Source: Galbibacter pacificus (GTDB lineage: Bacteria > Bacteroidota > Bacteroidia > Flavobacteriales > Flavobacteriaceae). From it: a DNA stretch of 64,000 nt. Positions 1 through 64,000 of the stretch are shown here, piece by piece. The translations under genes and the position numbers were made by a program. The DNA is taken from contig NZ_JAQSVC010000002.1 in the NCBI RefSeq assembly GCF_029603165.1, forward strand, positions 310,001-374,000. The letters are read 5' to 3'. Position 1 is the first letter of the stretch. Each line of letters opens with the position of its first letter. The notes beneath the pieces are model-generated. The model searched no databases and was not told the origin of the DNA. It worked only from the letters and a program-made list of their open reading frames with translations.

Positions 1-1843
1 ATCTTTTTAAATACCCAAGGTCGAAAGCATCAGAAAAGGCAGGTTCTAGATCTGGATTCCCCTGAAAAATATTGGCCCGGCTCGACCTGGAAGGAAATGG
101 GTTTACAAACCAGCCACGCGGGCGGTTTATCCTTCTGTTATATCCTAAAGTTATATTTTCGTTTTCCTTAATTTCATATGTTAGGTTTACGGTAGGGAAG
201 AGGCCTAAGTAATTTTTGTCAAAATCGGGATCAAAATCAAATCCTAAAGTATCGATGAGCTGCTCGTCGTCTAATTCAGAATCGACCTTTCCTTTTAATC
301 GGGTGTTTTCCAACCTTAAGCCCAATAAGAAAGAAAACTTTTTGCCCAGTTTATTTCCGTATTGCGAATAAACAGCATTTACATTTTGCTCGTATGTAAA
401 TTTATTTGAAAGATTGTAGTTGGTTTCAAATTCTCCGCTGGAAAAGTTGTAAGTATCTAATTGATAATCGTTTGTGTTTTTTTCGAAATTACCACGGTAA
501 CCGGCTTCAAATTGTGCATCTCCCATTGGTAGAACATAATCGGCCTGAAGAAGGTACTCGTTTTCTTTTTCAACTTCTGTTACCTTTTCTAAGTTGATAA
601 GTTCATCATCTGGATAGTACTGATTTTCGTCAATATCGGTATTAACATCTTCTTTATCTGTTGAATATTGAAAATCGGCCGTTAGTTTATGGCCTTCATC
701 ATTAAAATTATTTGTGTAGTTTAATGAGTATTGATATGTATTATCGTCTTCGTTTTCAATTTCCCTACGCAAAGTCCTACTGTCAATATCGGTATCTATA
801 TAGCGGGTGGTATTGTTTTCGGTACCGTCTTGTTCATCAGAAAAGCGCGTAAAAAAACTTCCTGTTATTGAAGATTTATCAGTCAAGAAATATTCCATCC
901 CAATATTTGCATTTACCCCTTTGTTCAATCGGTTCATATCTCTGTCTTCGGTAATCCTGCTATATTTTGAGTCGAAATAAGTATTGTCAAAATACGCATA
1001 TCCGGGAGGCTCGTTATAAAAATGCCCCAAGGTTGTAAACAGGTTGAATTTGTTTGTCCTTAAGTTTAAATTGGCATTGACCCTGCTGTTAATTGGGTAT
1101 CCCGTGTTGATATTGACAGAGCCGTTAAAACCAAGCGTTTTTTCTTTTTTAAGGACAATGTTCAAAATTCCGGCAGTACCTTCTGCATCGTACCGGGCAG
1201 AGGGACTGGTAATTACTTCTACTTTCTCGATGGCATCGGCAGGTAATTGGCGTAAAGCATCCGTAGAACCAAACCCGGCAAGGGCCGAAGGTTTACCATT
1301 AATAAGGATACGAACGTTCTCGTTACCACGCAAGCTTATGGCCCCTTCTACATCTACGGTAACAGACGGTACATTGCTTAAAGCATCTGAAACTGTTGCA
1401 CCGCTTGTAGTAAGGTCTTTACCTATATTGTATACTTTTTTGTCTAAGCGGACTTCGACCGTTGTTTTTTCCCCAACAACTTCTACGGCATCAAGCTGGG
1501 CAACGTCCAAGGAAAGTTTTATGGTGCCAAAATCTTTTGATTGCGTTAAATTCTGGTTGTTAAGTGTGTATGGGCGATAGGAGATGTATTCTACCCTAAC
1601 ATTGTATTTTCCGGCAGGGGCCTCAACACTAAAGGTACCTGTTTGGTCTGTAACGCCACCGGTTACCTGCTCTGGATTATCTATGCTTTGAAGCACAAGG
1701 GTGGCATATTCCAATGGTTCACCAGTTTCTGAATCGATAACGGTACCGGTTAATGTAATTTGTTTTTCAGCATTGGGTCTTTGTGCATGTATAAATGCTG
1801 AAAACAATGTAGCTGCAATAAAGCAGAAGTGTCTAAATTTCAT
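1..1843 (-). CDS. TonB-dependent outer-membrane receptor, C-terminus cut by window edge
   Basis: The first 614 residues are visible; the C-terminal strands lie outside the window. The ATG at 1841-1843 opens a signal peptide ending in FIHAQ. A carboxypeptidase-regulatory-like beta-sandwich (about residues 28-105) follows, with the typical TGTVIDSETGEPLEYATL opening. Next comes a plug-like domain with the VRILINGKPSAL and EVITSPSARYDAEGTAGILN motifs of the outer-membrane beta-barrel receptor group, and then barrel strands rich in Asn, Asp and Tyr. Such proteins sit in the outer membrane and import ligands with TonB energy. Unlike SusC it has no SusD partner beside it, so the ligand is unknown; siderophores or peptides are possible. 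The family call is firm and the substrate is not. Confidence 0.9.
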   Translation of the reverse strand, partial: MKFRHFCFIAATLFSAFIHAQRPNAEKQITLTGTVIDSETGEPLEYATLVLQSIDNPEQVTGGVTDQTGTFSVEAPAGKYNVRVEYISYRPYTLNNQNLTQSKDFGTIKLSLDVAQLDAVEVVGEKTTVEVRLDKKVYNIGKDLTTSGATVSDALSNVPSVTVDVEGAISLRGNENVRILINGKPSALAGFGSTDALRQLPADAIEKVEVITSPSARYDAEGTAGILNIVLKKEKTLGFNGSVNINTGYPINSRVNANLNLRTNKFNLFTTLGHFYNEPPGYAYFDNTYFDSKYSRITEDRDMNRLNKGVNANIGMEYFLTDKSSITGSFFTRFSDEQDGTENNTTRYIDTDIDSRTLRREIENEDDNTYQYSLNYTNNFNDEGHKLTADFQYSTDKEDVNTDIDENQYYPDDELINLEKVTEVEKENEYLLQADYVLPMGDAQFEAGYRGNFEKNTNDYQLDTYNFSSGEFETNYNLSNKFTYEQNVNAVYSQYGNKLGKKFSFLLGLRLENTRLKGKVDSELDDEQLIDTLGFDFDPDFDKNYLGLFPTVNLTYEIKENENITLGYNRRINRPRGWFVNPFPSRSSRANIFQGNPDLEPAFSDAFDLGYLKR

Positions 1844-1929
1844 AGTAAGCGCGAATTAGTAGTTTTGATTACTTTTAAAAGTAAGACGCCAAATTTAGAC
1901 CATGGTTTAACCCGAAATGGTTAAACTTT

Positions 1930-2271
1930 TCATAAAATTCCCTTAATATTTTCAGGGGGCCTCCCTATTACGGCCACATTGTTTTTTATAACAATTGGGC
2001 GTTCAATAAGCTTGGGATTTTCTAGCATTGCCTCGATAATTTGATCATCGTTAAGGACTTTGTTTTTGTATTCTTCTTTCCAGATGGTTTCATTTTTCCG
2101 GATAAGGTTGATGGGCTTAATGCCCAGGCAATTTATTATTTTGCGGAGCTCTTTTTCTGTTGGAATTTCTTCAAGGTATTTTACAACTTCAAAATCTTTT
2201 CCCGATTCTTCCAATATCTGTAGTCCTTCCCTTGATTTTCTACAGCGGGGGTTGTGATATATTTTTATCAT
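1930..2271 (-). CDS. arsC: ArsC/Spx-family reductase, probable glutaredoxin-type arsenate reductase
   Basis: This is a 113-residue thioredoxin-fold protein of normal ArsC length. The N-terminal NPRCRKSR loop carries the catalytic Cys10. Arg58, Arg91 (in ERPIV) and Arg104 (in GRPPE) fall where E. coli ArsC has its three oxyanion-binding arginines, so the arsenate-reducing set looks complete and a pure Spx-type regulator is less likely. Arsenate reductases convert arsenate to arsenite using glutaredoxin and glutathione or another thiol. No arsR, arsenite pump or other ars gene is adjacent, so it may act alone or have a general thiol role. It lies downstream of the TonB receptor gene with about 85 bases between them. 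Confidence 0.85.
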   Translation of the reverse strand: MIKIYHNPRCRKSREGLQILEESGKDFEVVKYLEEIPTEKELRKIINCLGIKPINLIRKNETIWKEEYKNKVLNDDQIIEAMLENPKLIERPIVIKNNVAVIGRPPENIKGIL

Positions 2272-2376
2272 TTTTTATTGTTTGTTTCCGTACAAATATT
2301 CATATATCAATCCCTTTGCCAAAGGATATGAATATGTTATTTTTTATTATTGAATAGTTATTGTTTATGGCGTTTT

Positions 2377-3474
2377 TTAAGCTTCGTCTTTTTGGCCCAT
2401 CATCATTAAATAAGCTTTTAAGAATTCGTCTATTCCGCCATCCATAACATTATCTACATTGCCCGTTTCGTGGCTGGTACGAACGTCTTTCACCAGTTTA
2501 TAGGGATGCATTACGTAGTTTCTAATCTGCGATCCCCATTCAATTTTCATTTTAGACGATTCTATTTCATCTCTTGCCGCTTGCCTTTTTTTAAGTTCTA
2601 TTTCGTATAGTTGCGATTTTAGCATCTGCATGGCTTTTTCCCTGTTTTCTAGCTGAGAGCGGGTTTCGGAGTTATGAATGATAATTCCGGTAGGATGGTG
2701 CGTTAGAATGGCCTTGGTTTCTACTTTGTTTACATTTTGACCGCCGGCACCGCTGGAACGGGCGAAGTCCCATGAAATATCGGCCGGGTTGATATCGATT
2801 TCAATAGAATCGTCGGCCAGTGGATATACATATACCGATGCAAATGAGGTATGGCGCTTGGCATTACTGTCAAAAGGAGAAATCCTTACCAACCGGTGCA
2901 CGCCATTTTCACTTTTTAGCCACCCAAAGGCAAAATCGCCATCAAATTCCAATGTAACGGTTTTAATGCCCGCCACGTCGCCTTCCTGATGGTTGAGTTC
3001 CTTAATTTTATAGCCGTGCTTTTCGCCCCACATAAGATACATGCGCATAAGCATCGAGGCCCAATCGCAACTTTCGGTACCGCCCGCACCTGCGGTTATT
3101 TGCAATACGGCACTCATGTTATCGCCTTCTTCAGAGAGCATGTTCTTAAATTCCATGGCTTCAATAAGGACCGCTGCTTTTTCGTATTGTGTAACAATGT
3201 CTTCTTCGGTGGCTTCGCCTTCTTTGTAAAATTCAAATAAAACTTCCAGGTCGGCTATTAAAGTATTAGCCTTGTTGTAATCTTCCACCCATTTTTTTTG
3301 GGTCCGCAGTTCTTTCATGATTACCTCGGCCTCTTTTGGATTGTCCCAAAAATCGGGGGCAAAGGTTTTTTCTTCTTCATTTTGTATTTCAATGAGTTTT
3401 TGCTCAATGTCGAGATACTTTTTAAGATCGGCGGTACGTTCAGCAAGATTTTTTACCTGATCGGTGGTAATCAT
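2377..3474 (-). CDS. prfB: Peptide chain release factor 2
   Basis: RF2 reads UGA and UAA stops and triggers peptide release on the ribosome. The 365-residue protein has an N-terminal helical domain, the SPF stop-recognition tripeptide at residues 199-201 and the universal GGQ motif at 244-246 inside SSGAGGQNVNK. Many bacteria autoregulate prfB by a +1 frameshift at an in-frame UGA near codon 25. Here the equivalent stretch (LKKYLDIEQ, residues 17-25) reads through without any stop, so the mature protein is encoded in one frame and the autoregulatory switch is absent. Identification is very secure. Confidence 0.97.
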   Translation of the reverse strand: MITTDQVKNLAERTADLKKYLDIEQKLIEIQNEEEKTFAPDFWDNPKEAEVIMKELRTQKKWVEDYNKANTLIADLEVLFEFYKEGEATEEDIVTQYEKAAVLIEAMEFKNMLSEEGDNMSAVLQITAGAGGTESCDWASMLMRMYLMWGEKHGYKIKELNHQEGDVAGIKTVTLEFDGDFAFGWLKSENGVHRLVRISPFDSNAKRHTSFASVYVYPLADDSIEIDINPADISWDFARSSGAGGQNVNKVETKAILTHHPTGIIIHNSETRSQLENREKAMQMLKSQLYEIELKKRQAARDEIESSKMKIEWGSQIRNYVMHPYKLVKDVRTSHETGNVDNVMDGGIDEFLKAYLMMMGQKDEA

Positions 3475-3569
3475 ATAATTTTATTTTTTTCAAAAGTAAA
3501 ACACTTTTTTAAATGATGGGTATTTTTTAAACGTTGTGTATTAACTTTATCATCTAAATAGAAACTTCC

Positions 3570-4589
3570 ATGAAGATAAATCTTATTAGCGATACCGTTA
3601 CCAAGCCCACAAAAGAAATGCTCGAAGCGATGATGAACGCAAGGGTTGGCGACGATGTTTTTAAGGACGATCCTGCCGTGAACGAACTAGAGCATAAAGT
3701 TGCGCAAATGTTTGGCAAAGAAGCTGCTTTGTTTTTCCCGAGCGGTACCATGGCCAACCAAACCGCCATAAAAGTGCACACACAACCGGGAGAGCAGTTA
3801 ATAGCCGATAAAGATGCGCATATTTTTAATTACGAAGGTGGCGGGGTAAGCTTTAACAGCGGTGTAAGTTGCAAGTTGATAAATGGGGATAATGGTCGTT
3901 TTACAGCCGAAGCGGTTGAAGATTCCATCAATCCACCAGATTTTTACCACAGTCCGCTTACCACATTGGTATGTCTCGAAAACACGGCAAATAGGGGTGG
4001 AGGTGCCTGTTGGGATTTTCCTGAAATTATTAAGATAAGAAAGGTATGCGATGAAAATTCGCTTGGGTTACATTTGGATGGTGCCCGGTTATGGAATGCG
4101 CTGGTTGCAAAAAATGAAACAGCCGAACAATACGGAAAAGTATTTGATTCCATATCGGTTTGCTTAAGCAAAGGCCTTGGCTGCCCCGTGGGCTCTGTAT
4201 TAATGGGCAGCAAGGAATTTATGGAAAAAGCCCTACGGATAAGGAAAGTATTGGGGGGCGGCATGCGGCAAGCGGGTTATTTGGCCGCCGCTGGAATATA
4301 TGCGTTGGACAACCATATTGAAAGATTGGCCATTGACCATAAAAAAGCCAAGGAAATAGCCGAAGTCCTTGAAAAAACATCGTATATAAAAGCCATAGAC
4401 CCGGTAGAAACAAATATTCTTATTTTCTATTTAAATGATGATGTCGAGATTGCTCCATTTATGGAATCCCTCCAAAAAAACGGTATATCCATTATCCATA
4501 TGGGGCAGGGAAAATTACGTATTGTTACCCATTTGGATTATACGGATGAAATGCATGAAAAGGTTTTAAAAACTATAACAGGCCTGTAG
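3570..4589 (+). CDS. ltaE: Low-specificity L-threonine aldolase
   Basis: This PLP enzyme cleaves threonine or allo-threonine to glycine and acetaldehyde. The 339-residue protein has the family opening NLISDTVTKPT, the FFPSGTMAN cofactor-phosphate region (about 55-63), a His (His84) in the position that stacks on PLP, the HLDGAR motif (168-173) and the Schiff-base lysine Lys201 in CLSKGLGCPVGS. Length is normal for the family. It is transcribed away from prfB; the ATG begins right after an AT-rich promoter-like stretch. It is a stand-alone gene in glycine and threonine metabolism. Confidence in the family is high; the preferred stereoisomer cannot be read from sequence. Confidence 0.93.
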   Translation: MKINLISDTVTKPTKEMLEAMMNARVGDDVFKDDPAVNELEHKVAQMFGKEAALFFPSGTMANQTAIKVHTQPGEQLIADKDAHIFNYEGGGVSFNSGVSCKLINGDNGRFTAEAVEDSINPPDFYHSPLTTLVCLENTANRGGGACWDFPEIIKIRKVCDENSLGLHLDGARLWNALVAKNETAEQYGKVFDSISVCLSKGLGCPVGSVLMGSKEFMEKALRIRKVLGGGMRQAGYLAAAGIYALDNHIERLAIDHKKAKEIAEVLEKTSYIKAIDPVETNILIFYLNDDVEIAPFMESLQKNGISIIHMGQGKLRIVTHLDYTDEMHEKVLKTITGL

Positions 4590-4648
4590 ATATCGTTTAA
4601 TATATATGATTTCTCTTTAAGTGAGAGAAAATATGTTTATTGAAAAAA

Positions 4649-4975
4649 TCAACTTAAATCGATAACTCCGGCCATTGGAGCATTGTTTTTTACAGAATTG
4701 ATGCCATTTTCCATGCCTGCTTCAGAAGAATACATCTGGCTTTTCCCAATAATCTGCCCGTTTGATGCCTTTAGGTTAAAATAAAACTTTCCATTGGAGG
4801 CAGTCTTCCGTTCATACTTGCTCATATCTTCAGCATTCCTTTTTACTGATGCTACACCGTTTTCTGCTCCTTGTTTGTTCTGGTACATTTCACTGGACAA
4901 AATAATTTGTCCGTTCTGAGCTTTTAAATTAAAATAGAATTGACTCGATTTTTCAGAGTAAAAAAATTCAAACAT
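4649..4975 (-). CDS. YegP/DUF1508-family protein with two repeats
   Basis: The 108-residue protein consists of two copies of the DUF1508 unit. Each has the core FYFNLKA(S/Q)NGQII followed by a (S/K)S(E/Q)MY strand and a helix starting (A/M)ENG, at about residues 13-52 and 64-103. Members such as E. coli YegP are small soluble proteins with no established function, sometimes linked to stress. It has no signal peptide and no cysteines. It faces threonine aldolase tail to tail and is not in an operon. The family call is reliable; the role is unknown. Confidence 0.85.
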   Translation of the reverse strand: MFEFFYSEKSSQFYFNLKAQNGQIILSSEMYQNKQGAENGVASVKRNAEDMSKYERKTASNGKFYFNLKASNGQIIGKSQMYSSEAGMENGINSVKNNAPMAGVIDLS

Positions 4976-5154
4976 TATGGAAATATATTATTTTTGTTAA
5001 ATCCTATAAGTATAAATATAGGAAAATTTGAAATGCATTTTTGGGTTTTATAAAAAATATTTAGCTGTCTTAACAATATGGGCAGTTCTGCGCAGAATAT
5101 TTAAAATCCATATATGTTTTTCTTGAAATCATTATTAATCTTTTAGATAAAAAA

Positions 5155-6254
5155 ATGAAAAGAATATTATTACTATTGTTAACATTTATTTCTTGTGGTA
5201 TTTATGCACAGGATCTCCCAAACAATCCCGAGCCCGGGAAATGTTATGTAAGGTGTACAACTCCAGACACATATGTGAATGAAGATGTACAAATAATGAT
5301 AAAACCAGCACATAAAGTATTAAAAACCTATCCAGCTGAATATAAAACAGTAACAGAAAGCGTATTGGTTAAAGAAGCTAGTAAAAACTAACTGTAGTTC
5401 CTGCTAAATAGGAAACAGAAACTGTTTCATATGTATCAAAGGAAAGGTCCAATATTTTAAAAGTTGTACCTGCAACATTCTCCCAAAGCTCTGAGACTAT
5501 AGAAATAAAACCGGCCTATGCCCAATGGGAATTGGGGGCGCCCGCACCCGATTGCGAGTCTTCCAATCCCGACGATTGTAGGTATTGGTGCTATAAAGGT
5601 TACCCTGCCGAGTACGAAACATTTCCTAAAGAGGTGATAAATGTAGATGCCAGCACTGTTTCAACTCCAGTTGCAGAGAAGCAAATTTCTTATACCAAGA
5701 AAATAATTATTGAGCCTGCAAAAGTAGTGGAAGTAGAGATTCCGGCAGAGTACGACGAGGTTACAAAGACCGTTTTGGTGAAAGATGTATATACGGTAGA
5801 AGAAACCGTTCCAGCCGAGTACCAAACGATAACTAAAGAAGTCTTAAAAGATAAAGGCGGTCTTACAACTTGGAAAGAAGTAGAATGTAAGCTTGTGGAA
5901 TATAATGCTTTACCGATTAACTGGAATCTTGCCAGTTATACCTTGACCCTTGAGGCCAAAAAAATTATAGACGACAATCTTATTCCCGTAATTAAACAAA
6001 ATCCGGGAGTTAAAATAGAATTGGCTTCGCATACCGATTCCAGTGGATCAAAGCAAAGCAACCAGATATTGTCAGAAAGAAGGGCACAAGCAGTTGCAAA
6101 CTATTTAATCTCCAAGAGAGTTAATTCCAGTCTATTGGTAGCCAATGGTTACGGCGAAACGAAACTTAAAAACAGATGTGCCGATGGCGTTTCTTGTACA
6201 GAAAGGGAACATGCCGTAAACCGAAGAACCGAATTTAGGCTTATAAATGATTAA
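5155..6254 (+). pseudogene. OmpA-family envelope protein, broken by a frameshift and a TAG stop
   Basis: The 5' part (5155-5391) encodes a signal peptide ending IYAQ and the start of a repeat-rich protein. It then loses frame in an A5 run at 5383-5387, where restoring one A resumes ...ASKKLTVVPAK. An in-frame TAG at 5409-5411 stands where the repeat pattern predicts Tyr (PAK[Y]ET). The remainder is open to 6254. The middle holds degenerate repeats of the type PAEY(E/K)TVT.(S/K)VLVK, at least five copies, with Cys-rich spacers. The C-terminal 115 residues are an OmpA peptidoglycan-binding domain (ELASHTDSSG, LSERRAQAVANYL, NRRTEFRL). When intact it would be a secreted protein tethering the outer membrane to peptidoglycan. 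A TTG at 5532 could start a signal-less downstream product. Two lesions make simple sequencing error less likely but do not exclude it. Confidence 0.8.
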
Positions 6255-6300
6255 GAATAATGGGCAACTAGCAAAGATTTTACGATAAAACCAGTTAAAA

Positions 6301-7749
6301 ATGAAAAAAATAACTTTAATGCACATTCATTTCAAAATTTCAATACTTTTTTTTTGCTGTAACACTGTCATTTTCGCACAGCATGAGGATGGACACTACC
6401 CACCATTAGACCCAACAAAAATCTATAAACAATGGGATTTGGAAAACCTTACACGTGCATATTGCGATTTGCAACCTGAAGCCGCTTTTATGGCCTTGTA
6501 TAATTCATATCTTAAAGAAGGTTCCACAGCTCAAAATATAGGTATCATGGAAACTTCAGTAAATGCTAAACTAAAAGTTTTAACAGCAAATAGTACCACT
6601 ATATATGCAGTACATCCCGTTAACCTTAATGAACAAGGAGGTGCAGTAGTTGTAGAAGTTCCCGCTGGAATGATGGGAATGGCAAATGCTCCTGGTTGGG
6701 TAAATATTATAGATATAGGGGGAATGGGGCCAGACAAAGGAAAAGGTGGTAAATACTTATTTACATCCCCTGAATACAATGGTGAAATTCCTGAAGGATA
6801 CTTTCATTACAAATCTCCAGCCAATACCATAGTGTGGTTACTTCGTGGTTTTGTGAAAAATGGAGATAGAAAAGCAACCGTGAAATTTATGCAAGAGGGT
6901 ATAAAAACCTATTCATTAAAAGATGCTGATAATCCTCCAGCTACCACATTCTATAATACTTCCAACAAAATGGCAGATGGACATTTCATGGATATGCTGT
7001 ATGATGAAACCCAAGTTTTTGACTTGATAAAGGAATTTGTAAAACTCAATAATGGGGCATGTTATAAAAGGCACGATGTAATTATGAGCTACCTTTATGA
7101 TATGGGCTTTTTCGAAGGTAAAGTCGATAAAGAATTGTTGAAAAAAGCAGCAGAATTAGGCGAGTTACGCCAGCGTACCCTTACATTTAACAATCGGGTA
7201 CCAGATGCTCTCAAATGGCCAGGAAAAAGTAATTGACAATGGGCAAATAACTTTCTGGACGAAAACTTTACAAGTAGGACAACTGGTAAGTATACCGCTA
7301 CCCAACAACAAGTTTGGGCATATCAAGCTACATTTAATTCGAAAGGAATGACCCAGGCACCCAAAGGAGCAGGTTCACAATATATTACAGCAACCAAAGA
7401 CAGTGAAGGACAATGGCTAAATGGAAGCAACACTTACATGATGGAAATTCCACCTAATGTACCTGAAACCAATTTTTGGTCGGTTATTTTATACGATGCT
7501 AAATACCATTCTATGGTATTAAATGAACAATATAAATGGGGAGTAAATTCTAACATAGAAGGTATTCAACAAGAAAAAGACGGCTCTATAAAACCTTATT
7601 TCAGCCCTGAAAAACCTAATGGAGTAGCCGATAAGAATTGGATACAGACCAATCATAAACAAGCTTATTTTGTATGGTTTAGAGTCTACGGACCAAAAGA
7701 AAGCTGGTATGACAACTCTTGGGTATTGCCAAATATAGAAAAGAAATAA
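6301..7749 (+). pseudogene. DUF1254/DUF1214-domain secreted protein, interrupted by in-frame TGA
   Basis: A single reading frame runs from the ATG at 6301 to the stop at 7747-7749 (482 sense codons plus one internal TGA at 7234-7236). The frame is the same on both sides: ...WPGKSN, stop, QWANNFLDEN.... The stop may replace Trp (TGG). A signal peptide ends in VIFAQ. The N-terminal half matches the DUF1254 type and the part after about residue 350 the DUF1214 type (ETNFWSVILYD, NGVADKNWIQTN). Such proteins are conserved in bacteria but poorly characterised. A downstream ATG at 7348 could only give the C-terminal domain. It is probably a recent pseudogene; rare readthrough or a base-call error remain possible. 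Confidence 0.78.
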
Positions 7750-7838
7750 AAATCGTTTGCTAATAATGCCTAAAGTAATTGCTTGCCTGTTGGATACAGA
7801 AAAGTCGAGGGGTTGGCTTGATTAAAGCTGAAACCTTT

Positions 7839-8297
7839 TTATTGGTTTTTCTCTATTTTAGAGAAATAATTGCGGGGGTCCCGTAAAGAATTGTAACCTT
7901 CGACTTCATCAATTTTTTTCCCTCGATGGTTTAAAAACACAATTTTGGGAAATGCCTGTTGGGAATTATATTTTTTTAGCAATTCTTTGTTCTTTTCTAA
8001 TTGCTCGGGTGTTATAATGTCTATTCTTCGGGGAATATCTACTTTAACCAGTACATAATTTTTAGAAAGTTCCTTAAACTTGTCTGTATCAAACAAATCT
8101 TACTTTAGCATTTTGCATGGGCCGCACCAATCGCTTCCTGTAAAATACATTAAGATGTTTTTCTTTTCCTGTTTGGCAATGGCCTTTGCTTCGGGGTAAT
8201 CGGTCAACCAATTAACCGAAGGAGATGTCTCGGCTAGCAGAAGGCTTATGGCTAAAAAAAGTATTGAAAAAAATTTCATTTCGTTTGTTTTATTCAA
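7839..8297 (-). pseudogene. Secreted thioredoxin-family protein, interrupted by in-frame TAA
   Basis: On the minus strand one frame starts at 8297 (or the second Met at 8279) with a short signal peptide. It reaches the active site GSDWCGPCKMLK (Cys58 and Cys61), hits TAA at 8100-8102 and continues in the same frame as DLFDTDKFKELSKNYVLVKVDIPR to 7839. The stop differs from Lys AAA by one base. The joined protein of about 152 residues is a normal periplasmic thioredoxin-like size, with the cis-Pro region (QQAFPKIVFLN) in the second half. The truncated product keeps CxxC but loses the rest of the fold and should be inactive. It is the third adjacent gene with a premature stop. Confidence 0.8.
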
Positions 8298-8328
8298 TCA
8301 ATGGCAAACATCAAGCCAAAAATAAAAA

Positions 8329-8652
8329 TTATTTAAACATGTCCATTCCCGGAATGTTCGGCATCCCTTCCTTGGCCACGGCACCCAATTCGGTTTCGTT
8401 TACCTTTGTGGCCTGTGCTATTGCTTTATTGACATGTAGAACAAGATAATCTTCCAGTTGTTCTTTATCTTTTAAAAGTTCATCGTTTATTTCAATAGAT
8501 TTAATTTCCCTATTGGCCGTTATGGTTATATGTATCAATTTATCAGCACTTTCTTCCGAAAGTGTTACCGTGTCAAGTCTTTTTTTTGTTTCCTCTATTT
8601 TTTGCTGGGTTTCTTTAAGTTTCCCCATCATTCCCATGAAGTCTCCAAACAT
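8329..8652 (-). CDS. YbaB/EbfC-family nucleoid-associated protein
   Basis: The 107-residue protein has the family layout: an N-terminal helix beginning [14 protein letters not shown], a central strand segment ([18 protein letters not shown]) and a C-terminal helix with a Met/Pro-rich tail ([10 protein letters not shown]). Members dimerise and bind DNA as small nucleoid proteins. In many bacteria the gene follows dnaX and precedes recR; neither is present here. It is divergent from the oligopeptidase gene, with about 60 bases between the starts. Confidence 0.9.
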
Positions 8653-8713
8653 ATTTTTTTATTTTATATCGACAAAATTACTAAATTAGGTCATAATTAT
8701 TAACTAAAATTAT

Positions 8714-10846
8714 ATGAAAATACAGCCAACCATTCTTATTCTATGTCTTATTTTTGCGACTTCCTGTAAAAAGAAAGAACAAAAAGAAATGAAAGAAATA
8801 ATGCCACCTATTGCTGAAAAAAAACCAATGAACCTAGAAAAACATGGGGATATTAGGATAGACAACTATTATTGGATGAACGAGCGTGAAAACCCTGAAG
8901 TAATAGATTATTTGGAGCGGGAAAACGAATATTACAAGCAAATGACGGCCCATACAGATTCTTTGGAAGAAAAGCTGTTCAAGGAGATGAAAGGGCGCAT
9001 TAAGGAAGACGACGAGTCTGTACCGTACAGATATAATGGGTATTGGTATATTACAAAGTATGAAGAGGGGAAGGACTACCCAATTTATTTAAGGAAGAAA
9101 GATGAAGAAGGGGCAAAAGAAGAAGTTATGTTTGATTGCAATAAAATGGCAGAAGGGCATTCGTTTTTTAATTTAAGGAGCATTAATATAAGTCCGGATA
9201 ATAAATTGGCTGCTTTTGGAGTAGACACGTTAAGCAGAAGAAAATACATCCTGCAAGTAAAAAATTTGGAAACCGGGGAGATACTTCCCATAAAAATAGA
9301 AAATACCACCGGCGGAAGTACATGGGCAAACGATAACAAAACCTTGTTTTATACCCGTAAAGACGAACAAACACTACGTTCTGATAAAATATTCAAGCAT
9401 GTGCTCGGGCAGGAATCTCCGGAAGACAAGTTGGTGTATTTTGAAGAAGATGAAACTTTTAATGCTTTTGTGTATAAAACAAAATCTAAAAAATATATAG
9501 TTTTTGGTTCCAGCAGTACACTTACATCAGAATATAGCTTTTTGGATGCCGATAAGCCGGACAGCAAATTAACAGTTTTTGAGCCCCGTACAAGAGGATT
9601 AGAGTACAGTATTGCTCATTATGATGATTCTTTTTACGTTATTACCAATGCCGATAAGGCCACCAATTTTAAATTGATGAAAACTCCAGTTGATAAAACA
9701 ACCAAGGAAAACTGGGAAGAAGTAATTCCGCACAGGGATGATGTTCTGTTGGAGGACATCGATATATTTAAGGATTATTTGGTAGTAAGCGAGCGCACAA
9801 ACGGATTGAACAAAATACACATAAAGCGGTGGGACAACACGGCCGATTACGATATCCCGTTCGATAACGAGACCTATACGGCATTTACATCGACTAATTT
9901 GGAATTCGACACAGATACATTGCGTTACGTATATAATTCTATAACCACCCCGGCAAGTACCATTGATTTTAATATGATAACCAAAGAAAAAGTGGTTAAA
10001 AAAGAGCAAGAAGTACTTGGCGGAAAGTTTAACAAAGACAATTATACATCAGAAAGGGTTTGGGCAAAAGCTTCCGATGGGACCATGATCCCTATTTCAA
10101 TGGTCTATAAAAAAGGTATCGAGAAAAACGGTAAAAATCCATTACTGCTATATGGATATGGATCGTACGGCGCTACGATCGACCCCTATTTTTCATCCGT
10201 TAGGTTGTCATTGCTGGATAGAGGGTTTATATACGCCATAGCCCATATCCGTGGTGGGGAATACTTAGGAAGAAACTGGTATGAGAACGGAAAACTGCTT
10301 ACAAAAAAGAACACATTTACCGATTTTGTAGATTGTACAAAATACTTAATTGAAGAAAATTACACTTCGCCAGAACATATGTACGCAATGGGCGGGTCGG
10401 CAGGAGGCCTTTTAATGGGGGCCGTTGTAAACTTGGCACCAAAGCTGTATAATGGGGTTATAGCCGCAGTTCCTTTTGTAGATGTGGTTACAACGATGCT
10501 GGACGAGTCCATACCACTTACAACAGGCGAGTACGATGAGTGGGGAAACCCGAACGACAAGGAATATTACAATTATATAAAATCCTATTCGCCCTACGAT
10601 AACGTAGAAGCAAAAGTATATCCAAATTTATTGGTCACTACGGGGCTGCACGATTCCCAAGTACAATATTGGGAACCTGCCAAGTGGGTGGCAAAGTTAA
10701 GAAATGTTAAAAAAGGCGATAACCTGCTGTTGTTTCAAATAAACATGGATGCAGGCCATGGCGGAGCTTCGGGAAGATTTGAAGCTTTAAAAGAGGTTGC
10801 TCAAGAATATGCTTTCCTTTTAGATTTGGAAGGAATCCAAGAGTAA
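8714..10846 (+). CDS. Prolyl-oligopeptidase family (S9A) lipoprotein, oligopeptidase B-like
   Basis: A serine oligopeptidase of 710 residues. The N-terminus is a lipoprotein signal (LILCLIFATSC, Cys18), so the enzyme is probably anchored in an envelope membrane. A beta-propeller (about 75-440) precedes the alpha/beta-hydrolase domain. The catalytic triad is visible: Ser562 in GGSAGG, Asp647 in TGLHDSQV and His682 in DAGHGG. Family enzymes cut short peptides, after basic residues in oligopeptidase B and after Pro in prolyl oligopeptidase; overall spacing resembles oligopeptidase B. It is monocistronic, followed about 70 bases later by the PLP-enzyme gene with its own promoter-like box. Confidence 0.92.
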   Translation: MKIQPTILILCLIFATSCKKKEQKEMKEIMPPIAEKKPMNLEKHGDIRIDNYYWMNERENPEVIDYLERENEYYKQMTAHTDSLEEKLFKEMKGRIKEDDESVPYRYNGYWYITKYEEGKDYPIYLRKKDEEGAKEEVMFDCNKMAEGHSFFNLRSINISPDNKLAAFGVDTLSRRKYILQVKNLETGEILPIKIENTTGGSTWANDNKTLFYTRKDEQTLRSDKIFKHVLGQESPEDKLVYFEEDETFNAFVYKTKSKKYIVFGSSSTLTSEYSFLDADKPDSKLTVFEPRTRGLEYSIAHYDDSFYVITNADKATNFKLMKTPVDKTTKENWEEVIPHRDDVLLEDIDIFKDYLVVSERTNGLNKIHIKRWDNTADYDIPFDNETYTAFTSTNLEFDTDTLRYVYNSITTPASTIDFNMITKEKVVKKEQEVLGGKFNKDNYTSERVWAKASDGTMIPISMVYKKGIEKNGKNPLLLYGYGSYGATIDPYFSSVRLSLLDRGFIYAIAHIRGGEYLGRNWYENGKLLTKKNTFTDFVDCTKYLIEENYTSPEHMYAMGGSAGGLLMGAVVNLAPKLYNGVIAAVPFVDVVTTMLDESIPLTTGEYDEWGNPNDKEYYNYIKSYSPYDNVEAKVYPNLLVTTGLHDSQVQYWEPAKWVAKLRNVKKGDNLLLFQINMDAGHGGASGRFEALKEVAQEYAFLLDLEGIQE

Positions 10847-10860
10847 TTAAAAAAAATAAC

Positions 10861-10868
10861 TAAATTTG
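10861..10868 (+). promoter_or_regulatory. Bacteroidota -7 promoter box (TAAATTTG) before the putative sulfonolipid group
   Basis: The octamer fits the TAnnTTTG consensus of the primary sigma factor in this phylum and lies 48 bases before the start codon at 10916. No good TTTG -33 element is present at the usual spacing, so the site is plausible rather than certain. Confidence 0.4.
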
Positions 10869-10915
10869 CAAGGTTTGGAGGAATTCAATACAAGTTTGTA
10901 TCTAACCAAATTTTT

Positions 10916-11956
10916 ATGAAAGAAAAGATAAAAGCTTACGATAATGTTTTAGATTTAATAGGGAATACCCCACTTCTAAGACTAAAGAAAATAACCCAGG
11001 ATCTTATCGGAAATTTTTATGCTAAGGTAGAAGCCTTTAATCCAGGACATTCCAGTAAAGATAGAATTGCACTACACATTATAGAAGAAGCCGAGCGCAA
11101 GGGAGTTTTAAAACCCGGCGATACCATAATAGAAACTACTTCTGGAAACACGGGATTCAGTATCGCAATGGTAAGCGTTATAAAGGGCTACGATTGCATT
11201 TTGGCGGTAAGCTCTAAATCGTCTCCCGATAAAATAGACATGCTTCGTGCAATGGGTGCCAAAGTATATGTTTGTCCGGCCCACGTTAGCGCAGACGATT
11301 CCAGGTCGTATTACCAAGTTGCAAGACGTATGCACGAAGAAATTAAAGGTTCGGTCTACATTAACCAATATTTCAACGAGCTTAATATAGATGCACATTA
11401 CAGGACTACTGGACCTGAAATATGGGAACAAACAGCAGGCCAGATTACGCATTTTGTTGCATGTAGTGGTACAGGCGGAACTATATCTGGAACGGCACGT
11501 TTTTTAAAGGAGAAAAACCCGGACATTAAAATTATTGGTGTAGACGCCTATGGTTCCGTGCTTAAAAAATACCATGAAACCAAGGAATTTGATGCCGATG
11601 AAATCTATCCATATAGAATAGAAGGACTTGGTAAAAATTTAATCCCCACGGCAACAGATTTTGACATCATCGATAAATTTGTTAAAGTGACGGATGAAGA
11701 TAGCGCGCATACTGCCCGTGAAATCTCTAAAACCGAAGGTTGTTTTGTTGGTTATACAAGCGGTGCTGTAATGCAGGCCGTTAAACAACTGGCCGAAGAA
11801 GGCGAGTTTGATAAAAACAGCAATGTAGTTATGATTTTCCCTGATCACGGGTCGAGGTACATGAGCAAAATTTATAGCGACGACTGGATGCGTGCCCAAG
11901 GATTCTTTGATTCTGTGAACACAGAAGAAACACAAAAAATAGAGTATATAAAGTAA
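10916..11956 (+). CDS. Cysteine synthase / cystathionine beta-synthase-like PLP enzyme, candidate cysteate synthase
   Basis: A fold-type II PLP enzyme of 346 residues. The PLP lysine is Lys48 in [15 protein letters not shown] is at 75-80 and the phosphate loop GTGGT at 185-189. The C-terminal [10 protein letters not shown] resembles the catalytic core of cystathionine beta-synthase more than CysK, and there is no CBS regulatory domain. The lysine loop departs from the usual NxGGSVKDR (Gly to His, Val to Ser), suggesting altered chemistry. An ordinary cysteine synthase with CysE lies elsewhere in this window (45849-47517), so this copy is not needed for cysteine. Clustered with an alpha-oxoamine synthase, it could make cysteate from a serine derivative and sulfite. 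The fold is certain; the substrate is inference. Confidence 0.9.
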
Positions 11957-11983
11957 AAGAAAAAATTAAAATATAAAAAAGCA

Positions 11984-12850
11984 ATGTCAAATTTCAATTT
12001 GGTTGATAAAGTAGAGAACATCACCAAGGAGGAATTTAAAGAAAAATATCTTTCAACCAATACACCTGTAGTATTTAAAGATTTAGCCAAAAATTGGAAA
12101 GCGACTACGAAGTGGACTTTTGACTTTTTTAAAGAAAATTACGGAGATTGGGAAATTCCTATGTATGATGATTCCTATCATAACCCCGGGAATGGTTATA
12201 TGAAACCGGTTTCATATAAAAAATTTAGCGATTATCTGGATATTATAGAAACCAAACCAACAAGCCTTAGATTTCATAATTTTCAAATAATGAAACGGGC
12301 ACCCGAATTAGCAAACGATTACGAAACGCCAACGATAATGGATGGCTTTTTTAAGTTTGCATTAATGTTTTTTGGGGGCAAGGGCTCTGCATTAAACCTG
12401 CATTACGATATAGATTGCTCTCATGTGTTTTTAACACATTTTCAAACACAAAAGAAAGTCTATTTGTACCATCCAGACCAATCACAATTATTGTATAAAC
12501 TACCATTTACCAACCATTCGCACGTAAATGTGCTTCATCCCGATCTGGAGAAATACCCTGCGTTTAAATATGCAAAAGGCTACGAGGCCACAATAGAACA
12601 CGGGGAAACACTATTTATTCCAAGACTGTGGTGGCACTATGTGTATTATTCCGAAGGGGGATATTCGCTAGCCTTACGGGCCAATAACTCCATAAAGACC
12701 AAGGCTCAGGGGTTAACAAACCTCATACGTTTGTTTACCGTAGACAACGGCATGAATTACATAGCCGGAAAGAAATGGAAGGAGTATAAAGACAATAAGG
12801 CCGAGCAGAATGCCATTAAAGCAATGAATGAAGTTAAGTTGGAATTATAA
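11984..12850 (+). CDS. JmjC/cupin-8-like Fe(II)/2-oxoglutarate oxygenase-type protein
   Basis: A 288-residue cupin-like protein. It shows the metal triad expected of JmjC-type dioxygenases: His140 and Asp142 in NLHYD and His218 in PRLWWHYVYY, within a beta-helix core (about 125-230). The N-terminal TNTPVVFKDLAKNW is typical of cupin-8 proteins related to FIH and tRNA or peptide hydroxylases. It starts 27 bases after the PLP enzyme and ends 28 bases before the reductase, so the three are almost certainly co-transcribed. In that setting it could hydroxylate a lipid or protein, but no direct evidence fixes the substrate. Confidence 0.85.
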   Translation: MSNFNLVDKVENITKEEFKEKYLSTNTPVVFKDLAKNWKATTKWTFDFFKENYGDWEIPMYDDSYHNPGNGYMKPVSYKKFSDYLDIIETKPTSLRFHNFQIMKRAPELANDYETPTIMDGFFKFALMFFGGKGSALNLHYDIDCSHVFLTHFQTQKKVYLYHPDQSQLLYKLPFTNHSHVNVLHPDLEKYPAFKYAKGYEATIEHGETLFIPRLWWHYVYYSEGGYSLALRANNSIKTKAQGLTNLIRLFTVDNGMNYIAGKKWKEYKDNKAEQNAIKAMNEVKLEL

Positions 12851-12878
12851 TTAAGAACTTCATCAGAAAAAACAAAAA

Positions 12879-13739
12879 ATGAAAAACATATTGATTACCG
12901 GAGTTTCCTCGGGAATAGGATACAGTACTGCCAAGCTTTTTTTAGACAAAGGGTTTAGGGTTTTTGGCAGCGTGCGTAAAAAAGAAGATGTAGAAAAACT
13001 AAAAACGGCATTGGGCGGTAATTTTTTTCCGTTGATTTTTGACGTTGTGGATCAAGTGGCCATAAATAAAGCCGTTATTGAAGTTGAAGGAGTTTTAGGA
13101 GGCGCTTCCCTGCATTGCCTTGTTAACAATGCCGGGGTTTCTGTAAACGGCCCTTTGGCTTATATTCCCGTTGAAGAATTTTCAAACCAGTTGGACATTA
13201 ACGTTCTAGGGGTTTTACGGGTAACGCAGGCCTTTCTTCCACTATTGGGGTTCAATACAAACAAGGAAAAAGGCAGGATTATAAATATAAGTAGTGGTTC
13301 TGGACGGGTTACCAGACCGTTCATGGCTCCTTATTCTGCTTCAAAATATGCCGTGGAAGCAATTTCTGACGGATTGAGGCGCGAACTGCTTGACTTTGGC
13401 ATAAACGTTACCGTAATAGAACCCGGGCCCATAAAATCAGAAATATGGAGCAAAGCAAAAGCCGATGCATCAACACAGGTAAACAAATACAAAGGCACTC
13501 CTTATGAAAAAATTTACGACAATATGGACAAGGCCGTACAGGGAATGGAAAGTATAGCGTTGGACGCCAGTAAGGTTTCGGATTTAATCTACGGAATTTT
13601 TGAAGGAAAGAAAAAAAAGACAAGATATTTGGTAGCCCCAAAAAAATGGTTATTTTGGTTGGCAATTCATGTTTTTCCTGATAAGTTTTTAGATAAAATG
13701 TTTCAAAAGCAATTTAAAAAACTTGTAGAAGAAAAGTAA
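12879..13739 (+). CDS. Short-chain dehydrogenase/reductase, candidate 3-ketocapnine reductase
   Basis: A classical SDR of 286 residues with the cofactor motif TGVSSGIG at 7-14, NNAG at 83-86, a catalytic Ser near 139 in INISSG, and Tyr152 and Lys156 in PYSASKYAVE. Arg33 after the second strand suggests NADP(H). The C-terminus ends with a hydrophobic and basic segment (KKWLFWLAIHVFPDKFLDK), as in SDRs that act on membrane lipids such as 3-ketosphinganine reductase. Immediately upstream of the alpha-oxoamine synthase, it is well placed to reduce the 3-keto product. Family certain, substrate inferred. Confidence 0.92.
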   Translation: MKNILITGVSSGIGYSTAKLFLDKGFRVFGSVRKKEDVEKLKTALGGNFFPLIFDVVDQVAINKAVIEVEGVLGGASLHCLVNNAGVSVNGPLAYIPVEEFSNQLDINVLGVLRVTQAFLPLLGFNTNKEKGRIINISSGSGRVTRPFMAPYSASKYAVEAISDGLRRELLDFGINVTVIEPGPIKSEIWSKAKADASTQVNKYKGTPYEKIYDNMDKAVQGMESIALDASKVSDLIYGIFEGKKKKTRYLVAPKKWLFWLAIHVFPDKFLDKMFQKQFKKLVEEK

Positions 13740-13743
13740 ATAT

Positions 13744-13776
13744 TTTATGATAAGAGTTTAAATTTCGTTACTTTTG
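13744..13776 (+). promoter_or_regulatory. Internal promoter before the alpha-oxoamine synthase gene
   Basis: TACTTTTG at 13769-13776 matches TAnnTTTG, and TTTA at 13744-13747 is a near match to the TTTG -33 element with the 21-base gap seen at two other promoters in this window. The start codon is 54 bases downstream. It would allow the synthase to be expressed independently of the three genes before it. Confidence 0.45.
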
Positions 13777-13829
13777 CGTGCTGTAAATTTAACATTTATT
13801 TCAAATTTTAAAAGAAAACCTCCATTTAC

Positions 13830-15092
13830 ATGAGAGATTTATTTGATAGGATTATTGAGAACAAAGGGCCATTAGGAAAATGGGCTTCTCAGGCAGAGGG
13901 ATATTTTGTGTTTCCAAAATTGGAAGGACATATTTCAAATAGAATGAAGTTTAATGGGAAAGAAGTAATTACCTGGAGTATCAATGATTACCTTGGGCTT
14001 GCCAATCATCCGGAAGTATTAAAGGCCGATGCCGAGGCTGCTGCCGAGCATGGTGCCGCCTATCCAATGGGTGCCAGGATGATGAGCGGGCACACCGACC
14101 TTCATGAACAATTACAGAACGAGCTTGCACAGTTTGTAAATAAAGAAGCTACGTATTTACTTAATTTCGGGTATCAGGGAATGGTATCGGCCATCGATGC
14201 ACTGGTTACCAAAGATGATATTATTGTGTATGATGTAGATTCGCATGCTTGTATAATAGACGGTGTGCGTTTACACATGGGAAAACGTTTTACCTATCAG
14301 CACAATGATATGGACAGCCTTGAGAAAAACCTGGAACGCGCCACTAAAATGGCAGAACAGACCGGGGGAGGTATTCTTGTCATCTCTGAAGGTGTTTTTG
14401 GAATGCGTGGCGAGCAAGGACGATTGAAAGAAATTGTTGCCCTAAAACAAAAATTTAATTTTAGGTTGCTAGTCGATGATGCCCACGGATTTGGCACACT
14501 TGGCGCAACCGGAGCAGGAGCAGGCGAAGAACAAGGCGTACAGGACCAGATAGATGTTTATTTTGCAACTTTTGCGAAATCTATGGCAAGTATCGGTGCA
14601 TTTTTGGCAGGAGACAAGGAAGTAATAGATTACTTAAAATACAATTTGCGCTCTCAAATGTTTGCCAAGTCATTGCCCATGATTTTTGTAAAAGGAGCCT
14701 TAAAGCGTTTGGACATGCTAAGGAGCATGCCAGAACTAAAAGCAAAACTTTGGGGAAATGTAGATGCATTGCAAAATGGACTAAAAGCAAGGGGTTTTGA
14801 TATTGGTACCACACAAAGTTGTGTAACTCCAGTTTACCTTAACGGAAGTATTCCCGAAGCAATGGCTCTAGTGAAAGACTTGAGGGAGAATTACGGAATT
14901 TTCTGCTCTATTGTGGTGTATCCGGTAATTCCAAAAGGGTTGATTTTACTTAGGATGATTCCTACCGCAACACATACCATGGACGATATCAATGCAACTT
15001 TAGAAGCATTTTCGGCTATTCGCGACCGATTGGAAAACGGAACTTACAAACGTCTTTCTGCAGCAGTTGAAGCTGCCATGGGCGATAAATAA
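13830..15092 (+). CDS. Alpha-oxoamine synthase, candidate cysteate C-fatty acyltransferase / serine palmitoyltransferase-like
   Basis: A fold-type I PLP enzyme of 420 residues in the family of serine palmitoyltransferase, KBL and BioF. The Schiff-base lysine is Lys250 in TFAKSMAS, His139 in DSHACI should stack on PLP, and the DDAHGFG motif is at 216-222. Family members condense an amino acid with an acyl thioester and lose CO2. In Flavobacterium johnsoniae and Alistipes a member joins cysteate to a fatty acyl thioester, the first step to capnine and sulfonolipids, and the F. johnsoniae enzyme is needed for efficient gliding. The neighbouring cysteine-synthase-like enzyme, reductase and GNAT protein favour that role. 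KBL or a true serine palmitoyltransferase are the alternatives. Confidence 0.88.
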   Translation: MRDLFDRIIENKGPLGKWASQAEGYFVFPKLEGHISNRMKFNGKEVITWSINDYLGLANHPEVLKADAEAAAEHGAAYPMGARMMSGHTDLHEQLQNELAQFVNKEATYLLNFGYQGMVSAIDALVTKDDIIVYDVDSHACIIDGVRLHMGKRFTYQHNDMDSLEKNLERATKMAEQTGGGILVISEGVFGMRGEQGRLKEIVALKQKFNFRLLVDDAHGFGTLGATGAGAGEEQGVQDQIDVYFATFAKSMASIGAFLAGDKEVIDYLKYNLRSQMFAKSLPMIFVKGALKRLDMLRSMPELKAKLWGNVDALQNGLKARGFDIGTTQSCVTPVYLNGSIPEAMALVKDLRENYGIFCSIVVYPVIPKGLILLRMIPTATHTMDDINATLEAFSAIRDRLENGTYKRLSAAVEAAMGDK

Positions 15093-15114
15093 GAAAGAAT
15101 ATATTTATAACATA

Positions 15115-15146
15115 TAAAAAATCCGCCCGATAAGGCGGATTTTTTG
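15115..15146. terminator. Bidirectional intrinsic terminator
   Basis: The stem ATCCGCC (15121-15127) pairs with GGCGGAT (15134-15140) around a six-base loop. It is flanked by an A-run on one side and a T-run on the other, so it can end both the synthase transcript and the convergent GNAT-gene transcript. Confidence 0.9.
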
Positions 15147-15163
15147 TGTTTTAAACTTCTATC

Positions 15164-16282
15164 TTATAAATACTTTCTATAAGTCCTCCACTTTTTTATA
15201 AGCTGTGGATTGTAATCTTTCCAAAGTGCCTGTACTTGGTTGTTGGTTTCCAACTCTGGATTGGTCTCCATTACTTTGGTTCCTTTTTTCAAGAATGTTT
15301 TATAGGTTTCATTAAAAATAATGGCAGTTAACCCTTTTCGCATGTATTCGGGTGCAATGCCAATTAATAGCAGTGTAACTTTATCGTTTTTCTTTTGTGC
15401 TTTCAATAAGTGATAAAAACCAAAAGGAAAAAGTTTTCCGTTTGCTTTTTGAAGCGCTTTTGCAAACGAAGGCATAATTACGGAAAATCCAACTAAATTA
15501 TCATCTTCATCAGCAATAAGAACAACAAAATCGGGGTCTAAAAATTTTAAGTATTTGTTCTTGTAATGTTCTATTTGGTATGGCTTGATAGGTGTGAAAG
15601 ATTCTAAATGCTGATGCGAGCGGTTCATTAAATCGAAAATCTTTTCGGCATAAGGCAATAAGGTCTTTGTATTTGGAATCTCAAGTAGCTTTAGCCTATA
15701 TTTTTTCAGTAATAATTCTGAAAATTTGGCCAACTTATCAGGAACCGTCTCTGGAACAACAATTTCATATTCCTTCCAATCAACTTCTTTTTCAAATCCC
15801 GATTGCTCCACGAGTCCGGGATAGTATTCAAAGTTATAATTGGTGGGCATGCTGCCAATCCGGTCAAATCCTTCAATAAGCATCCCGGCCTTGTCCATAT
15901 TGGAAAATCCTGCCGGCCCTTCAATATACTCCAGTTGTTTTTCCTTTCCAATGCTAAAAACCTTGTCGAAAAGGGCTTTACTGACTTCTGGATCGTCAAT
16001 GGCATCAAACCAACCAAAACGAAGTTTGCTGTTGCCCATCTTTTTTACTTCGTTCCAATTAATAATAGCGCATACACGGCCTGCAATTTTATTGTTTTTA
16101 TGGGCAAGGAAAAACCAGGCTTCTGCATCTTTAAAAGCCGGGTTTTTGTCTTTGTTGAAGTTGTTAAGTTCTTCTTTTATAATTGGCGGCACCCAGTTTT
16201 CGGAATCTTTGTAAAGTTCAAACGGAAACTTTACAAATTGTTCCAGCTCCTTTTTAGTAGTTACTTCTTTAACTTCAATCAT
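15164..16282 (-). CDS. GNAT-superfamily acyltransferase-like protein, candidate sulfonolipid N-acyltransferase
   Basis: A 372-residue protein of the large two-part GNAT type (YghO-like). The C-terminal half has the fold's hallmarks: the strand VVLIADEDDNLVGFSV (about 250-265) and LLLIGIAPEYMRKGLTAII (about 315-333), where the pyrophosphate-binding loop is expected. It has no signal peptide. It faces the alpha-oxoamine synthase tail to tail across a shared terminator, and the downstream gene follows seven bases later. N-acylation of the capnine amino group is a step that GNAT-type proteins could perform, so it is a candidate for the last step of the proposed pathway. That is inference from position; the superfamily call is solid. 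Confidence 0.75.
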   Translation of the reverse strand: MIEVKEVTTKKELEQFVKFPFELYKDSENWVPPIIKEELNNFNKDKNPAFKDAEAWFFLAHKNNKIAGRVCAIINWNEVKKMGNSKLRFGWFDAIDDPEVSKALFDKVFSIGKEKQLEYIEGPAGFSNMDKAGMLIEGFDRIGSMPTNYNFEYYPGLVEQSGFEKEVDWKEYEIVVPETVPDKLAKFSELLLKKYRLKLLEIPNTKTLLPYAEKIFDLMNRSHQHLESFTPIKPYQIEHYKNKYLKFLDPDFVVLIADEDDNLVGFSVIMPSFAKALQKANGKLFPFGFYHLLKAQKKNDKVTLLLIGIAPEYMRKGLTAIIFNETYKTFLKKGTKVMETNPELETNNQVQALWKDYNPQLIKKWRTYRKYL

Positions 16283-16288
16283 ATATTC

Positions 16289-17269
16289 TTAATCATTAAT
16301 ATCGATTTCTTCAAATGGATTTTTATTCTTTTTTCGTTTTTTCTTGGCTTCCTTAATAAACTCCTTGTCTTCATCAGAAACATTGTCTATTCTAGGCCGT
16401 GGATCTACATGGCGGTCCAGCCTGTAGGAAATCCCAATGGAACCGAATAAACGGGATGGGGTATCTTTTATATTAATACCCATGGATGCGTCTACCTGCA
16501 AGTTTTTATTAAACAGCCTAGCGGCACCGGCCCGAAAAATCCCATCGGCATATGCGTCGCTTTTATATCCTTGATTTTCTATAAATATGGAATAACGGGG
16601 GTCGGTAAAAGCATGTGTAAGGGTAATTATGTAGTTAAACATGGGGTCGTCTCCCGTAAACTTATCGTATATAAAATTCATGACCAACACCCAATTTGCC
16701 GTAAAATGGTTTTGTGTGGCTATCATTACTTTGGGGCTTATTTGCGAATCGTCAGGGAAAAACGGGTTGTCTCCAAAATTAAAATTGGCTCCGGCATACA
16801 CGGCAACCGCAGGAATTAAGTCTTTCCATTGTACATGGTGGTTTGCCTTCCAACTATACAGGTTTGGTTTGTTTTTCTCTGGATTTTTATAGGGATCGTA
16901 TATTAAATATTTGGCGCCAATGGTGTTTTTGGTAAAGTTGCTTCTAGAATATTCAGTAGAAGGAGATACGGAATAATTTGTCATGTTTTCCTTTGTAAAA
17001 GTACCGTCGAGAATAATTTCAAGTTGTTCGAACAGCAGGCCATATCGAATGGCATAATCCATTCCATAACGGTTGGCTTCGGTTTCTAGCAAAGAATGTT
17101 CCATACGTTCGTAATAAAAGCCACCTTCTCCCTGGATTACATTTTTACCAACGGCAAAGGCACTGTAGGATGCTCCGGGACGGTTAGAATTTATAACATC
17201 GGTATATTGGGCGTTTACTTGTAGGGAACAAGTAACAAGCATAGCAGTTAAGTAATAAAGTTTTTTCAT
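16289..17269 (-). CDS. Outer-membrane beta-barrel transporter-like protein (MetA/phenol-degradation type)
   Basis: A 326-residue protein with a signal peptide ending in VNAQ. The mature start YTDVINSNRPGASYSAFAVGKNVIQGEGGF is characteristic of the MetA-pathway of phenol degradation family of barrel proteins, and alternating hydrophobic strands continue to about residue 285. The C-terminus is a charged tail with a Lys/Arg cluster (KEAKKKRKKNKN), presumably periplasmic. It lies upstream of, and probably in one transcript with, the GNAT gene. In flavobacteria such proteins are usually annotated only as transporters. No substrate can be inferred. Confidence 0.7.
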   Translation of the reverse strand: MKKLYYLTAMLVTCSLQVNAQYTDVINSNRPGASYSAFAVGKNVIQGEGGFYYERMEHSLLETEANRYGMDYAIRYGLLFEQLEIILDGTFTKENMTNYSVSPSTEYSRSNFTKNTIGAKYLIYDPYKNPEKNKPNLYSWKANHHVQWKDLIPAVAVYAGANFNFGDNPFFPDDSQISPKVMIATQNHFTANWVLVMNFIYDKFTGDDPMFNYIITLTHAFTDPRYSIFIENQGYKSDAYADGIFRAGAARLFNKNLQVDASMGINIKDTPSRLFGSIGISYRLDRHVDPRPRIDNVSDEDKEFIKEAKKKRKKNKNPFEEIDIND

Positions 17270-17478
17270 GTTAAATTGCTTTTCAATTAACGAAAATAAT
17301 TTTTTTAAGGTAAACTATATCAAAACGACCCCGAAAAATATGTTGTTTACAGAATAATTATGACGAATGTTTTATATGAAATCGTATTTTTATACTTTTT
17401 ATTATTTTTTTAAGGTTTTATATCCTGTTTTACGCTTAATCTATTGTATTTTTGAAAGTATTTTCAAAATAGAATTCA

Positions 17479-17751
17479 ATGCAGTTATTAAGAACAATCT
17501 TAATCATACTTTTTGTTTGGTACGGGTTTAAAATCTTGTCCCGCCTTTTTGGACCATATTTGTTTAAGTATGCTTCCAAGAAGATGGAAAAGAAATTTGG
17601 CGAACAATTTGGGCAACAGCAACAGCAACATAAACAAGCACAGCAATATAGGGAAGGGGAAACAGTAATTGATAAAAAACCACAAAATACTGATTCAAAA
17701 AAATCTTCAGAAAAAGTTGGAGAATATATTGAATTTGAAGAAATTGACTAA
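17479..17751 (+). CDS. DUF4834-family small membrane protein
   Basis: A 90-residue protein with one N-terminal membrane helix (about 3-22, LLRTILIILFVWYGFKIL). A basic, Gln-rich linker (GQQQQQHKQAQQ) follows, and the tail ends VGEYIEFEEID, typical of DUF4834. This family occurs mainly in Bacteroidota and has no known function. It ends 15 bases before the YfhO-family gene, so the two are likely co-transcribed. A TATTTTTG box at 17447-17454 is a possible promoter. Confidence 0.8.
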   Translation: MQLLRTILIILFVWYGFKILSRLFGPYLFKYASKKMEKKFGEQFGQQQQQHKQAQQYREGETVIDKKPQNTDSKKSSEKVGEYIEFEEID

Positions 17752-17766
17752 CTAAATTTAACTTTA

Positions 17767-20220
17767 ATGACTGACCAATTAAGGAAAATAGTACCACATA
17801 TTGTGGTATTTTTAGTTTTTATCTTAGCCTCATTAATATATTTTTCTCCGGTTCTTCAAGGCAAAAAAATATTTCAAAGTGATATTGCGCAATATATTGG
17901 AATGTCCAAAGAACGCAACGATTACAAAGAAAAAACAGGAGAAGAATCCTATTGGACCAACAGTGCCTTTGGGGGGATGCCAACTTACCAATTAGGAGCC
18001 AATTACCCACACGACTATATAAAAAAACTGGATAAAACCATACGTTTTCTGCCCCGTCCGGCAGATTATCTGTTTTTATACTTTATTGGTTTTTACATAT
18101 TGCTCTTAATGCTTAATGTAGATTGGAAACTGGCTGGAATAGGGGCATTGGCCTTTGGTTTTTCAACATACCTTATTATTATTTTAGGGGTTGGGCATAA
18201 TGCCAAAGCGCATGCCATTGGCTATTTTCCTTTTGTGCTGGCCGGAATTTTACTTGCATTTAAAAAAAAGTACATAGCTGGTTTTTTGCTTACCGCTTTT
18301 GCAATGGCCCTGGAAATAAATGCCAATCACTACCAAATGACATATTATTTATTTTTGTTGGTCTTGGTAATGGGGATTGTATTTCTTATAGATGCTTTTA
18401 AGAAAAAACAGTTGCCACATTTTTTTAAAACTATAGGTATTTTGGCAGTTGCGGTAATTTTGGCGGTGGCTACAAATGCTACCAATTTAATGGCCACGCA
18501 GGAATATGCCAAATGGAGCACAAGGGGAATAAGCGACTTAACTATTAACCCCGACGGATCTCCAAAAGAAAACACAAGCGGACTAGACAAAATATATATA
18601 ACACAGTATAGTTATGGACTTTTTGAATCGCTGGATTTATACGTGCCGAGACTACTGGGCGGTGGAAACGATGAAAAAATAGGCGATAACTCCAATACAT
18701 ATCAGTATTTAACAAAACAAGGTGTGCCTCCGGCGCAAGCAAAAGACTTTGTTGAAGGCCAAGCGGCGCATATGATGTACTGGGGTGCTCAACCCGGTAC
18801 TGCGGGACCTGCGTATATTGGAGCAATTATAATTTTCTTGTTTGTGTTTAGTTTATTTCTGTTGAAAGGAAAGCTTAAATGGTGGCTGTTAATAGGCTCG
18901 TTAATCTCTTTGGCCTTGTCTTGGGGACATAATTTTAACCTGCTGACCAATTTTATGATTGATTACTTCCCATTATACGATAAATTCAGGGCGGTTACTT
19001 CCATACAGGTACTCCTTGAGCTGTGTTTTCCCATATTGGCAATTTTGGGGTTGAAAGAACTTTTAGACACTTCCGTAGAAAAAAAGGAAAAACTAAATGC
19101 CTTGAAGTGGAGCGTGCTAATTTCTTTGGGTACTTTAGTTGGGCTGTTTCTGGTCAAGGGAACGCTCGACTTTTCTCATGTAAACGATGCGTACTACCGT
19201 CAGCAGTTTGACCAAATGGGACTTAACCAGTTAATGAAAAGTATTAAGGAAGACCGTGCGGCCTTGTATACAAAAGATCTGTTTAGGAGTTTTGTTTTAG
19301 TTGCATTGGCGGCCGCGGCTGTTTGGTTATTAATGAAAGAAAAACTAAAAACCAACTATGCACTTTTAATAGTTGGCGTATTGATCTTGATAGATTTGGT
19401 AGGAGTGGACAAACGTTATGTAAACCAAGACGATTTTGTTTCGGCCAGGTATCTGGACAATCCCTTTCCAACTACCGCAATAGACAAGCAAATACTTGAA
19501 GATAAAGGATATTACCGGGTTTTTAATACCCAAGAGAGCATCAACGGGGCTTCTACGTCGTTTCTACATAAATCCATAGGGGGTTATCATGCAGGAAAGC
19601 CTATGCGTTTGCAAGATTTATTTGAATACCAAATAGCCAAAAACAATGTTGCCGTGCTAAATATGCTTAATGTAAAGTATATTATAAGGCCAAATGACAA
19701 AGGTGAATTGTATCCTGCAAAAAACCCGTATGCAAACGGATCTGCTTGGTTTGTCAATGAATTAAAAGCTACAAATTCTGCCAATGAAGAAATGGGTGCG
19801 CTGGACAGCCTGAATGTAAAAACAACTGCTGTTTTTGACAAATCTAAATTTTCTGAAATTGCCCCGGAAAGTTTCCATGTAGATTCTACGGCAACTATTG
19901 AGCTTACGGATTACAAGCCCAATATGCTTATGTATAAGGCAAACAATAAAAATGAAGGAGTGGCCGTTTTTTCTGAAATGTATTATCCACATGGCTGGAA
20001 AGTAACCATTGATGGCCAACAAACCGATGAATTTAGGGTTAATTACGCATTAAGGGCGCTAAAAATACCGGCCGGGACACATGAAATTGTATTTAAGTTT
20101 GATCCGCAGGTGGTAAAAACAGGAAGTACAATTACCTTGGCAAGTAACGTGTTATTGTTTTTATTGTTACTGGGCGGAATTTTTTACGGTTATAAACATA
20201 CAAAGGAAACAGAGGCCTAA
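17767..20220 (+). CDS. YfhO-family polytopic membrane protein
   Basis: A large integral membrane protein (817 residues) with about a dozen hydrophobic helices in the first 540 residues, one more at the C-terminus (NVLLFLLLLGGIFYGYKH) and a soluble domain between. YfhO proteins are GT-C-like and are linked to glycosylation of cell-wall or surface polymers in Firmicutes. The catalytic-type first loop (FQSDIAQYIGMSKERNDY, about 36-53) is consistent with a GT-C fold. It is followed by a glycosyltransferase and a flippase, so a role in surface glycan assembly is likely. The soluble C-terminal stretch (about 690-780) has beta-sandwich character. Confidence 0.85.
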   Translation: MTDQLRKIVPHIVVFLVFILASLIYFSPVLQGKKIFQSDIAQYIGMSKERNDYKEKTGEESYWTNSAFGGMPTYQLGANYPHDYIKKLDKTIRFLPRPADYLFLYFIGFYILLLMLNVDWKLAGIGALAFGFSTYLIIILGVGHNAKAHAIGYFPFVLAGILLAFKKKYIAGFLLTAFAMALEINANHYQMTYYLFLLVLVMGIVFLIDAFKKKQLPHFFKTIGILAVAVILAVATNATNLMATQEYAKWSTRGISDLTINPDGSPKENTSGLDKIYITQYSYGLFESLDLYVPRLLGGGNDEKIGDNSNTYQYLTKQGVPPAQAKDFVEGQAAHMMYWGAQPGTAGPAYIGAIIIFLFVFSLFLLKGKLKWWLLIGSLISLALSWGHNFNLLTNFMIDYFPLYDKFRAVTSIQVLLELCFPILAILGLKELLDTSVEKKEKLNALKWSVLISLGTLVGLFLVKGTLDFSHVNDAYYRQQFDQMGLNQLMKSIKEDRAALYTKDLFRSFVLVALAAAAVWLLMKEKLKTNYALLIVGVLILIDLVGVDKRYVNQDDFVSARYLDNPFPTTAIDKQILEDKGYYRVFNTQESINGASTSFLHKSIGGYHAGKPMRLQDLFEYQIAKNNVAVLNMLNVKYIIRPNDKGELYPAKNPYANGSAWFVNELKATNSANEEMGALDSLNVKTTAVFDKSKFSEIAPESFHVDSTATIELTDYKPNMLMYKANNKNEGVAVFSEMYYPHGWKVTIDGQQTDEFRVNYALRALKIPAGTHEIVFKFDPQVVKTGSTITLASNVLLFLLLLGGIFYGYKHTKETEA

Positions 20221-20274
20221 ATTGAAACACCTTTCTTGTTGAGATAGACCTAACAATTCTTTTAATTTTAGTGA

Positions 20275-21546
20275 ATGAAAAAAGTATTAATCATAACATA
20301 CTACTGGCCGCCCGCGGGTGGGCCGGGAGTACAACGTTGGTTAAACTTTGCTAAATATTTACCCCAATTTGGAGTTACACCGGTGGTATATGTACCCGAA
20401 AACCCCGAATATCCAATGGAAGATGCTTCATTTGTAGCCGAAGTACCAAAAGAAGTAAAGGTGATAAAGCAACCTATATTCGAACCCTATAAATTGGCTT
20501 CAATCTTTTCAAAAAAGAAGACCCAACAAATCAGTAAAGGCATCATAACTTCAAAAAAACAGTCTTTTATGGAAAAGATGCTGTTATGGATAAGGGGCAA
20601 TTTCTTTATCCCTGATGCCAGAAAATTTTGGGTAAAGCCATCCGTGGCATATTTAAGGTCGTATATCCAAAAAGAGGGCATAGATACTATTATTACAACG
20701 GGACCGCCACATTCGTTACATCTTATTGGGCTGCATTTAAAGAAGGAGCTAAATGTTAAATGGATAGCAGATTTTAGAGATCCATGGACAAATATTGGGT
20801 ATCATTCCGAGCTTAAATTAAGCCGCAGGTCGCAACAAAAGCACAAAAAGCTAGAACGGGATGTTCTCGATAACGCCAATAGGGTTGTAGTAACCAGTTT
20901 TACCACTAAGACCGAATTTTCAACAATAACCAATACGCCCATAGAAGTAATTACCAATGGTTTTCTGGATGAAGAATTTGAAGCGGTTTCTTTAGACAAT
21001 AAATTTACCTGTGCCCATATTGGGTCGTTATTGTCGGGCAGAAATCCTTTAATTTTATGGGAAGCAATAGGGGAATTGCTAAGCGAAAATAATGATTTTG
21101 CCAAAGATTTTCGCCTTCGGCTAGCCGGTGCAGTTAGTAATAATGTGCTGGAAAGCATTAAAAAATGTGGTATTGGAGCGCATTTGGAAGTTCTCGGCTA
21201 CATTTCGCATAATGAAGCGTTAAAAATGCAACGGTCTTCCCAGGTACTGTTGTTGATAGAAATAAATGCTGAAAAGACACGGGGGATTATTCCCGGAAAA
21301 TTATTTGAATATATGGCCTCCAAACGGCCAATTATGGCTATTGGCCCCGTAAAATGGGATGTTGAAAAGATTTTAAACGATACAAAAACAGGCTTTTATT
21401 TTAATTATGAAGAAAAAAATAAATTAAAGAAACAATTACTTTCCAGTTACGAGGCCTATAAAACTGATAAATTGTATGTAAATTCGGTTGGTGTATCAAA
21501 ATATCACCGTAAAAACCTTACTTCGCATTTAGCAACCATTATTTAG
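20275..21546 (+). CDS. GT4-type glycosyltransferase
   Basis: A cytoplasmic GT-B enzyme of 423 residues. The N-terminus ITYYWPPAGGPGVQRW carries the glycine-rich acceptor-side loop, FRDPWTNI lies in the first Rossmann domain, and the C-terminal domain has the donor-site signature EKTRGIIPGKLFEYMASKRP with the EYMA acidic residue (about 340-358). It transfers a sugar from a nucleotide-activated donor to a glycan or lipid acceptor. It ends two bases before the flippase gene, suggesting translational coupling in a surface polysaccharide operon. The exact sugar is unknown. Confidence 0.88.
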   Translation: MKKVLIITYYWPPAGGPGVQRWLNFAKYLPQFGVTPVVYVPENPEYPMEDASFVAEVPKEVKVIKQPIFEPYKLASIFSKKKTQQISKGIITSKKQSFMEKMLLWIRGNFFIPDARKFWVKPSVAYLRSYIQKEGIDTIITTGPPHSLHLIGLHLKKELNVKWIADFRDPWTNIGYHSELKLSRRSQQKHKKLERDVLDNANRVVVTSFTTKTEFSTITNTPIEVITNGFLDEEFEAVSLDNKFTCAHIGSLLSGRNPLILWEAIGELLSENNDFAKDFRLRLAGAVSNNVLESIKKCGIGAHLEVLGYISHNEALKMQRSSQVLLLIEINAEKTRGIIPGKLFEYMASKRPIMAIGPVKWDVEKILNDTKTGFYFNYEEKNKLKKQLLSSYEAYKTDKLYVNSVGVSKYHRKNLTSHLATII

Positions 21547-21548
21547 TT

Positions 21549-23012
21549 ATGGGCATAGTAGTTAATCAAACATTCAAAAATACCGTAGTAACCTATATTG
21601 GTTTTGCAATTGGTGCCCTGAACACCTTGTTTTTATATACCAATTTTTTAAAAGACGATTATTATGGTGTGGTGGCCTATTTGTTATCGGCGTCGAATAT
21701 TATGATGCCAATTTTGGCATTTGGGGTTCAAAATGCATTGATAAAGTTTTATACTTCTTATAAAGATAAAAATGAGCAAAGCGCCTTTACTGCATTCATG
21801 CTTTTATTGCCTTTGGTTATTATTGTTCCCGTGGGGATTTTGGGAGCCGTTTCTTACGATTGGATTGTTTCTTACTTAACTCAAAAAAACGAAATCCTTC
21901 AACCGTATGTATGGACCATATATGTTTTAGCTTTTTCCATGGCCTATTTTGAAGTTTTTTACGCTTGGGCAAAAGTTAATATGAAATCGGTTTACGGAAA
22001 TTTTTTGAAAGAAGTTTATCACCGGGTTGTGGTAATGGTGCTTCTGTTTATGGTGTTTTTCAATATTTTATCGGTTCAAGGCTTTATATATTCCATGATG
22101 GGCGTCTATTTTTCAAGGATGCTCTTAATGCTCATAAGTGCCTATTTGCTTAAAAAACCCGTATTTATATTTAAGCTGCCCGCCAATTATGGCAATGTGT
22201 TAAAATACTCGTTCCTTATTATTTTAGCGGGTTCAATTGCAGCAGTTTTGTTGGATATAGATAAGGTAATGCTGGGGATGTTTAAAGAGATAGAAAACAT
22301 AGCCTATTACAATGTAGCCGTTTTTATTGCGGTTGTAATTGCCGTTCCCGCCAGGTCGATGCACCAAATTGTATATCCAATAACGAGCAGTTTGTTAAAT
22401 GGCAGGAACTTTAAGGAACTGGACGTACTTTATAAAAAAAGCTCCATAAACTTATTTATTATAGGCGGCTTTATTTTTCTATTGATTTTGTTGAATATTA
22501 ATGAAATGTACAAGTTGTTGCCAAGCGAGTACAGCGGAGGGGTAACGGTGGTGTTTTTAATTTCCTTGGCGAAGCTGTTCGACAATTTAATTGGAAACAA
22601 CAATGCAATTATTTTTAACTCGGATTATTACCGGATGGTACTTTTCTTTGGTGTTTTTTTAGCTTTTATAACAGTTTTGCTTAATATGATATTTATCCCG
22701 CTTTGGGGCATCAACGGGGCTGCTTTTGCAACATTTTTGGCTTTTTCAATCTACAACGGGGTAAAGCTTTATTTTGTAAAGGTAAAACTTGAAATGCAAC
22801 CGTTTACCATTAAAACCTTTAAAACGGCTATGCTGATTATAATTACGTTGGCCATTTTTTATTATTGGGACTTTAATTTTAATCCAATAATCAACATTGT
22901 ATTAAAGTCGGCGCTAATTGGTATTTTCTTTGGGGGAATGATTTATAAGTTAAAACTTTCGGAAGATATTAATTCCTTGATCCATAAATACATTAAGATA
23001 AAAAGCCCGTAA
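21549..23012 (+). CDS. Polysaccharide flippase (MOP/Wzx-like)
   Basis: A 487-residue membrane protein with about 14 predicted helices and the polysaccharide biosynthesis/export profile: NQTFKNTVVTYIGFAIGALNTLF at the N-terminus and a conserved-looking AGSIAAVLLDIDKVMLG in the middle. Wzx-type proteins flip lipid-linked sugars across the inner membrane. Immediate proximity to the glycosyltransferase supports this. It is the last gene of the DUF4834-YfhO-GT-flippase run and faces a convergent gene. Confidence 0.88.
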   Translation: MGIVVNQTFKNTVVTYIGFAIGALNTLFLYTNFLKDDYYGVVAYLLSASNIMMPILAFGVQNALIKFYTSYKDKNEQSAFTAFMLLLPLVIIVPVGILGAVSYDWIVSYLTQKNEILQPYVWTIYVLAFSMAYFEVFYAWAKVNMKSVYGNFLKEVYHRVVVMVLLFMVFFNILSVQGFIYSMMGVYFSRMLLMLISAYLLKKPVFIFKLPANYGNVLKYSFLIILAGSIAAVLLDIDKVMLGMFKEIENIAYYNVAVFIAVVIAVPARSMHQIVYPITSSLLNGRNFKELDVLYKKSSINLFIIGGFIFLLILLNINEMYKLLPSEYSGGVTVVFLISLAKLFDNLIGNNNAIIFNSDYYRMVLFFGVFLAFITVLLNMIFIPLWGINGAAFATFLAFSIYNGVKLYFVKVKLEMQPFTIKTFKTAMLIIITLAIFYYWDFNFNPIINIVLKSALIGIFFGGMIYKLKLSEDINSLIHKYIKIKSP

Positions 23013-23036
23013 GTGCAATACTTACAGGCTCTTATT
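23003..23036. terminator. Imperfect hairpin between convergent genes
   Basis: AGCC-C-GTAAG pairs with CTTAC-A-GGCT around a short loop with one mismatch. It overlaps the last codons of the flippase gene. The T-run is weak, so the call is tentative. Confidence 0.4.
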
Positions 23037-23061
23037 AACGAACTATTTAACTAAAATTGTA

Positions 23062-24252
23062 TTAGCCCCTTCCGCCACTTCTACTTGATCCAGAAGAAGA
23101 TCTAGATGAAGAAGACCTAGACGATGAAGATCTTGTTGCAGAAGAAGACCTACTACTTGAAGTAGATCTAGGGGAACTTACGTTTGTTGACTTTGAGCGG
23201 TTATTGCCCGAAGATGCACTGCTAGATCTGGAACTGCTTCTACTTGCGCTGGGATAAGAATTACCGCTACTTCTTGAAGCTCTTGAGCTTGAAGAATATG
23301 TTTGTGTGTTTCTGTTTCCCGAAGCAGAACTCCTAGCAGTTGAATTTCCCGCAGAAGACCTGTTGGAATACCTCGTGGAACTAGAGTATCCTTTTGTAGG
23401 GGTGGTATTTCTACTATTGGTGCTTGTGGACCTGGAATAACTATTCCGGGTATTTCTAGCAGTATTGCTGCTATTTCTAGCACTTGGGGTAGAAGACCTG
23501 GTTTTTTCGTATGTCAAGCTTCTGCTCCTTACGCTATTGGCCACTTGCCTGTCGTTTCTTACACTTACCCTTCTGTCGTTTGTATATACAGCCCTTCTGG
23601 CATTATTTTCTTTATAATGATATGTTCTTCCAACACTGGCATAAGCCCTTCTGTTATTATTTCTATATGGCTTGTAATAGGTATACCTAACAGGTCTGTA
23701 ATACCTCCTGTATGGTTGGTAATATACCAGGCAGTAGGCAGGTCTTGGCCTTACAAAATATCTGTAATAAGGCCTGTATACGTACACCCTGTTATATACA
23801 TTGATGTATCCGGTACTGTAATTGTATACGCCGTTTGAATTGAAATAAATATTTAGACCACCAATCCTATTTACATAATTTCCTTGATAATAGATGTTAA
23901 TGCCCCCAATTCTGGAAACACGTCCATAAAAATCGTAATAAATAGGAGTGTTCTCTATTTGAATCACGGCCCCATAATCATCATATTGAACATAAGCATC
24001 GTAGCTAAATCCAGAGTTAAAAGTTATATTTACATTCCCTGTATTTACACTTGCCCCAATGTAAGAAGGGTTGTCTATATAAAAATCGAATTCGCCATTG
24101 GGAAAAACAGAAAATGTAATACCGTTTTCCACAAATATAAAGGAGTCTCCGTAACCGTTACTAGGGCTATAAGTGCTATTGTTGTCCGTGCTTGCAAATC
24201 CTAGATTGGAACCAAGAAAAACAGACACAAAAAAGATATATAAATACTTCAT
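23062..24252 (-). CDS. Secreted protein with Tyr/Arg-rich middle and Ser/Arg-rich low-complexity tail
   Basis: A 396-residue protein, not assigned to a named family. The signal peptide ends near FASTDNN. Residues about 35-150 form short beta-type units with repeated GRVSRIGGINIYY / NRIGGLNIYF patterns. Residues 150-215 are extraordinarily rich in Tyr and Arg (YRPYYRYFVRPRPAY). From about 245 to the end the protein is Ser, Arg, Asn and Thr with many SSRSS and RSS runs, ending GGRG. It resembles surface or matrix proteins with a disordered cationic tail, and binding of anionic polymers is conceivable. The protein frame has no internal stops and a convincing start, so it is real despite its composition. 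Confidence 0.8.
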   Translation of the reverse strand: MKYLYIFFVSVFLGSNLGFASTDNNSTYSPSNGYGDSFIFVENGITFSVFPNGEFDFYIDNPSYIGASVNTGNVNITFNSGFSYDAYVQYDDYGAVIQIENTPIYYDFYGRVSRIGGINIYYQGNYVNRIGGLNIYFNSNGVYNYSTGYINVYNRVYVYRPYYRYFVRPRPAYCLVYYQPYRRYYRPVRYTYYKPYRNNNRRAYASVGRTYHYKENNARRAVYTNDRRVSVRNDRQVANSVRSRSLTYEKTRSSTPSARNSSNTARNTRNSYSRSTSTNSRNTTPTKGYSSSTRYSNRSSAGNSTARSSASGNRNTQTYSSSSRASRSSGNSYPSASRSSSRSSSASSGNNRSKSTNVSSPRSTSSSRSSSATRSSSSRSSSSRSSSGSSRSGGRG

Positions 24253-24638
24253 AATTTCTAGGTTTTATTCCCGCTAATTGGGAGTTATTGCTATCCGGCC
24301 TAACCGGATTTCATTCGTTTAATTATAAAAACCTCGTTGGTTTGTAAGGTAATTATTAATTGTTGTTACATAAGAATCAAACTGCGTGCCAAAAATTAAA
24401 GGTGAATGATTCGTGCGGTGCATATTACTGAAAATGTTACCGTTAAAATATTTTTTTATTTATGAAGTGAATTTTAGAAACCCAAAAAATAGATGGCAGT
24501 TTAAATAACACAGCAAACCACTAAAAAAGTATCATCTAAAACTTTTTTTGATGAAGTTGCCAAAAACAAGAAAACCCCGCTTATGCTATGCATAGAATGC
24601 GGAGTTTTCTCAACTAACCAACCAAAAAAAATTCAACT
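24253..24638. other. Intergenic region with two hairpins
   Basis: The region is AT-rich and carries no convincing long gene. A perfect short hairpin (ATCCGG/CCGGAT, about 24292-24309) lies in the probable leader of the Ser/Arg-rich gene. A larger one pairs AAAACCCCGC (24571-24580) with GCGGAGTTTT (24599-24608) with one mismatch and contains an inner palindrome, CTATGCATAG. It sits about 30 bases before a small ORF on the plus strand and may be a leader hairpin. Confidence 0.5.
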
Positions 24639-24731
24639 ATGAAATTTAATTGGATTGATTCAAACAGTATGCCAAAAAATGAGCATAGCGTAATTTTAAC
24701 TAAATATTTGGTTTTTAATGTGTTAAAATAG
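24639..24731 (+). CDS. Short ORF, 30 residues, possible truncated gene start
   Basis: The ORF begins MKFNWIDSNSMPKNEHSV and ends in a TAG after LVFNVLK. It is preceded by the A-rich, SD-less spacer (CAACTAACCAACC, then an A-run) seen at genuine flavobacterial starts and by a hairpin. It might be a small peptide, or the surviving N-terminus of a larger gene such as a TonB receptor whose body has been lost near the neighbouring insertion element. Nothing further can be recognised. Confidence 0.3.
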   Translation: MKFNWIDSNSMPKNEHSVILTKYLVFNVLK

Positions 24732-24761
24732 GTGAGGGTTCGTTGTTGTTAATACATATGA

Positions 24762-24778
24762 ACCTGAGTTCGATTAAT
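24762..24778 (+). repeat. Left terminal inverted repeat of the IS
   Basis: ACCTGAGTTCGATTAAT is the exact reverse complement of the right end. The transposase stop codon begins at its last base. Confidence 0.93.
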
Positions 24779-25674
24779 CAGAAAGCGTTTATCTGATTGG
24801 TTACCAATGCATTTTGATATTTGAGCGAAGGTTTTTTCGGGAAGAAGGAGTAGGCAATAAGCCCAGCGATGAGATTGGTAAAGAAATTCCCCACGGAACG
24901 GTGCCTTGAGTGTTCGATTTGACACATGTTTTTCAGTTCATCATTGACGGTCTCTATGATTGAGCGTTTTCTGAGGGTTATCTTGTCCGACAGGGTCATC
25001 AGGCTGTTCTTCATGTTGTTGCGCAATTGGGTGATCAGGTGGATGCCGTCCACGAACAGGATTTCGGCCAGTTGTTTGGATATGTGGCCCCTATCGCCGA
25101 AGAGTTTTCCGTAAATGCCCCGCAAGAACCCTTCGCTCTTCAACGGTTCACGGTCGTCCACGTTGGCCGGTGTAATGGTAAAGCTCAGGATCTCGCCGCA
25201 GTCGTTGATGGCCAAGTGTAGTTTGAACCCATAGAACCACCCCATGGTGGACTTGCCCACTTGTGCCAGTTCCCTGAACACCTTGTTTCGCTTGATGCGC
25301 TTGTTCTTGCAGACCTTCACGGCGGTGGAGTCCACAAAGGAAATGCCCGTGCACTTGCCCATACAGCATGTTTTCAGGAACATGGCAAGGGGCAGGACGT
25401 TGGACTGCATAAGTTCGGTAAACCTGTTATAGGAAACGGTATTGGGGAATTCGGGCCTCATGTGCTTTTGCACATAATAAATGTAAAAGTGCTTGAAGCA
25501 ACGGAACCCGCTAAGGTGGAAGATGACCATGATGGTGATGATCTCGCTCTTTGACATGGTAGGCGGCCGTTTGGGCTTGTTACCAATGCTGTGTTTTTCA
25601 AGAAAAGGGGTGAATTGTTGGCAAAACTCGTCGGCAAGACAAAAAATATCCGTAATTTCATCAAAGTTTATCAT
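24778..25674 (-). CDS. IS982-family transposase
   Basis: A 298-residue DDE transposase. The N-terminal helical region holds MSKSEIITIMVIFHLSGFRCFKHFY, and the catalytic acidic residues are in FVDSTAVKVC, LFGDRGHISK and ETVNDELKN, the spacing expected of the family. It catalyses cut-and-paste or replicative movement of the surrounding 1 kb element. It is intact from start to stop. Its base composition is noticeably richer in G+C than the flanking genes, consistent with recent arrival. Confidence 0.93.
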   Translation of the reverse strand: MINFDEITDIFCLADEFCQQFTPFLEKHSIGNKPKRPPTMSKSEIITIMVIFHLSGFRCFKHFYIYYVQKHMRPEFPNTVSYNRFTELMQSNVLPLAMFLKTCCMGKCTGISFVDSTAVKVCKNKRIKRNKVFRELAQVGKSTMGWFYGFKLHLAINDCGEILSFTITPANVDDREPLKSEGFLRGIYGKLFGDRGHISKQLAEILFVDGIHLITQLRNNMKNSLMTLSDKITLRKRSIIETVNDELKNMCQIEHSRHRSVGNFFTNLIAGLIAYSFFPKKPSLKYQNALVTNQINAF

Positions 25675-25759
25675 AAGAAATAGCCGTTAAACTATTAGTT
25701 ATCAGTTAATTAAATATACGGCTATTTCTTTTTTTATATGATAAAAATCACCCTGGAAT

Positions 25760-25776
25760 ATTAATCGAACTCAGGT
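25760..25776 (-). repeat. Right terminal inverted repeat of the IS
   Basis: ATTAATCGAACTCAGGT is a perfect match to the left end. It is followed directly by the second copy of the TATGA duplication. Confidence 0.93.
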
Positions 25777-25800
25777 TATGAAAAAATTAGTCAATTATGG

Positions 25801-25975
25801 TCACTTTATATACAAGTCCGGGCCATCGCAAGCCTTCCAATTGCTTTCCAGTAGATTGTTCTCGTTAAAATATAGTTTTTCCGTTGTCTTTTCTCCACAG
25901 GAACCAATAATTTCACTTTCAGACGAATACTTCAGTTCAACTCTTTTAATTTCAGTAAGAGTTACTTTATAGTTT
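25801..25975 (-). pseudogene. Orphan 3' fragment of an unidentified gene downstream of uvrA
   Basis: On the minus strand, in a frame different from uvrA, about 55 codons are open. They read like protein (GEKTTEKLYFNENNLLESNWKACDGPDLYIK, shown in part: EKLYFNENNLLESNW) up to a TGA at 25801-25803. There is no ATG, GTG or TTG start, and the frame closes upstream inside the end of uvrA. The simplest reading is the C-terminus of a gene that lost its 5' part by deletion. The opposite-strand ORF here looks like a shadow. Confidence 0.4.
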
Positions 25976-28744
25976 ATCTTTTAAAAAATGACCGGTATGG
26001 CTTTCCTTTACTTTAACAATTTCTTCTGGAGTTCCTGCAGCCACAAGATTTCCGCCCTTTTCGCCACCGCCGGGGCCAAGGTCGATAATGTAATCGGCAC
26101 ATTTTATAAGGTCCAGGTTGTGCTCCACGACAATAATGGAATGTCCTTTTTCTATTAAAGCATTAAAGGACTTTAGCAGTTTTTTTATGTCGTGAAAATG
26201 AAGTCCCGTTGTGGGCTCGTCAAAAATAAAGAGCGTTTTCTTTTTAGTTTGCCCTTTCACCAAGAACGAAGCCAGTTTTATACGTTGGGCCTCGCCACCG
26301 GAAAGGGTAGAGGATGATTGCCCAAGGGTTACATAACCAAGGCCTACGTCTTGTAACGGTTGAAGCTTGGATACAATTTTCTTTTCCTTGTTTTTTTGAA
26401 AAAAAGCAACGGCATCATCAATGGTTAAATTGAGGATATCATCAATGTTTTTATCGTTAAACTTAACTTCCAGGATATCTTTTTTAAAACGTTTCCCGCC
26501 ACAGGTCTCGCATTCCAAATGGACATCGGCCATGAACTGCATTTCAATGGTTACTTCGCCTTCTCCTTTACAGGTTTCGCAGCGACCACCATCAACATTG
26601 AACGAAAAATGCTTTGGCTGATAGCCCCTCATTTTTGAAAGTTTTTGTTTGGAAAAAAGGGTTCTTATGTCGTCGTAAGCTTTTATGTAAGTTACCGGAT
26701 TGGAACGTGAAGAGCGCCCAATGGGATTTTGGTCTACAAATTCTACCGATGCCAAACTGCCGTATTCTCCTTCTATTCCCGAAAATTGCCCGGCTTTTTC
26801 ACCATATCCGCCGGTTTCTTTTAAAATAGCGGGGTATAACAATTTTTTTACCAACGTACTTTTACCGCTTCCCGAGACACCTGTAACTATGGTTAAGGTG
26901 TTCAAGGGAAAGGTAATATCTATATTGTTAAGGTTATTTTCGCGCGCGCCTTTTATTTTTATATAGTTTTTGCATTTTCTACGTTCTCCCGGCACCGTAA
27001 TTTGGTCTTTACCGCTTAGGTATTTGGCGGTAAGCGAGTTTAATTTTACAATCTCTCCAAAACTTCCCGTAGCAACCACTTCGCCACCGAGCGTTCCGGC
27101 CTCTGGGCCAATATCTATAATTTCATCGGCGGCTTTCATGATATCTTCGTCGTGTTCCACCACAATAACCGTATTGCCCAAGTCCCGTAAAGATTGTAAT
27201 ACGGTAATGAGCTTTTCGGTATCTTTTGGGTGGAGTCCAATACTGGGCTCGTCCAAAATATACATAGACCCCACCAAACTGCTCCCGAGCGATGTAGCCA
27301 AGTTTATCCGCTGGGATTCACCTCCAGAGAGTGTGTTGGATTTTCTGTTGAGGGTGAGGTAATCTAGGCCTACATTGCTTAAAAAGCCTAAACGATTGTT
27401 GATTTCCTTTAATAAACGCTGGGAAATAGCAATCTCGTTTTCGTTTAATGAAATGCCATTGAAATGATTCTTTAAGGTATGCAACGGCATTTCAACCAAA
27501 TCGGTAATGGTTTTCCCGTCAACTTTTACATAATTGGCTTCCTCGCGAAGCCTTTTCCCCTTACAGAGCGAACATTTAGTTTTTCCGCGGTAGCGGGAGA
27601 GCATCACCCGGTTTTGTATTTTATAGCTTTTTTCTTCCAGTTCATTAAAAAAATCGGTCAATCCGGTAAAATATTTATTCCCTTTCCAGACCAGTTCCTT
27701 TTGCGCTTCCGATAGTTCAAACCACGGTTTATGGATAGGAAAATCAAATTTATAGGCATTGTTCACTAATTGATCGCGGTACCAGCTCATGCTTTCGCCA
27801 CGCCATGCAAAAATGGCATTTTCGTAAATAGACAATCCTGTGTTGGGAACTATTAAATCTTCGTCAAGGCCAATTACATCCCCATAACCTTCGCAACGCG
27901 GGCAAGCTCCGTAGGGGTTGTTAAAACTAAAAAGATGAATGTTGGGTTCCAGGAACTGCATCCCGTCCAATTCAAATTTATTGCTAAAAAGTGTTTGTTT
28001 GTTATTATCAAGGTTTTCAATAATACATTTTCCTTTCCCTTCAAAAAAAGCAGTATCGACGGCATCGGCCAAACGGTTGTAAAAATCTTCATCGTCCTTC
28101 ACAATAATCCGATCTATCACCAAATAGAAATCATGACCTATTTCTTCTTCGATTTCATCAATTCTAAGTACTTCATTTTTATATTTAATTCGGGCATAGC
28201 CTTGTTGCGATAATATTTCCAGTGTTTTTAAAACGCTTCTATCTTCCGGTATATGTACTTGGGCCAACAACAACAATTTACTACGTTCCTCGAAGCTTTT
28301 TACAAAATTGATAACATCGGTAACGGTATTTTTTTTAACTTCTTGGCCCGAAATAGGGGAATAGGTGCGGCCTATGCGGGCATACAAGAGTTTTAAATAG
28401 TCATATATTTCGGTAGTAGTCCCAACGGTAGACCGGGGATTGGTGGAATTTACTTTTTGTTCTATGGCAATGGCAGGAGCAATACCTTTTATATAATCTA
28501 CCTTGGGTTTGTTAAGCCGGCCCAAAAATTGACGCGCATACGAAGAAAGGCTTTCTACATAACGGCGCTGTCCTTCTGCATAAAGCGTATCAAAGGCCAA
28601 AGAGGATTTCCCGCTACCGGAAAGCCCGGTAATTACAACCAGTTTGTTTCGGGGAATAACAACATTGATGTTTTTTAGGTTGTGAAGTTTGGCCCCTTTA
28701 ATTATAATATTTTCCTTCGGATTTACAGTAGAAATATCTGTCAT
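25967..28744 (-). CDS. uvrA: Excinuclease ABC subunit A
   Basis: UvrA is the DNA-damage-recognition ATPase of nucleotide excision repair and acts with UvrB and UvrC. The 925-residue protein has two ABC modules: Walker [10 protein letters not shown] and GVSGSGKST, signatures [12 protein letters not shown] and [12 protein letters not shown], and zinc-binding Cys pairs ([17 protein letters not shown] with CETCGGKR). I place the start at the ATG at 28742-28744 (MTDISTV) rather than at an upstream alternative codon, because homology begins there. Promoter control is not evident. It is a very secure call. Confidence 0.97.
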
Positions 28745-28832
28745 AACAATAAAACAAACCACAAAGATAACAATCTAATTTCAGCTTTAGAAGTTGGGGG
28801 TTAAAAAGAAAATTGAGCTTTTGAGAAAAAAA

Positions 28833-28865
28833 TTTGTGATTTTTTTAAGAAAAATATTATATTTG
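28833..28865 (+). promoter_or_regulatory. Bacteroidota-type promoter for the ECF sigma gene
   Basis: TTTG at 28833-28836 and TATATTTG at 28858-28865 are separated by 21 bases and fit the -33/-7 consensus of the phylum's primary sigma factor. The gene starts about 115 bases downstream, leaving a long leader. Confidence 0.6.
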
Positions 28866-28981
28866 GTGCCTATCATTGCTAAAACGAACGCCTATATCAT
28901 AAGATTACTTTTTAAAAATTAATGAATTAACAAAGCGCATCCCTGATGGGGATTGGTGTTTTATTATTAAAAAGTAATTGT

Positions 28982-29563
28982 ATGGAGCAAATTCTTCAAG
29001 ACTCTGCCTTAGTGGCGAGTTATATAAAAGGCGACGAAAAATCATTGGAAATTTTAATTAACAGACATTCGCACAGGATTTATAGTTTTATATTTTCAAA
29101 AGTTTACGACAGGGATATTACTGAAGATATTTTTCAAGACACTTTTATTAAAGTCATTAAAACATTAAAAAGAGGTAATTACAACGAGGAAGGTAAATTC
29201 TTGCCTTGGGTTATGCGCATTGCCCATAACCTTGTAATAGATCATTTTAGAAAGAGCTCCAGGATGCCCAAATTTGAAGGCAGCGACGATTTTAATATTT
29301 TTTCCGTGCTTGGTGACCCTTCTTTGAATGCTGAAAAGCAACTTATTAAAAATCAAGTGGAGACCGATGTAAAAAAGCTTATAGACGAATTGCCGGAAGA
29401 CCAGAAAGAGGTGCTTATCATGCGCTTGTACAAAGACATGAGCTTCAAAGAAATATCAGAACAAACAAACGTAAGTATTAATACAGCTTTGGGAAGAATG
29501 CGTTATGCAATAATTAATTTGAGGAAGATGGTAGAAAAGAATAACATAGTTTTAACAAACTAG
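28982..29563 (+). CDS. ECF-subfamily RNA polymerase sigma factor
   Basis: A 193-residue sigma-70 protein with only regions 2 and 4. Region 2 holds LINRHSHRIYSFIFSKVYDRDITEDIFQDTFIKV (quoted in part: DITEDIFQDTFIKV) and region 4 holds LPEDQKEVLIMRLYKDMSFKEISEQTN with a helix-turn-helix. I chose the ATG at 28982 because the sequence before it has no sigma homology. No FecR or other membrane anti-sigma gene is next to it; instead a very small gene follows. It probably directs polymerase to an envelope or stress regulon that cannot be defined here. Confidence 0.92.
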   Translation: MEQILQDSALVASYIKGDEKSLEILINRHSHRIYSFIFSKVYDRDITEDIFQDTFIKVIKTLKRGNYNEEGKFLPWVMRIAHNLVIDHFRKSSRMPKFEGSDDFNIFSVLGDPSLNAEKQLIKNQVETDVKKLIDELPEDQKEVLIMRLYKDMSFKEISEQTNVSINTALGRMRYAIINLRKMVEKNNIVLTN

Positions 29564-29617
29564 CACAATATTAATATGCAAGCCCCGTTATTTAAATATA
29601 TTATAAAAATTTGGGGC

Positions 29618-29761
29618 ATGGCTAAACTTTACACTTTTCAAGAATCAAAATCAGATTTATTAAATCCCAAAGAATCAACTATTGAATTTTTACTTAGTTA
29701 TTCTAAGGCTTTAAGTGTTATGAAGTACAAAGAGTATGAATTTGAGTCCTTACTCAATTAA
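29618..29761 (+). CDS. Small acidic protein downstream of the ECF sigma factor
   Basis: A 47-residue ORF (MAKLYTFQESKSDLLNPKES..., ending YEFESLLN) with no signal peptide or membrane helix and the composition of a small helical soluble protein. An upstream ATG at 29576 would add 14 residues, but I prefer 29618 because the extension looks non-coding and GGGGC lies just before the codon. Position after a sigma gene with no anti-sigma suggests co-transcription and perhaps modulation of the sigma factor. Function unknown. Confidence 0.55.
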   Translation: MAKLYTFQESKSDLLNPKESTIEFLLSYSKALSVMKYKEYEFESLLN

Positions 29762-29771
29762 ACTTTTTCTG

Positions 29772-29805
29772 AAAAGACCTGCTAATATTTTAGCGGGTCT
29801 TTTTA
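29772..29805. terminator. Intrinsic terminator overlapping the end of nth
   Basis: AAAGACC-T-GCTAA pairs with TTAGC-G-GGTCTTT, followed by a T-run. The 3' arm also encodes the last codons of the convergent nth gene, so terminator and coding sequence share bases. Confidence 0.85.
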
Positions 29806-30455
29806 GTTTTGGACTGATATTCCTTAATCACCGATTTTCTACCGATAGTATTTGTGATAATGTCTTTTTCAAGATTCCAGCCCCGTGCCGGTGAAAATTC
29901 CCGTGCATAATAAATAATTTGCAGATGAAGCTTGTTCCACGATGCTTTTGGGAACAGCCTTTTAGCGTCTTTTTCGGTCTGGGTTACATTTTTCCCGTTA
30001 GACAGGCCCCATCGGTACATCAGCCTATGGATATGGGTGTCAACTGGAAAAGCAGGAATGCCAAAAGCTTGAGACATAACTACACTGGCCGTTTTATGGC
30101 CAACGGCAGGCAACGATTCCAAAGCTTCAAAATCTGCGGGGACTTCTCCATTGTATTTATCGATTAAAATACGGGACAACCCGTATATTCCTTTAGATTT
30201 CATAGGCGATAGCCCCACGGGCCTTATAATATCTCGTATTTCGTCTATTGACAATTTCACCATTTGGTACGGGTTCGAAGCCCTGCTGAACAATAACGGG
30301 GTTATTTGGTTAACGCGCGCATCTGTACTTTGTGCAGAAAGCAATACGGCAATTAAAAGCGTATATGGATCTGTATGGTCTAAAGGGATTGGTACCGTGG
30401 GATATATGCTATTTAATGTGTTCCTGATAAAGTCAACCTTTTCTGCTTTGGTCAT
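29790..30455 (-). CDS. nth: Endonuclease III-type DNA glycosylase lacking the iron-sulfur cysteines
   Basis: A base-excision-repair glycosylase/AP lyase of 221 residues. The helix-hairpin-helix LPAVGHKTASVV contains the catalytic Lys121, and Asp139 lies in PVDTHIHR; both match E. coli Nth positions (120 and 138). The C-terminal four cysteines that hold the [4Fe-4S] cluster in E. coli are absent: the equivalent region reads YAREFSPARGWNLEKDII with no Cys. The start at 30453-30455 (MTKAEKV) is preferred over a much longer upstream extension that has no homology. Active-site residues are intact, so activity is expected. Confidence 0.92.
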   Translation of the reverse strand: MTKAEKVDFIRNTLNSIYPTVPIPLDHTDPYTLLIAVLLSAQSTDARVNQITPLLFSRASNPYQMVKLSIDEIRDIIRPVGLSPMKSKGIYGLSRILIDKYNGEVPADFEALESLPAVGHKTASVVMSQAFGIPAFPVDTHIHRLMYRWGLSNGKNVTQTEKDAKRLFPKASWNKLHLQIIYYAREFSPARGWNLEKDIITNTIGRKSVIKEYQSKTKKTR

Positions 30456-30509
30456 TTTTTGTAATTTTAGACAAAAATAACCGAACATATTACAAATAAA
30501 AAATTGTTT

Positions 30510-30965
30510 ATGGATACACTGCAAGCAGGAGACAAAGTACCTGCATTTACGGCAAAGGACCAAGATGGAAATAGCATAACCTTGGCCGATTACAAAGGAA
30601 AAAAACTCATTGTATTTTTTTACCCAAAAGCAAGCACGCCCGGCTGTACCGCCGAAGCATGTAATTTGAGGGACAACTATCAAGAGTTAAAGGCAAAAGG
30701 ATATAATTTGCTTGGCGTTAGTGCCGATTCCCAGAGGAGGCAAACTAATTTTAAAAATAAATACGAATTTCCCTTTCCGCTTCTAGCTGATGAAGATAAA
30801 ACGGTGATCAATGCTTTTGGAGTTTGGGGGCGTAAAAAATTTATGGGCAGGGAATACGACGGAATTCACAGAAAAACTTTTATTATTGATAAAAATGGAG
30901 TAGTGGAGCGCGTAATTGATAAAGTAAAGACCAAGGACCATGCCGCACAAATTCTTGAAGGATAA
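30510..30965 (+). CDS. bcp: Thioredoxin-dependent thiol peroxidase (BCP/PrxQ peroxiredoxin)
   Basis: A 151-residue peroxiredoxin that reduces hydrogen peroxide and organic peroxides using thioredoxin. The peroxidatic Cys46 is in ASTPGCTAEAC, with the resolving Cys51 five residues later, the classic alpha-helical 2-Cys PrxQ arrangement. GVSADS and the C-terminal FIIDKNGVV complete the fold. The ATG at 30510 (MDTLQAG) fits the family better than one two codons earlier. It is divergent from nth, with about 54 bases between starts. Confidence 0.95.
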   Translation: MDTLQAGDKVPAFTAKDQDGNSITLADYKGKKLIVFFYPKASTPGCTAEACNLRDNYQELKAKGYNLLGVSADSQRRQTNFKNKYEFPFPLLADEDKTVINAFGVWGRKKFMGREYDGIHRKTFIIDKNGVVERVIDKVKTKDHAAQILEG

Positions 30966-30987
30966 TCTTCCATTGGTATAAAAAAAA

Positions 30988-31031
30988 TAAATCCCGGAAA
31001 AATTTTAAGTTTGTTCCGGGATTTATTTTTT
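30988..31031. terminator. Intrinsic terminator after bcp
   Basis: AAATCCCGGAA pairs with TTCCGGGATTT across a 20-base loop and is followed by a T-run. Given the A-rich other side, it may serve the convergent gene too. Confidence 0.85.
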
Positions 31032-31069
31032 GATTAATTTTTCCGATAAAATAGTTAAAGAAAACCCTG

Positions 31070-31660
31070 CTATACCTTTTTAGTATTTTCTTCTTTAAGT
31101 TTTTGTGCTTTCCCTTTCCAATCGTCTCTTTTGATCCTGCCGGGGAAAAACTCGATAAGCTCCGTTACTACTTCAATGTCATCATCGGTTAATCTGCTAA
31201 GTTGATCGTATTTAAAAAGACCAATACTGTTTAGTTTTTTTTCAATAAAAGGGCCAATCCCTTCAATACGCTTTAAATCGTCTTTGTTTGCTTCGGTGGC
31301 GACACCAATTTTAGAGAAATCCAGTTTTTTTGTGATTTTTTGTTTTTTTACAGTAGCTACCTTAATATCTGTATCCAAGGCCATGCCGCTTCTTCCGCGC
31401 GTTTGAATTGCTTTAATGGTATTGTCTTCAGTGAAGGAAAGGGGTTCTTTTTTTAAATGATTGGAAAGCCTGGTTTTTTCGAGCATGCATTTTTCCAGTT
31501 CACTTTTATGGGCATGTTTTTTTATGGAATATCCAATTCTGTACCCTATAATAAATGCTATAACCAGTCCTGCAATAAAAATATACAAGTGGTTGTTATT
31601 ATCTATTTTAAAAAGGGGTGTGCTGTCTATTTGAAGGAGAAAAAGGGTAAGTTTTATCAT
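31070..31660 (-). CDS. Membrane-anchored protein with C-terminal helix-hairpin-helix domain
   Basis: A 196-residue protein with one transmembrane helix (about 26-44, YIFIAGLVIAFIIGYRIGY), a charged linker, and a C-terminal domain LKRIEGIGPFIEKKLNSIGL...EFFPGRIKRDDWKGKA. That pattern resembles the HhH-like domain sometimes fused to or mislabelled as ribosomal protein L21 or NADH dehydrogenase in Bacteroidota. The HhH suggests nucleic-acid binding or a protein-protein fold near the inner membrane. No operon partner is apparent. Confidence 0.7.
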   Translation of the reverse strand: MIKLTLFLLQIDSTPLFKIDNNNHLYIFIAGLVIAFIIGYRIGYSIKKHAHKSELEKCMLEKTRLSNHLKKEPLSFTEDNTIKAIQTRGRSGMALDTDIKVATVKKQKITKKLDFSKIGVATEANKDDLKRIEGIGPFIEKKLNSIGLFKYDQLSRLTDDDIEVVTELIEFFPGRIKRDDWKGKAQKLKEENTKKV

Positions 31661-31798
31661 TATTCAGTAATCATTAAATATTAGTTTGGGTATATAAAAA
31701 TACTAATTACTGACTAATTTTAATAAAATTGAGATAATTAAATTGATGAATAAGGCTGATAGATAATATATGTGACGTTTTTATTGTTTCAAGAACTA

Positions 31799-31833
31799 AA
31801 AAAAGGCCTCCATATTAAACATGGAAGCCTTAA
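31799..31833 (-). terminator. Intrinsic terminator after the coiled-coil/OmpA-like gene
   Basis: Reading the minus strand, AAGGC-T-TCCAT pairs with ATGGA-G-GCCTT and runs into a T-tract. It ends the gene at 31879-32634. Confidence 0.85.
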
Positions 31834-31878
31834 AATAATTAATTCTTTATCCAAAATGGATGATACTTATATGTGTTT

Positions 31879-32634
31879 TTAGTTTGTGCTTTTTAATTCG
31901 TCACGTATGTCAAGGTAGAAAGCATTAAAGTCCGGATGAAGAAAAACATAGGAAACATTGCTTCCCCCCGCCGTAATTGTAGATTTAAGTCTGGCAGGCG
32001 CTACATTGTAACTTTCCAACAATAATTCCGAGATCGAAGCCGCCCTTAACGAATTGGTATTCCAGTCGCCTCCGCTGCTTTGAACAGAAACCATAAGGGA
32101 TTCGTATTTATTGATTACTGCAGAAATTCTTCCTACAAATTCTTTGGCCGGTTCTTCTATTTTAGCATTATCTGCCTTGTCTCCATAAAGAAAACCATTG
32201 TCCATTTTAATTAAAATAGACCCTTTTTCAACACCAATCTGGGCATTTTCTCCTAAGGTTTTTTTAAGGTCAGTAAGAACCAAAAAAGCAATGGAGTCGT
32301 TGGCACTGTAGACGTCTCTTACTTGTTTTAATTGTGCTTCTTTTTTGTTTAGGGCCTCCAGTGTTTTACCAATACTGTTGGATTGTTGCGTGGATGTAGA
32401 CAAAAACTTGTTCATGTTGTTGAGCAATTGCTCGTTTGTGTGTTTAAGCTCATCTACTTGGTTTTCTAAGCTAGAAACTTTTGTTTGTGCCAAACTTAGG
32501 TCGGCCTGGGTTTGGTTTAAAACTTTAAGCTGATCGTTCAATTTTGCGACCTCTTCTTTTAAGTCTTTCTTGCTTTGTGCAAAAACGGTTGTGCTAGCAA
32601 ATACTACCAATAAAATAGCATATAAAGTTCTCAT
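31879..32634 (-). CDS. Secreted coiled-coil protein with OmpA/MotB-like C-terminal domain
   Basis: 251 residues from the ATG at 32632-32634, which opens a clean signal peptide (MRTLYAILLVVFASTTVFAQ). An upstream Met would put 14 odd residues before the signal and is rejected. Residues 22-110 are heptad-like coiled coil (LKEEVAKLNDQLKVLNQTQ). The C-terminal half (about 125-250) resembles a divergent OmpA/MotB peptidoglycan-binding domain: ILIKMDNGFLYGDKA, LRAASISELLLESYNVAPARLKST. It likely sits in the periplasm linking the envelope to the wall. The domain call is by pattern and moderate. Confidence 0.7.
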   Translation of the reverse strand: MRTLYAILLVVFASTTVFAQSKKDLKEEVAKLNDQLKVLNQTQADLSLAQTKVSSLENQVDELKHTNEQLLNNMNKFLSTSTQQSNSIGKTLEALNKKEAQLKQVRDVYSANDSIAFLVLTDLKKTLGENAQIGVEKGSILIKMDNGFLYGDKADNAKIEEPAKEFVGRISAVINKYESLMVSVQSSGGDWNTNSLRAASISELLLESYNVAPARLKSTITAGGSNVSYVFLHPDFNAFYLDIRDELKSTN

Positions 32635-32890
32635 TGTATTAATGTAAAATTTGTTTTTAATGTTTAAATGTGGCACAAGATATTATTTTTTAATTATATG
32701 GCATAAAAAGAACCAAACCTTTATTATGTAATTTTGTTATGTCAATAACGTTTTACATGCCTTATGGAGCTATTAAAGGGGTTGTGTGTATGCATGAATA
32801 TGAAAAAAAACGTACCATATTTTTTAAATATAACTATTGCATGGAAAATCGATATATTTTTACAATTTTAACTAAAAAAGTAAAATATTA
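32635..32890. other. Long AT-rich spacer before the his operon
   Basis: Divergent spacer between the OmpA-like gene and the his promoter. No ORF of interest, repeat or stable hairpin was seen. It should hold the promoter of the minus-strand gene, but I could not place it with confidence. Confidence 0.5.
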
Positions 32891-32923
32891 TTTGGAAACC
32901 ATTTTTTAAATGACTTAAATTTG
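32891..32923 (+). promoter_or_regulatory. his operon promoter
   Basis: TTTG at 32891-32894 and TAAATTTG at 32916-32923 are separated by 21 bases, the same geometry as the ECF sigma promoter. Transcription should start near 32930, only about a dozen bases before the leader peptide start codon. Confidence 0.7.
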
Positions 32924-32941
32924 TAACAAGATTAAAAGAAA

Positions 32942-32998
32942 ATGAATTTCAACACTGTACATCATCATCATTTTTATACTTGCACTCAAGCGAGGTAA
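32942..32998 (+). CDS. His operon leader peptide (18 residues, four consecutive His)
   Basis: The ORF reads MNFNTVHHHHFYTCTQAR and stops. Four CAT codons at 32960-32971 act as a histidine sensor: low charged tRNA-His stalls the ribosome there. It lies between the his promoter and an intrinsic terminator, the classical position, and is too short for ordinary gene finders. Its 3' end (32984-32996) doubles as the 5' arm of the antiterminator. Confidence 0.9.
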   Translation: MNFNTVHHHHFYTCTQAR

Positions 32999-33064
32999 AA
33001 ATGCTATGTACAATTTTAAAACATATGTAAAACCCGTTTGAGTAACATCAAACGGGTTTTTTTA
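32955..33064 (+). promoter_or_regulatory. Histidine-responsive transcription attenuator
   Basis: Two exclusive structures are visible. The terminator pairs 33029-33041 with 33050-33062. The antiterminator pairs ACTCAAGCGAGGT (32984-32996) with ACCCGTTTGAGT (33032-33043): 12 pairs with one G-U and one bulged A. A third pairing, TGTACAT (32955-32961) with ATGTACA (33005-33011), may pause polymerase. A ribosome stalled on the His codons leaves 32984-32996 free, so the antiterminator forms and hisG is read. A ribosome reaching the stop covers it and the terminator forms. Confidence 0.88.
33029..33064 (+). terminator. Attenuator terminator of the his operon
   Basis: AAAACCCGTTTGA and TCAAACGGGTTTT form a 13-pair stem with a short loop, followed directly by a T-run. 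It ends 37 bases before the hisG start. Confidence 0.93.
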
Positions 33065-33100
33065 TTTACATTAAATAATTACCAACAAGACGAAATAGAA

Positions 33101-33964
33101 ATGGAAGAAAAAAAAATAAGGATTGCTATTCAAAAATCGGGCAGGCTTAACGAAGATTCCTTACGGATTCTTAAAGATTGCGGGATATCCATTGATAATG
33201 GCAGAGATCAATTAAAGGCATCGGCACGCAATTTCCCGTTGGAAGTTATGTATTTGCGAAACGGGGACATCCCACAATATTTAAGGGATGGCGTGGTAGA
33301 CTTGGCCATTGTGGGGGAAAACTTATTGATTGAAAAAGGCAGGGACCTGGAAGTAATTGAAAAATTGGGGTTTTCTAAATGCAAGGTGTCTTTGGCAGTG
33401 CCCAAAAACTTTAAATTCAAATCGGTAAAAGATTTGGAAGGTAAAAAAATAGCCACTTCGTATCCAAATACAGTCAATGAATTCCTTCAAAGGGAAAAAA
33501 TAAATGCCGAGCTTCATATAATTAACGGTTCGGTGGAGATTGCCCCGAATATAGGTTTGGCCGATGCCATTGTTGATATTGTTTCCAGTGGGAGCACGTT
33601 GTTTAAAAATAATTTAAAAGAAGCAATTACCATTTTAAGGAGCGAAGCCGTTTTGGTAGCCTCCCCAACAATAAGTCCGGAAATGCGGACATCCATAGAA
33701 AAACTTAGGTTTAGGATACAATCTGTTTTAAAGGCCCGCGACTCTAAATATGTGCTTTTAAATGCTCCAAATGATAAAATTGACAAAATAATAGAGCTTT
33801 TACCGGGAATGCGCAGCCCAACAGTGCTTCCTTTGGCAGAAGAAGGCTGGAGCTCCATACATACGGTTATCAACAAAGACCGTTTTTGGGAAATTATAGA
33901 CGAACTCAAGGCCATTGGGGCAGAAGGTATTTTGGTTTGCCCTATTGAAAAAATGGTGGTGTGA
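33101..33964 (+). CDS. hisG: ATP phosphoribosyltransferase, long form
   Basis: First step of histidine synthesis: ATP plus PRPP gives phosphoribosyl-ATP. The 287-residue length and the C-terminal ACT-like domain (RSPTVLPLAEEGWSSIHTV onward) mark the long HisG form, which is feedback-inhibited by histidine and needs no HisZ. The PRPP-binding region is VDIVSSGSTL. I start at the ATG at 33101 (MEEKKIRIAIQ), since the in-frame upstream extension runs back through the terminator hairpin. It is the first structural gene of the operon. Confidence 0.97.
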   Translation: MEEKKIRIAIQKSGRLNEDSLRILKDCGISIDNGRDQLKASARNFPLEVMYLRNGDIPQYLRDGVVDLAIVGENLLIEKGRDLEVIEKLGFSKCKVSLAVPKNFKFKSVKDLEGKKIATSYPNTVNEFLQREKINAELHIINGSVEIAPNIGLADAIVDIVSSGSTLFKNNLKEAITILRSEAVLVASPTISPEMRTSIEKLRFRIQSVLKARDSKYVLLNAPNDKIDKIIELLPGMRSPTVLPLAEEGWSSIHTVINKDRFWEIIDELKAIGAEGILVCPIEKMVV

Positions 33965-34021
33965 TTTATTAAAAATGATAAAAGGAATTAAGTTAAAGAA
34001 TTAAGGTTTTTATCTTATTAA

Positions 34022-34056
34022 CGAACAACGAACAACGAACAACGAACAACGAACAA
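34022..34056 (+). repeat. Five perfect tandem CGAACAA heptamers before hisD
   Basis: The five copies run without interruption to one base before the hisD ATG at 34058. They occupy the ribosome-binding region and are free of stable structure. One further CGAACAA touches the hisC ATG (35420-35426). Confidence 0.95.
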
Positions 34057-34057
34057 A

Positions 34058-35341
34058 ATGAACAAAATATACAATCCAACAAGAAGCCAATGGAACGAGG
34101 TTTTAAAAAGGCCTACACAGACCATTGAAGACATAGAGGCAACCGTGAGCGAGGTTTTTAACGAGGTAAGCCAGAAAGGCGATGAAGCTATCAAAAAATA
34201 TACAAGTCTTTTTGACGGGGTGGACCTAAAGAACAACAAGGTTTCTAATGCAGAAATTAAAGATGCCATAAAGCAAATCCCCTCAGAACTTAAAGAAGCC
34301 ATTAATACCGCAAAAAACAATATTGAAGCTTTTCATGCCGCCCAAAAAACAAACGGCATAAAGGTAGATACCGTAAATGGGGTTTCTTGTTGGCAGGAAA
34401 AGCGCCCAATAGAAAAAATTGGCCTTTACATCCCTGGCGGAACGGCACCTTTATTTTCCACGATTTTAATGTTGGCCATTCCTGCACAATTGGCCGGTTG
34501 CAAAGAGGTAGTATTGTGTACGCCGCCAAACAAGGAAGGGAAGGTAAACCCGGCCATTCTTTACACAGCTTCTCTGTGCGGGGTGGATAAAATTTATAAA
34601 ATAGGGGGGATACAAGCTATAGCCGCGATGACTTTCGGTACCGAAACTGTGCCAAAAGTTTATAAAATATTTGGCCCGGGGAACCAATTTGTTACCGTGG
34701 CCAAACAATTGGCAACACGCTACAATGTAGCCATAGACATGCCTGCGGGGCCTTCGGAGTTATTGGTGGTGGCCGATGAAACCGCAAATCCTTCATATGT
34801 AGCGTCCGATTTGTTGTCGCAGGCAGAGCACGGTATCGATAGCCAAGTGGTTATGGTATCCACTTCAAAGGAAATGATAGATTCCGTGGCCGACCAGATT
34901 GAGGAACAAATTAAGGGTTTACCGCGCAGGGAAATTGCAGAAAAAGCAATAGAAAATTCCCGGCTTATTTATGTCGATACCAAGGAAGATGCACTGGAAT
35001 TGATTAATGAATATGGCCCCGAGCATTTTATAATCACGGTAAGCAATGAAAATTTTTATGTAGACGGGATAGTAAATGCCGGATCGGTTTTTATTGGCGA
35101 CTATACGCCCGAAAGCGCCGGCGATTATGCGTCGGGAACCAATCATACGCTTCCTACAAACGGCTATGCCAAACAATACAGCGGTGTAAATTTGGATAGT
35201 TTTATGAAGAGCATGACATTTCAAAAAATAACAAAAGACGGAATAAAAAACATAGGGCCGGCCATAGAACTTATGGCAGAAGCCGAAGGCTTGCAGGCAC
35301 ATAAAAATGCAGTAACCATACGCTTGAAAGATTTAAAGTGA
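34058..35341 (+). CDS. hisD: Histidinol dehydrogenase
   Basis: Catalyses the last two oxidations, L-histidinol to L-histidine, with NAD and zinc. The 427-residue protein has the family landmarks GLYIPGGTAPLFST, GPGNQFVTVAKQ, MPAGPSELLVVADE, SQAEHGIDSQ (metal-site Gln/His) and NHTLPTNGYAKQYSGV. Length is normal. It is preceded by the tandem CGAACAA tract in place of a Shine-Dalgarno sequence. Second gene of the operon. Confidence 0.98.
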   Translation: MNKIYNPTRSQWNEVLKRPTQTIEDIEATVSEVFNEVSQKGDEAIKKYTSLFDGVDLKNNKVSNAEIKDAIKQIPSELKEAINTAKNNIEAFHAAQKTNGIKVDTVNGVSCWQEKRPIEKIGLYIPGGTAPLFSTILMLAIPAQLAGCKEVVLCTPPNKEGKVNPAILYTASLCGVDKIYKIGGIQAIAAMTFGTETVPKVYKIFGPGNQFVTVAKQLATRYNVAIDMPAGPSELLVVADETANPSYVASDLLSQAEHGIDSQVVMVSTSKEMIDSVADQIEEQIKGLPRREIAEKAIENSRLIYVDTKEDALELINEYGPEHFIITVSNENFYVDGIVNAGSVFIGDYTPESAGDYASGTNHTLPTNGYAKQYSGVNLDSFMKSMTFQKITKDGIKNIGPAIELMAEAEGLQAHKNAVTIRLKDLK

Positions 35342-35426
35342 GTTGTAGTTTGATGAAGAAATAGGGCTTCGCAAATATTTGAGTGAAGCATAAAAGCAAC
35401 AACAACGAGCAACAAACAACGAACAA

Positions 35427-36473
35427 ATGACAACAACATTCAATATAAATACTTTAGTTCGGGAGAACGTTAAAAAACTCAAGCCATATTCTTCTGCAAG
35501 GGACGAGTTTAAGGATTTCGACAAGGAGATGGTTTTTCTTGATGCCAACGAAAACCCTTTTAACAACGGCGTGAACCGTTATCCCGATCCGCAGCAGCGT
35601 TCCCTAAAACAAGCACTGGCTGGGCAAAAAAATGTTAAATCCAACCAGATTCTCCTTGGGAATGGAAGCGACGAAGTTTTAGACCTTATTTTCAGGGCTT
35701 TTTGCGAACCCAGGCAAGACAATATCATTACGCTTCCCCCAACATACGGTATGTACAAAGTATTGGCCGAAACCAATGATATTGAAAACAAGGAAGTACT
35801 TCTAACCAAAAGTTTTGAGCCCGATGTAAAGAAAATTATAAGCGTTGCCGATAAAAACAGCAAGCTCCTATTTTTGTGTTCGCCCAACAACCCAACGGGG
35901 AATGCTTTTAATGCTGAGAAAATAGAAGAGCTGTTGCAAAATTTCCCGGGGATTGTAGTTATAGATGAAGCGTATATCGATTTTTCAAACAAAGAAAGTT
36001 GGTTAAGCCGTTTGCCGGATTATCCTAATTTAATCGTTACGCAAACCTTGTCAAAAGCATACGGAATGGCGGGTATCCGTCTGGGAATTTGTTTTGCTTC
36101 TGAAGAAATCATACATGTACTCAATAAAATAAAACCACCGTACAATGTAAATCAGTTAACACAGCAAAAGGCACTTTCAAGAGTTTTAGATATTACATCA
36201 GTAAAAAATGAAATAATCTCAATTTTAGAGGAAAAGGATAGTTTATCTAAAGTTTTAGATAAAGTGTATTTTGTTGAAAAAATATATTCGTCCGATGCCA
36301 ATTTTGTGCTTGTAAAAGTAGACGATGCCAATTTGCGGTACCGTCAATTATTAAAAAAAGGTGTTGTGGTGCGAAACAGGAGCACACAACCTTTATGTAA
36401 AAATACATTGCGTTTCACCATTGGAACGCCCGCCGAAAACAAACAGCTAATTAAAGTTTTAAAAGAATTATAA
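35427..36473 (+). CDS. hisC: Histidinol-phosphate aminotransferase
   Basis: PLP enzyme converting imidazole acetol phosphate and glutamate to histidinol phosphate. 348 residues; the motifs are DANENPF near the N-terminus, GNGSDEVLDLI, SPNNPTGN, the DEAYIDF cofactor-binding segment and the Schiff-base Lys in TLSKAYGMAGIRLG. It begins directly after an A/C-rich tract and its stop is immediately followed by the hisB ATG (36474), suggesting coupled translation. Confidence 0.97.
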   Translation: MTTTFNINTLVRENVKKLKPYSSARDEFKDFDKEMVFLDANENPFNNGVNRYPDPQQRSLKQALAGQKNVKSNQILLGNGSDEVLDLIFRAFCEPRQDNIITLPPTYGMYKVLAETNDIENKEVLLTKSFEPDVKKIISVADKNSKLLFLCSPNNPTGNAFNAEKIEELLQNFPGIVVIDEAYIDFSNKESWLSRLPDYPNLIVTQTLSKAYGMAGIRLGICFASEEIIHVLNKIKPPYNVNQLTQQKALSRVLDITSVKNEIISILEEKDSLSKVLDKVYFVEKIYSSDANFVLVKVDDANLRYRQLLKKGVVVRNRSTQPLCKNTLRFTIGTPAENKQLIKVLKEL

Positions 36474-37610
36474 ATGAAAAAGAAAGTACTTTTTATAGAT
36501 AGGGACGGGACTTTAATAAAAGAGCCCGCCGATGAACAAATAGATGCTTTTGATAAATTGGACTTTTACCCAAAAGCATTGGCATACATGCCTAAAATTG
36601 CCGCGGAACTCGATTACGAACTGGTTATGGTTACCAATCAAGACGGTTTGGGAACGAATGCCTTTCCCGAAGATACTTTTTGGCCTGTGCATAATTTTAT
36701 CATGAAAACTTTTGAAAATGAAGAAGTTGTCTTCAAAGATGTTGTTATCGACAGAACCTTTGCCAAAGACAATGCACCCACAAGAAAACCAAATACGGGG
36801 TTGTTAACCAAGTATTTTTCAAGTGAATACGATTTGCAAAATTCCTTTGTAATAGGCGATAGGCTTACTGATATTGAGCTTGCTAAAAATTTGGGCGCAA
36901 AGGGCATCTTCATTAACAATCAAAGTTATCTTGGAGCAGAGGAGATTTCAGTAAAACGAGATGAATTAGATAGTTACATTGCTTTGGAAACAGATTGCTG
37001 GAAAGCAATTTATAGCTTTTTAAAGCTGGAAAATAGGGTGGCCGAAATATCCCGAAAGACCAACGAAACCGATATTTACATCAAATTAAATCTCGATGGG
37101 ACCGGAAAAAGTGAAATTGATACCGGAATTGCTTTTTTCGACCATATGTTGGACCAAATTTCCCGTCACGGGCAAATGGACTTGACCATAAGCGTAAAAG
37201 GCGATCTGGAAGTAGACGAGCATCATACCATTGAAGATACGGCCATTGCCCTGGGCGAAGTTTTTAGCATGGCACTTGGCGATAAACTCGGGATCGAACG
37301 TTATGGTTTTTGTTTGCCAATGGACGATTGCCTGGCGCAAGTGGCAATAGATTTTGGGGGAAGAAATTGGCTGGTTTGGGACGCAAGCTTTAAAAGGGAG
37401 CTAATTGGGAAAATGCCTACCGAAATGTTTTTTCACTTTTTTAAGTCGTTTACCGATGGGGCAAAAGCAAACCTGAACGTAAAGGTGGAAGGTGAAAATG
37501 AGCATCATAAAATAGAGGCGATTTTTAAGGCTTTTGCAAAAGCAATTAAAGCTGCCGTAAAAAGGGATACCGAAAAAATGATTTTGCCATCAACTAAAGG
37601 AATACTTTAG
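36474..37610 (+). CDS. hisB: Bifunctional histidinol-phosphatase / imidazoleglycerol-phosphate dehydratase
   Basis: A two-domain fusion of 378 residues. The N-terminal HAD phosphatase (about 1-170) has [11 protein letters not shown] with the nucleophile Asp, and [19 protein letters not shown]. The C-terminal dehydratase (about 185-378) has the manganese-binding [15 protein letters not shown] and [11 protein letters not shown] repeats and [13 protein letters not shown]. It thus supplies both the sixth and the eighth steps. The fusion is the enterobacterial-type arrangement shared with Bacteroidota. It directly abuts hisC. Confidence 0.97.
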
Positions 37611-37739
37611 GTAATTTACATAATTCAATGGTAATAAATGTATTAATAAATAAATTAGAAAATAATCGTATAGCTAAAATTGATGAATTTTACGGTTAAA
37701 ATTCTTTTGTTTGCTCTTTTAACTTCAAACTTTTAAACA

Positions 37740-38333
37740 ATGAACATAACTATAATAGATTACGGAGCAGGTAACATACAGAGTATTAAATTCGCATTTG
37801 AACGAATTGGAATAACGGCTGTTTTGTCTGATGAAGCCGAAACAATTTTAAGAGCAGACAGGGTAATTTTTCCGGGTGTTGGGGAAGCCAGCAGTGCCAT
37901 GCAAAAATTAAAAAGCACAAAATTAGACAGCATCATTCCAACATTAAAACAACCGGTATTGGGGATATGCTTGGGTATGCAACTTATGTGTAAATCATCA
38001 GAAGAAGGAAACACAAAAGGATTGGGGATTTTTGATGTAGACGTGGTAAAATTCAGCAATCAAGTAAAGGTACCTCAAATTGGGTGGAATCAAATAACCG
38101 ATTTAAAATCCCGACTTTTTCAAGACATCGCGGAAAACGAATACATGTATTTGGTGCATAGTTTTTATGCGCCTTTATGCAACGAAACCGCAGCTTTGTC
38201 CAATTATGGACTCGATTATTCATCAGCCTTGCAAAAAGACAATTTTTATGGGGTACAATTTCACCCGGAAAAGAGTAGCAAAGCCGGGCAACGTATTTTG
38301 GAAAACTTTTTAAAGTTAGATGTTAAAAGTTAA
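37740..38333 (+). CDS. hisH: Imidazole glycerol phosphate synthase, glutamine amidotransferase subunit
   Basis: Supplies ammonia from glutamine to HisF. 197 residues with the class I triad: Cys77 in GICLGMQLM, and His175 and Glu177 in QFHPEKS. IIDYGAGNIQSI at the N-terminus is typical. A 129-base AT-rich spacer separates it from hisB and a longer one from hisA. Confidence 0.96.
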   Translation: MNITIIDYGAGNIQSIKFAFERIGITAVLSDEAETILRADRVIFPGVGEASSAMQKLKSTKLDSIIPTLKQPVLGICLGMQLMCKSSEEGNTKGLGIFDVDVVKFSNQVKVPQIGWNQITDLKSRLFQDIAENEYMYLVHSFYAPLCNETAALSNYGLDYSSALQKDNFYGVQFHPEKSSKAGQRILENFLKLDVKS

Positions 38334-38527
38334 ATGGGAAAAGTAGAATTTATATAAAATCAATTGTTAGATAGAACTTAACAATTTACCCTTTTGATGG
38401 AAATTTCTGCTTTAAGATACCAAAATCAAGGGAGTACAGAATTATTGATAATATTCATTGAAACACAAAAAAAGAACCAAAAAGATAGACTTTTAACTTT
38501 GAATATCTAATATTTAACATAAATAAA
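38334..38527 (+). other. hisH-hisA spacer
   Basis: 194 AT-rich bases. A 37-codon ATG-initiated frame (38397-38510) is present but has no recognisable features and probably is not a gene. No terminator or promoter was seen, so the operon is expected to be read through. Confidence 0.45.
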
Positions 38528-39253
38528 ATGAGAATCATCCCCGCAATAGATATTATTGAAGGTAAATGTGTGCGACTTTCCAAAGGAGATTACAGCACCA
38601 AAAAAGTATACAACGAACATCCGCTGGAAGTAGCCAAGGAATTTGAGGCACACGGCATCCGGCATTTGCATTTGGTAGACTTGGATGGCGCCAAAAGCAA
38701 GCATATTGTAAATTATAAGGTTTTGGAGAGCATTGCTTCTAAGACAGGTTTGAAGATAGATTTTGGCGGCGGACTCAAATCGGATGAAGATTTGCGCATA
38801 GCTTTTGAAAGTGGTGCCAGTCAGATTACCGGAGGGAGCATTGCCGTGAAGGATCCAGAAATTTTTGAGCGTTGGATTGAAAAATTCGGGAACGAAAAAA
38901 TTATTTTGGGCGCAGATGCCGACAATGAAAAAATAGCCGTTTCCGGTTGGCAAGAGGCATCAAAAGAAGAACTGCTTCCATTTATTCAAAAATACCTTCA
39001 AAAGGGAATTGAATATGTAATTTGCACCGATATCAGCAAGGATGGTATGCTGCAAGGCCCATCGTTTGAGCTTTATAAAAAAATAATAAATACTTCTGAA
39101 GGCATAAAATTAATAGCTTCCGGAGGGATTTCAACTTTTGACGAATTGCCCAAATTGGCAGAAATCGGTTGTGAAGGGACAATTATTGGAAAAGCCATTT
39201 ATGAAGGAAGAATAAGCCTAAAACAATTAGAAAATTATATTTTAGATAGTTAA
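38528..39253 (+). CDS. hisA: Phosphoribosylformimino-AICAR phosphate isomerase
   Basis: A TIM-barrel sugar isomerase (ProFAR to PRFAR), 241 residues. The catalytic Asp8 is in IIPAIDII and the second catalytic Asp lies in ILGADAD (130-132). The phosphate-binding loops DFGGGLKS and IASGGIS are present. It is an internal duplication relative of hisF, which follows after a repeat-containing spacer. Confidence 0.97.
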
Positions 39254-39254
39254 G

Positions 39255-39517
39255 GTTAGGGAAAAGGGATTGGGGAATAGTTATTTGTTAATGGTTAATT
39301 GTTGTTAACGATATTTTGAAACCAGAAACCTTGAATAGTTAATGATTATTAGTGAAAAGGGAGAAGTGAAAAGGGAATGGTTATTTGTTAATGGTTAATT
39401 GTTGTTAGCGATACCTGAAACCTGGAATCTTTGAACCTCTGGACCCTCAACTCTCAACAACATAGCTACGTAACATCATAACAACATAGCAGCGTAACAA
39501 TGTAACAACAAAAAAAA
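39255..39517 (+). repeat. Intergenic repeat module, copy A (before hisF)
   Basis: The core GTTATTTGTTAATGGTTAAT occurs twice here (39280 and 39380). It is followed by a GAAACCAGAAACC block, a CTCAACTCTCAACAA block, and an A/C-rich tail of the type CATAGC(A/T)ACGTAACATCATAACAAC that runs to the hisF ATG. The same blocks, in the same order, appear in copies B and C. Confidence 0.8.
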
Positions 39518-40273
39518 ATGCTTACAAAAAGAATTATACCTTGCCTGGATATTAAAAATGGTCGTACTGTAAAGGGCGTAAATTTTGTAGCCCTTCGTGA
39601 TGCGGGCAACCCTGTGGAATTGGCAAAGCTATATGCCGAAAATGGGGCCGACGAACTTGTTTTTTTAGATATTTCGGCTACCGAAGAACGAAGAAAAACC
39701 TTGGCCGATTTGGTGCTTCGCGTGGCAAAAAACGTGAACATTCCCTTTACGGTAGGCGGTGGCATATCGTCTATAGAAGACGTGGACACCCTGCTTAAAT
39801 GTGGTGCCGATAAAGTTTCGGTAAATTCATCGGTGGTTAAAAATCCGCAATTAATAAACAGTTTATCCGCAAAATTTGGAAGTCAGTGTATCGTGGTGGC
39901 CATTGATGCCAAACAGGTCAACGGGAAATGGAAAGTACATTTGGTAGGAGGCAAGGTACCAACAGATATAGACTTGTTTGAATGGGCAAAAGAAGTGGAA
40001 TTGCGCGGAGCCGGGGAAATATTATTTACGTCCATGGACAACGACGGAACAAAAGACGGTTTTGCAAATGAAGCCCTTGCAAAACTTTCCACCGAATTAA
40101 ACATCCCGATTATTGCTTCTGGCGGAGCGGGGAACACACAGCATTTCACTGATGCATTTTTAAAAGGAAAAGCTGACGCGGCCTTGGCGGCAAGTGTTTT
40201 TCATTTTAAGGAAATAGAAATAAACGATTTAAAAGAAGAACTAAAGAAAAATGGAATCCCAGTTCGGTTATAA
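39518..40273 (+). CDS. hisF: Imidazole glycerol phosphate synthase, cyclase subunit
   Basis: A TIM-barrel cyclase forming IGP and AICAR with HisH-derived ammonia. 251 residues; catalytic Asp11 ([14 protein letters not shown]) and Asp130 (VVAIDAK) are both in the expected positions. FTVGGGISS and IASGGAGN are the phosphate loops. It starts nine bases after the A/C-rich tail of the repeat module. Confidence 0.98.
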
Positions 40274-40305
40274 TGCTTTTGGTTGATTAAATGTTAGATA
40301 GTGAT

Positions 40306-40484
40306 TGAGAAAAGGGATTAGTTATTTGTTAATGGTTAATTGTTGTTAACAATATTTTGAAACCAGAAACCAGAAACCAGAAACCTTGAACCTTGAATCT
40401 TTGGACCCTTAACTCTCAACTCTCAACAACATAGCAACGTAACATCATAACAGCATAGCAACATAACAGCGTAACAACGAAAAA
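40306..40484 (+). repeat. Intergenic repeat module, copy B (before hisIE)
   Basis: Carries the GTTATTTGTTAATGGTTAAT core at 40321, three tandem CCAGAAA units around 40371-40385, a CTTAACTCTCAACTCTCAAC block and a CATAGCAACGTAACATCATAACAG tail (given in part) ending at hisI. The order matches copy A. Confidence 0.8.
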
Positions 40485-40485
40485 T

Positions 40486-41088
40486 ATGAAAACAAACATA
40501 GATTTTAACAAAAACAAAGACGGGTTGGTTCCGGCCATTATTCAAGATCAAAACACCAAAAAGGTATTGATGCTTGGGTATATGAACGAAGAAGCCTATA
40601 AAAAAACGGTGGAAACTCAAAAAGTAACATTTTACAGCCGCACCAAACAACGTTTATGGACAAAAGGCGAGGAGAGTGGTAATTTTTTAAATTTAAAGGA
40701 TCTAAAAATAGATTGCGATAACGATACGCTTTTAATCTATGTACAACCCGTTGGCCCTGTTTGCCATAAAGGAACAGATACTTGTTGGGCAGAAAAGAAC
40801 CAAGCCGATTTTGGTTTTCTTTCAACGTTGGAAAATATAATTTCCAACAGAAAAGAAAATCGGGAAGACGAAAAAAGTTATGTGGCGTCGCTTTTTAGAA
40901 AAGGAATTAACAAAATAGCACAAAAAGTAGGCGAAGAAGCCGTGGAAACCGTAATTGAAGCCAAAGATGATAATGCAGAACTGTTTTTAAATGAAAGCGC
41001 CGATTTATTGTTTCATTACCTTATTTTATTACAGGCAAAAGGATATACATTGAAAGATATTGTTAAGGTTTTGGAAAGCAGGCATTAG
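40486..41088 (+). CDS. hisIE: Bifunctional phosphoribosyl-AMP cyclohydrolase / phosphoribosyl-ATP pyrophosphatase
   Basis: A fusion of HisI (about 1-105) and HisE (about 110-200) performing steps two and three. HisI motifs are VLMLGYMNEEAY, KVTFYSRTKQRLWTKGEESGN, and the metal-binding DCDNDTLLIYVQPVGPVCH and CHKGTDTCW. HisE has RKENREDEKSYVASLF and KVGEEAVETVIEAKD (given in parts). Last gene of the operon; corA follows after 44 bases with no clear terminator. Confidence 0.97.
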   Translation: MKTNIDFNKNKDGLVPAIIQDQNTKKVLMLGYMNEEAYKKTVETQKVTFYSRTKQRLWTKGEESGNFLNLKDLKIDCDNDTLLIYVQPVGPVCHKGTDTCWAEKNQADFGFLSTLENIISNRKENREDEKSYVASLFRKGINKIAQKVGEEAVETVIEAKDDNAELFLNESADLLFHYLILLQAKGYTLKDIVKVLESRH

Positions 41089-41132
41089 GATTTTTTATAT
41101 TTTTAAGGACACCGAGATATAAAACCGCTTGT

Positions 41133-42224
41133 ATGAAAAATAAAAAAATCAATCTTAAAAGGGTTATCAAAAAGCCATTTAAAACTCAACAGAAAGTTGG
41201 AAAAGCCCCAGGAACCGTTACATATTTGGGTTTACGTGAAGATGGAGAGAATAAAATTTCGGTTACCGATTATTCAGGGGATTTTTACGAGACCAAAGTT
41301 TTGGAAAATGTTGAAGAAACATTCAAGTTTAGGGATACCGAAGCCATTTCATGGATAAATGTACAGGGGCTCAGCAATGTTGAAGATATAGAAAAGCTCG
41401 GCAAATATTACAATATCAATCCGTTGGTACTGGAAGACTTGGTAAATACCAACCAGCGGCCTAAGATTGATGAATATGAAGATTATATATTTTGTGTTCT
41501 TAAAATGCTGTACCTCGACAAAGAGGGGCAGTTAGTAGTGGAACATATGGCTCTTATTCTTTGCGAACATGCCGTGTTATTGTTCCAAGAAATAGAAGCC
41601 GATGTTTTTGATGGCGTAAGAGAGCGATTGGCCAATAAATTTGGGAGGATCCGCAATAGGGGAGCCGATTATCTGTTTTTTGCGCTAATAGATTCTATTA
41701 TCGATCAATATTTTATTGTGTTGGAGCATTTAACAGATAAAATAGAATTACTGGAAGAAAAAGTATACAACAGCCCCGAACAGGATGTGGCCAATAGCAT
41801 TCAGCAAATAAGAAAGGAAGTTTTGGGGATACGGAAAAACATATTTCCAGTCAAGGAAATCGCAAGTAGGTTGGTAAAAACCGAACACCGGTTGATTAAA
41901 GAAGACACCAAACTCTTTTTAGGCGATGTACTCGACCATAGCATTCAAATTCATGAAACCATAGAAATGCTCCGGGAAATGAGCATGAGCCTTATGGAAA
42001 TGTACATGAGCAACGTAAGCAATAAAATGAACGAAGTAATGAAGGTACTTACCATAATGGCCAGTATTTTTATTCCACTAACGTTTATTGCGGGAATTTA
42101 TGGGATGAATTTTGAATATATGCCCGAGCTGCATCATAGAAATGCCTATTTTATTGTTTTGGGGATTATGTTTTTAATTATAATTATTATGCTTATTTAT
42201 TTTAAAAGAAAAAAATGGCTATAA
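41133..42224 (+). CDS. corA: CorA-family magnesium/cobalt transporter
   Basis: 363 residues. A long cytoplasmic N-terminal domain is followed by a helix and two C-terminal transmembrane helices. The pore signature GMN is in GIYGMNFEYMPELHHRN, followed by the last helix and a basic tail (YFKRKKWL). It mediates Mg2+ or Co2+ uptake as a pentamer. It may be read through from the his operon but has no functional link to it. Confidence 0.95.
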   Translation: MKNKKINLKRVIKKPFKTQQKVGKAPGTVTYLGLREDGENKISVTDYSGDFYETKVLENVEETFKFRDTEAISWINVQGLSNVEDIEKLGKYYNINPLVLEDLVNTNQRPKIDEYEDYIFCVLKMLYLDKEGQLVVEHMALILCEHAVLLFQEIEADVFDGVRERLANKFGRIRNRGADYLFFALIDSIIDQYFIVLEHLTDKIELLEEKVYNSPEQDVANSIQQIRKEVLGIRKNIFPVKEIASRLVKTEHRLIKEDTKLFLGDVLDHSIQIHETIEMLREMSMSLMEMYMSNVSNKMNEVMKVLTIMASIFIPLTFIAGIYGMNFEYMPELHHRNAYFIVLGIMFLIIIIMLIYFKRKKWL

Positions 42225-42292
42225 ATTTTTTAAATGAATTTAGCTCTTGAACTGCAAAATAGAATATCAACCAACCTGAGAATAAAAATCAA

Positions 42293-43813
42293 ATGAGAAA
42301 AATTGTATGTGCGTTAGTAATCTTGATAGGATTTATAAGTTGTAAAAATGAAAAATCTTCCACTTCAGCAGAAAAACAAAAAACCAATACGGTTCCCAAT
42401 ATTGTAATCATTAATTTTGACGACCTTGGTTATGGAGATGTAAGTTTTAACGGTTCCAAAACCATACAAACCCCCAATATGGACTCGTTGGCACTAAACG
42501 GGGTACGGTTTACCAATGCCTATGCCGCTTCTGCCACATGCACCCCGAGCAGGTATTCCCTGCTAACGGGAATTTACCCTTGGAGAAAGGAAAAAGCAAA
42601 AATTTTACCGGGAAACGCGCCGTTGTTAATAGATACCAGTCGTGTTACATTGCCAAAAATGTTACAAAATTCGGGGTATACAACAGGCATTGTAGGAAAA
42701 TGGCATTTAGGGCTTGGTAGCGGAGACATTAATTGGAATGCACAAATACAGCCCGGGCCGAATGAAGTAGGTTTTGACTATTCGTACATTTTAGCGGCCA
42801 CCCAAGACAGGGTACCTACCGTGTATATTAAAAACGGCTATGTGGTCGGGTTGGATAAAAACGATCCTATTGAGGTGAATTATAAAGAAAATTTTGAGGG
42901 AGAACCTACAGCGCTCAGCAATCCTGAAATGCTTAAAATGAAGTGGGAACACGGACATAATAATAGCATTGTAAACGGAATTCCAAGAATTGGCTTTATG
43001 AAGGGAGGCGATACCGCTAAGTGGAACGATGAAGAAATGGCCAATGTTTTTTTAAAAGAAGCTCAAAATTATGTAAAAACTAATAAAAAGAAACCCTTTT
43101 TCTTGTATTATGCCCTGCAACAACCGCATGTGCCACGAACACCAAACCCAAAATTTGTGGGCACTTCTGGAATGGGGCCAAGGGGAGATGTAATTAAGGA
43201 AGCCGATTGGTGCATAGGCGAATTTATTAAAACGTTGAAAGAAGAAGGAGTGTTGGAAAATACATTGATAGTACTTACGAGTGATAACGGACCAGTTTTA
43301 AACGATGGTTATTATGATGATGCTGTAGAAAAAGTAGGCAACCATAAACCGTGGGGCGATTTTCGAGGCGGAAAATATAGTATGTACGAAGCTGGAACAC
43401 GGGTTCCTTTTTTTACCTATTGGAAAGGGAAAATTAAACCGGGCGTATCCAATGCCTTGTTTTGTCAAACAGATTTGTTTTCTTCTTTGGCACAATTGGT
43501 AAAAAGTAACGAAAAAGCGAAAGATAGTGAAGCATTGTTGCCTGTTTTAATGGGAGAAAGCACACACGGAAGGGAGCAGTTGACGCTTCAGGGGTCTTTG
43601 GGGACATTTTTTAGAAAAGGGGATTGGGCAATGATTCCACCGTCAAAAGGACCTAAACTTTTTAAAAATGTCAATATCGAGTCGGGAGCTTCAGACAAAT
43701 ATCAATTGTATAATTTAAAAGAAGATATTGGGGAACAAAATAACTTGTCAGAAAAATATCCTGATAAATTAGAAGAACTAAAGAAGGAATATCAAAATAG
43801 CCTAGCGGAATAA
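42293..43813 (+). CDS. Sulfatase lipoprotein (type I, formylglycine-dependent)
   Basis: Hydrolyses sulfate esters, probably of algal or host polysaccharides. The 506-residue protein begins with a lipoprotein signal (VILIGFISC, Cys17). Metal ligands Asp43 and Asp44 are in NFDDLGYGD. The modification motif CTPSR (83-87) carries Cys83, which must be converted to formylglycine, followed by the typical LTGIYPWR. GKWHLGLG and TSDNGPVLNDG complete the active site. No sulfatase-maturing enzyme is in the window. It is isolated from any carbohydrate-utilisation locus. Confidence 0.93.
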   Translation: MRKIVCALVILIGFISCKNEKSSTSAEKQKTNTVPNIVIINFDDLGYGDVSFNGSKTIQTPNMDSLALNGVRFTNAYAASATCTPSRYSLLTGIYPWRKEKAKILPGNAPLLIDTSRVTLPKMLQNSGYTTGIVGKWHLGLGSGDINWNAQIQPGPNEVGFDYSYILAATQDRVPTVYIKNGYVVGLDKNDPIEVNYKENFEGEPTALSNPEMLKMKWEHGHNNSIVNGIPRIGFMKGGDTAKWNDEEMANVFLKEAQNYVKTNKKKPFFLYYALQQPHVPRTPNPKFVGTSGMGPRGDVIKEADWCIGEFIKTLKEEGVLENTLIVLTSDNGPVLNDGYYDDAVEKVGNHKPWGDFRGGKYSMYEAGTRVPFFTYWKGKIKPGVSNALFCQTDLFSSLAQLVKSNEKAKDSEALLPVLMGESTHGREQLTLQGSLGTFFRKGDWAMIPPSKGPKLFKNVNIESGASDKYQLYNLKEDIGEQNNLSEKYPDKLEELKKEYQNSLAE

Positions 43814-43839
43814 GCAGATAGAGATTGAGTATGTTTATA

Positions 43840-44150
43840 GTTGACTGTTGTTTGTTAATGAGTGAAAAAGTTATTTGTTAATGGTTAATTGTTAGGATGC
43901 TTAAATCTATTCTGGACCTTTGCAACTTTGAATCTTTGCAACATTGAACCTCTGAACTCTGAACTCTCAACAATATAGTATCATAGCAACATAACAGCAT
44001 AACAACCTCAAACTTGAAACTTAAAGTTTGAAACTTTAAAAAGTGATAAGTGAAAAGGGATTGGGGAATAGTTAATTGTTAGATACTTGAAGCTACTCTG
44101 GACCTTTGCAACTTTGAACCTCTGGACTCTCAACTCTCAACTTAAAAATG
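43840..44150 (+). repeat. Intergenic repeat module, copy C (after the sulfatase gene)
   Basis: Fills most of the 360-base gap between convergent genes. It holds the core (43870), the CTCAAC block, an ATAGCAACATAACAGCATAACAAC-like tail (given in part: ATAGCAACATAACAGCATAA), then a second, shorter round. A 22-base segment starting TCTGGACCTTTGCAACTTTG is exactly duplicated at 43911 and 44097. No gene and no clear terminator is seen. Confidence 0.78.
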
Positions 44151-44173
44151 TTTGTTTAGAGGCGATACAATCG

Positions 44174-45007
44174 TTATCTATTGATTATAAAATTGGACAT
44201 CATTACCAAGGCGGCCAGCACCAAGCCCATTCCGATTAATTTTTCGAGGGTCGCATTTTTTATTTTCAAGTTGAGTTTTTGTCCGCCCAAGGCACCCAAA
44301 GCAAAACCAAGCATTATTGGCCATGCTTCGCTAAACTGAACATGGCCTAGCATAAAATGGCTAATACTTCCCGTGGTGCTCGTAATTACAATCATGAAAA
44401 GGGCGGTAGCGGTCGCAATTTTTGCGGGCATTTTAAAAACCCTAAGCATGATGGGCGTTTTTAAAAAACCGCCACCAATGCCAAAAAGCCCGGCAAGTGT
44501 TCCGGCCATCAGTCCAAAAAACAATACCATCCAAACACTAAACCGGTATGCGGCATGATTTAAATGATTTTTAATGATGTAACGCGGTTTTAGCTTATTG
44601 AGCATATAGAAAAAACCTTGGCCTTTTTTGTTCTTTTCTTTTTTGAGGAAGAAAGATATCCCTAAAAATAAAACCATAACGGCAAACAGTACCTCTAAAT
44701 GCACCGCAGTAATATACGAAAGGAGCAAGACGCCAATAAAAACACCTAAAATTGTTGGCACTTCAAGCAAAACTCCCATTTTAAAGTCAACAAAACCTTC
44801 CTTTCGATTTAAAAAAGTAGAAATAAGTGACGATGGCAGAAGCGATATCATAACCGAACCAACAGCCGTTGTAAGGGGAAAATGAAAAACCGCAATTAAA
44901 ATGGGCACCATAAATATACCGCCGCCAAATCCTACTACAGAACCAAACATACTTATGGTGAAGCTGATAAGAATTAAAATGATGGTAATAATGATTTCGG
45001 TTTCCAT
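44174..45007 (-). CDS. TauE/SafE-family sulfite/sulfonate exporter-like permease
   Basis: 277 residues with eight or so hydrophobic helices and the two TauE repeats: FGSVVGFGGGIFMVPIL near the N-terminus and GTLAGLFGIGGGFLKTPIM after the midpoint. Members move sulfite, sulfoacetate or related organosulfur anions. It follows the sulfurtransferase by four bases in the cysE-cysM operon, so a sulfur role is likely; import versus export is undecided. Confidence 0.88.
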   Translation of the reverse strand: METEIIITIILILISFTISMFGSVVGFGGGIFMVPILIAVFHFPLTTAVGSVMISLLPSSLISTFLNRKEGFVDFKMGVLLEVPTILGVFIGVLLLSYITAVHLEVLFAVMVLFLGISFFLKKEKNKKGQGFFYMLNKLKPRYIIKNHLNHAAYRFSVWMVLFFGLMAGTLAGLFGIGGGFLKTPIMLRVFKMPAKIATATALFMIVITSTTGSISHFMLGHVQFSEAWPIMLGFALGALGGQKLNLKIKNATLEKLIGMGLVLAALVMMSNFIINR

Positions 45008-45011
45008 ATAA

Positions 45012-45839
45012 TTAGTTTACCAACCCTTCCAGTGTTGCCCATTCGGTCCATGACCCATCGTATACTGATTTTTTAGTATTTACAACCAATTCGGAAGCCA
45101 ATAAAACAATACAGGCAGTAATTCCCGAACCGCAAGTAAAGGTCAACGCTTTAGGGTTTTCGTGTTTTATTTTTTCAAAAATAGGTATTAATTCTCTTTG
45201 ATTACGAATTTTTCCGTTTTTTAAAACACTTGTATAGGGAATATTGATGGAATTTGGAATGTGTCCGCTTTTTAACCCTTTTCTCGGGTCGGGGGCTATT
45301 CCATTGTACCTTTCAGAAGATCGAGCATCAATAAGAAGCGATTGTTTCAATTCAATATTTTTTTTAATGTATGGATAATTTTTTATTTGGCTGCGATCTA
45401 TTGAAGCTGTAAAGTTTCCTTTTTCAGTATCAGGTTTTTGTATCGGTACCGTTTTATATCCTTTGGCAATCCATTCTGGCAACCCTCCATTTAAAACAGC
45501 TACATTATGGTGCCCCATAACTTTATACATCCACCACGCTCTTGGGCTGGAATAGATGCCCATATTGTCGTAAATAATTATTTTACTTTTATTGTTAATG
45601 CCAAGTTTTCTACTTTCGGTTTCAAATTGCTTTTTATCTGGAAAGGTGCTTGGAAATACCGATGTTTGGTCACTAAAATTTTCTTTCAAATTAAAATAGC
45701 GGGCATTTTTAATCTGGATTTGGCCTAAATTGTCTATTTCGTCATTTACTTTTGAAGGCAAACTGGCATCCAGGATTATTAAATCCGGGTCGTTTATATT
45801 TAAGTGAAGCCATTCTACCGAAACAATTGGTGTTTCCAT
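45012..45839 (-). CDS. Thiosulfate/3-mercaptopyruvate sulfurtransferase (double rhodanese)
   Basis: 275 residues forming two rhodanese domains; only the C-terminal one is catalytic. The active-site loop CGSGIT (Cys236) matches the CG(S/P)GVT pattern of 3-mercaptopyruvate sulfurtransferases better than the CRKGVT of thiosulfate enzymes. DNMGIYSSPRAWWMYKVMGH and DARSSERYNG are typical. It transfers sulfane sulfur to cyanide or thiols. Co-transcribed with cysM and cysE. Confidence 0.9.
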   Translation of the reverse strand: METPIVSVEWLHLNINDPDLIILDASLPSKVNDEIDNLGQIQIKNARYFNLKENFSDQTSVFPSTFPDKKQFETESRKLGINNKSKIIIYDNMGIYSSPRAWWMYKVMGHHNVAVLNGGLPEWIAKGYKTVPIQKPDTEKGNFTASIDRSQIKNYPYIKKNIELKQSLLIDARSSERYNGIAPDPRKGLKSGHIPNSINIPYTSVLKNGKIRNQRELIPIFEKIKHENPKALTFTCGSGITACIVLLASELVVNTKKSVYDGSWTEWATLEGLVN

Positions 45840-45848
45840 TTTAGCGTA

Positions 45849-46736
45849 TCAATCAAATAAATCTGAAGATAAATAACGATCGCCGCGGTCGCAAATAATA
45901 ACCACAACAACCCCTTTATCCATGGTTTTAATTAATTTTAATGCAGCGGCTACGGCCCCGCCACTGCTCATTCCTGCAAAAATACCTTCTTTTTTGGCAA
46001 GCTCTTTGGCCATGTTGCGTGCCTCGGCTTCACTTACTTCAATAACCTGGTCTACTTTTTTAGGATTGAATATTTTTGGCAGGTATTCCTGCGGCCATTT
46101 GCGTATGCCCGGAATTTTAGATTCATCCGTGGGTTGAACCCCAACAATTTCTATTTGATGGTTTTTCTCCTTTAAAAAAGTAGAAGTACCCATAATGGTT
46201 CCCGTGGTTCCCATGGAAGAAACAAAATGAGTGATTTTGCCATCGGTATCTCTCCATATTTCGGGACCGGTGGTTTTGTAATGTGCTTTCCAGTTATCGT
46301 CGTTTCCAAATTGGTTGAGCATTACATAGCCTTCGTCTCTCACTTTAGCTTCGGCATAATCACGGGAGCCTTCAATGCCAACATCGGCAGAGGTTAAGGT
46401 TACCTTGGCACCATATGCCCGCATGGTCTGTACCCGCTCTTTGGTAGAATTTTCCGGCATAACGAGTTCCAGGTCCAAATGGAAAAGGCTGGCAATCATA
46501 GCCAGTGCTATTCCGGTATTTCCACTGGTAGCTTCAATAATTTTGGTGTTTTCTGTAATTTCGCCCCTTTCCAATGCGCTTTTAATCATATTGTAAGCGG
46601 GACGGTCCTTTACACTTCCACCGGGGTTGTTACCTTCCATCTTGAAAAGCAATTTTACATACGGCTTATTTATTAAAACTTTGGCTTCTACCAAAGGCGT
46701 ATTTCCTATTTGGTCAAGTATTGAAGAGCTATTCAT
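45849..46736 (-). CDS. cysM: Cysteine synthase B-type O-acetylserine sulfhydrylase
   Basis: Makes cysteine from O-acetylserine and sulfide (or S-sulfocysteine from thiosulfate). 295 residues with an intact lysine loop NNPGGSVKDR (Lys43), TSGNTGIAL and GTTGT for cofactor phosphate. CysM-type features are the short length and the MGTTGTIMGTSTFLKEK segment. Its start overlaps the end of cysE by eight bases, so translation is coupled. It is the ordinary cysteine synthase of the window. Confidence 0.95.
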   Translation of the reverse strand: MNSSSILDQIGNTPLVEAKVLINKPYVKLLFKMEGNNPGGSVKDRPAYNMIKSALERGEITENTKIIEATSGNTGIALAMIASLFHLDLELVMPENSTKERVQTMRAYGAKVTLTSADVGIEGSRDYAEAKVRDEGYVMLNQFGNDDNWKAHYKTTGPEIWRDTDGKITHFVSSMGTTGTIMGTSTFLKEKNHQIEIVGVQPTDESKIPGIRKWPQEYLPKIFNPKKVDQVIEVSEAEARNMAKELAKKEGIFAGMSSGGAVAAALKLIKTMDKGVVVVIICDRGDRYLSSDLFD

Positions 46737-47517
46737 TGGTAACGGTCTTTATTTTAATATCGGGGGTATGGGAAACGACCGAATTTGCGGGAATGGACTT
46801 TGTTAGCCAAACATTTCCGCCAATTACGCTGTTTTCACCAATTACGGTATCTCCTCCTAAAATGGTTGCATTTGCATAAATGGTAACATTATTTTCTATG
46901 GTAGGGTGCCTCTTTACGTTTTTTAAGTTTTTGGCAACATACAGGGCGCCCAAAGTAACTCCTTGATATATGCGGACATGATTTTTTATAACAGCGGTCT
47001 CCCCAATAACAATTCCGGTGGCATGGTCTATAAAAAACGACTTGCCAATTTTAGCGCCCGGATTTATGTCCACACCCGTAAGCCGGTGCGCATATTCGGT
47101 CATTAAACGCGGTACCAACGGAAAACCTGTTTCGTACAGCTCATGAGCTAACCTATAAATGGCAATGGCATAAAACCCCGGATAGCACAAGTATACTTCT
47201 TCTTTGGAAAGTGCTGCCGGATCGTCTTCTACAAATGCTTTTGCGTCGAGATTGAGCAATTCCAGTATTTGTGGAAGCTTTGCCAGATAATTTTCCCAAA
47301 CCTTCGAGCATGGCTTTTTTACGTTCCAGCATGCCAAATCTACCAAGTCTTCAAAAGTGGCGGCTAGTTTTTCCATGTTTTCATCAACTGGAGTTTCGGC
47401 ATCAAATAAAGTATAAAACAAAGTGTCCGTAAATTTTTCGGCAGTTTCTTTTAAACGGAACTTTAAATTAGGCTGTTGTTTGTGTTTTTTAATGCTATCG
47501 GCTATCGATTTTTGCAT
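46729..47517 (-). CDS. cysE: Serine O-acetyltransferase
   Basis: Forms O-acetylserine from serine and acetyl-CoA, the entry step to cysteine. 262 residues; an N-terminal helical domain and then a left-handed beta-helix of hexapeptide repeats (PGAKIGKSFFIDHATGIVIGETAVI, quoted in part: IDHATGIVIGETAVI) ending in NATILGGDTVIGENSVIGG. The DH and GIVIGE residues form the active site. First gene of the cysE-cysM-sulfurtransferase-TauE operon. Confidence 0.95.
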   Translation of the reverse strand: MQKSIADSIKKHKQQPNLKFRLKETAEKFTDTLFYTLFDAETPVDENMEKLAATFEDLVDLACWNVKKPCSKVWENYLAKLPQILELLNLDAKAFVEDDPAALSKEEVYLCYPGFYAIAIYRLAHELYETGFPLVPRLMTEYAHRLTGVDINPGAKIGKSFFIDHATGIVIGETAVIKNHVRIYQGVTLGALYVAKNLKNVKRHPTIENNVTIYANATILGGDTVIGENSVIGGNVWLTKSIPANSVVSHTPDIKIKTVTNE

Positions 47518-47612
47518 AACAATCTCTTTTAATTCAAAATTAATAATAATAAATGCTATAGCCCATGCAATTTGTATAACTTTATAAAACTATAACAAAA
47601 CTAATCAGTCGT

Positions 47613-48293
47613 ATGAGCATAACTCACATTTCGCCAAGTGTCTATAATTTTTTAAACAAACTGAAGGACAATAACAATAGAGACTGGTTTAATGAACATA
47701 AAGAAACATTTAAAAAAGAGCAACAAGAAGTTAAGGCATTTTATCAGGCTTTAATGGAAAAGCTACGCCTTCATGACGATATCGAAGACATGAAAATGTT
47801 TAGAATTTATAGGGATGTTCGTTTTTCTGCTAATAAACAACCTTATAAAGAACATTTTTCGGGGAGTTTTAAGCGGACGAAACCTAGGTTACGGGGCGGG
47901 TATTATTTGCATATTGAGCCCGGAAATACTTTTCTGGCCTGTGGCTTTTGGGCTCCCGAAAAGGAAGATTTATTGCGGATAAGAAAAGAATTTGAACTGG
48001 ATGATGATGAAATAAGGGAAATTCTTAGTGAAAAAAAATTTAGGGATACTTTTGGTCAGCTTAAAGGCGAAGAACTTAAAACGGCGCCAAAAGGTTTCGA
48101 CCGGGAACATACAGCCATCGACCTTATAAGAAAAAAGCAATATGTGGTTACCAAGAAATTTACCGACAAAGAAGCTACATCTTCTGGGTTTATCGATACT
48201 GTAGACGAATCGTTTAAAGCAATCCGCCCGTTTTTTGATTACATGAGCGACGTGTTGACAACCGACCTAAACGGGGTTTCTTTAATTGATTAA
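47613..48293 (+). CDS. DUF2461-domain protein
   Basis: 226 residues, soluble, with FLNKLKDNNNRDWFNEHKE at the N-terminus and FRIYRDVRFSANKQPYKEHF in the centre, both hallmark segments of DUF2461 (YkuK/TIGR02453-type). The function of this widespread family is unknown. Its stop overlaps the stop of the convergent GreA-like gene by four bases. Confidence 0.88.
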   Translation: MSITHISPSVYNFLNKLKDNNNRDWFNEHKETFKKEQQEVKAFYQALMEKLRLHDDIEDMKMFRIYRDVRFSANKQPYKEHFSGSFKRTKPRLRGGYYLHIEPGNTFLACGFWAPEKEDLLRIRKEFELDDDEIREILSEKKFRDTFGQLKGEELKTAPKGFDREHTAIDLIRKKQYVVTKKFTDKEATSSGFIDTVDESFKAIRPFFDYMSDVLTTDLNGVSLID

Positions 48294-48736
48294 TATATTT
48301 TTTCAACTACATAGGTATTGTTATTAAAGCTAATGCTATCTCCAATTTTTTTACCAATAAGCAACTGACCAACAGGAGCCTCTTTGGAAATGGCAAAAAA
48401 TGTTTGGCCATCCAAAATTATTTTGCCCAGCGGGATAGACAAGAAAAAATTTCCATTACTGCATGCTACAAGACTCCCTTGCTTCACGGTGTCGTTGGTT
48501 TGAAAAATATCGACCTGTTTGAGTTTAGCCTTAAGGCTGTTGGCCTCTTCAAGATATTCCAGTATCTTGGTAAAATTACTTCCGTAGCCATTGCCGCTGC
48601 TGCCTTCGCCTTCATCTCCCTTGGTTTTGTCCTCGTTTTCTGCAGATTCCTTTATAATGTTGATTTCGGCTCTGTAACGTTCAATCCTTTCGTTTAAAAT
48701 GTCGATACATTTATGGTAAAGCTGTTCCTTGTTCAT
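48290..48736 (-). CDS. GreA/GreB C-terminal domain-like protein
   Basis: 148 residues. A helical N-terminus carries an acidic, Gly/Ser-rich insertion (GDEGEGSSGNGYGS). The C-terminal domain matches GreA/GreB (SLVACSNGNFFLSIPLGK, ISKEAPVGQLLIGKKIGD). GreA proteins bind RNA polymerase at the secondary channel. The coiled-coil tip here differs from that of a standard GreA, so transcript cleavage is uncertain. In some databases this family is mislabelled as a 3-oxoacyl-ACP synthase. Confidence 0.75.
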   Translation of the reverse strand: MNKEQLYHKCIDILNERIERYRAEINIIKESAENEDKTKGDEGEGSSGNGYGSNFTKILEYLEEANSLKAKLKQVDIFQTNDTVKQGSLVACSNGNFFLSIPLGKIILDGQTFFAISKEAPVGQLLIGKKIGDSISFNNNTYVVEKIY

Positions 48737-48812
48737 TATCTAAATTTAAAATGAGCAGTTATGTAAAATTAACAGATAATGAAAACTTAAATCATAAAAA
48801 TCATATAAAAAA

Positions 48813-49220
48813 TCAAGCAACTATTTCGTGCTCCAAAAGCTGAATTTGATCTTTTAACCTTTCAATAACCAAATTCATCATCCTTTTGTTCAAGGCAGAC
48901 GAGTTTTCAATGTAAATTAAATATTCATCTACGGTAAACTGTCCAATAACCATTCCTTTTAAAGAGTTCCTAAACTTAATGTCCTTTTGAATGGCATTGT
49001 CGATATACAGAAATCTTTTTTCCAGCGATAAAGTAAAAAATACGCCTTTGTGCTTGTTGGCATAATTTATAAAAGCTTCCAACAATAAATCGTTTTGCAG
49101 TTTAATAATAGGCCTTAAAGTAACGTTCTGGAAACGTTCGTCTTTACTCATTGAATCATAAACTGATGCTGATGGAATTTCTGGACGTACACTAAGCAAA
49201 TCCGTTGTTCTGGTATCCAT
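48813..49220 (-). CDS. Conserved hypothetical protein, 135 residues
   Basis: Not assigned to a named domain. It is soluble, with helical ends and no signal or cysteines (MDTRTTDLLSVRPEIPSASV, then FFTLSLEKRFLYIDNAI). Similar proteins in flavobacteria are sometimes labelled glyoxalase without clear support. The start is well defined after an AT-rich gap. Single gene. Confidence 0.6.
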   Translation of the reverse strand: MDTRTTDLLSVRPEIPSASVYDSMSKDERFQNVTLRPIIKLQNDLLLEAFINYANKHKGVFFTLSLEKRFLYIDNAIQKDIKFRNSLKGMVIGQFTVDEYLIYIENSSALNKRMMNLVIERLKDQIQLLEHEIVA

Positions 49221-49360
49221 AATAGAGAAGTTTCTTTAAAGTTATGAATATATTTAGCTACAAAAATTTAAAAAAAAGATACTTTTCAACCATGTTATAA
49301 ACAATAACACATCTTTAAGAAAGAAGCATTAACAAAATAGTAATTTAGTAGAAAAAGAAT

Positions 49361-50713
49361 ATGATTTATTCCATAAACCCATATACGGGCAATAAGATAT
49401 GCAGTTTTACAGAACTTACCGATGCAGAAATAGCCCAGCAGATAAACAAGGCAGACGCGGTATATAACGAGTGGAAAAATACATCCTTTAAAGAACGCTC
49501 TCAATTGATGCTGCATGCAGCCAAAATACTTTTGGCAAATAAAAAAGAATATGCTTCGACCATAAGCGAGGAAATGGGAAAACCCATAAAGCAAGCAATA
49601 GCCGAAGTTGAAAAATGCGCATGGGTATGCGATTATTATGCAGAAAATGCAAAAGAGTTCCTGTTGGAGAAGCAGATTCCTACCGATGCAAAAAAAAGCT
49701 ATGTCTCATTTGAGTCTTTGGGAGTTATTTTGGCCGTTATGCCATGGAATTATCCTTTTTGGCAAGTGTTTAGGTTTGCGGCCCCAGCACTAATGGCAGG
49801 AAATGCAGGAGTTTTAAAACATGCCTCTTCGGTAATGCAAAGCGCAAATAACATACAACAAATCTTTGAGGATGCAGGATTTCCAAAAGGATTGTTTCAA
49901 AACTTGGTTATTGGCAGCAGCAAAGTTGATAGTGTGATAAAAAACCCAAAAATAAGAGCGGTTACCCTTACTGGAAGTAAACCTGCAGGAAGTGCTGTTG
50001 CAAGCACTGCGGCAAAAGAAATAAAAAAATCGGTGTTAGAGCTGGGCGGAAACAATGCTTTTATAGTTTTAAAAGATGCCAATATAGATCAGGCCGTAGA
50101 AATAGGGGTGAATGCCAGGTACCAAAATACGGGTCAGAGTTGCATTGCCGCCAAAAGGTTATTATTGCACGAAGCTATTGCTGAAGAATTTACAGAAAAA
50201 TATATTGTTAAAGTGAAGCAATTAAAAAGCGGGGATCCATTGAATGAAAAAACTTATATTGGGGTTTTGGCAAGGGAATCCCTGGCAGAAGATTTAGAGA
50301 AACAAGTTGAAGATTCACTTAAAATGGGTGCACACGTTTTATTGGGCGGAAAACGGAAACAGGCTTATTATCCACCTACCATTTTAACAGACGTCACAAA
50401 TGAGATGCCTGTTTTTATAGAAGAAACGTTTGGGCCGGTAATTGCCATAAAAACATTTAAAACTATTGAAGAAGCTATAGAAATATCGAATACTTCTGAG
50501 TTTGGGCTTGGGGTTTCTTTATTTACAGAAAATATTGACGAAGCCTTAAAATTGGTTCCCAGATTTCAAGAAGGTGCCGTTTTTATAAACGAATTGGTAA
50601 AATCGGATCCAAGGTTGCCATTTGGTGGAATAAAACAATCTGGCTATGGTAGGGAATTGGGTAGTTTTGGTATTAAAGAATTTGTGAACATTAAAACGGT
50701 TTATGTAAAATAA
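49361..50713 (+). CDS. Aldehyde dehydrogenase, succinate-semialdehyde dehydrogenase-like
   Basis: 450 residues of the ALDH superfamily. Catalytic Cys261 is in NTGQSCIAAKR and the general base Glu227 in LELGGNNAF; PWNYPFWQVFR is the cofactor loop. The compact length and the EEMGKPIKQAIAEVEKCAW segment fit the Sad/GabD-like NAD(P)-dependent succinate-semialdehyde subgroup, but other aldehydes are possible. It is monocistronic with its own terminator. Confidence 0.9.
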   Translation: MIYSINPYTGNKICSFTELTDAEIAQQINKADAVYNEWKNTSFKERSQLMLHAAKILLANKKEYASTISEEMGKPIKQAIAEVEKCAWVCDYYAENAKEFLLEKQIPTDAKKSYVSFESLGVILAVMPWNYPFWQVFRFAAPALMAGNAGVLKHASSVMQSANNIQQIFEDAGFPKGLFQNLVIGSSKVDSVIKNPKIRAVTLTGSKPAGSAVASTAAKEIKKSVLELGGNNAFIVLKDANIDQAVEIGVNARYQNTGQSCIAAKRLLLHEAIAEEFTEKYIVKVKQLKSGDPLNEKTYIGVLARESLAEDLEKQVEDSLKMGAHVLLGGKRKQAYYPPTILTDVTNEMPVFIEETFGPVIAIKTFKTIEEAIEISNTSEFGLGVSLFTENIDEALKLVPRFQEGAVFINELVKSDPRLPFGGIKQSGYGRELGSFGIKEFVNIKTVYVK

Positions 50714-50745
50714 AAAACCTCCGAAAGTCAAATTTCGGAGGTTTT
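50712..50745. terminator. Bidirectional intrinsic terminator
   Basis: AAAACCTCCGAAA pairs with TTTCGGAGGTTTT around a five-base loop. It serves both the dehydrogenase and the convergent susD transcript. Confidence 0.92.
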
Positions 50746-50769
50746 GAGTGTATTGCATTTTATTTATTG

Positions 50770-52566
50770 CTAATACCCCGGATTTTGTGTTAATGTTGGT
50801 TCTCCAGATGCGTCAACACTTAAGTCAATTTGCGCCTGTGGAATTGGAAAATACTCACTCTTTCCCGGAATGAACTTACCGCCACGTACGTCGGTTGTTA
50901 TAGAGCCTTGATATGCAAAATAAGCATTTAATGTTTGCTCTGCAATACCCCACCTTACAAGGTCGAAGAAACGGTGACCTTCCATGGCCAATTCCAGTTT
51001 TCTTTCAAAATAGATGGCTTTTAGGGCATCTTCTTGAGAACCAAACTGCGCAGTGGTATAATCGCTTATATTGTAATTTGCAGCATTGGTAGTTTCATCA
51101 AACCCAGCCATTGGGTCACTTTCATCTTCATATTCCTTTAAGAAACCATTGGGATTTGCTGCTCTTTCTCTAACACGGTTTACATATCCCATAGCTAGGT
51201 CAAGGCTTCCTGCTTGTGCTTCTGCTTCGGCAGCCATTAATAAAACATCGGCAAAACGGATTATATGCACGTTAATAGCTGTACCAGGAGCCCATGAACT
51301 CTGATCGGCATATTTGTCTTGTGTTGCTTGCCAATAGATGTTCTTTTTAGGGGCATAAGGGCCACCGTATGCTTGATCTCGTACCCAAGCAGCGCCGGGA
51401 TGGTCTCCCCAGTCATGGAAGGGGACGCCACGACGGCCCACTGTCCAATCCACGCGGGGGTCAAGAGAACCTGTATAGGGTGTAAAGGAATCATCAGCTG
51501 CAACACCCATATCATTTTTAACAGGGTTTTGGTTGTAATTATCCAAATCTGGCAAACCGGTAGTTTCATCAGTTTTATAGGAATTTACCAAGTCTTGTGT
51601 TGGCTGTAAAAAGCCACAACATCTAAACGGACTGTTATATGGAAAGTTTAATTTTCCGCCTTGATTGGAATTAGCAATAGTTCCGGTTCCGTCATTAGCG
51701 ACCATTTGGATATCGAATACCGTTTCGGCATTATTTTCGGTTGCTGCATCAAAATTATCTTTGAAATCAGGAACGAGATCGTATTTTTCACCTCCGGAAT
51801 TTACCCCCATATTAATTACATCGGTAAAAATGGTTTTGGCTTCTGAAAATTTTTGTTGATATAAATAAGTTTTTCCCAAATAAGCGGCGGCGGCCCATTT
51901 ATTGGCTCTTGCAAATTCACCTTGAGTAGGAGGTAAGTTGTCGTAAGCATACTGAAAATCAGCTTCTATCATAGGCCAAATGTCCTGATCGTTGGGTTGC
52001 TTTGGATCCTCTGTGGTTTCATCAATCCAAGGAACCATATTGAACATTTTTTTTAGTTCAAAATAATAATGCCCTCTTAAAAATCGGGCTTCTGCCATAA
52101 TTTTCGTTTTATCTCCTTCTGAAATATCCTCGGCTTCATTACAGTAATAAATGGTATTGTTGCACCTTTTTATACCTTCATATGTGGCTCTCCACTTGGT
52201 ATTAAAAAAGCCATTGGAAGGATCAGCAATAAATTTGGCAATAGGGTCAATTGCGGGTTGATCCCCACCAAAACTTCCTTTACTGGCTATACCGCCAACA
52301 ACAGTACCATAAATCCAATTATCGGGAGCGGCTTCCCATGGATTTCCACCTCCCAAAGCTTCTCCACCGGTAGAATTTCCTTGACCGTCCAAAGCGGCAT
52401 AAGCACCAATTAACAAGGCTTCAACACCTGTTTGAGTTGCCACTTGATCTTCAGGGAGCGCACCAATGGTAGGTTGCTCCAAAAAGCTATCGGCACATGA
52501 CCCCAAAGCCAGCATAAAGATTAAAATAGGAGTGTATATATAGCCTATTCTTTTTATAATTTTCAT
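50770..52566 (-). CDS. SusD/RagB-family nutrient-binding outer-membrane lipoprotein
   Basis: 598 residues from the ATG at 52564-52566. That start places a lipoprotein signal with LALGSC at the right distance; an earlier Met would bury it. The protein has the SusD plan: N-terminal TPR-type helices (ARFLRGHYYFELKKMF, WAAAAYLGKTYLYQQKF), a variable central binding region and the C-terminal AIYFERKLELAMEGHRFFDLVRWG signature. It caps the SusC barrel and captures ligand at the cell surface. Glycan specificity is not visible, and no polysaccharide enzymes are adjacent. Confidence 0.95.
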   Translation of the reverse strand: MKIIKRIGYIYTPILIFMLALGSCADSFLEQPTIGALPEDQVATQTGVEALLIGAYAALDGQGNSTGGEALGGGNPWEAAPDNWIYGTVVGGIASKGSFGGDQPAIDPIAKFIADPSNGFFNTKWRATYEGIKRCNNTIYYCNEAEDISEGDKTKIMAEARFLRGHYYFELKKMFNMVPWIDETTEDPKQPNDQDIWPMIEADFQYAYDNLPPTQGEFARANKWAAAAYLGKTYLYQQKFSEAKTIFTDVINMGVNSGGEKYDLVPDFKDNFDAATENNAETVFDIQMVANDGTGTIANSNQGGKLNFPYNSPFRCCGFLQPTQDLVNSYKTDETTGLPDLDNYNQNPVKNDMGVAADDSFTPYTGSLDPRVDWTVGRRGVPFHDWGDHPGAAWVRDQAYGGPYAPKKNIYWQATQDKYADQSSWAPGTAINVHIIRFADVLLMAAEAEAQAGSLDLAMGYVNRVRERAANPNGFLKEYEDESDPMAGFDETTNAANYNISDYTTAQFGSQEDALKAIYFERKLELAMEGHRFFDLVRWGIAEQTLNAYFAYQGSITTDVRGGKFIPGKSEYFPIPQAQIDLSVDASGEPTLTQNPGY

Positions 52567-52592
52567 ATATTTTCTTTTTTTAGTGTACATAA

Positions 52593-55500
52593 TTAAAATA
52601 TTACATTAAGTCCAAACAACAATTGTCTTTGGTTAGGATAGGCACCTTCATCGATACCAAAGTTTACAGATCCCCCAGATATTTCCGGATCAAGTCCAGA
52701 ATAAGAGGTAATTGTAAAAGCATTTACCATTTGTGCGTACAAACGTAGCTTGGTAAGGTGTATTTTATCAAGAATTGATGACGGTAACGAATACCCTAAT
52801 TGCATTTGTTTTGCCCTTAAATAAGAGCCGTCTTCTACAAAATATGAGTTAGGGACACCCGCTGTACTAGTAGACCCAGTAGTTTCTTGAATTGGAGCCC
52901 TGGCATTATGGTTATCTGGTGTCCAAGAATCGTACAAAGCTGTTTTACTTTTAGCTCCTTGAAACGAACTATAGAAATCGGTCCACCAGCGTACATTGTT
53001 CCATATATCATTTCCTTGAGACCCATATAAGAACATACTAAAATCCCAATTTTTATATAATAATTCTATATTCAAACCATATGTAAAATCAGGATTTGGA
53101 TTTCCAAGAAAAGTTCTGTCGTCAGCATTTACAATATTATCTCCGTTTGTATCTGCATATCTAAATCTACCTACGGCAACATCACTTTGATATGTAGCGT
53201 TAGCATTTCCAGTTGCGGCAACGGCATCGGCATTTGCTTGATCTATTTCTGCTTGGGAATTCCAGAACCCGTCTATTTGATATCCAAAAAATTGACTTAT
53301 TGAATGTCCTTCGGCATTTCTAATAATTGAGCTACCGTTAAAACGTCTTCCTTCTAAATCAAAATACTGCAATTCATCGGTGATTCTTATAATTTCATTA
53401 TCATAAGAAGTTAATGTCACTGATGTATTAAGTTTTAAATCTTTGGTTATGTTGAAGAAGGTAGAAATATCAATGTCAATACCACTATTTTTCATTTCTC
53501 CAACATTTATATATGGTACTGTTGCCGCGCCTACTGTAGCTGGCAAGTTTGGATTATATAAAAGGTCTTTTACTGTTTTTTTATAATAATCGGCTGTAAT
53601 TTGCACGGAGTTGTTGAATAGTGAAGCATCTATACCAATATTTGTATTGATATTCTTTTCCCATTGCGCACCTGGATTTCCGATTCTTGATTGAGAAAAC
53701 CCTTCTGATGTACCCTCATTACTACCGCCAATGGCATAATATGAACCTTGCTGATTTCCAAGGAAAGTTGTGAATGAGTTTTGTGGATCTACATTTAACT
53801 GGTTACCCATAGTACCATAACCACCTCTTATTTTAAGGTCGTTTAACCAATTAGTTTCCGGGAAAAAGCTTTCATTGGTTATGTTCCAACCAGCACTAAA
53901 GGCAGGGAACCAACCGTATTGATTTTCTAAAAACCGTGAGGATCCATCACGACGAATAGTAGCACTTACTAAATAACGATCACTAAAATTGTAGTCTAGT
54001 CTACCAAAAACCGATGCCAATTGATCCTGATATTTAAGACTGTAGTTTGTTTGCGTACCCGATCCAGTATCTAAGGTTACATAATCTGGGTCGAAAGAGA
54101 AGTAATTTTGAGTAGTACCACCAACTTCGCGCCCTTTGTTTTGATAGGCTTCAGTACCCAATAATACTGTTAAGTTATGCTTTTCATCAAATGAATTTTG
54201 ATATTTAACGGTATTGGTCCATGTCCAATTAAAGTTGGTAGCAGCTCCTTCCGTATATTGGTTTACGGTTAAATTTTCAGAGTTTTCATATTCAGGAAAC
54301 TGGAAAGAGTTAAAACTATCTGTAAAATATTGGCCTCCGAAACTGGTTCTAAAAGTAAAGTGCTTTAAAAAGTCAACTTCGGCAAAAACATTTCCGAAAA
54401 TCCTTGAAGATACCCCTCTGTTATTTCGGGTCCTGTCCATAATAGCCACCGGGTTTTTAGCATTACCCAAACCACTACCAAAGGAACCGGCATAATTGCC
54501 CATAATATCATATACGGGAATAATAGGCTGATTTCTAAATGCCATCCCGATGCCACTTCCTTCTGTAAGGGCATCAATTTGTGGATTGTCACGAATGGTA
54601 AAACTCATATTTTCCCCAATACGAACATTTTTTCCAATATTGTAGGTAGCATTGGCTCTAATGGTATAACGTTTTAAGTATGTATTAATTAAAGTTCCTT
54701 CTTGGTTAAAGTAATTTAAAGAGAATAGATAGCTGCCTTGATCACTACCACTACTTACCGATAGGTTATGACTTTGAATACTGGCCGGACTAAAAATTTC
54801 CTGGAACCAATTGGTGCCTTGTTTGTTGGCGCGTACAATTCTATAAAAATCATTTACGTCTCCTGAATTTGTATAATTTGGATCGACATTATACAATGAC
54901 TCATCTACTGAATTGGCCCCCACCGGTGCAATGTAATTTGGTAATACGGGATTGGCCCCGTCCCCATATTGATCACTGCTTGGGGATTCACCTGGATTGG
55001 TATTGCGTTGCGCTATCCAGTTTAAGTCGGCCATTTCTTGAGAATTTAAGATATTCCATGGGTTTCCACTTTGTACCATCTGTACTCCGTAGTAGGAGTC
55101 ATAAGACACCTTCATCTTACCTTTACCTTTTTTTGTGGTAATAATGATAACTCCATTTGCAGCACGGGAACCATAGATTGAAGCTGAAGCCGCATCTTTA
55201 AGTACCTGCATGGTTTCTACATCATTTGGATTTAGATCACCAATTCCATCAGTGGGGATGCCATCTACAACATAAAGGGGGGTGTTGTTGCCAAAGGTGT
55301 TGGCCCCACGAATTTTTACCTGGGGGGCTTCCCCTGGTTGTCCACCTCCGGTAATTGTTACCCCGGAAACACGCCCTTGTAATTGATTGGTAACATCAGC
55401 AGAGGGCTGCTGTGTTAATTCTTCTGTATCTACTACAGAGATTGCTCCAGTTAAATCCTTTTTACGTTGGGTACCATAACCTACCACTACAATTTCATCC

Positions 55501-55856
55501 AGTGCTGTAACATCTGCAGAAAGGGTAACGTCGATTGTGGTTTGCCCATTAACGGGAATCTCTTGGTTTTGATATCCAATATAGGAATAAACCAAAGTAG
55601 CGTCTGCGCTTACGGTAATGGAATAGTTTCCGTCAAAATCGGTTGTTGTTCCATTTGTAGTTCCTTTTTCAACAACGTTCGCCCCGGGAATTGGTGTTCC
55701 GGTCTCGGCGTCGATAATTGTACCTGTAATTTGTTGTTGAAGATTTGTTGAGTTGTCTTTAATAAGACCTCCCTTGTTAGCATACATACTTACACTAAAA
55801 AGTGCAAATATTAAAGGGAAAAATAGCTGTTTGAAAGTTGTCAAATAGTTTTTCAC
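52593..55856 (-). CDS. SusC/RagA-family TonB-linked outer-membrane transporter
   Basis: 1087 residues: signal peptide, carboxypeptidase-regulatory domain (about 43-115, ITGTIIDAETGTPIPGANV), TonB box region EIVVVGYGTQ, a plug (about 125-245, with VKIRGANTFGNNTPLYVVDG and MQVLKDAASASIYGSRAANGV) and a large barrel. It imports oligomers across the outer membrane with SusD. The two genes are 26 bases apart and form one transcript. A possible -7 box lies 33 bases before the start. Confidence 0.96.
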   Translation of the reverse strand: MKNYLTTFKQLFFPLIFALFSVSMYANKGGLIKDNSTNLQQQITGTIIDAETGTPIPGANVVEKGTTNGTTTDFDGNYSITVSADATLVYSYIGYQNQEIPVNGQTTIDVTLSADVTALDEIVVVGYGTQRKKDLTGAISVVDTEELTQQPSADVTNQLQGRVSGVTITGGGQPGEAPQVKIRGANTFGNNTPLYVVDGIPTDGIGDLNPNDVETMQVLKDAASASIYGSRAANGVIIITTKKGKGKMKVSYDSYYGVQMVQSGNPWNILNSQEMADLNWIAQRNTNPGESPSSDQYGDGANPVLPNYIAPVGANSVDESLYNVDPNYTNSGDVNDFYRIVRANKQGTNWFQEIFSPASIQSHNLSVSSGSDQGSYLFSLNYFNQEGTLINTYLKRYTIRANATYNIGKNVRIGENMSFTIRDNPQIDALTEGSGIGMAFRNQPIIPVYDIMGNYAGSFGSGLGNAKNPVAIMDRTRNNRGVSSRIFGNVFAEVDFLKHFTFRTSFGGQYFTDSFNSFQFPEYENSENLTVNQYTEGAATNFNWTWTNTVKYQNSFDEKHNLTVLLGTEAYQNKGREVGGTTQNYFSFDPDYVTLDTGSGTQTNYSLKYQDQLASVFGRLDYNFSDRYLVSATIRRDGSSRFLENQYGWFPAFSAGWNITNESFFPETNWLNDLKIRGGYGTMGNQLNVDPQNSFTTFLGNQQGSYYAIGGSNEGTSEGFSQSRIGNPGAQWEKNINTNIGIDASLFNNSVQITADYYKKTVKDLLYNPNLPATVGAATVPYINVGEMKNSGIDIDISTFFNITKDLKLNTSVTLTSYDNEIIRITDELQYFDLEGRRFNGSSIIRNAEGHSISQFFGYQIDGFWNSQAEIDQANADAVAATGNANATYQSDVAVGRFRYADTNGDNIVNADDRTFLGNPNPDFTYGLNIELLYKNWDFSMFLYGSQGNDIWNNVRWWTDFYSSFQGAKSKTALYDSWTPDNHNARAPIQETTGSTSTAGVPNSYFVEDGSYLRAKQMQLGYSLPSSILDKIHLTKLRLYAQMVNAFTITSYSGLDPEISGGSVNFGIDEGAYPNQRQLLFGLNVIF

Positions 55857-55888
55857 ACATTTAATTTTGGTTAGACAATATAGTTAGC

Positions 55889-55896
55889 AAAATTAT
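55889..55896 (-). promoter_or_regulatory. Possible -7 promoter box for susC
   Basis: On the minus strand TAATTTTG fits TAnnTTTG, 33 bases before the susC start. No convincing -33 partner lies at the 21-base spacing, so this is tentative. Confidence 0.3.
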
Positions 55897-56144
55897 GTTA
55901 ATGAATTCATAATTCGGTTAAAATTAGCTAAAAATTAATCGAATATTAAAATTTTAATTAACTTTTTTGAGAAAAGAATATATAAAACGAGCAAAGACTG
56001 CTAATTTGATAATAGCATATAAACTATACATATAACTTAATGAAAAGCTAATAAAAAACTAATAAAAGATTATTTGAAGAATTGCAATTTTTGTAAATTG
56101 ATTGCTACTATTATAGAATATATAAATTTAATTTTTTTGATGAA

Positions 56145-57041
56145 ATGAAATTTGGAAAAGTAAATAATCCTGAAAATATAGATTTTAAGCTACCGAAAGA
56201 TCATCCCGAGACCGAAGTAATCCTTAAAAAGAAAAAAACAAAAACCGCAAAATTAAAAGTGCATGTTGGTTGTGCAAAATGGAACAAGCAAGATTTAAAA
56301 GGTTTTTATCCAAGAGGCACAAAAGATGAGTTGTCGTATTACAGTTCTCAATTCAATTCAATTGAAATGAACTCTACTTTTTATAGGAATTTTCCAATCG
56401 ATCAGTTTGATAAATGGTATGAAAAGGTACCAGCCGATTTTAAATTTTTTCCAAAAGTCAATCAAATGGTAAGCCATATGAAAAGGCTTATCGAACCTGA
56501 AAAATTTCTCCCAGAATACTTAGACGGTGTTTCGCATTTTAAAGACAAGTTAGGGACCATATTTTTGCAGATGCATAATAATTTTGGACCGAAAAACTTT
56601 GACCGTGTAATACATTTCATTGAACAATGGCCCAAAGAGTTTGGCCTAGCAGTTGAATTTAGGCATACAGATTGGTTTAACGACGAAAAAGTAGCTCAGG
56701 AATTATATCATTTATTAGAAGAAAACAATGTAACCAATGTACTTGTGGACACGGCCGGAAGACGAGATCTTTTACATATGCGTTTAACCACCAATGAAGC
56801 TTTTATAAGGTATGTAGGTGCCAATCACGCTACCGATTACGAGCGTCTTGACGATTGGGTGAATAGATTAAAGATTTGGCATGACGAAGGCCTTTCCAAT
56901 ATTAATTTTTTTGTGCATCAAAACTTGGAAAAAGAATCCCCTTTATTATCGGCTTATTTTATTAAAAAGCTAAATAAGGAATTGGGAACAGATTTAAAGA
57001 TTCCTAAAACCAAAGATGGAGAAAATCCCAAGCTTTTTTAA
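56145..57041 (+). CDS. DUF72-domain TIM-barrel-like protein
   Basis: 298 residues. Family hallmarks are HVGCAKWNKQDLKGFYP at the start, FNSIEMNSTFYRNFP, KFFPKVNQMVSHMKRL, LAVEFRHTDWF and VDTAGRRDLLHMR. DUF72 proteins are widespread with a xylose-isomerase-like barrel but no proven activity. A charged, Lys-rich stretch (residues 20-40) precedes the domain. It is transcribed divergently from susC. Confidence 0.9.
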   Translation: MKFGKVNNPENIDFKLPKDHPETEVILKKKKTKTAKLKVHVGCAKWNKQDLKGFYPRGTKDELSYYSSQFNSIEMNSTFYRNFPIDQFDKWYEKVPADFKFFPKVNQMVSHMKRLIEPEKFLPEYLDGVSHFKDKLGTIFLQMHNNFGPKNFDRVIHFIEQWPKEFGLAVEFRHTDWFNDEKVAQELYHLLEENNVTNVLVDTAGRRDLLHMRLTTNEAFIRYVGANHATDYERLDDWVNRLKIWHDEGLSNINFFVHQNLEKESPLLSAYFIKKLNKELGTDLKIPKTKDGENPKLF

Positions 57042-57137
57042 AGCATACGGAGTATTGTATTATTGATCCGACATGTTAATGTAGCTCAATGATATAACAG
57101 TAAAGTTTATGGTTCAATCAATTTCAACAATAATCAA

Positions 57138-58430
57138 TTAATTTGACTGGCGGTTCTTCATAAAATTCTGTAGGTCCGAACCGGAAGGACTTTCAAATAT
57201 TTCAAGATCAAAATGTGGGACCGCTGCAATTATGTGCTCAAAAATATCTGCCATAATACGTTCGTAGTTTTCCCATCGCTTATCACTTGAAAAAACATAA
57301 ATTTCAAGAGGGATCCCTTCGGGGGTAGGCGCCATATGACGGGTCATAATCATAAGGTCTTTATTTGTGGCCGAATGATTTTGCAGGTACAAATCGCAAT
57401 ATTTCCTAAAGACACCAAGGTTGGTTTGGTTCCTTCCGTTAACAATATTGAGGTCTTTGTCGTAGCCCTGTTCTGTATTGAACTTATTGATATCGCGTTG
57501 CCTGTGCTCAATATATTGCTGCACGGCCTGAATGCTCTGGAATTTTTTCAATTCTTCTTGTGAAAGGAATTTCACGCTCGACGCTTTTATAAAAATTGCC
57601 CTTTTAATACGCCTACCGCCACTTTCTTGCATTCCTCTCCAGTTTTTAAAAGAATCGGAAATAAGTGCGTAAGTTGGAATAGTGGTAATGGTATTATCGA
57701 AATTTCTAACTTTTACCGTTGCAAGGTTAATTTCAACTACATCGCCATCGGCCCCATATTTTTCCATGGTAATCCAATCGCCAATGCGTACCATGTCGTT
57801 GGTAGAAGTTTGTATGCTGGCAACAAAACCCAATATGGTGTCTCTAAAAACAAGCAATAAAATGGCCGATGCAGCACCCAGTGCGGTAATAAACTTTACA
57901 ATGGAATAGCCGGTGAGTTCAGAAAAAATAAAAACAATTCCTATAAACCATATAAAAATAATAACAACCTGTGCATAACTATCCAAAGGCTTATCATAAA
58001 AGCGGTCGGTGGTACGAAGGTAATTTTTTATGCTCCTTACAATACTCCTTAAAATAAATACAATAAGCAGTATTAAATAAATATCCGTAGCTTTTAAAAG
58101 AAAGGTCTCCAGTGTTGGGAAATCTACAAAAACATAGGGGATAAGGCGCTTGATTAATATAAAAGGAATGATGTGCGCAACAAACTTTGGAAAATTGCTC
58201 TTTACCAAATAATCATCAAAAGTTGTTTTGCTTTTGTTTGTAAAAGAATAAAAAAACTTAACCACAAAAGTCCTTAAAATAAGATCTATTACGTAAATAA
58301 AAACACCAACTACAAGAATATTGATTAATAAATTGATTTTTTGAGCGGTTCCCAATGCATATCCTTGATTTAACAACCAATCGTGAACGTGGCAACTAAG
58401 TTGGGTCAATAATTCCTCTTTATCTTCCAT
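57138..58430 (-). CDS. MscS-family mechanosensitive channel (YbdG/YnaI-like)
   Basis: 430 residues with about five membrane helices, then the conserved pore-lining TM3 and beta-domain: LGAASAILLLVFRDTILGFVASIQ and the VRIGDWITMEKYGADGDVVEI segment (quoted in part: DWITMEKYGADGDVVEI). The soluble C-terminal domain extends to about 415. Such channels release solutes on hypo-osmotic shock. It lies downstream of the PBP gene with a short gap and may be co-transcribed with it. Confidence 0.92.
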   Translation of the reverse strand: MEDKEELLTQLSCHVHDWLLNQGYALGTAQKINLLINILVVGVFIYVIDLILRTFVVKFFYSFTNKSKTTFDDYLVKSNFPKFVAHIIPFILIKRLIPYVFVDFPTLETFLLKATDIYLILLIVFILRSIVRSIKNYLRTTDRFYDKPLDSYAQVVIIFIWFIGIVFIFSELTGYSIVKFITALGAASAILLLVFRDTILGFVASIQTSTNDMVRIGDWITMEKYGADGDVVEINLATVKVRNFDNTITTIPTYALISDSFKNWRGMQESGGRRIKRAIFIKASSVKFLSQEELKKFQSIQAVQQYIEHRQRDINKFNTEQGYDKDLNIVNGRNQTNLGVFRKYCDLYLQNHSATNKDLMIMTRHMAPTPEGIPLEIYVFSSDKRWENYERIMADIFEHIIAAVPHFDLEIFESPSGSDLQNFMKNRQSN

Positions 58431-58483
58431 AAAGGTTTAATTAAGCGATACAAATTTAACATAAAAGAAGTGTAATAAAATAG

Positions 58484-60742
58484 TTACTTCTTGCTTTTAA
58501 ATTTCCTGCTTTTCTTTTTATTTGGATTGTTGAACAATCTTTTAAAAAAACCATCGCGTTTTTCCGGGTTGCAATCAAGGCTTTCCAATATTTCTTTTGA
58601 TGGAGTTTTAAATGTTGTTTGTGTAATGGCATCTAACTCTTTTTGTTTGTTCATTTTTTGCAACCATAAGCCAAATATAGGTAAGGCAGCATTAGCACCT
58701 TGCCCCATGGCCGTTGTTTTAAAGCCTATTTGGTGATTGTCCAGCCCAACCCAGGTTACGCTTACCAATGCCGGTGTAATGCCCACAAACCACGCATCCT
58801 TATTATTTTGGGTGGTACCTGTTTTTCCGGCTATATCGTTTTTTAGTCCATACGTACCCCGTAACCGGGTTGCTGTACCGCTATTAATTGTAGCTTTCAT
58901 CATTTCCAGCATAACTTCCCTAGTGGTGTCAGAAATAGCTTTTTCGTTTTCTTCCGGTTTTTCGTGTTCCATCAAGACATTTCCATGATCGTCTTCTATT
59001 TTTGTTATAAAAAAGGGCGTAGCGGGAATTCCGTTATTTACGTATGAAGTATAGGCTTTTGCCATTTCCATGACGCTAACTTCTGCCGTACCCAAAGCTA
59101 ACGAAGGAACTTCTGGCAGGGCAGAGGTAATGCCCATTTTTTGTGCCTGCAATATGGTATTTTTTATACCTGCTTTTTCCAGTACTTTTACGGCAATTGT
59201 GTTAATGGAATTGCTCAATGCGTATTCCATGGAATAGTTCATGTATTCTTCATCTTCGTCTTTTGAGGCATTTTCTGGGGTCCAGCCTTTTAGGTTTTCG
59301 TAAGAAACGGGCTCCACCGAAAAATACGTGCACGGGTCCAATCCATTTTCAATGGCAGTAGTGTAAACAAAAGGTTTAAAGGTAGACCCCACTTGGCGCT
59401 TACTTTGTATTACATGGTCGTATTTAAAAAACTCGTAGTCAATTCCGCCGACCCATGTTTGCAGGGCGCCATTTTTTGGGTTAACGGATACAAACCCACA
59501 ATTTAAATATTTTAAATAATGTTTTAGGCTATCTACCGTACTCAAGTTTTGTTTAGAAATGCTATCCCATTCAAAAACTTTTATTTCTTTTTCTTTCTGA
59601 AGGGAATCCATAATCTGGGCGTCATTCAAGCTGGCATTGGCCAATTTTTTATAAGAAGTTGTTTTTTTCAGTGCAGTATTTATAAGAAGCTTGTTGGTAA
59701 GCCACGGAGCCTTTTCTCCATAACTTTCTTCAAATTGTTGCTGAAGCTTGCTTAAATGTTCTTTAATGGCTTCTTCGGCCAATTTTTGCATTTCATAATT
59801 AATAGTGGTATGTATTTTTAATCCGTCGGTATAAATATTTATGGTGGTATCTTTTTTCTGGTTGTACTCTTTCAGCCAATCTTTTAAATATAGCCTTACA
59901 TGTTCCCTAAAATAAGGCGCCATGCCGTCGTTGTAGCTATATTGCTGGATGTCCAGTTTTAAGGTGTCTTTAGAAAGGGTATCGTATGCTTCTTCATCGA
60001 GGTATTTGTAGTTTTTCATTTGATAAAGCACTACGTTTCTCCGTTGCATGCTCCTTTTTGGAAATAATTTTGGATTGTAATAATAAGTGGCTTTTAACGA
60101 GCCCACGAGCGTAGCGGCTTCAACAATGGACAAATGCGATGCTGTTTTATTGAAAAAGTGTTTTGAGGCACTTTCTATTCCGTAGGTATTGTCGCTAAAC
60201 GGAACCGTATTTAAATAGTGCAATAAAATTTCATCTTTTGAATATACATCTTCCAGCCTTTTGGCAATTATGGATTCTCTTAATTTATGCACAATTATTC
60301 CCAATGAGCCCAGGCTTTTTCTAGGGTATAGGTTCTTTGCCAACTGTTGGGTAATGGTGCTCCCGCCACCCGATGACTCGTCTTGGAGCAGGATTGTTTT
60401 AAAAAAAACACGAAGCAAACTTTTATTGTCCACGCCGTTGTGCTCGTAAAAACGGGCATCTTCTGTAGCTACAAGTGCATTGATAAGCGTTTCTGGAATA
60501 CTGTCAAAAGGGATTGGCTGCCTGTCGTTTATGTACAGTTTCCCAATGAGCCTGCCGTCGTTTGACAATATTTCTGTGGCTTCGTTCAGGTTGAGTTCAG
60601 AAAGCTCCTTTTCAGAAGGAATATGCCCCCAGGCCCCTAAATACACACTTAATACAAAAACAATGATGAGTCCAAAAAAACTCGCCAAAGCGATGAGCAG
60701 TTGCTTTTTATATTTTTTTAAATAGGCTTTTATCTTATCCAT
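58484..60742 (-). CDS. Bifunctional penicillin-binding protein (GT51 transglycosylase + transpeptidase)
   Basis: A class A PBP of 752 residues that polymerises and cross-links peptidoglycan. A single N-terminal transmembrane helix (about 15-36) is followed by the GT51 domain with TEDARFYEH (Glu94) and GGSTITQQLAKN (127-138). The transpeptidase domain has the serine nucleophile Ser453 in STFK, then SNSIN and KTGTTQN. The C-terminus is a basic tail (KKSRKFKSKK). Resembles PBP1A/PbpC-type enzymes of Bacteroidota. Confidence 0.95.
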   Translation of the reverse strand: MDKIKAYLKKYKKQLLIALASFFGLIIVFVLSVYLGAWGHIPSEKELSELNLNEATEILSNDGRLIGKLYINDRQPIPFDSIPETLINALVATEDARFYEHNGVDNKSLLRVFFKTILLQDESSGGGSTITQQLAKNLYPRKSLGSLGIIVHKLRESIIAKRLEDVYSKDEILLHYLNTVPFSDNTYGIESASKHFFNKTASHLSIVEAATLVGSLKATYYYNPKLFPKRSMQRRNVVLYQMKNYKYLDEEAYDTLSKDTLKLDIQQYSYNDGMAPYFREHVRLYLKDWLKEYNQKKDTTINIYTDGLKIHTTINYEMQKLAEEAIKEHLSKLQQQFEESYGEKAPWLTNKLLINTALKKTTSYKKLANASLNDAQIMDSLQKEKEIKVFEWDSISKQNLSTVDSLKHYLKYLNCGFVSVNPKNGALQTWVGGIDYEFFKYDHVIQSKRQVGSTFKPFVYTTAIENGLDPCTYFSVEPVSYENLKGWTPENASKDEDEEYMNYSMEYALSNSINTIAVKVLEKAGIKNTILQAQKMGITSALPEVPSLALGTAEVSVMEMAKAYTSYVNNGIPATPFFITKIEDDHGNVLMEHEKPEENEKAISDTTREVMLEMMKATINSGTATRLRGTYGLKNDIAGKTGTTQNNKDAWFVGITPALVSVTWVGLDNHQIGFKTTAMGQGANAALPIFGLWLQKMNKQKELDAITQTTFKTPSKEILESLDCNPEKRDGFFKRLFNNPNKKKSRKFKSKK

Positions 60743-60824
60743 AGATTACAAACAAACAATTTTTTTTAATGTCTTTTGGTTAAAGGTGTATTAAAGTTAT
60801 GGTGAAGCCACTGCTTATGTATAC

Positions 60825-60855
60825 GAAAAAAAATCCCGCTTGGATGAAGCGGGAT
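60825..60855 (-). terminator. Intrinsic terminator after the primary sigma gene
   Basis: Reading the minus strand, ATCCCGCTT pairs with AAGCGGGAT around a five-base loop, followed by a long T-run. Confidence 0.9.
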
Positions 60856-60877
60856 ATAAATTATTGATTAAAACTTT

Positions 60878-61741
60878 TTAGCCTAAATACATTTTTAAAA
60901 TTTTACTTCTGGAATTATGGCGGAGTCTTCTAATGCCTTTTTCCCTGATCTGCCTAACGCGCTCCCTGGTAAGGTCGAATACATCGCCTATTTCTTCCAA
61001 GGTCATGGGCTGTTGGTCGCCAATGCCATAGTTTAGCCTGATTACATTGGCTTCACGGGTGGTAAGCGTTTCCAGGGCACGGTTTATTTCAATGTTTAAG
61101 GAATCGTGCAACAGGTCTTTGTCCGGGTTAGGGGACTCGCCAGAGCGGACCACATCGTACAAATTGGATGTTTCCCCTTCTTTTAAAGGGGCGTCCATGG
61201 AAAGGTGCCTTCCCGAATTCCGCATGGACTGTTTTACGTCCTTAACGGTCATGTCCAGTTCTTTTGCGATCTCTTCGGCCGAAGGGGCCCTTTCGTGCTC
61301 TTGTTCCAGAAAAGAGTATGCTTTATTGATTTTATTGATGGACCCAATTTTATTAAGCGGCAGCCTTACTATTCTCGACTGCTCTGCCAATGCCTGTAAA
61401 ATAGATTGGCGTATCCACCAAACTGCATACGATATAAATTTAAAACCACGGGTTTCATCAAACCTTTTGGCAGCTTTTACCAAGCCCAAATTGCCTTCGT
61501 TGATAAGGTCGGGCAATTTAAGCCCTTGATTTTGATATTGTTTTGCAACCGAAACCACAAAGCGTAAGTTAGCTTTTGTTAACTTTTCTAGGGCAACCTG
61601 ATCGCCTTCACGGATACGCTGTGCCAATTCTACTTCTTCATCGGCAGTAATCATATCAATCTTGCTTATATCTTGCAAATACTTATCTAAAGATTTCGAC
61701 TCGCGGTTGGTTACCTGCTTTATAATTTTAAGTTGTCTCAT
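60878..61741 (-). CDS. rpoD: Primary RNA polymerase sigma factor (Bacteroidota type)
   Basis: 287 residues from the ATG at 61739-61741 (MRQLKII). An upstream extension without homology is rejected. It lacks region 1.1 and starts directly near 1.2, the compact form of the major sigma in Bacteroidota that recognises TTTG / TAnnTTTG promoters, as found elsewhere in this window. Region 2 is [30 protein letters not shown] (quoted in part: [18 protein letters not shown]), region 3 is [13 protein letters not shown] and region 4.2 is [18 protein letters not shown]. Confidence 0.97.
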
Positions 61742-61899
61742 GTATTTTTTTCTATAAATTGATAATAACCTAGCATTAATAACATTTTTTTTCCAGAAAA
61801 GCAAATACAACTCCCTTTTAATGTCTTAAAACCCTGTTTTTTAGGATAATTTTAAGATTTACGGGCATGTTTTTTCCTTTAGGAAGAAGCTATTACAAA

Positions 61900-61932
61900 A
61901 AAACGCCTGAGAAATAAATCATCAGGCGTTTG
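61900..61932 (-). terminator. Intrinsic terminator after the SlyD-like gene
   Basis: AAACGCCTGA pairs with TCAGGCGTTT around an 11-base loop. On the minus strand the hairpin is followed by a T-run. Confidence 0.88.
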
Positions 61933-61952
61933 TTATTAAGTGGATTAAAAAA

Positions 61953-62381
61953 CTATTTAATCTCCAATACTTCAATTTCAAAGGTAAGGTCTTTTCCTGC
62001 CAATGGATGGTTGGCATCTACTACAATCGACGCGTCTTTTACATCGGCAACCACCAATTGTATTTCTCTTCCGTCAGGAGTTCTGGAAACAAGCCCCATT
62101 CCTTTTTTTGGTTCTATGTTTTCTGGAAGTTCTGCTTTAGGGATTTCCTGGAACAATTCTTCCCTTATGTCACCATAAGCTTCTGCAGAAGGAATATTGA
62201 TAGTCTTCTTTTCGTTAACCGACATGTTTAAAATTCCGTTTTCAAACCCGGGGATTAATTGTCCCTGACCAAGCGTGAATTCCAATGGTTCTCTTTCCAG
62301 TGAACTGTCAAAAACTTGACCGTCCTCCAATTTTCCCGTGTAATGAACTTTAACTGTGTCGTTTTCCTTTACTTGACTCAT
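61953..62381 (-). CDS. SlyD-like FKBP-type peptidyl-prolyl isomerase
   Basis: 142 residues. An FKBP core (VKVHYTGKLEDGQVFDSS, PLEFTLGQGQLIPGFENGI) contains the inserted IF chaperone domain (EELFQEIPKAELPENIEPKKGM onward) typical of SlyD. The His/Cys-rich metal-binding tail of E. coli SlyD is missing. It assists folding by proline isomerisation in the cytoplasm. Single gene with its own terminator. Confidence 0.93.
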   Translation of the reverse strand: MSQVKENDTVKVHYTGKLEDGQVFDSSLEREPLEFTLGQGQLIPGFENGILNMSVNEKKTINIPSAEAYGDIREELFQEIPKAELPENIEPKKGMGLVSRTPDGREIQLVVADVKDASIVVDANHPLAGKDLTFEIEVLEIK

Positions 62382-62638
62382 ATATACATTTTAATTATTG
62401 CCAGCATTTTTGCGGGCTTGAGTTTTTAATAAAGTGCGAAGCTAGGATAAATATATGGAACGACCATAGCGATTATGTTAAGTATTGTATAAAAGCTTCA
62501 TTTCCAGTGATTTTTGATTTTTAGGCTGAAAAAAAAGCCACTTCTTTGTTAATCTTGTGTTTATCTCTGTCGAAAATTTCACTTTAAGGATAAAACTAGC
62601 TAAATTTGCCCGTTTAACCATTTACCTAAAAAGAAAGC

Positions 62639-64000
62639 ATGTTTGCGATTGAAGAAGAAGAAAAAAAGGAGCTCTACGATTATCAAAAAGGGGCAATAGA
62701 CGAGATTTTTGATCGTATACATAACAAGCCGCATAATTACCACCTTTTGTACCAATTGCCAACAGGTGGGGGGAAGACAGTTATTTTTTCTGAAATTGTA
62801 CGAAGGTATATTCAGGAAAACAATAAAAAAGTGGTGGTGCTTACGCATAGAATAGAACTAAGTAAGCAAACCTCCAAAATGCTGCGTGGCTTTAACGTCA
62901 AAAATAAGGTTATAAACAGCAAGGTTAAGGAATTGCCCGACCAAAAGGACTATATGTGCTTTGTTGCCATGGTAGAAACCTTAAAAAACAGGCTGAACGA
63001 CAACAAGCTGGAGATAGAAGACGTAGGTCTTGTAATAATAGATGAGGCGCATTACAATTCTTTTAGAAAACTATTGTCTTATTTTAAAAACAGTTTTATC
63101 CTTGGTGTTACCGCAACCCCGTTGAGCTCGAATATAAAGCTTCCCATGAAGGATAATTACAATGAGCTGATTATCGGGGAAGCCATAAAGACACTTATCG
63201 ACAAGGGTTTTTTGGCAAAAGCCGATACCTTTTCGTTTGATGTGGGTCTTGGGACCTTAAAAATTGGTATCAATGGCGATTATACGGTAAAATCTTCAGA
63301 GGCACTGTATTCAAACCTGGAAATGCAGGAAAAGCTGCTGCATGCATACGAAGAAAAGGCCAAAGGGACCAAAACCCTTATTTTTAACAACGGGATTAAC
63401 ACATCTTGGTATGTTTACGAAATGTTCAGGGAAGCCGGTTATCCGGTGAGGCATTTAGATAATACGCACAGCAACAAAGAGCGTAAGGCAATTTTGAAAT
63501 GGTTTAAAAACACGCCCGATGCTATTTTAAGTTCGGTAAGTATTTTAACCACTGGCTTTGACGAGCCATCTGTAGAGACCATTATTTTAAACCGTGCCAC
63601 GCGGTCGCTAACACTTTATTTTCAAATGATAGGCCGTGGTTCGCGCGTGTTACCAAATAAAAATAAGTTTAAAGTGATAGATTTGGGCAATAACGTTGCC
63701 CGGTTTGGTTTATGGAGCGAGCCGGTAGACTGGCAGCACATTTTTAGGTATCCCGATTTTTATTTGGAAAATATTAAGGACGATGAGGAAATTGAAAGCA
63801 ATTTTGTTTACGAAATGCCGCCAAAACTCCGTGAAAAATTTAAAAATACTGCCGATGTTTCTCTTAATATTGAAGAAATTTATGATGAAACTATTAAAAA
63901 AGGATTGCGTTCTAAAGTAATATTGGAACGTTCTTTGACACAGCACACCAAAATGTGCGTTGACAATAGTGATGATGCATACGAGGCGAGAATGCTGGCA
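62639..64000 (+). CDS. DEAD/DEAH-box superfamily 2 helicase, 3' end beyond window
   Basis: The first 454 residues are present. Motif I is PTGGGKT, motif II DEAH, motif III TATP, and motif VI QMIGRGSR, with RATRSLTLYF before it. The order and the KKVVVLTHRIELSKQ segment match SSL2/RadD-like SF2 helicases, which unwind nucleic acids with ATP. The ATG at 62639 follows an A-rich leader. The window ends inside the C-terminal domain, so the full length and any extra domain are unknown. Confidence 0.93.
   Translation, partial: MFAIEEEEKKELYDYQKGAIDEIFDRIHNKPHNYHLLYQLPTGGGKTVIFSEIVRRYIQENNKKVVVLTHRIELSKQTSKMLRGFNVKNKVINSKVKELPDQKDYMCFVAMVETLKNRLNDNKLEIEDVGLVIIDEAHYNSFRKLLSYFKNSFILGVTATPLSSNIKLPMKDNYNELIIGEAIKTLIDKGFLAKADTFSFDVGLGTLKIGINGDYTVKSSEALYSNLEMQEKLLHAYEEKAKGTKTLIFNNGINTSWYVYEMFREAGYPVRHLDNTHSNKERKAILKWFKNTPDAILSSVSILTTGFDEPSVETIILNRATRSLTLYFQMIGRGSRVLPNKNKFKVIDLGNNVARFGLWSEPVDWQHIFRYPDFYLENIKDDEEIESNFVYEMPPKLREKFKNTADVSLNIEEIYDETIKKGLRSKVILERSLTQHTKMCVDNSDDAYEARMLA

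Follow-up and report, generated by a model that had tools for sequence, protein, structure and literature searches.

The histidine operon of Galbibacter pacificus and its control region

The DNA analysed here, referred to as the window, is a stretch of 64,000 nucleotides from the 4.04 Mb genome of Galbibacter pacificus, and it carries a set of histidine biosynthesis genes on the plus strand. The first gene, hisG (33101-33964; PF01634, 3.9e-50; PF08029, 4.6e-30), begins at ATG 33101, and its product is 92% identical to HisG of Galbibacter mesophilus and 91% identical to that of Joostella atrarenae. The remaining operon, hisD, hisC, hisB, hisH, hisA, hisF and hisIE (34058-41088, plus strand), was assigned from Pfam hits, with gene order suggesting the individual names of hisC, hisH, hisA and hisF as well as a single transcription unit. 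Within it, hisB (36474-37610) is a HAD-type phosphatase fused to imidazoleglycerol-phosphate dehydratase. The spacer before hisD contains 5.3 copies of AACGAAC (34020-34056), and a 78-nt repeat with copies 79-81% alike occurs together with AACAACAT arrays before hisF and hisIE (39258-39510 and 40299-40478). The longest mechanically called ORF for hisG starts at TTG 33038, within the terminator described below, and this cautions against taking that ORF as the gene. The neighbouring upstream ORF (31879-32676, minus strand, without a Pfam hit) is divergent, so the terminator cannot be the end of the upstream gene.

The original prediction had placed a promoter, a leader, an antiterminator and a terminator in this order before hisG, and both the order and the coordinates hold when the sequence is re-read and folded. 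The promoter (32891-32923, plus strand) consists of a -33 box, TTTG, at 32891-32894 and a -7 box, TAAATTTG, at 32916-32923, separated by a 21-nt spacer. As predicted, it is of the -33/-7 kind and scores 10 out of 10 against TTTG-N18..22-TAnnTTTG, a layout and motif that we take to be the Bacteroidetes promoter type. Scores of 9-10 out of 10 are found within the 75 nt before the leader in 137 of 182 homologous loci, compared with 31 of 910 mononucleotide shuffles that keep base composition alone. A sigma-70 scan, which uses a consensus different from the Bacteroidetes-type one, did not report the -33/-7 promoter. Transcription would start at about 32929.

The promoter is followed by a short ORF, predicted to be translated, that encodes the leader peptide MNFNTVHHHHFYTCTQAR in 18 codons (32942-32998, plus strand), from ATG 32942 to a stop codon at 32996-32998. 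In Bacteroidota, translation of many genes does not depend on a strong Shine-Dalgarno sequence. The four consecutive His codons reported for this 18-residue leader are read as CAT ×4 at 32960-32971 on the plus strand, and as putative control codons they match the product of the operon that they precede. Across 182 loci the longest His run is two codons in 6 loci, three in 70, four in 92, five in 11 and six in 3.

Three competing helices

An intrinsic terminator (33029-33067, plus strand) lies between the leader and hisG, where it is predicted to end transcription. It is composed of a 13-pair stem (33029-33041/33048-33060) and a T run, and is supported by hairpin scan, folding and alignment. 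The scan returned it as a single hairpin with 2 sites, on both strands, compared with 0.3 in shuffles. Its minimum free energy (MFE) is -18.2 kcal/mol (z -5.2), which 0 of 200 shuffles equalled or bettered, and the 5th to 95th percentile of terminator energies across 182 loci runs from -19.6 to -14.5 kcal/mol.

The final leader codons and the first base of the stop codon form antiterminator strand 2 (ACTCAAGCGAGGT, 32984-32996, plus strand), recognised by folding and by the conservation of its core. Its partner, strand 3 (ACCCGTTTGAGT, 33032-33043, plus strand), recognised by folding and alignment, is used by the antiterminator and the terminator alike, making the two helices mutually exclusive. 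The antiterminator that had been described for these two strands, with 12 pairs and one bulged A, was found within the MFE fold of 32978-33050 (-17.6 kcal/mol with a small inner hairpin counted in; equalled or bettered by 2 of 200 shuffles). The proposal that the 3′ end of the leader is itself the antiterminator arm is also borne out, as this arm is real and conserved: 134 of the 162 distinct loci have an exact copy of its core, TCARGCGA.

The claim of a complete attenuator stands for each of its listed parts, but not for a set of two hairpins, since folding adds a protector hairpin that encloses strand 2. The protector (32956-33012, plus strand; MFE and covariation) starts just upstream of the first His codon and has an outer stem (32956-32962/33006-33012) and inner stems (32969-32977/32995-33003 and 32979-32983/32990-32994). 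Taken alone, the protector stretch 32942-33045 is unremarkable (-17.6 kcal/mol, z -1.84; 12 of 200 shuffles equal or better). The protector, antiterminator and terminator helices cannot all coexist, and since the MFEs of their respective stretches are -17.6, -17.6 and -18.2 kcal/mol, the modelled three-helix switch looks balanced. An A-rich block at 33019-33023 (consensus AAnATAT), just upstream of the terminator, has three nearly invariant A positions in the family alignment A1; it lies outside the three counted helices, and two of its A pair in the inner hairpin of the antiterminator fold of the window.

Distribution in the family and the phylum

HisG was found in 266 of 299 family genomes searched, from which the best 30 matches and a further 80 from the list were taken; 4 same-genus loci and 62 named loci were added, for a total of 176 hisG upstream regions. 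An upstream ORF with at least two consecutive His is present in 175 of these 176 regions, by a two-His rule that has no control of its own. A stricter rule, combining a His-rich leader with a terminator, is passed by 172 of 176 (the ORF picked for L036 being spurious), with L026, L072, L078 and the Firmicutes hit L176 as the exceptions, and by 61 of 61 Bacteroidota members among the named loci. Subtracting 13 duplicates and L176 leaves 162 distinct loci, and 22 further family loci bring the set to 184, including metagenome-assembled genomes titled just Bacteroidetes or, for L172, Bacteroidales. By a third rule, leader and terminator occur together in 182 of these 184 loci from Flavobacteriaceae and near relatives; L072 and L078 fail, each nonetheless with a two-His ORF. 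Under the same rule, 0 of 300 dinucleotide shuffles of 60 family loci (drawn from the 182) and 2 of 239 reversed sequences pass.

Outside the family, 57 loci were sampled among the matches listed, in a search where 252 of 296 phylum genomes had HisG. Leader and terminator are found in 35 of the 57 (same order, 4 of 4; same class, 20 of 33; other classes, 11 of 20), a count that may include false positives with long or GC-rich ORFs (L200, L203, L221, L226 and L233), and the other 22 fail the rule; of 285 control sequences made from the 57 by dinucleotide shuffling, 3 pass. Taken together, the surveys show a predicted histidine attenuator that is standard in the family and present in much of the phylum.

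In one family of the same class (f3), five loci (L208, L210-L213) have His-rich leaders (for example NHHLHLHHRR) with a hairpin at the stop codon and a terminator that is absent by rule; GTTTCTACGCGAAATAACAACC lies downstream in L211-L213, and output in these five loci may go through Rho or translation. In another family of the class (f8), the leaders of L187, L193, L197 and L199 end in HHFHHSS and have a hairpin at the stop with no clear terminator, and L192, L195 and L198 have HHH leaders with strong terminators, giving two designs in a single family.

When the G. pacificus genome is searched with a covariance model, one strong site is found, the control region before hisG (E 4e-24; next 8.9e-4). 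Model R1 matches 72 of 118 genomes of the order at E ≤ 0.01, a tally that we rejected as a measure of prevalence because R1 over-calls terminators and many of the hits listed span no more than model positions from about 50 to 123 or score near 30 bits. Each of the 24 own-family genomes among the R1 matches is found at 2.2e-10 or better. Three genomes of another family in the order (f54; L262, L281 and L284) give very strong matches (E 6.4e-22 to 8.8e-18), and the remaining f54 genomes among the matches listed give weak or no match, suggesting transfer or a question of taxonomy.

Pairing and covariation

An alignment of hisG upstream regions from many relatives, put forward with the original prediction as a check, revealed conserved His runs and paired stems, with modest covariation of the antiterminator inside the family. 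The alignment used for pairing, A1, contains 65 non-redundant family loci; the 182 loci were reduced to 173 by a spacing rule and to 68 by a similarity cut, and L069, L172 and L254 were omitted for diverged cores. In the antiterminator, 92.8% of cells are paired (best slid register, 51.5%) and the covariation score is 0.141 against 0.076. Corresponding values are 95.2% paired and 0.156 against 0.093 for the terminator, and 72.5% paired and 0.185 against at most 0.128 for the protector, all pair percentages from A1 leaning favourable with this omission. The paired percentages and covariation scores of all three helices were reached by 0 of 500 shuffles, a control that ignores relatedness. Double changes are seen in 7 of 13 terminator pairs, compared with 1.4 in shuffles, and in 82 protector cells, compared with 56.

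Most of the double-changed cells of the antiterminator (16 of 20) are at its outermost pair, a position at which pairing fails in 19 of 64 cells. With this pair removed, 94.8% of cells are paired and just 4 double-changed cells remain; covariation is then 0.107, against 0.079 after sliding, and 9 of 500 shuffles match or exceed it. With or without the outermost pair, neither the count of pairs with double changes nor that of pair types is outstanding. Unpaired cells at the bulge number 17 and 6 out of 65. Given this concentration of double changes at the outer pair, support for the antiterminator within the family comes from conserved pairing more than from covariation. Matched changes in strands 2, 3 and 4 simultaneously are found at three loci (L045, L251 and L255). 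The protector pairs in 63.7% of cells in its outer stem, and two of its five measures are not outstanding (28 of 500 and 118 of 500 shuffles). A swap test of this outer stem, with shuffles that keep base composition alone, is weak, as a median of 30% of foreign partners fit equally and 26 of 181 loci are at 10% or less. Folding A1 with RNAalifold recovered the terminator, and did not recover the protector or the antiterminator.

In the 35 loci outside the family, the paired sequences are mostly unlike those of the family, and arms tend to fit their own terminators. A median of 8% of foreign terminators fit an arm as well as its own (10% or less in 23 of 35 loci), and in 28 of 35 loci at most 5 of 100 shuffled arms, matched in base composition alone, are as good.

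Geometry and proposed mechanism

The control codons lie upstream of strand 2, and the stop codon lies at strand 2. We measured this geometry in 179 of the 182 loci, leaving out L060 and L254, which have a diverged core, and L245, where the wrong ORF had been picked and the correct leader is present with the core. In 151 of 179 loci the core TCARGCGA starts 17 nt downstream of the first base of the final His codon, and in 149 of 179 its start lies 10 nt upstream of the stop codon. If the ribosome is assumed to cover about 12 nt past the first base of the A-site codon, a ribosome with the last His codon in its A site would leave the core exposed in 173 of 179 loci, and one with the stop codon there would cover it in 173 of 179. 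This position of the core is the arrangement that a classical switch would need.

A promoter followed by a short His-codon ORF, an intrinsic terminator before hisG, a conserved antiterminator that excludes it, and His codons placed ahead of an arm that ends at the stop codon are the features by which a ribosome-mediated transcription attenuator is recognised. From these, the control region very probably is such an attenuator, sensing charged tRNA-His. RNA polymerase would initiate near 32929 and transcribe the leader. When histidine is ample, the ribosome would reach the stop codon and cover strand 2 (32984-32996), leaving strand 3 to pair with strand 4; the resulting terminator would be expected to stop transcription at about 33061-33067. 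When histidine is scarce, the ribosome would stall on one of the four CAT codons and open the protector, and the freed strand 2 would then pair with strand 3, block the terminator and allow hisGDCBHAFI to be transcribed. If translation is absent, the protector would conceal strand 2, with the terminator as the presumed default.

Weighing other explanations

Intrinsic terminators are common, and the stem is symmetrical enough to be detected on both strands, so the terminator could be thought to act constitutively, insulating hisG from upstream transcription next to a chance His-rich ORF without meaning. This is very unlikely, as a conserved promoter separates the terminator from the upstream gene, which points the other way, leader and terminator co-occur in the family far beyond the shuffled and reversed controls, and the antiterminator pairing is conserved and has been re-made in other families. 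A functional small peptide, with the conserved QA(R/S/K/N) end acting as protein, for example in nascent-chain arrest, would fit the QAx end, which precedes the stop codon in 138 of the 162 distinct loci, as well as three longer leaders (L121, L167 and L170) that still contain QAR and extend past it. However, QAR is simply strand 2 read in the usual frame. Six leaders (L017, L023, L032, L125, L164 and L165) have an early stop at the Q codon, two more (L104 and L119) are in another frame at the QA position, and all eight have lost the peptide end and keep the strand-2 RNA. In the three early-stop loci present in A1, a U-G pair replaces C-G. With RNA strand retained and peptide lost, the QAx end appears to be incidental to the RNA arm, and a functional peptide is hardly to be expected.

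Direct sensing by a histidine riboswitch or a tRNA-binding T-box has a precedent in T-boxes described as regulating histidine genes of some Gram-positive bacteria (PMC9413887). In the window, no Rfam family scores as high as its gathering threshold, T-box (RF00230) and His_leader (RF00514) included, and neither of these two is listed at E ≤ 10 for 32850-33120. Weak Rfam matches (PyrR, trpB motif, L10 leader and others), far below gathering scores, were taken as chance; two of their alignments put the terminator stem onto the terminator of the model. The conserved columns mainly coincide with the ORF, the arm and the terminator, and direct sensing is extremely improbable. We rejected the constitutive terminator, the functional peptide and the riboswitch or T-box. 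The region could also be a true attenuator with a main output other than intrinsic termination, such as translation coupling or an effect of Rho on the leader, in keeping with the terminator-less His-rich leaders of L208, L210-L213, L187, L193, L197 and L199. The terminator is near-universal and strong across the 182 family loci, which makes such an output improbable here. Ribosome-mediated transcription attenuation through the intrinsic terminator is the reading that we retain.

Relation to known attenuators

Ribosome-mediated attenuation of his operons is textbook knowledge in enterobacteria, where the his leader carries seven His codons and a larger number of stems. The Galbibacter element resembles enterobacterial hisL (RF00514) in having a His-codon leader, an intrinsic terminator and a competing antiterminator before hisG, and differs from it in its protector, antiterminator and terminator set and in His runs that are mostly 3-4 codons in relatives. 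In the trp attenuator, 1:2, 2:3 and 3:4 helices form, and strand 2 is covered once a ribosome has reached the stop codon. The same logic of a 1:2 protector, a 2:3 antiterminator and a 3:4 terminator appears at hisG with a different amino acid and sequence, and RF00513 matches weakly (20.6 bits, its gathering score being 41).

Vitreschak and colleagues, in 2004 (FEMS Microbiol Lett 234:357), reportedly predicted attenuators for his and other operons, some of them in Bacteroidetes/Chlorobi. A 2010 survey states that, to its authors' knowledge, leader-peptide systems were unproven beyond Proteobacteria and Actinobacteria before their own case in Firmicutes (PMC2965389). It has been suggested that amino-acid attenuators may be of gamma-proteobacterial origin with few transfers (PMC3766115), a view that, as presented there, relied on Rfam models that miss the element described here. 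In Bacteroides thetaiotaomicron, short ORFs resembling leader peptides were reported in long 5′ UTRs, in a passage that leaves histidine unmentioned (PMC7366714). In the text of a 2021 study of his genes from the Bacteroidota superphylum, "leader" does not occur and "attenuat" occurs once, on enterobacteria (PMC8305728). No experimental his attenuator in Bacteroidota appears in the titles and abstracts among the literature matches listed.

The closest precedent comes from Flavobacterium psychrophilum, where a 2021 study reports a structured 5′ element at hisG, also in other genera of Flavobacteriaceae and with no Rfam hit, along with strong indications that leader-peptide attenuators precede amino-acid operons (PMC9723704). 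Like the Galbibacter region, that element is a structured, transcribed and family-wide 5′ region without an Rfam hit; unlike the present description, the text on the hisG element is without a His leader or helix model (PMC9723704). Compared by description, the two may be the same element, and a large genus of the family (g111) carries the hisG attenuator element. The kind of attenuator is old, and the element, apparently reported in part before, is supported here by conservation, pairing and geometry.

Possible wider amino-acid attenuation in Galbibacter and Bacteroidota

Leaders of similar design precede other amino-acid genes in the same genome. Prephenate dehydratase (L289) has a Phe-rich leader, MLANAYIWNFYFFFFYFFNERTGRL (FYFFFFYFF), trpE (L290) has MQQMRTIQKNTWWWYNLRQKS (WWW), and ilvD (L294) has MKHFLVIVIRIIVSSY (LVIVIRIIV), each followed by a hairpin and a T run. 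By eye, an arm at the end of the Phe and ilvD leaders, or just past the stop, pairs with the 5′ side of the terminator. These three are likely Phe, Trp and Ile/Val attenuators, and attenuation thus looks general in the Galbibacter genome, as judged from these leaders. No leader was seen at the homoserine dehydrogenase genes (L292 and L293), where an open frame fills the flank.

Tentatively, and with somewhat less than even confidence, we propose that stop-codon-centred attenuators are ordinary for amino-acid operons across much of Bacteroidota. Their paired RNAs would have been replaced repeatedly (CCCGTTTGAG, CCGTCTGAG, GGCTTACC, GGCTTGCC, CCTACCTG and CCGGCG types) with the geometry held constant, and some His-leader lineages that lack a terminator would have switched to a different output, for instance Rho or translation. 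The alignment could seed an Rfam family, and the hisG control region provides a clean, testable candidate histidine switch for a phylum with few studied RNA switches.
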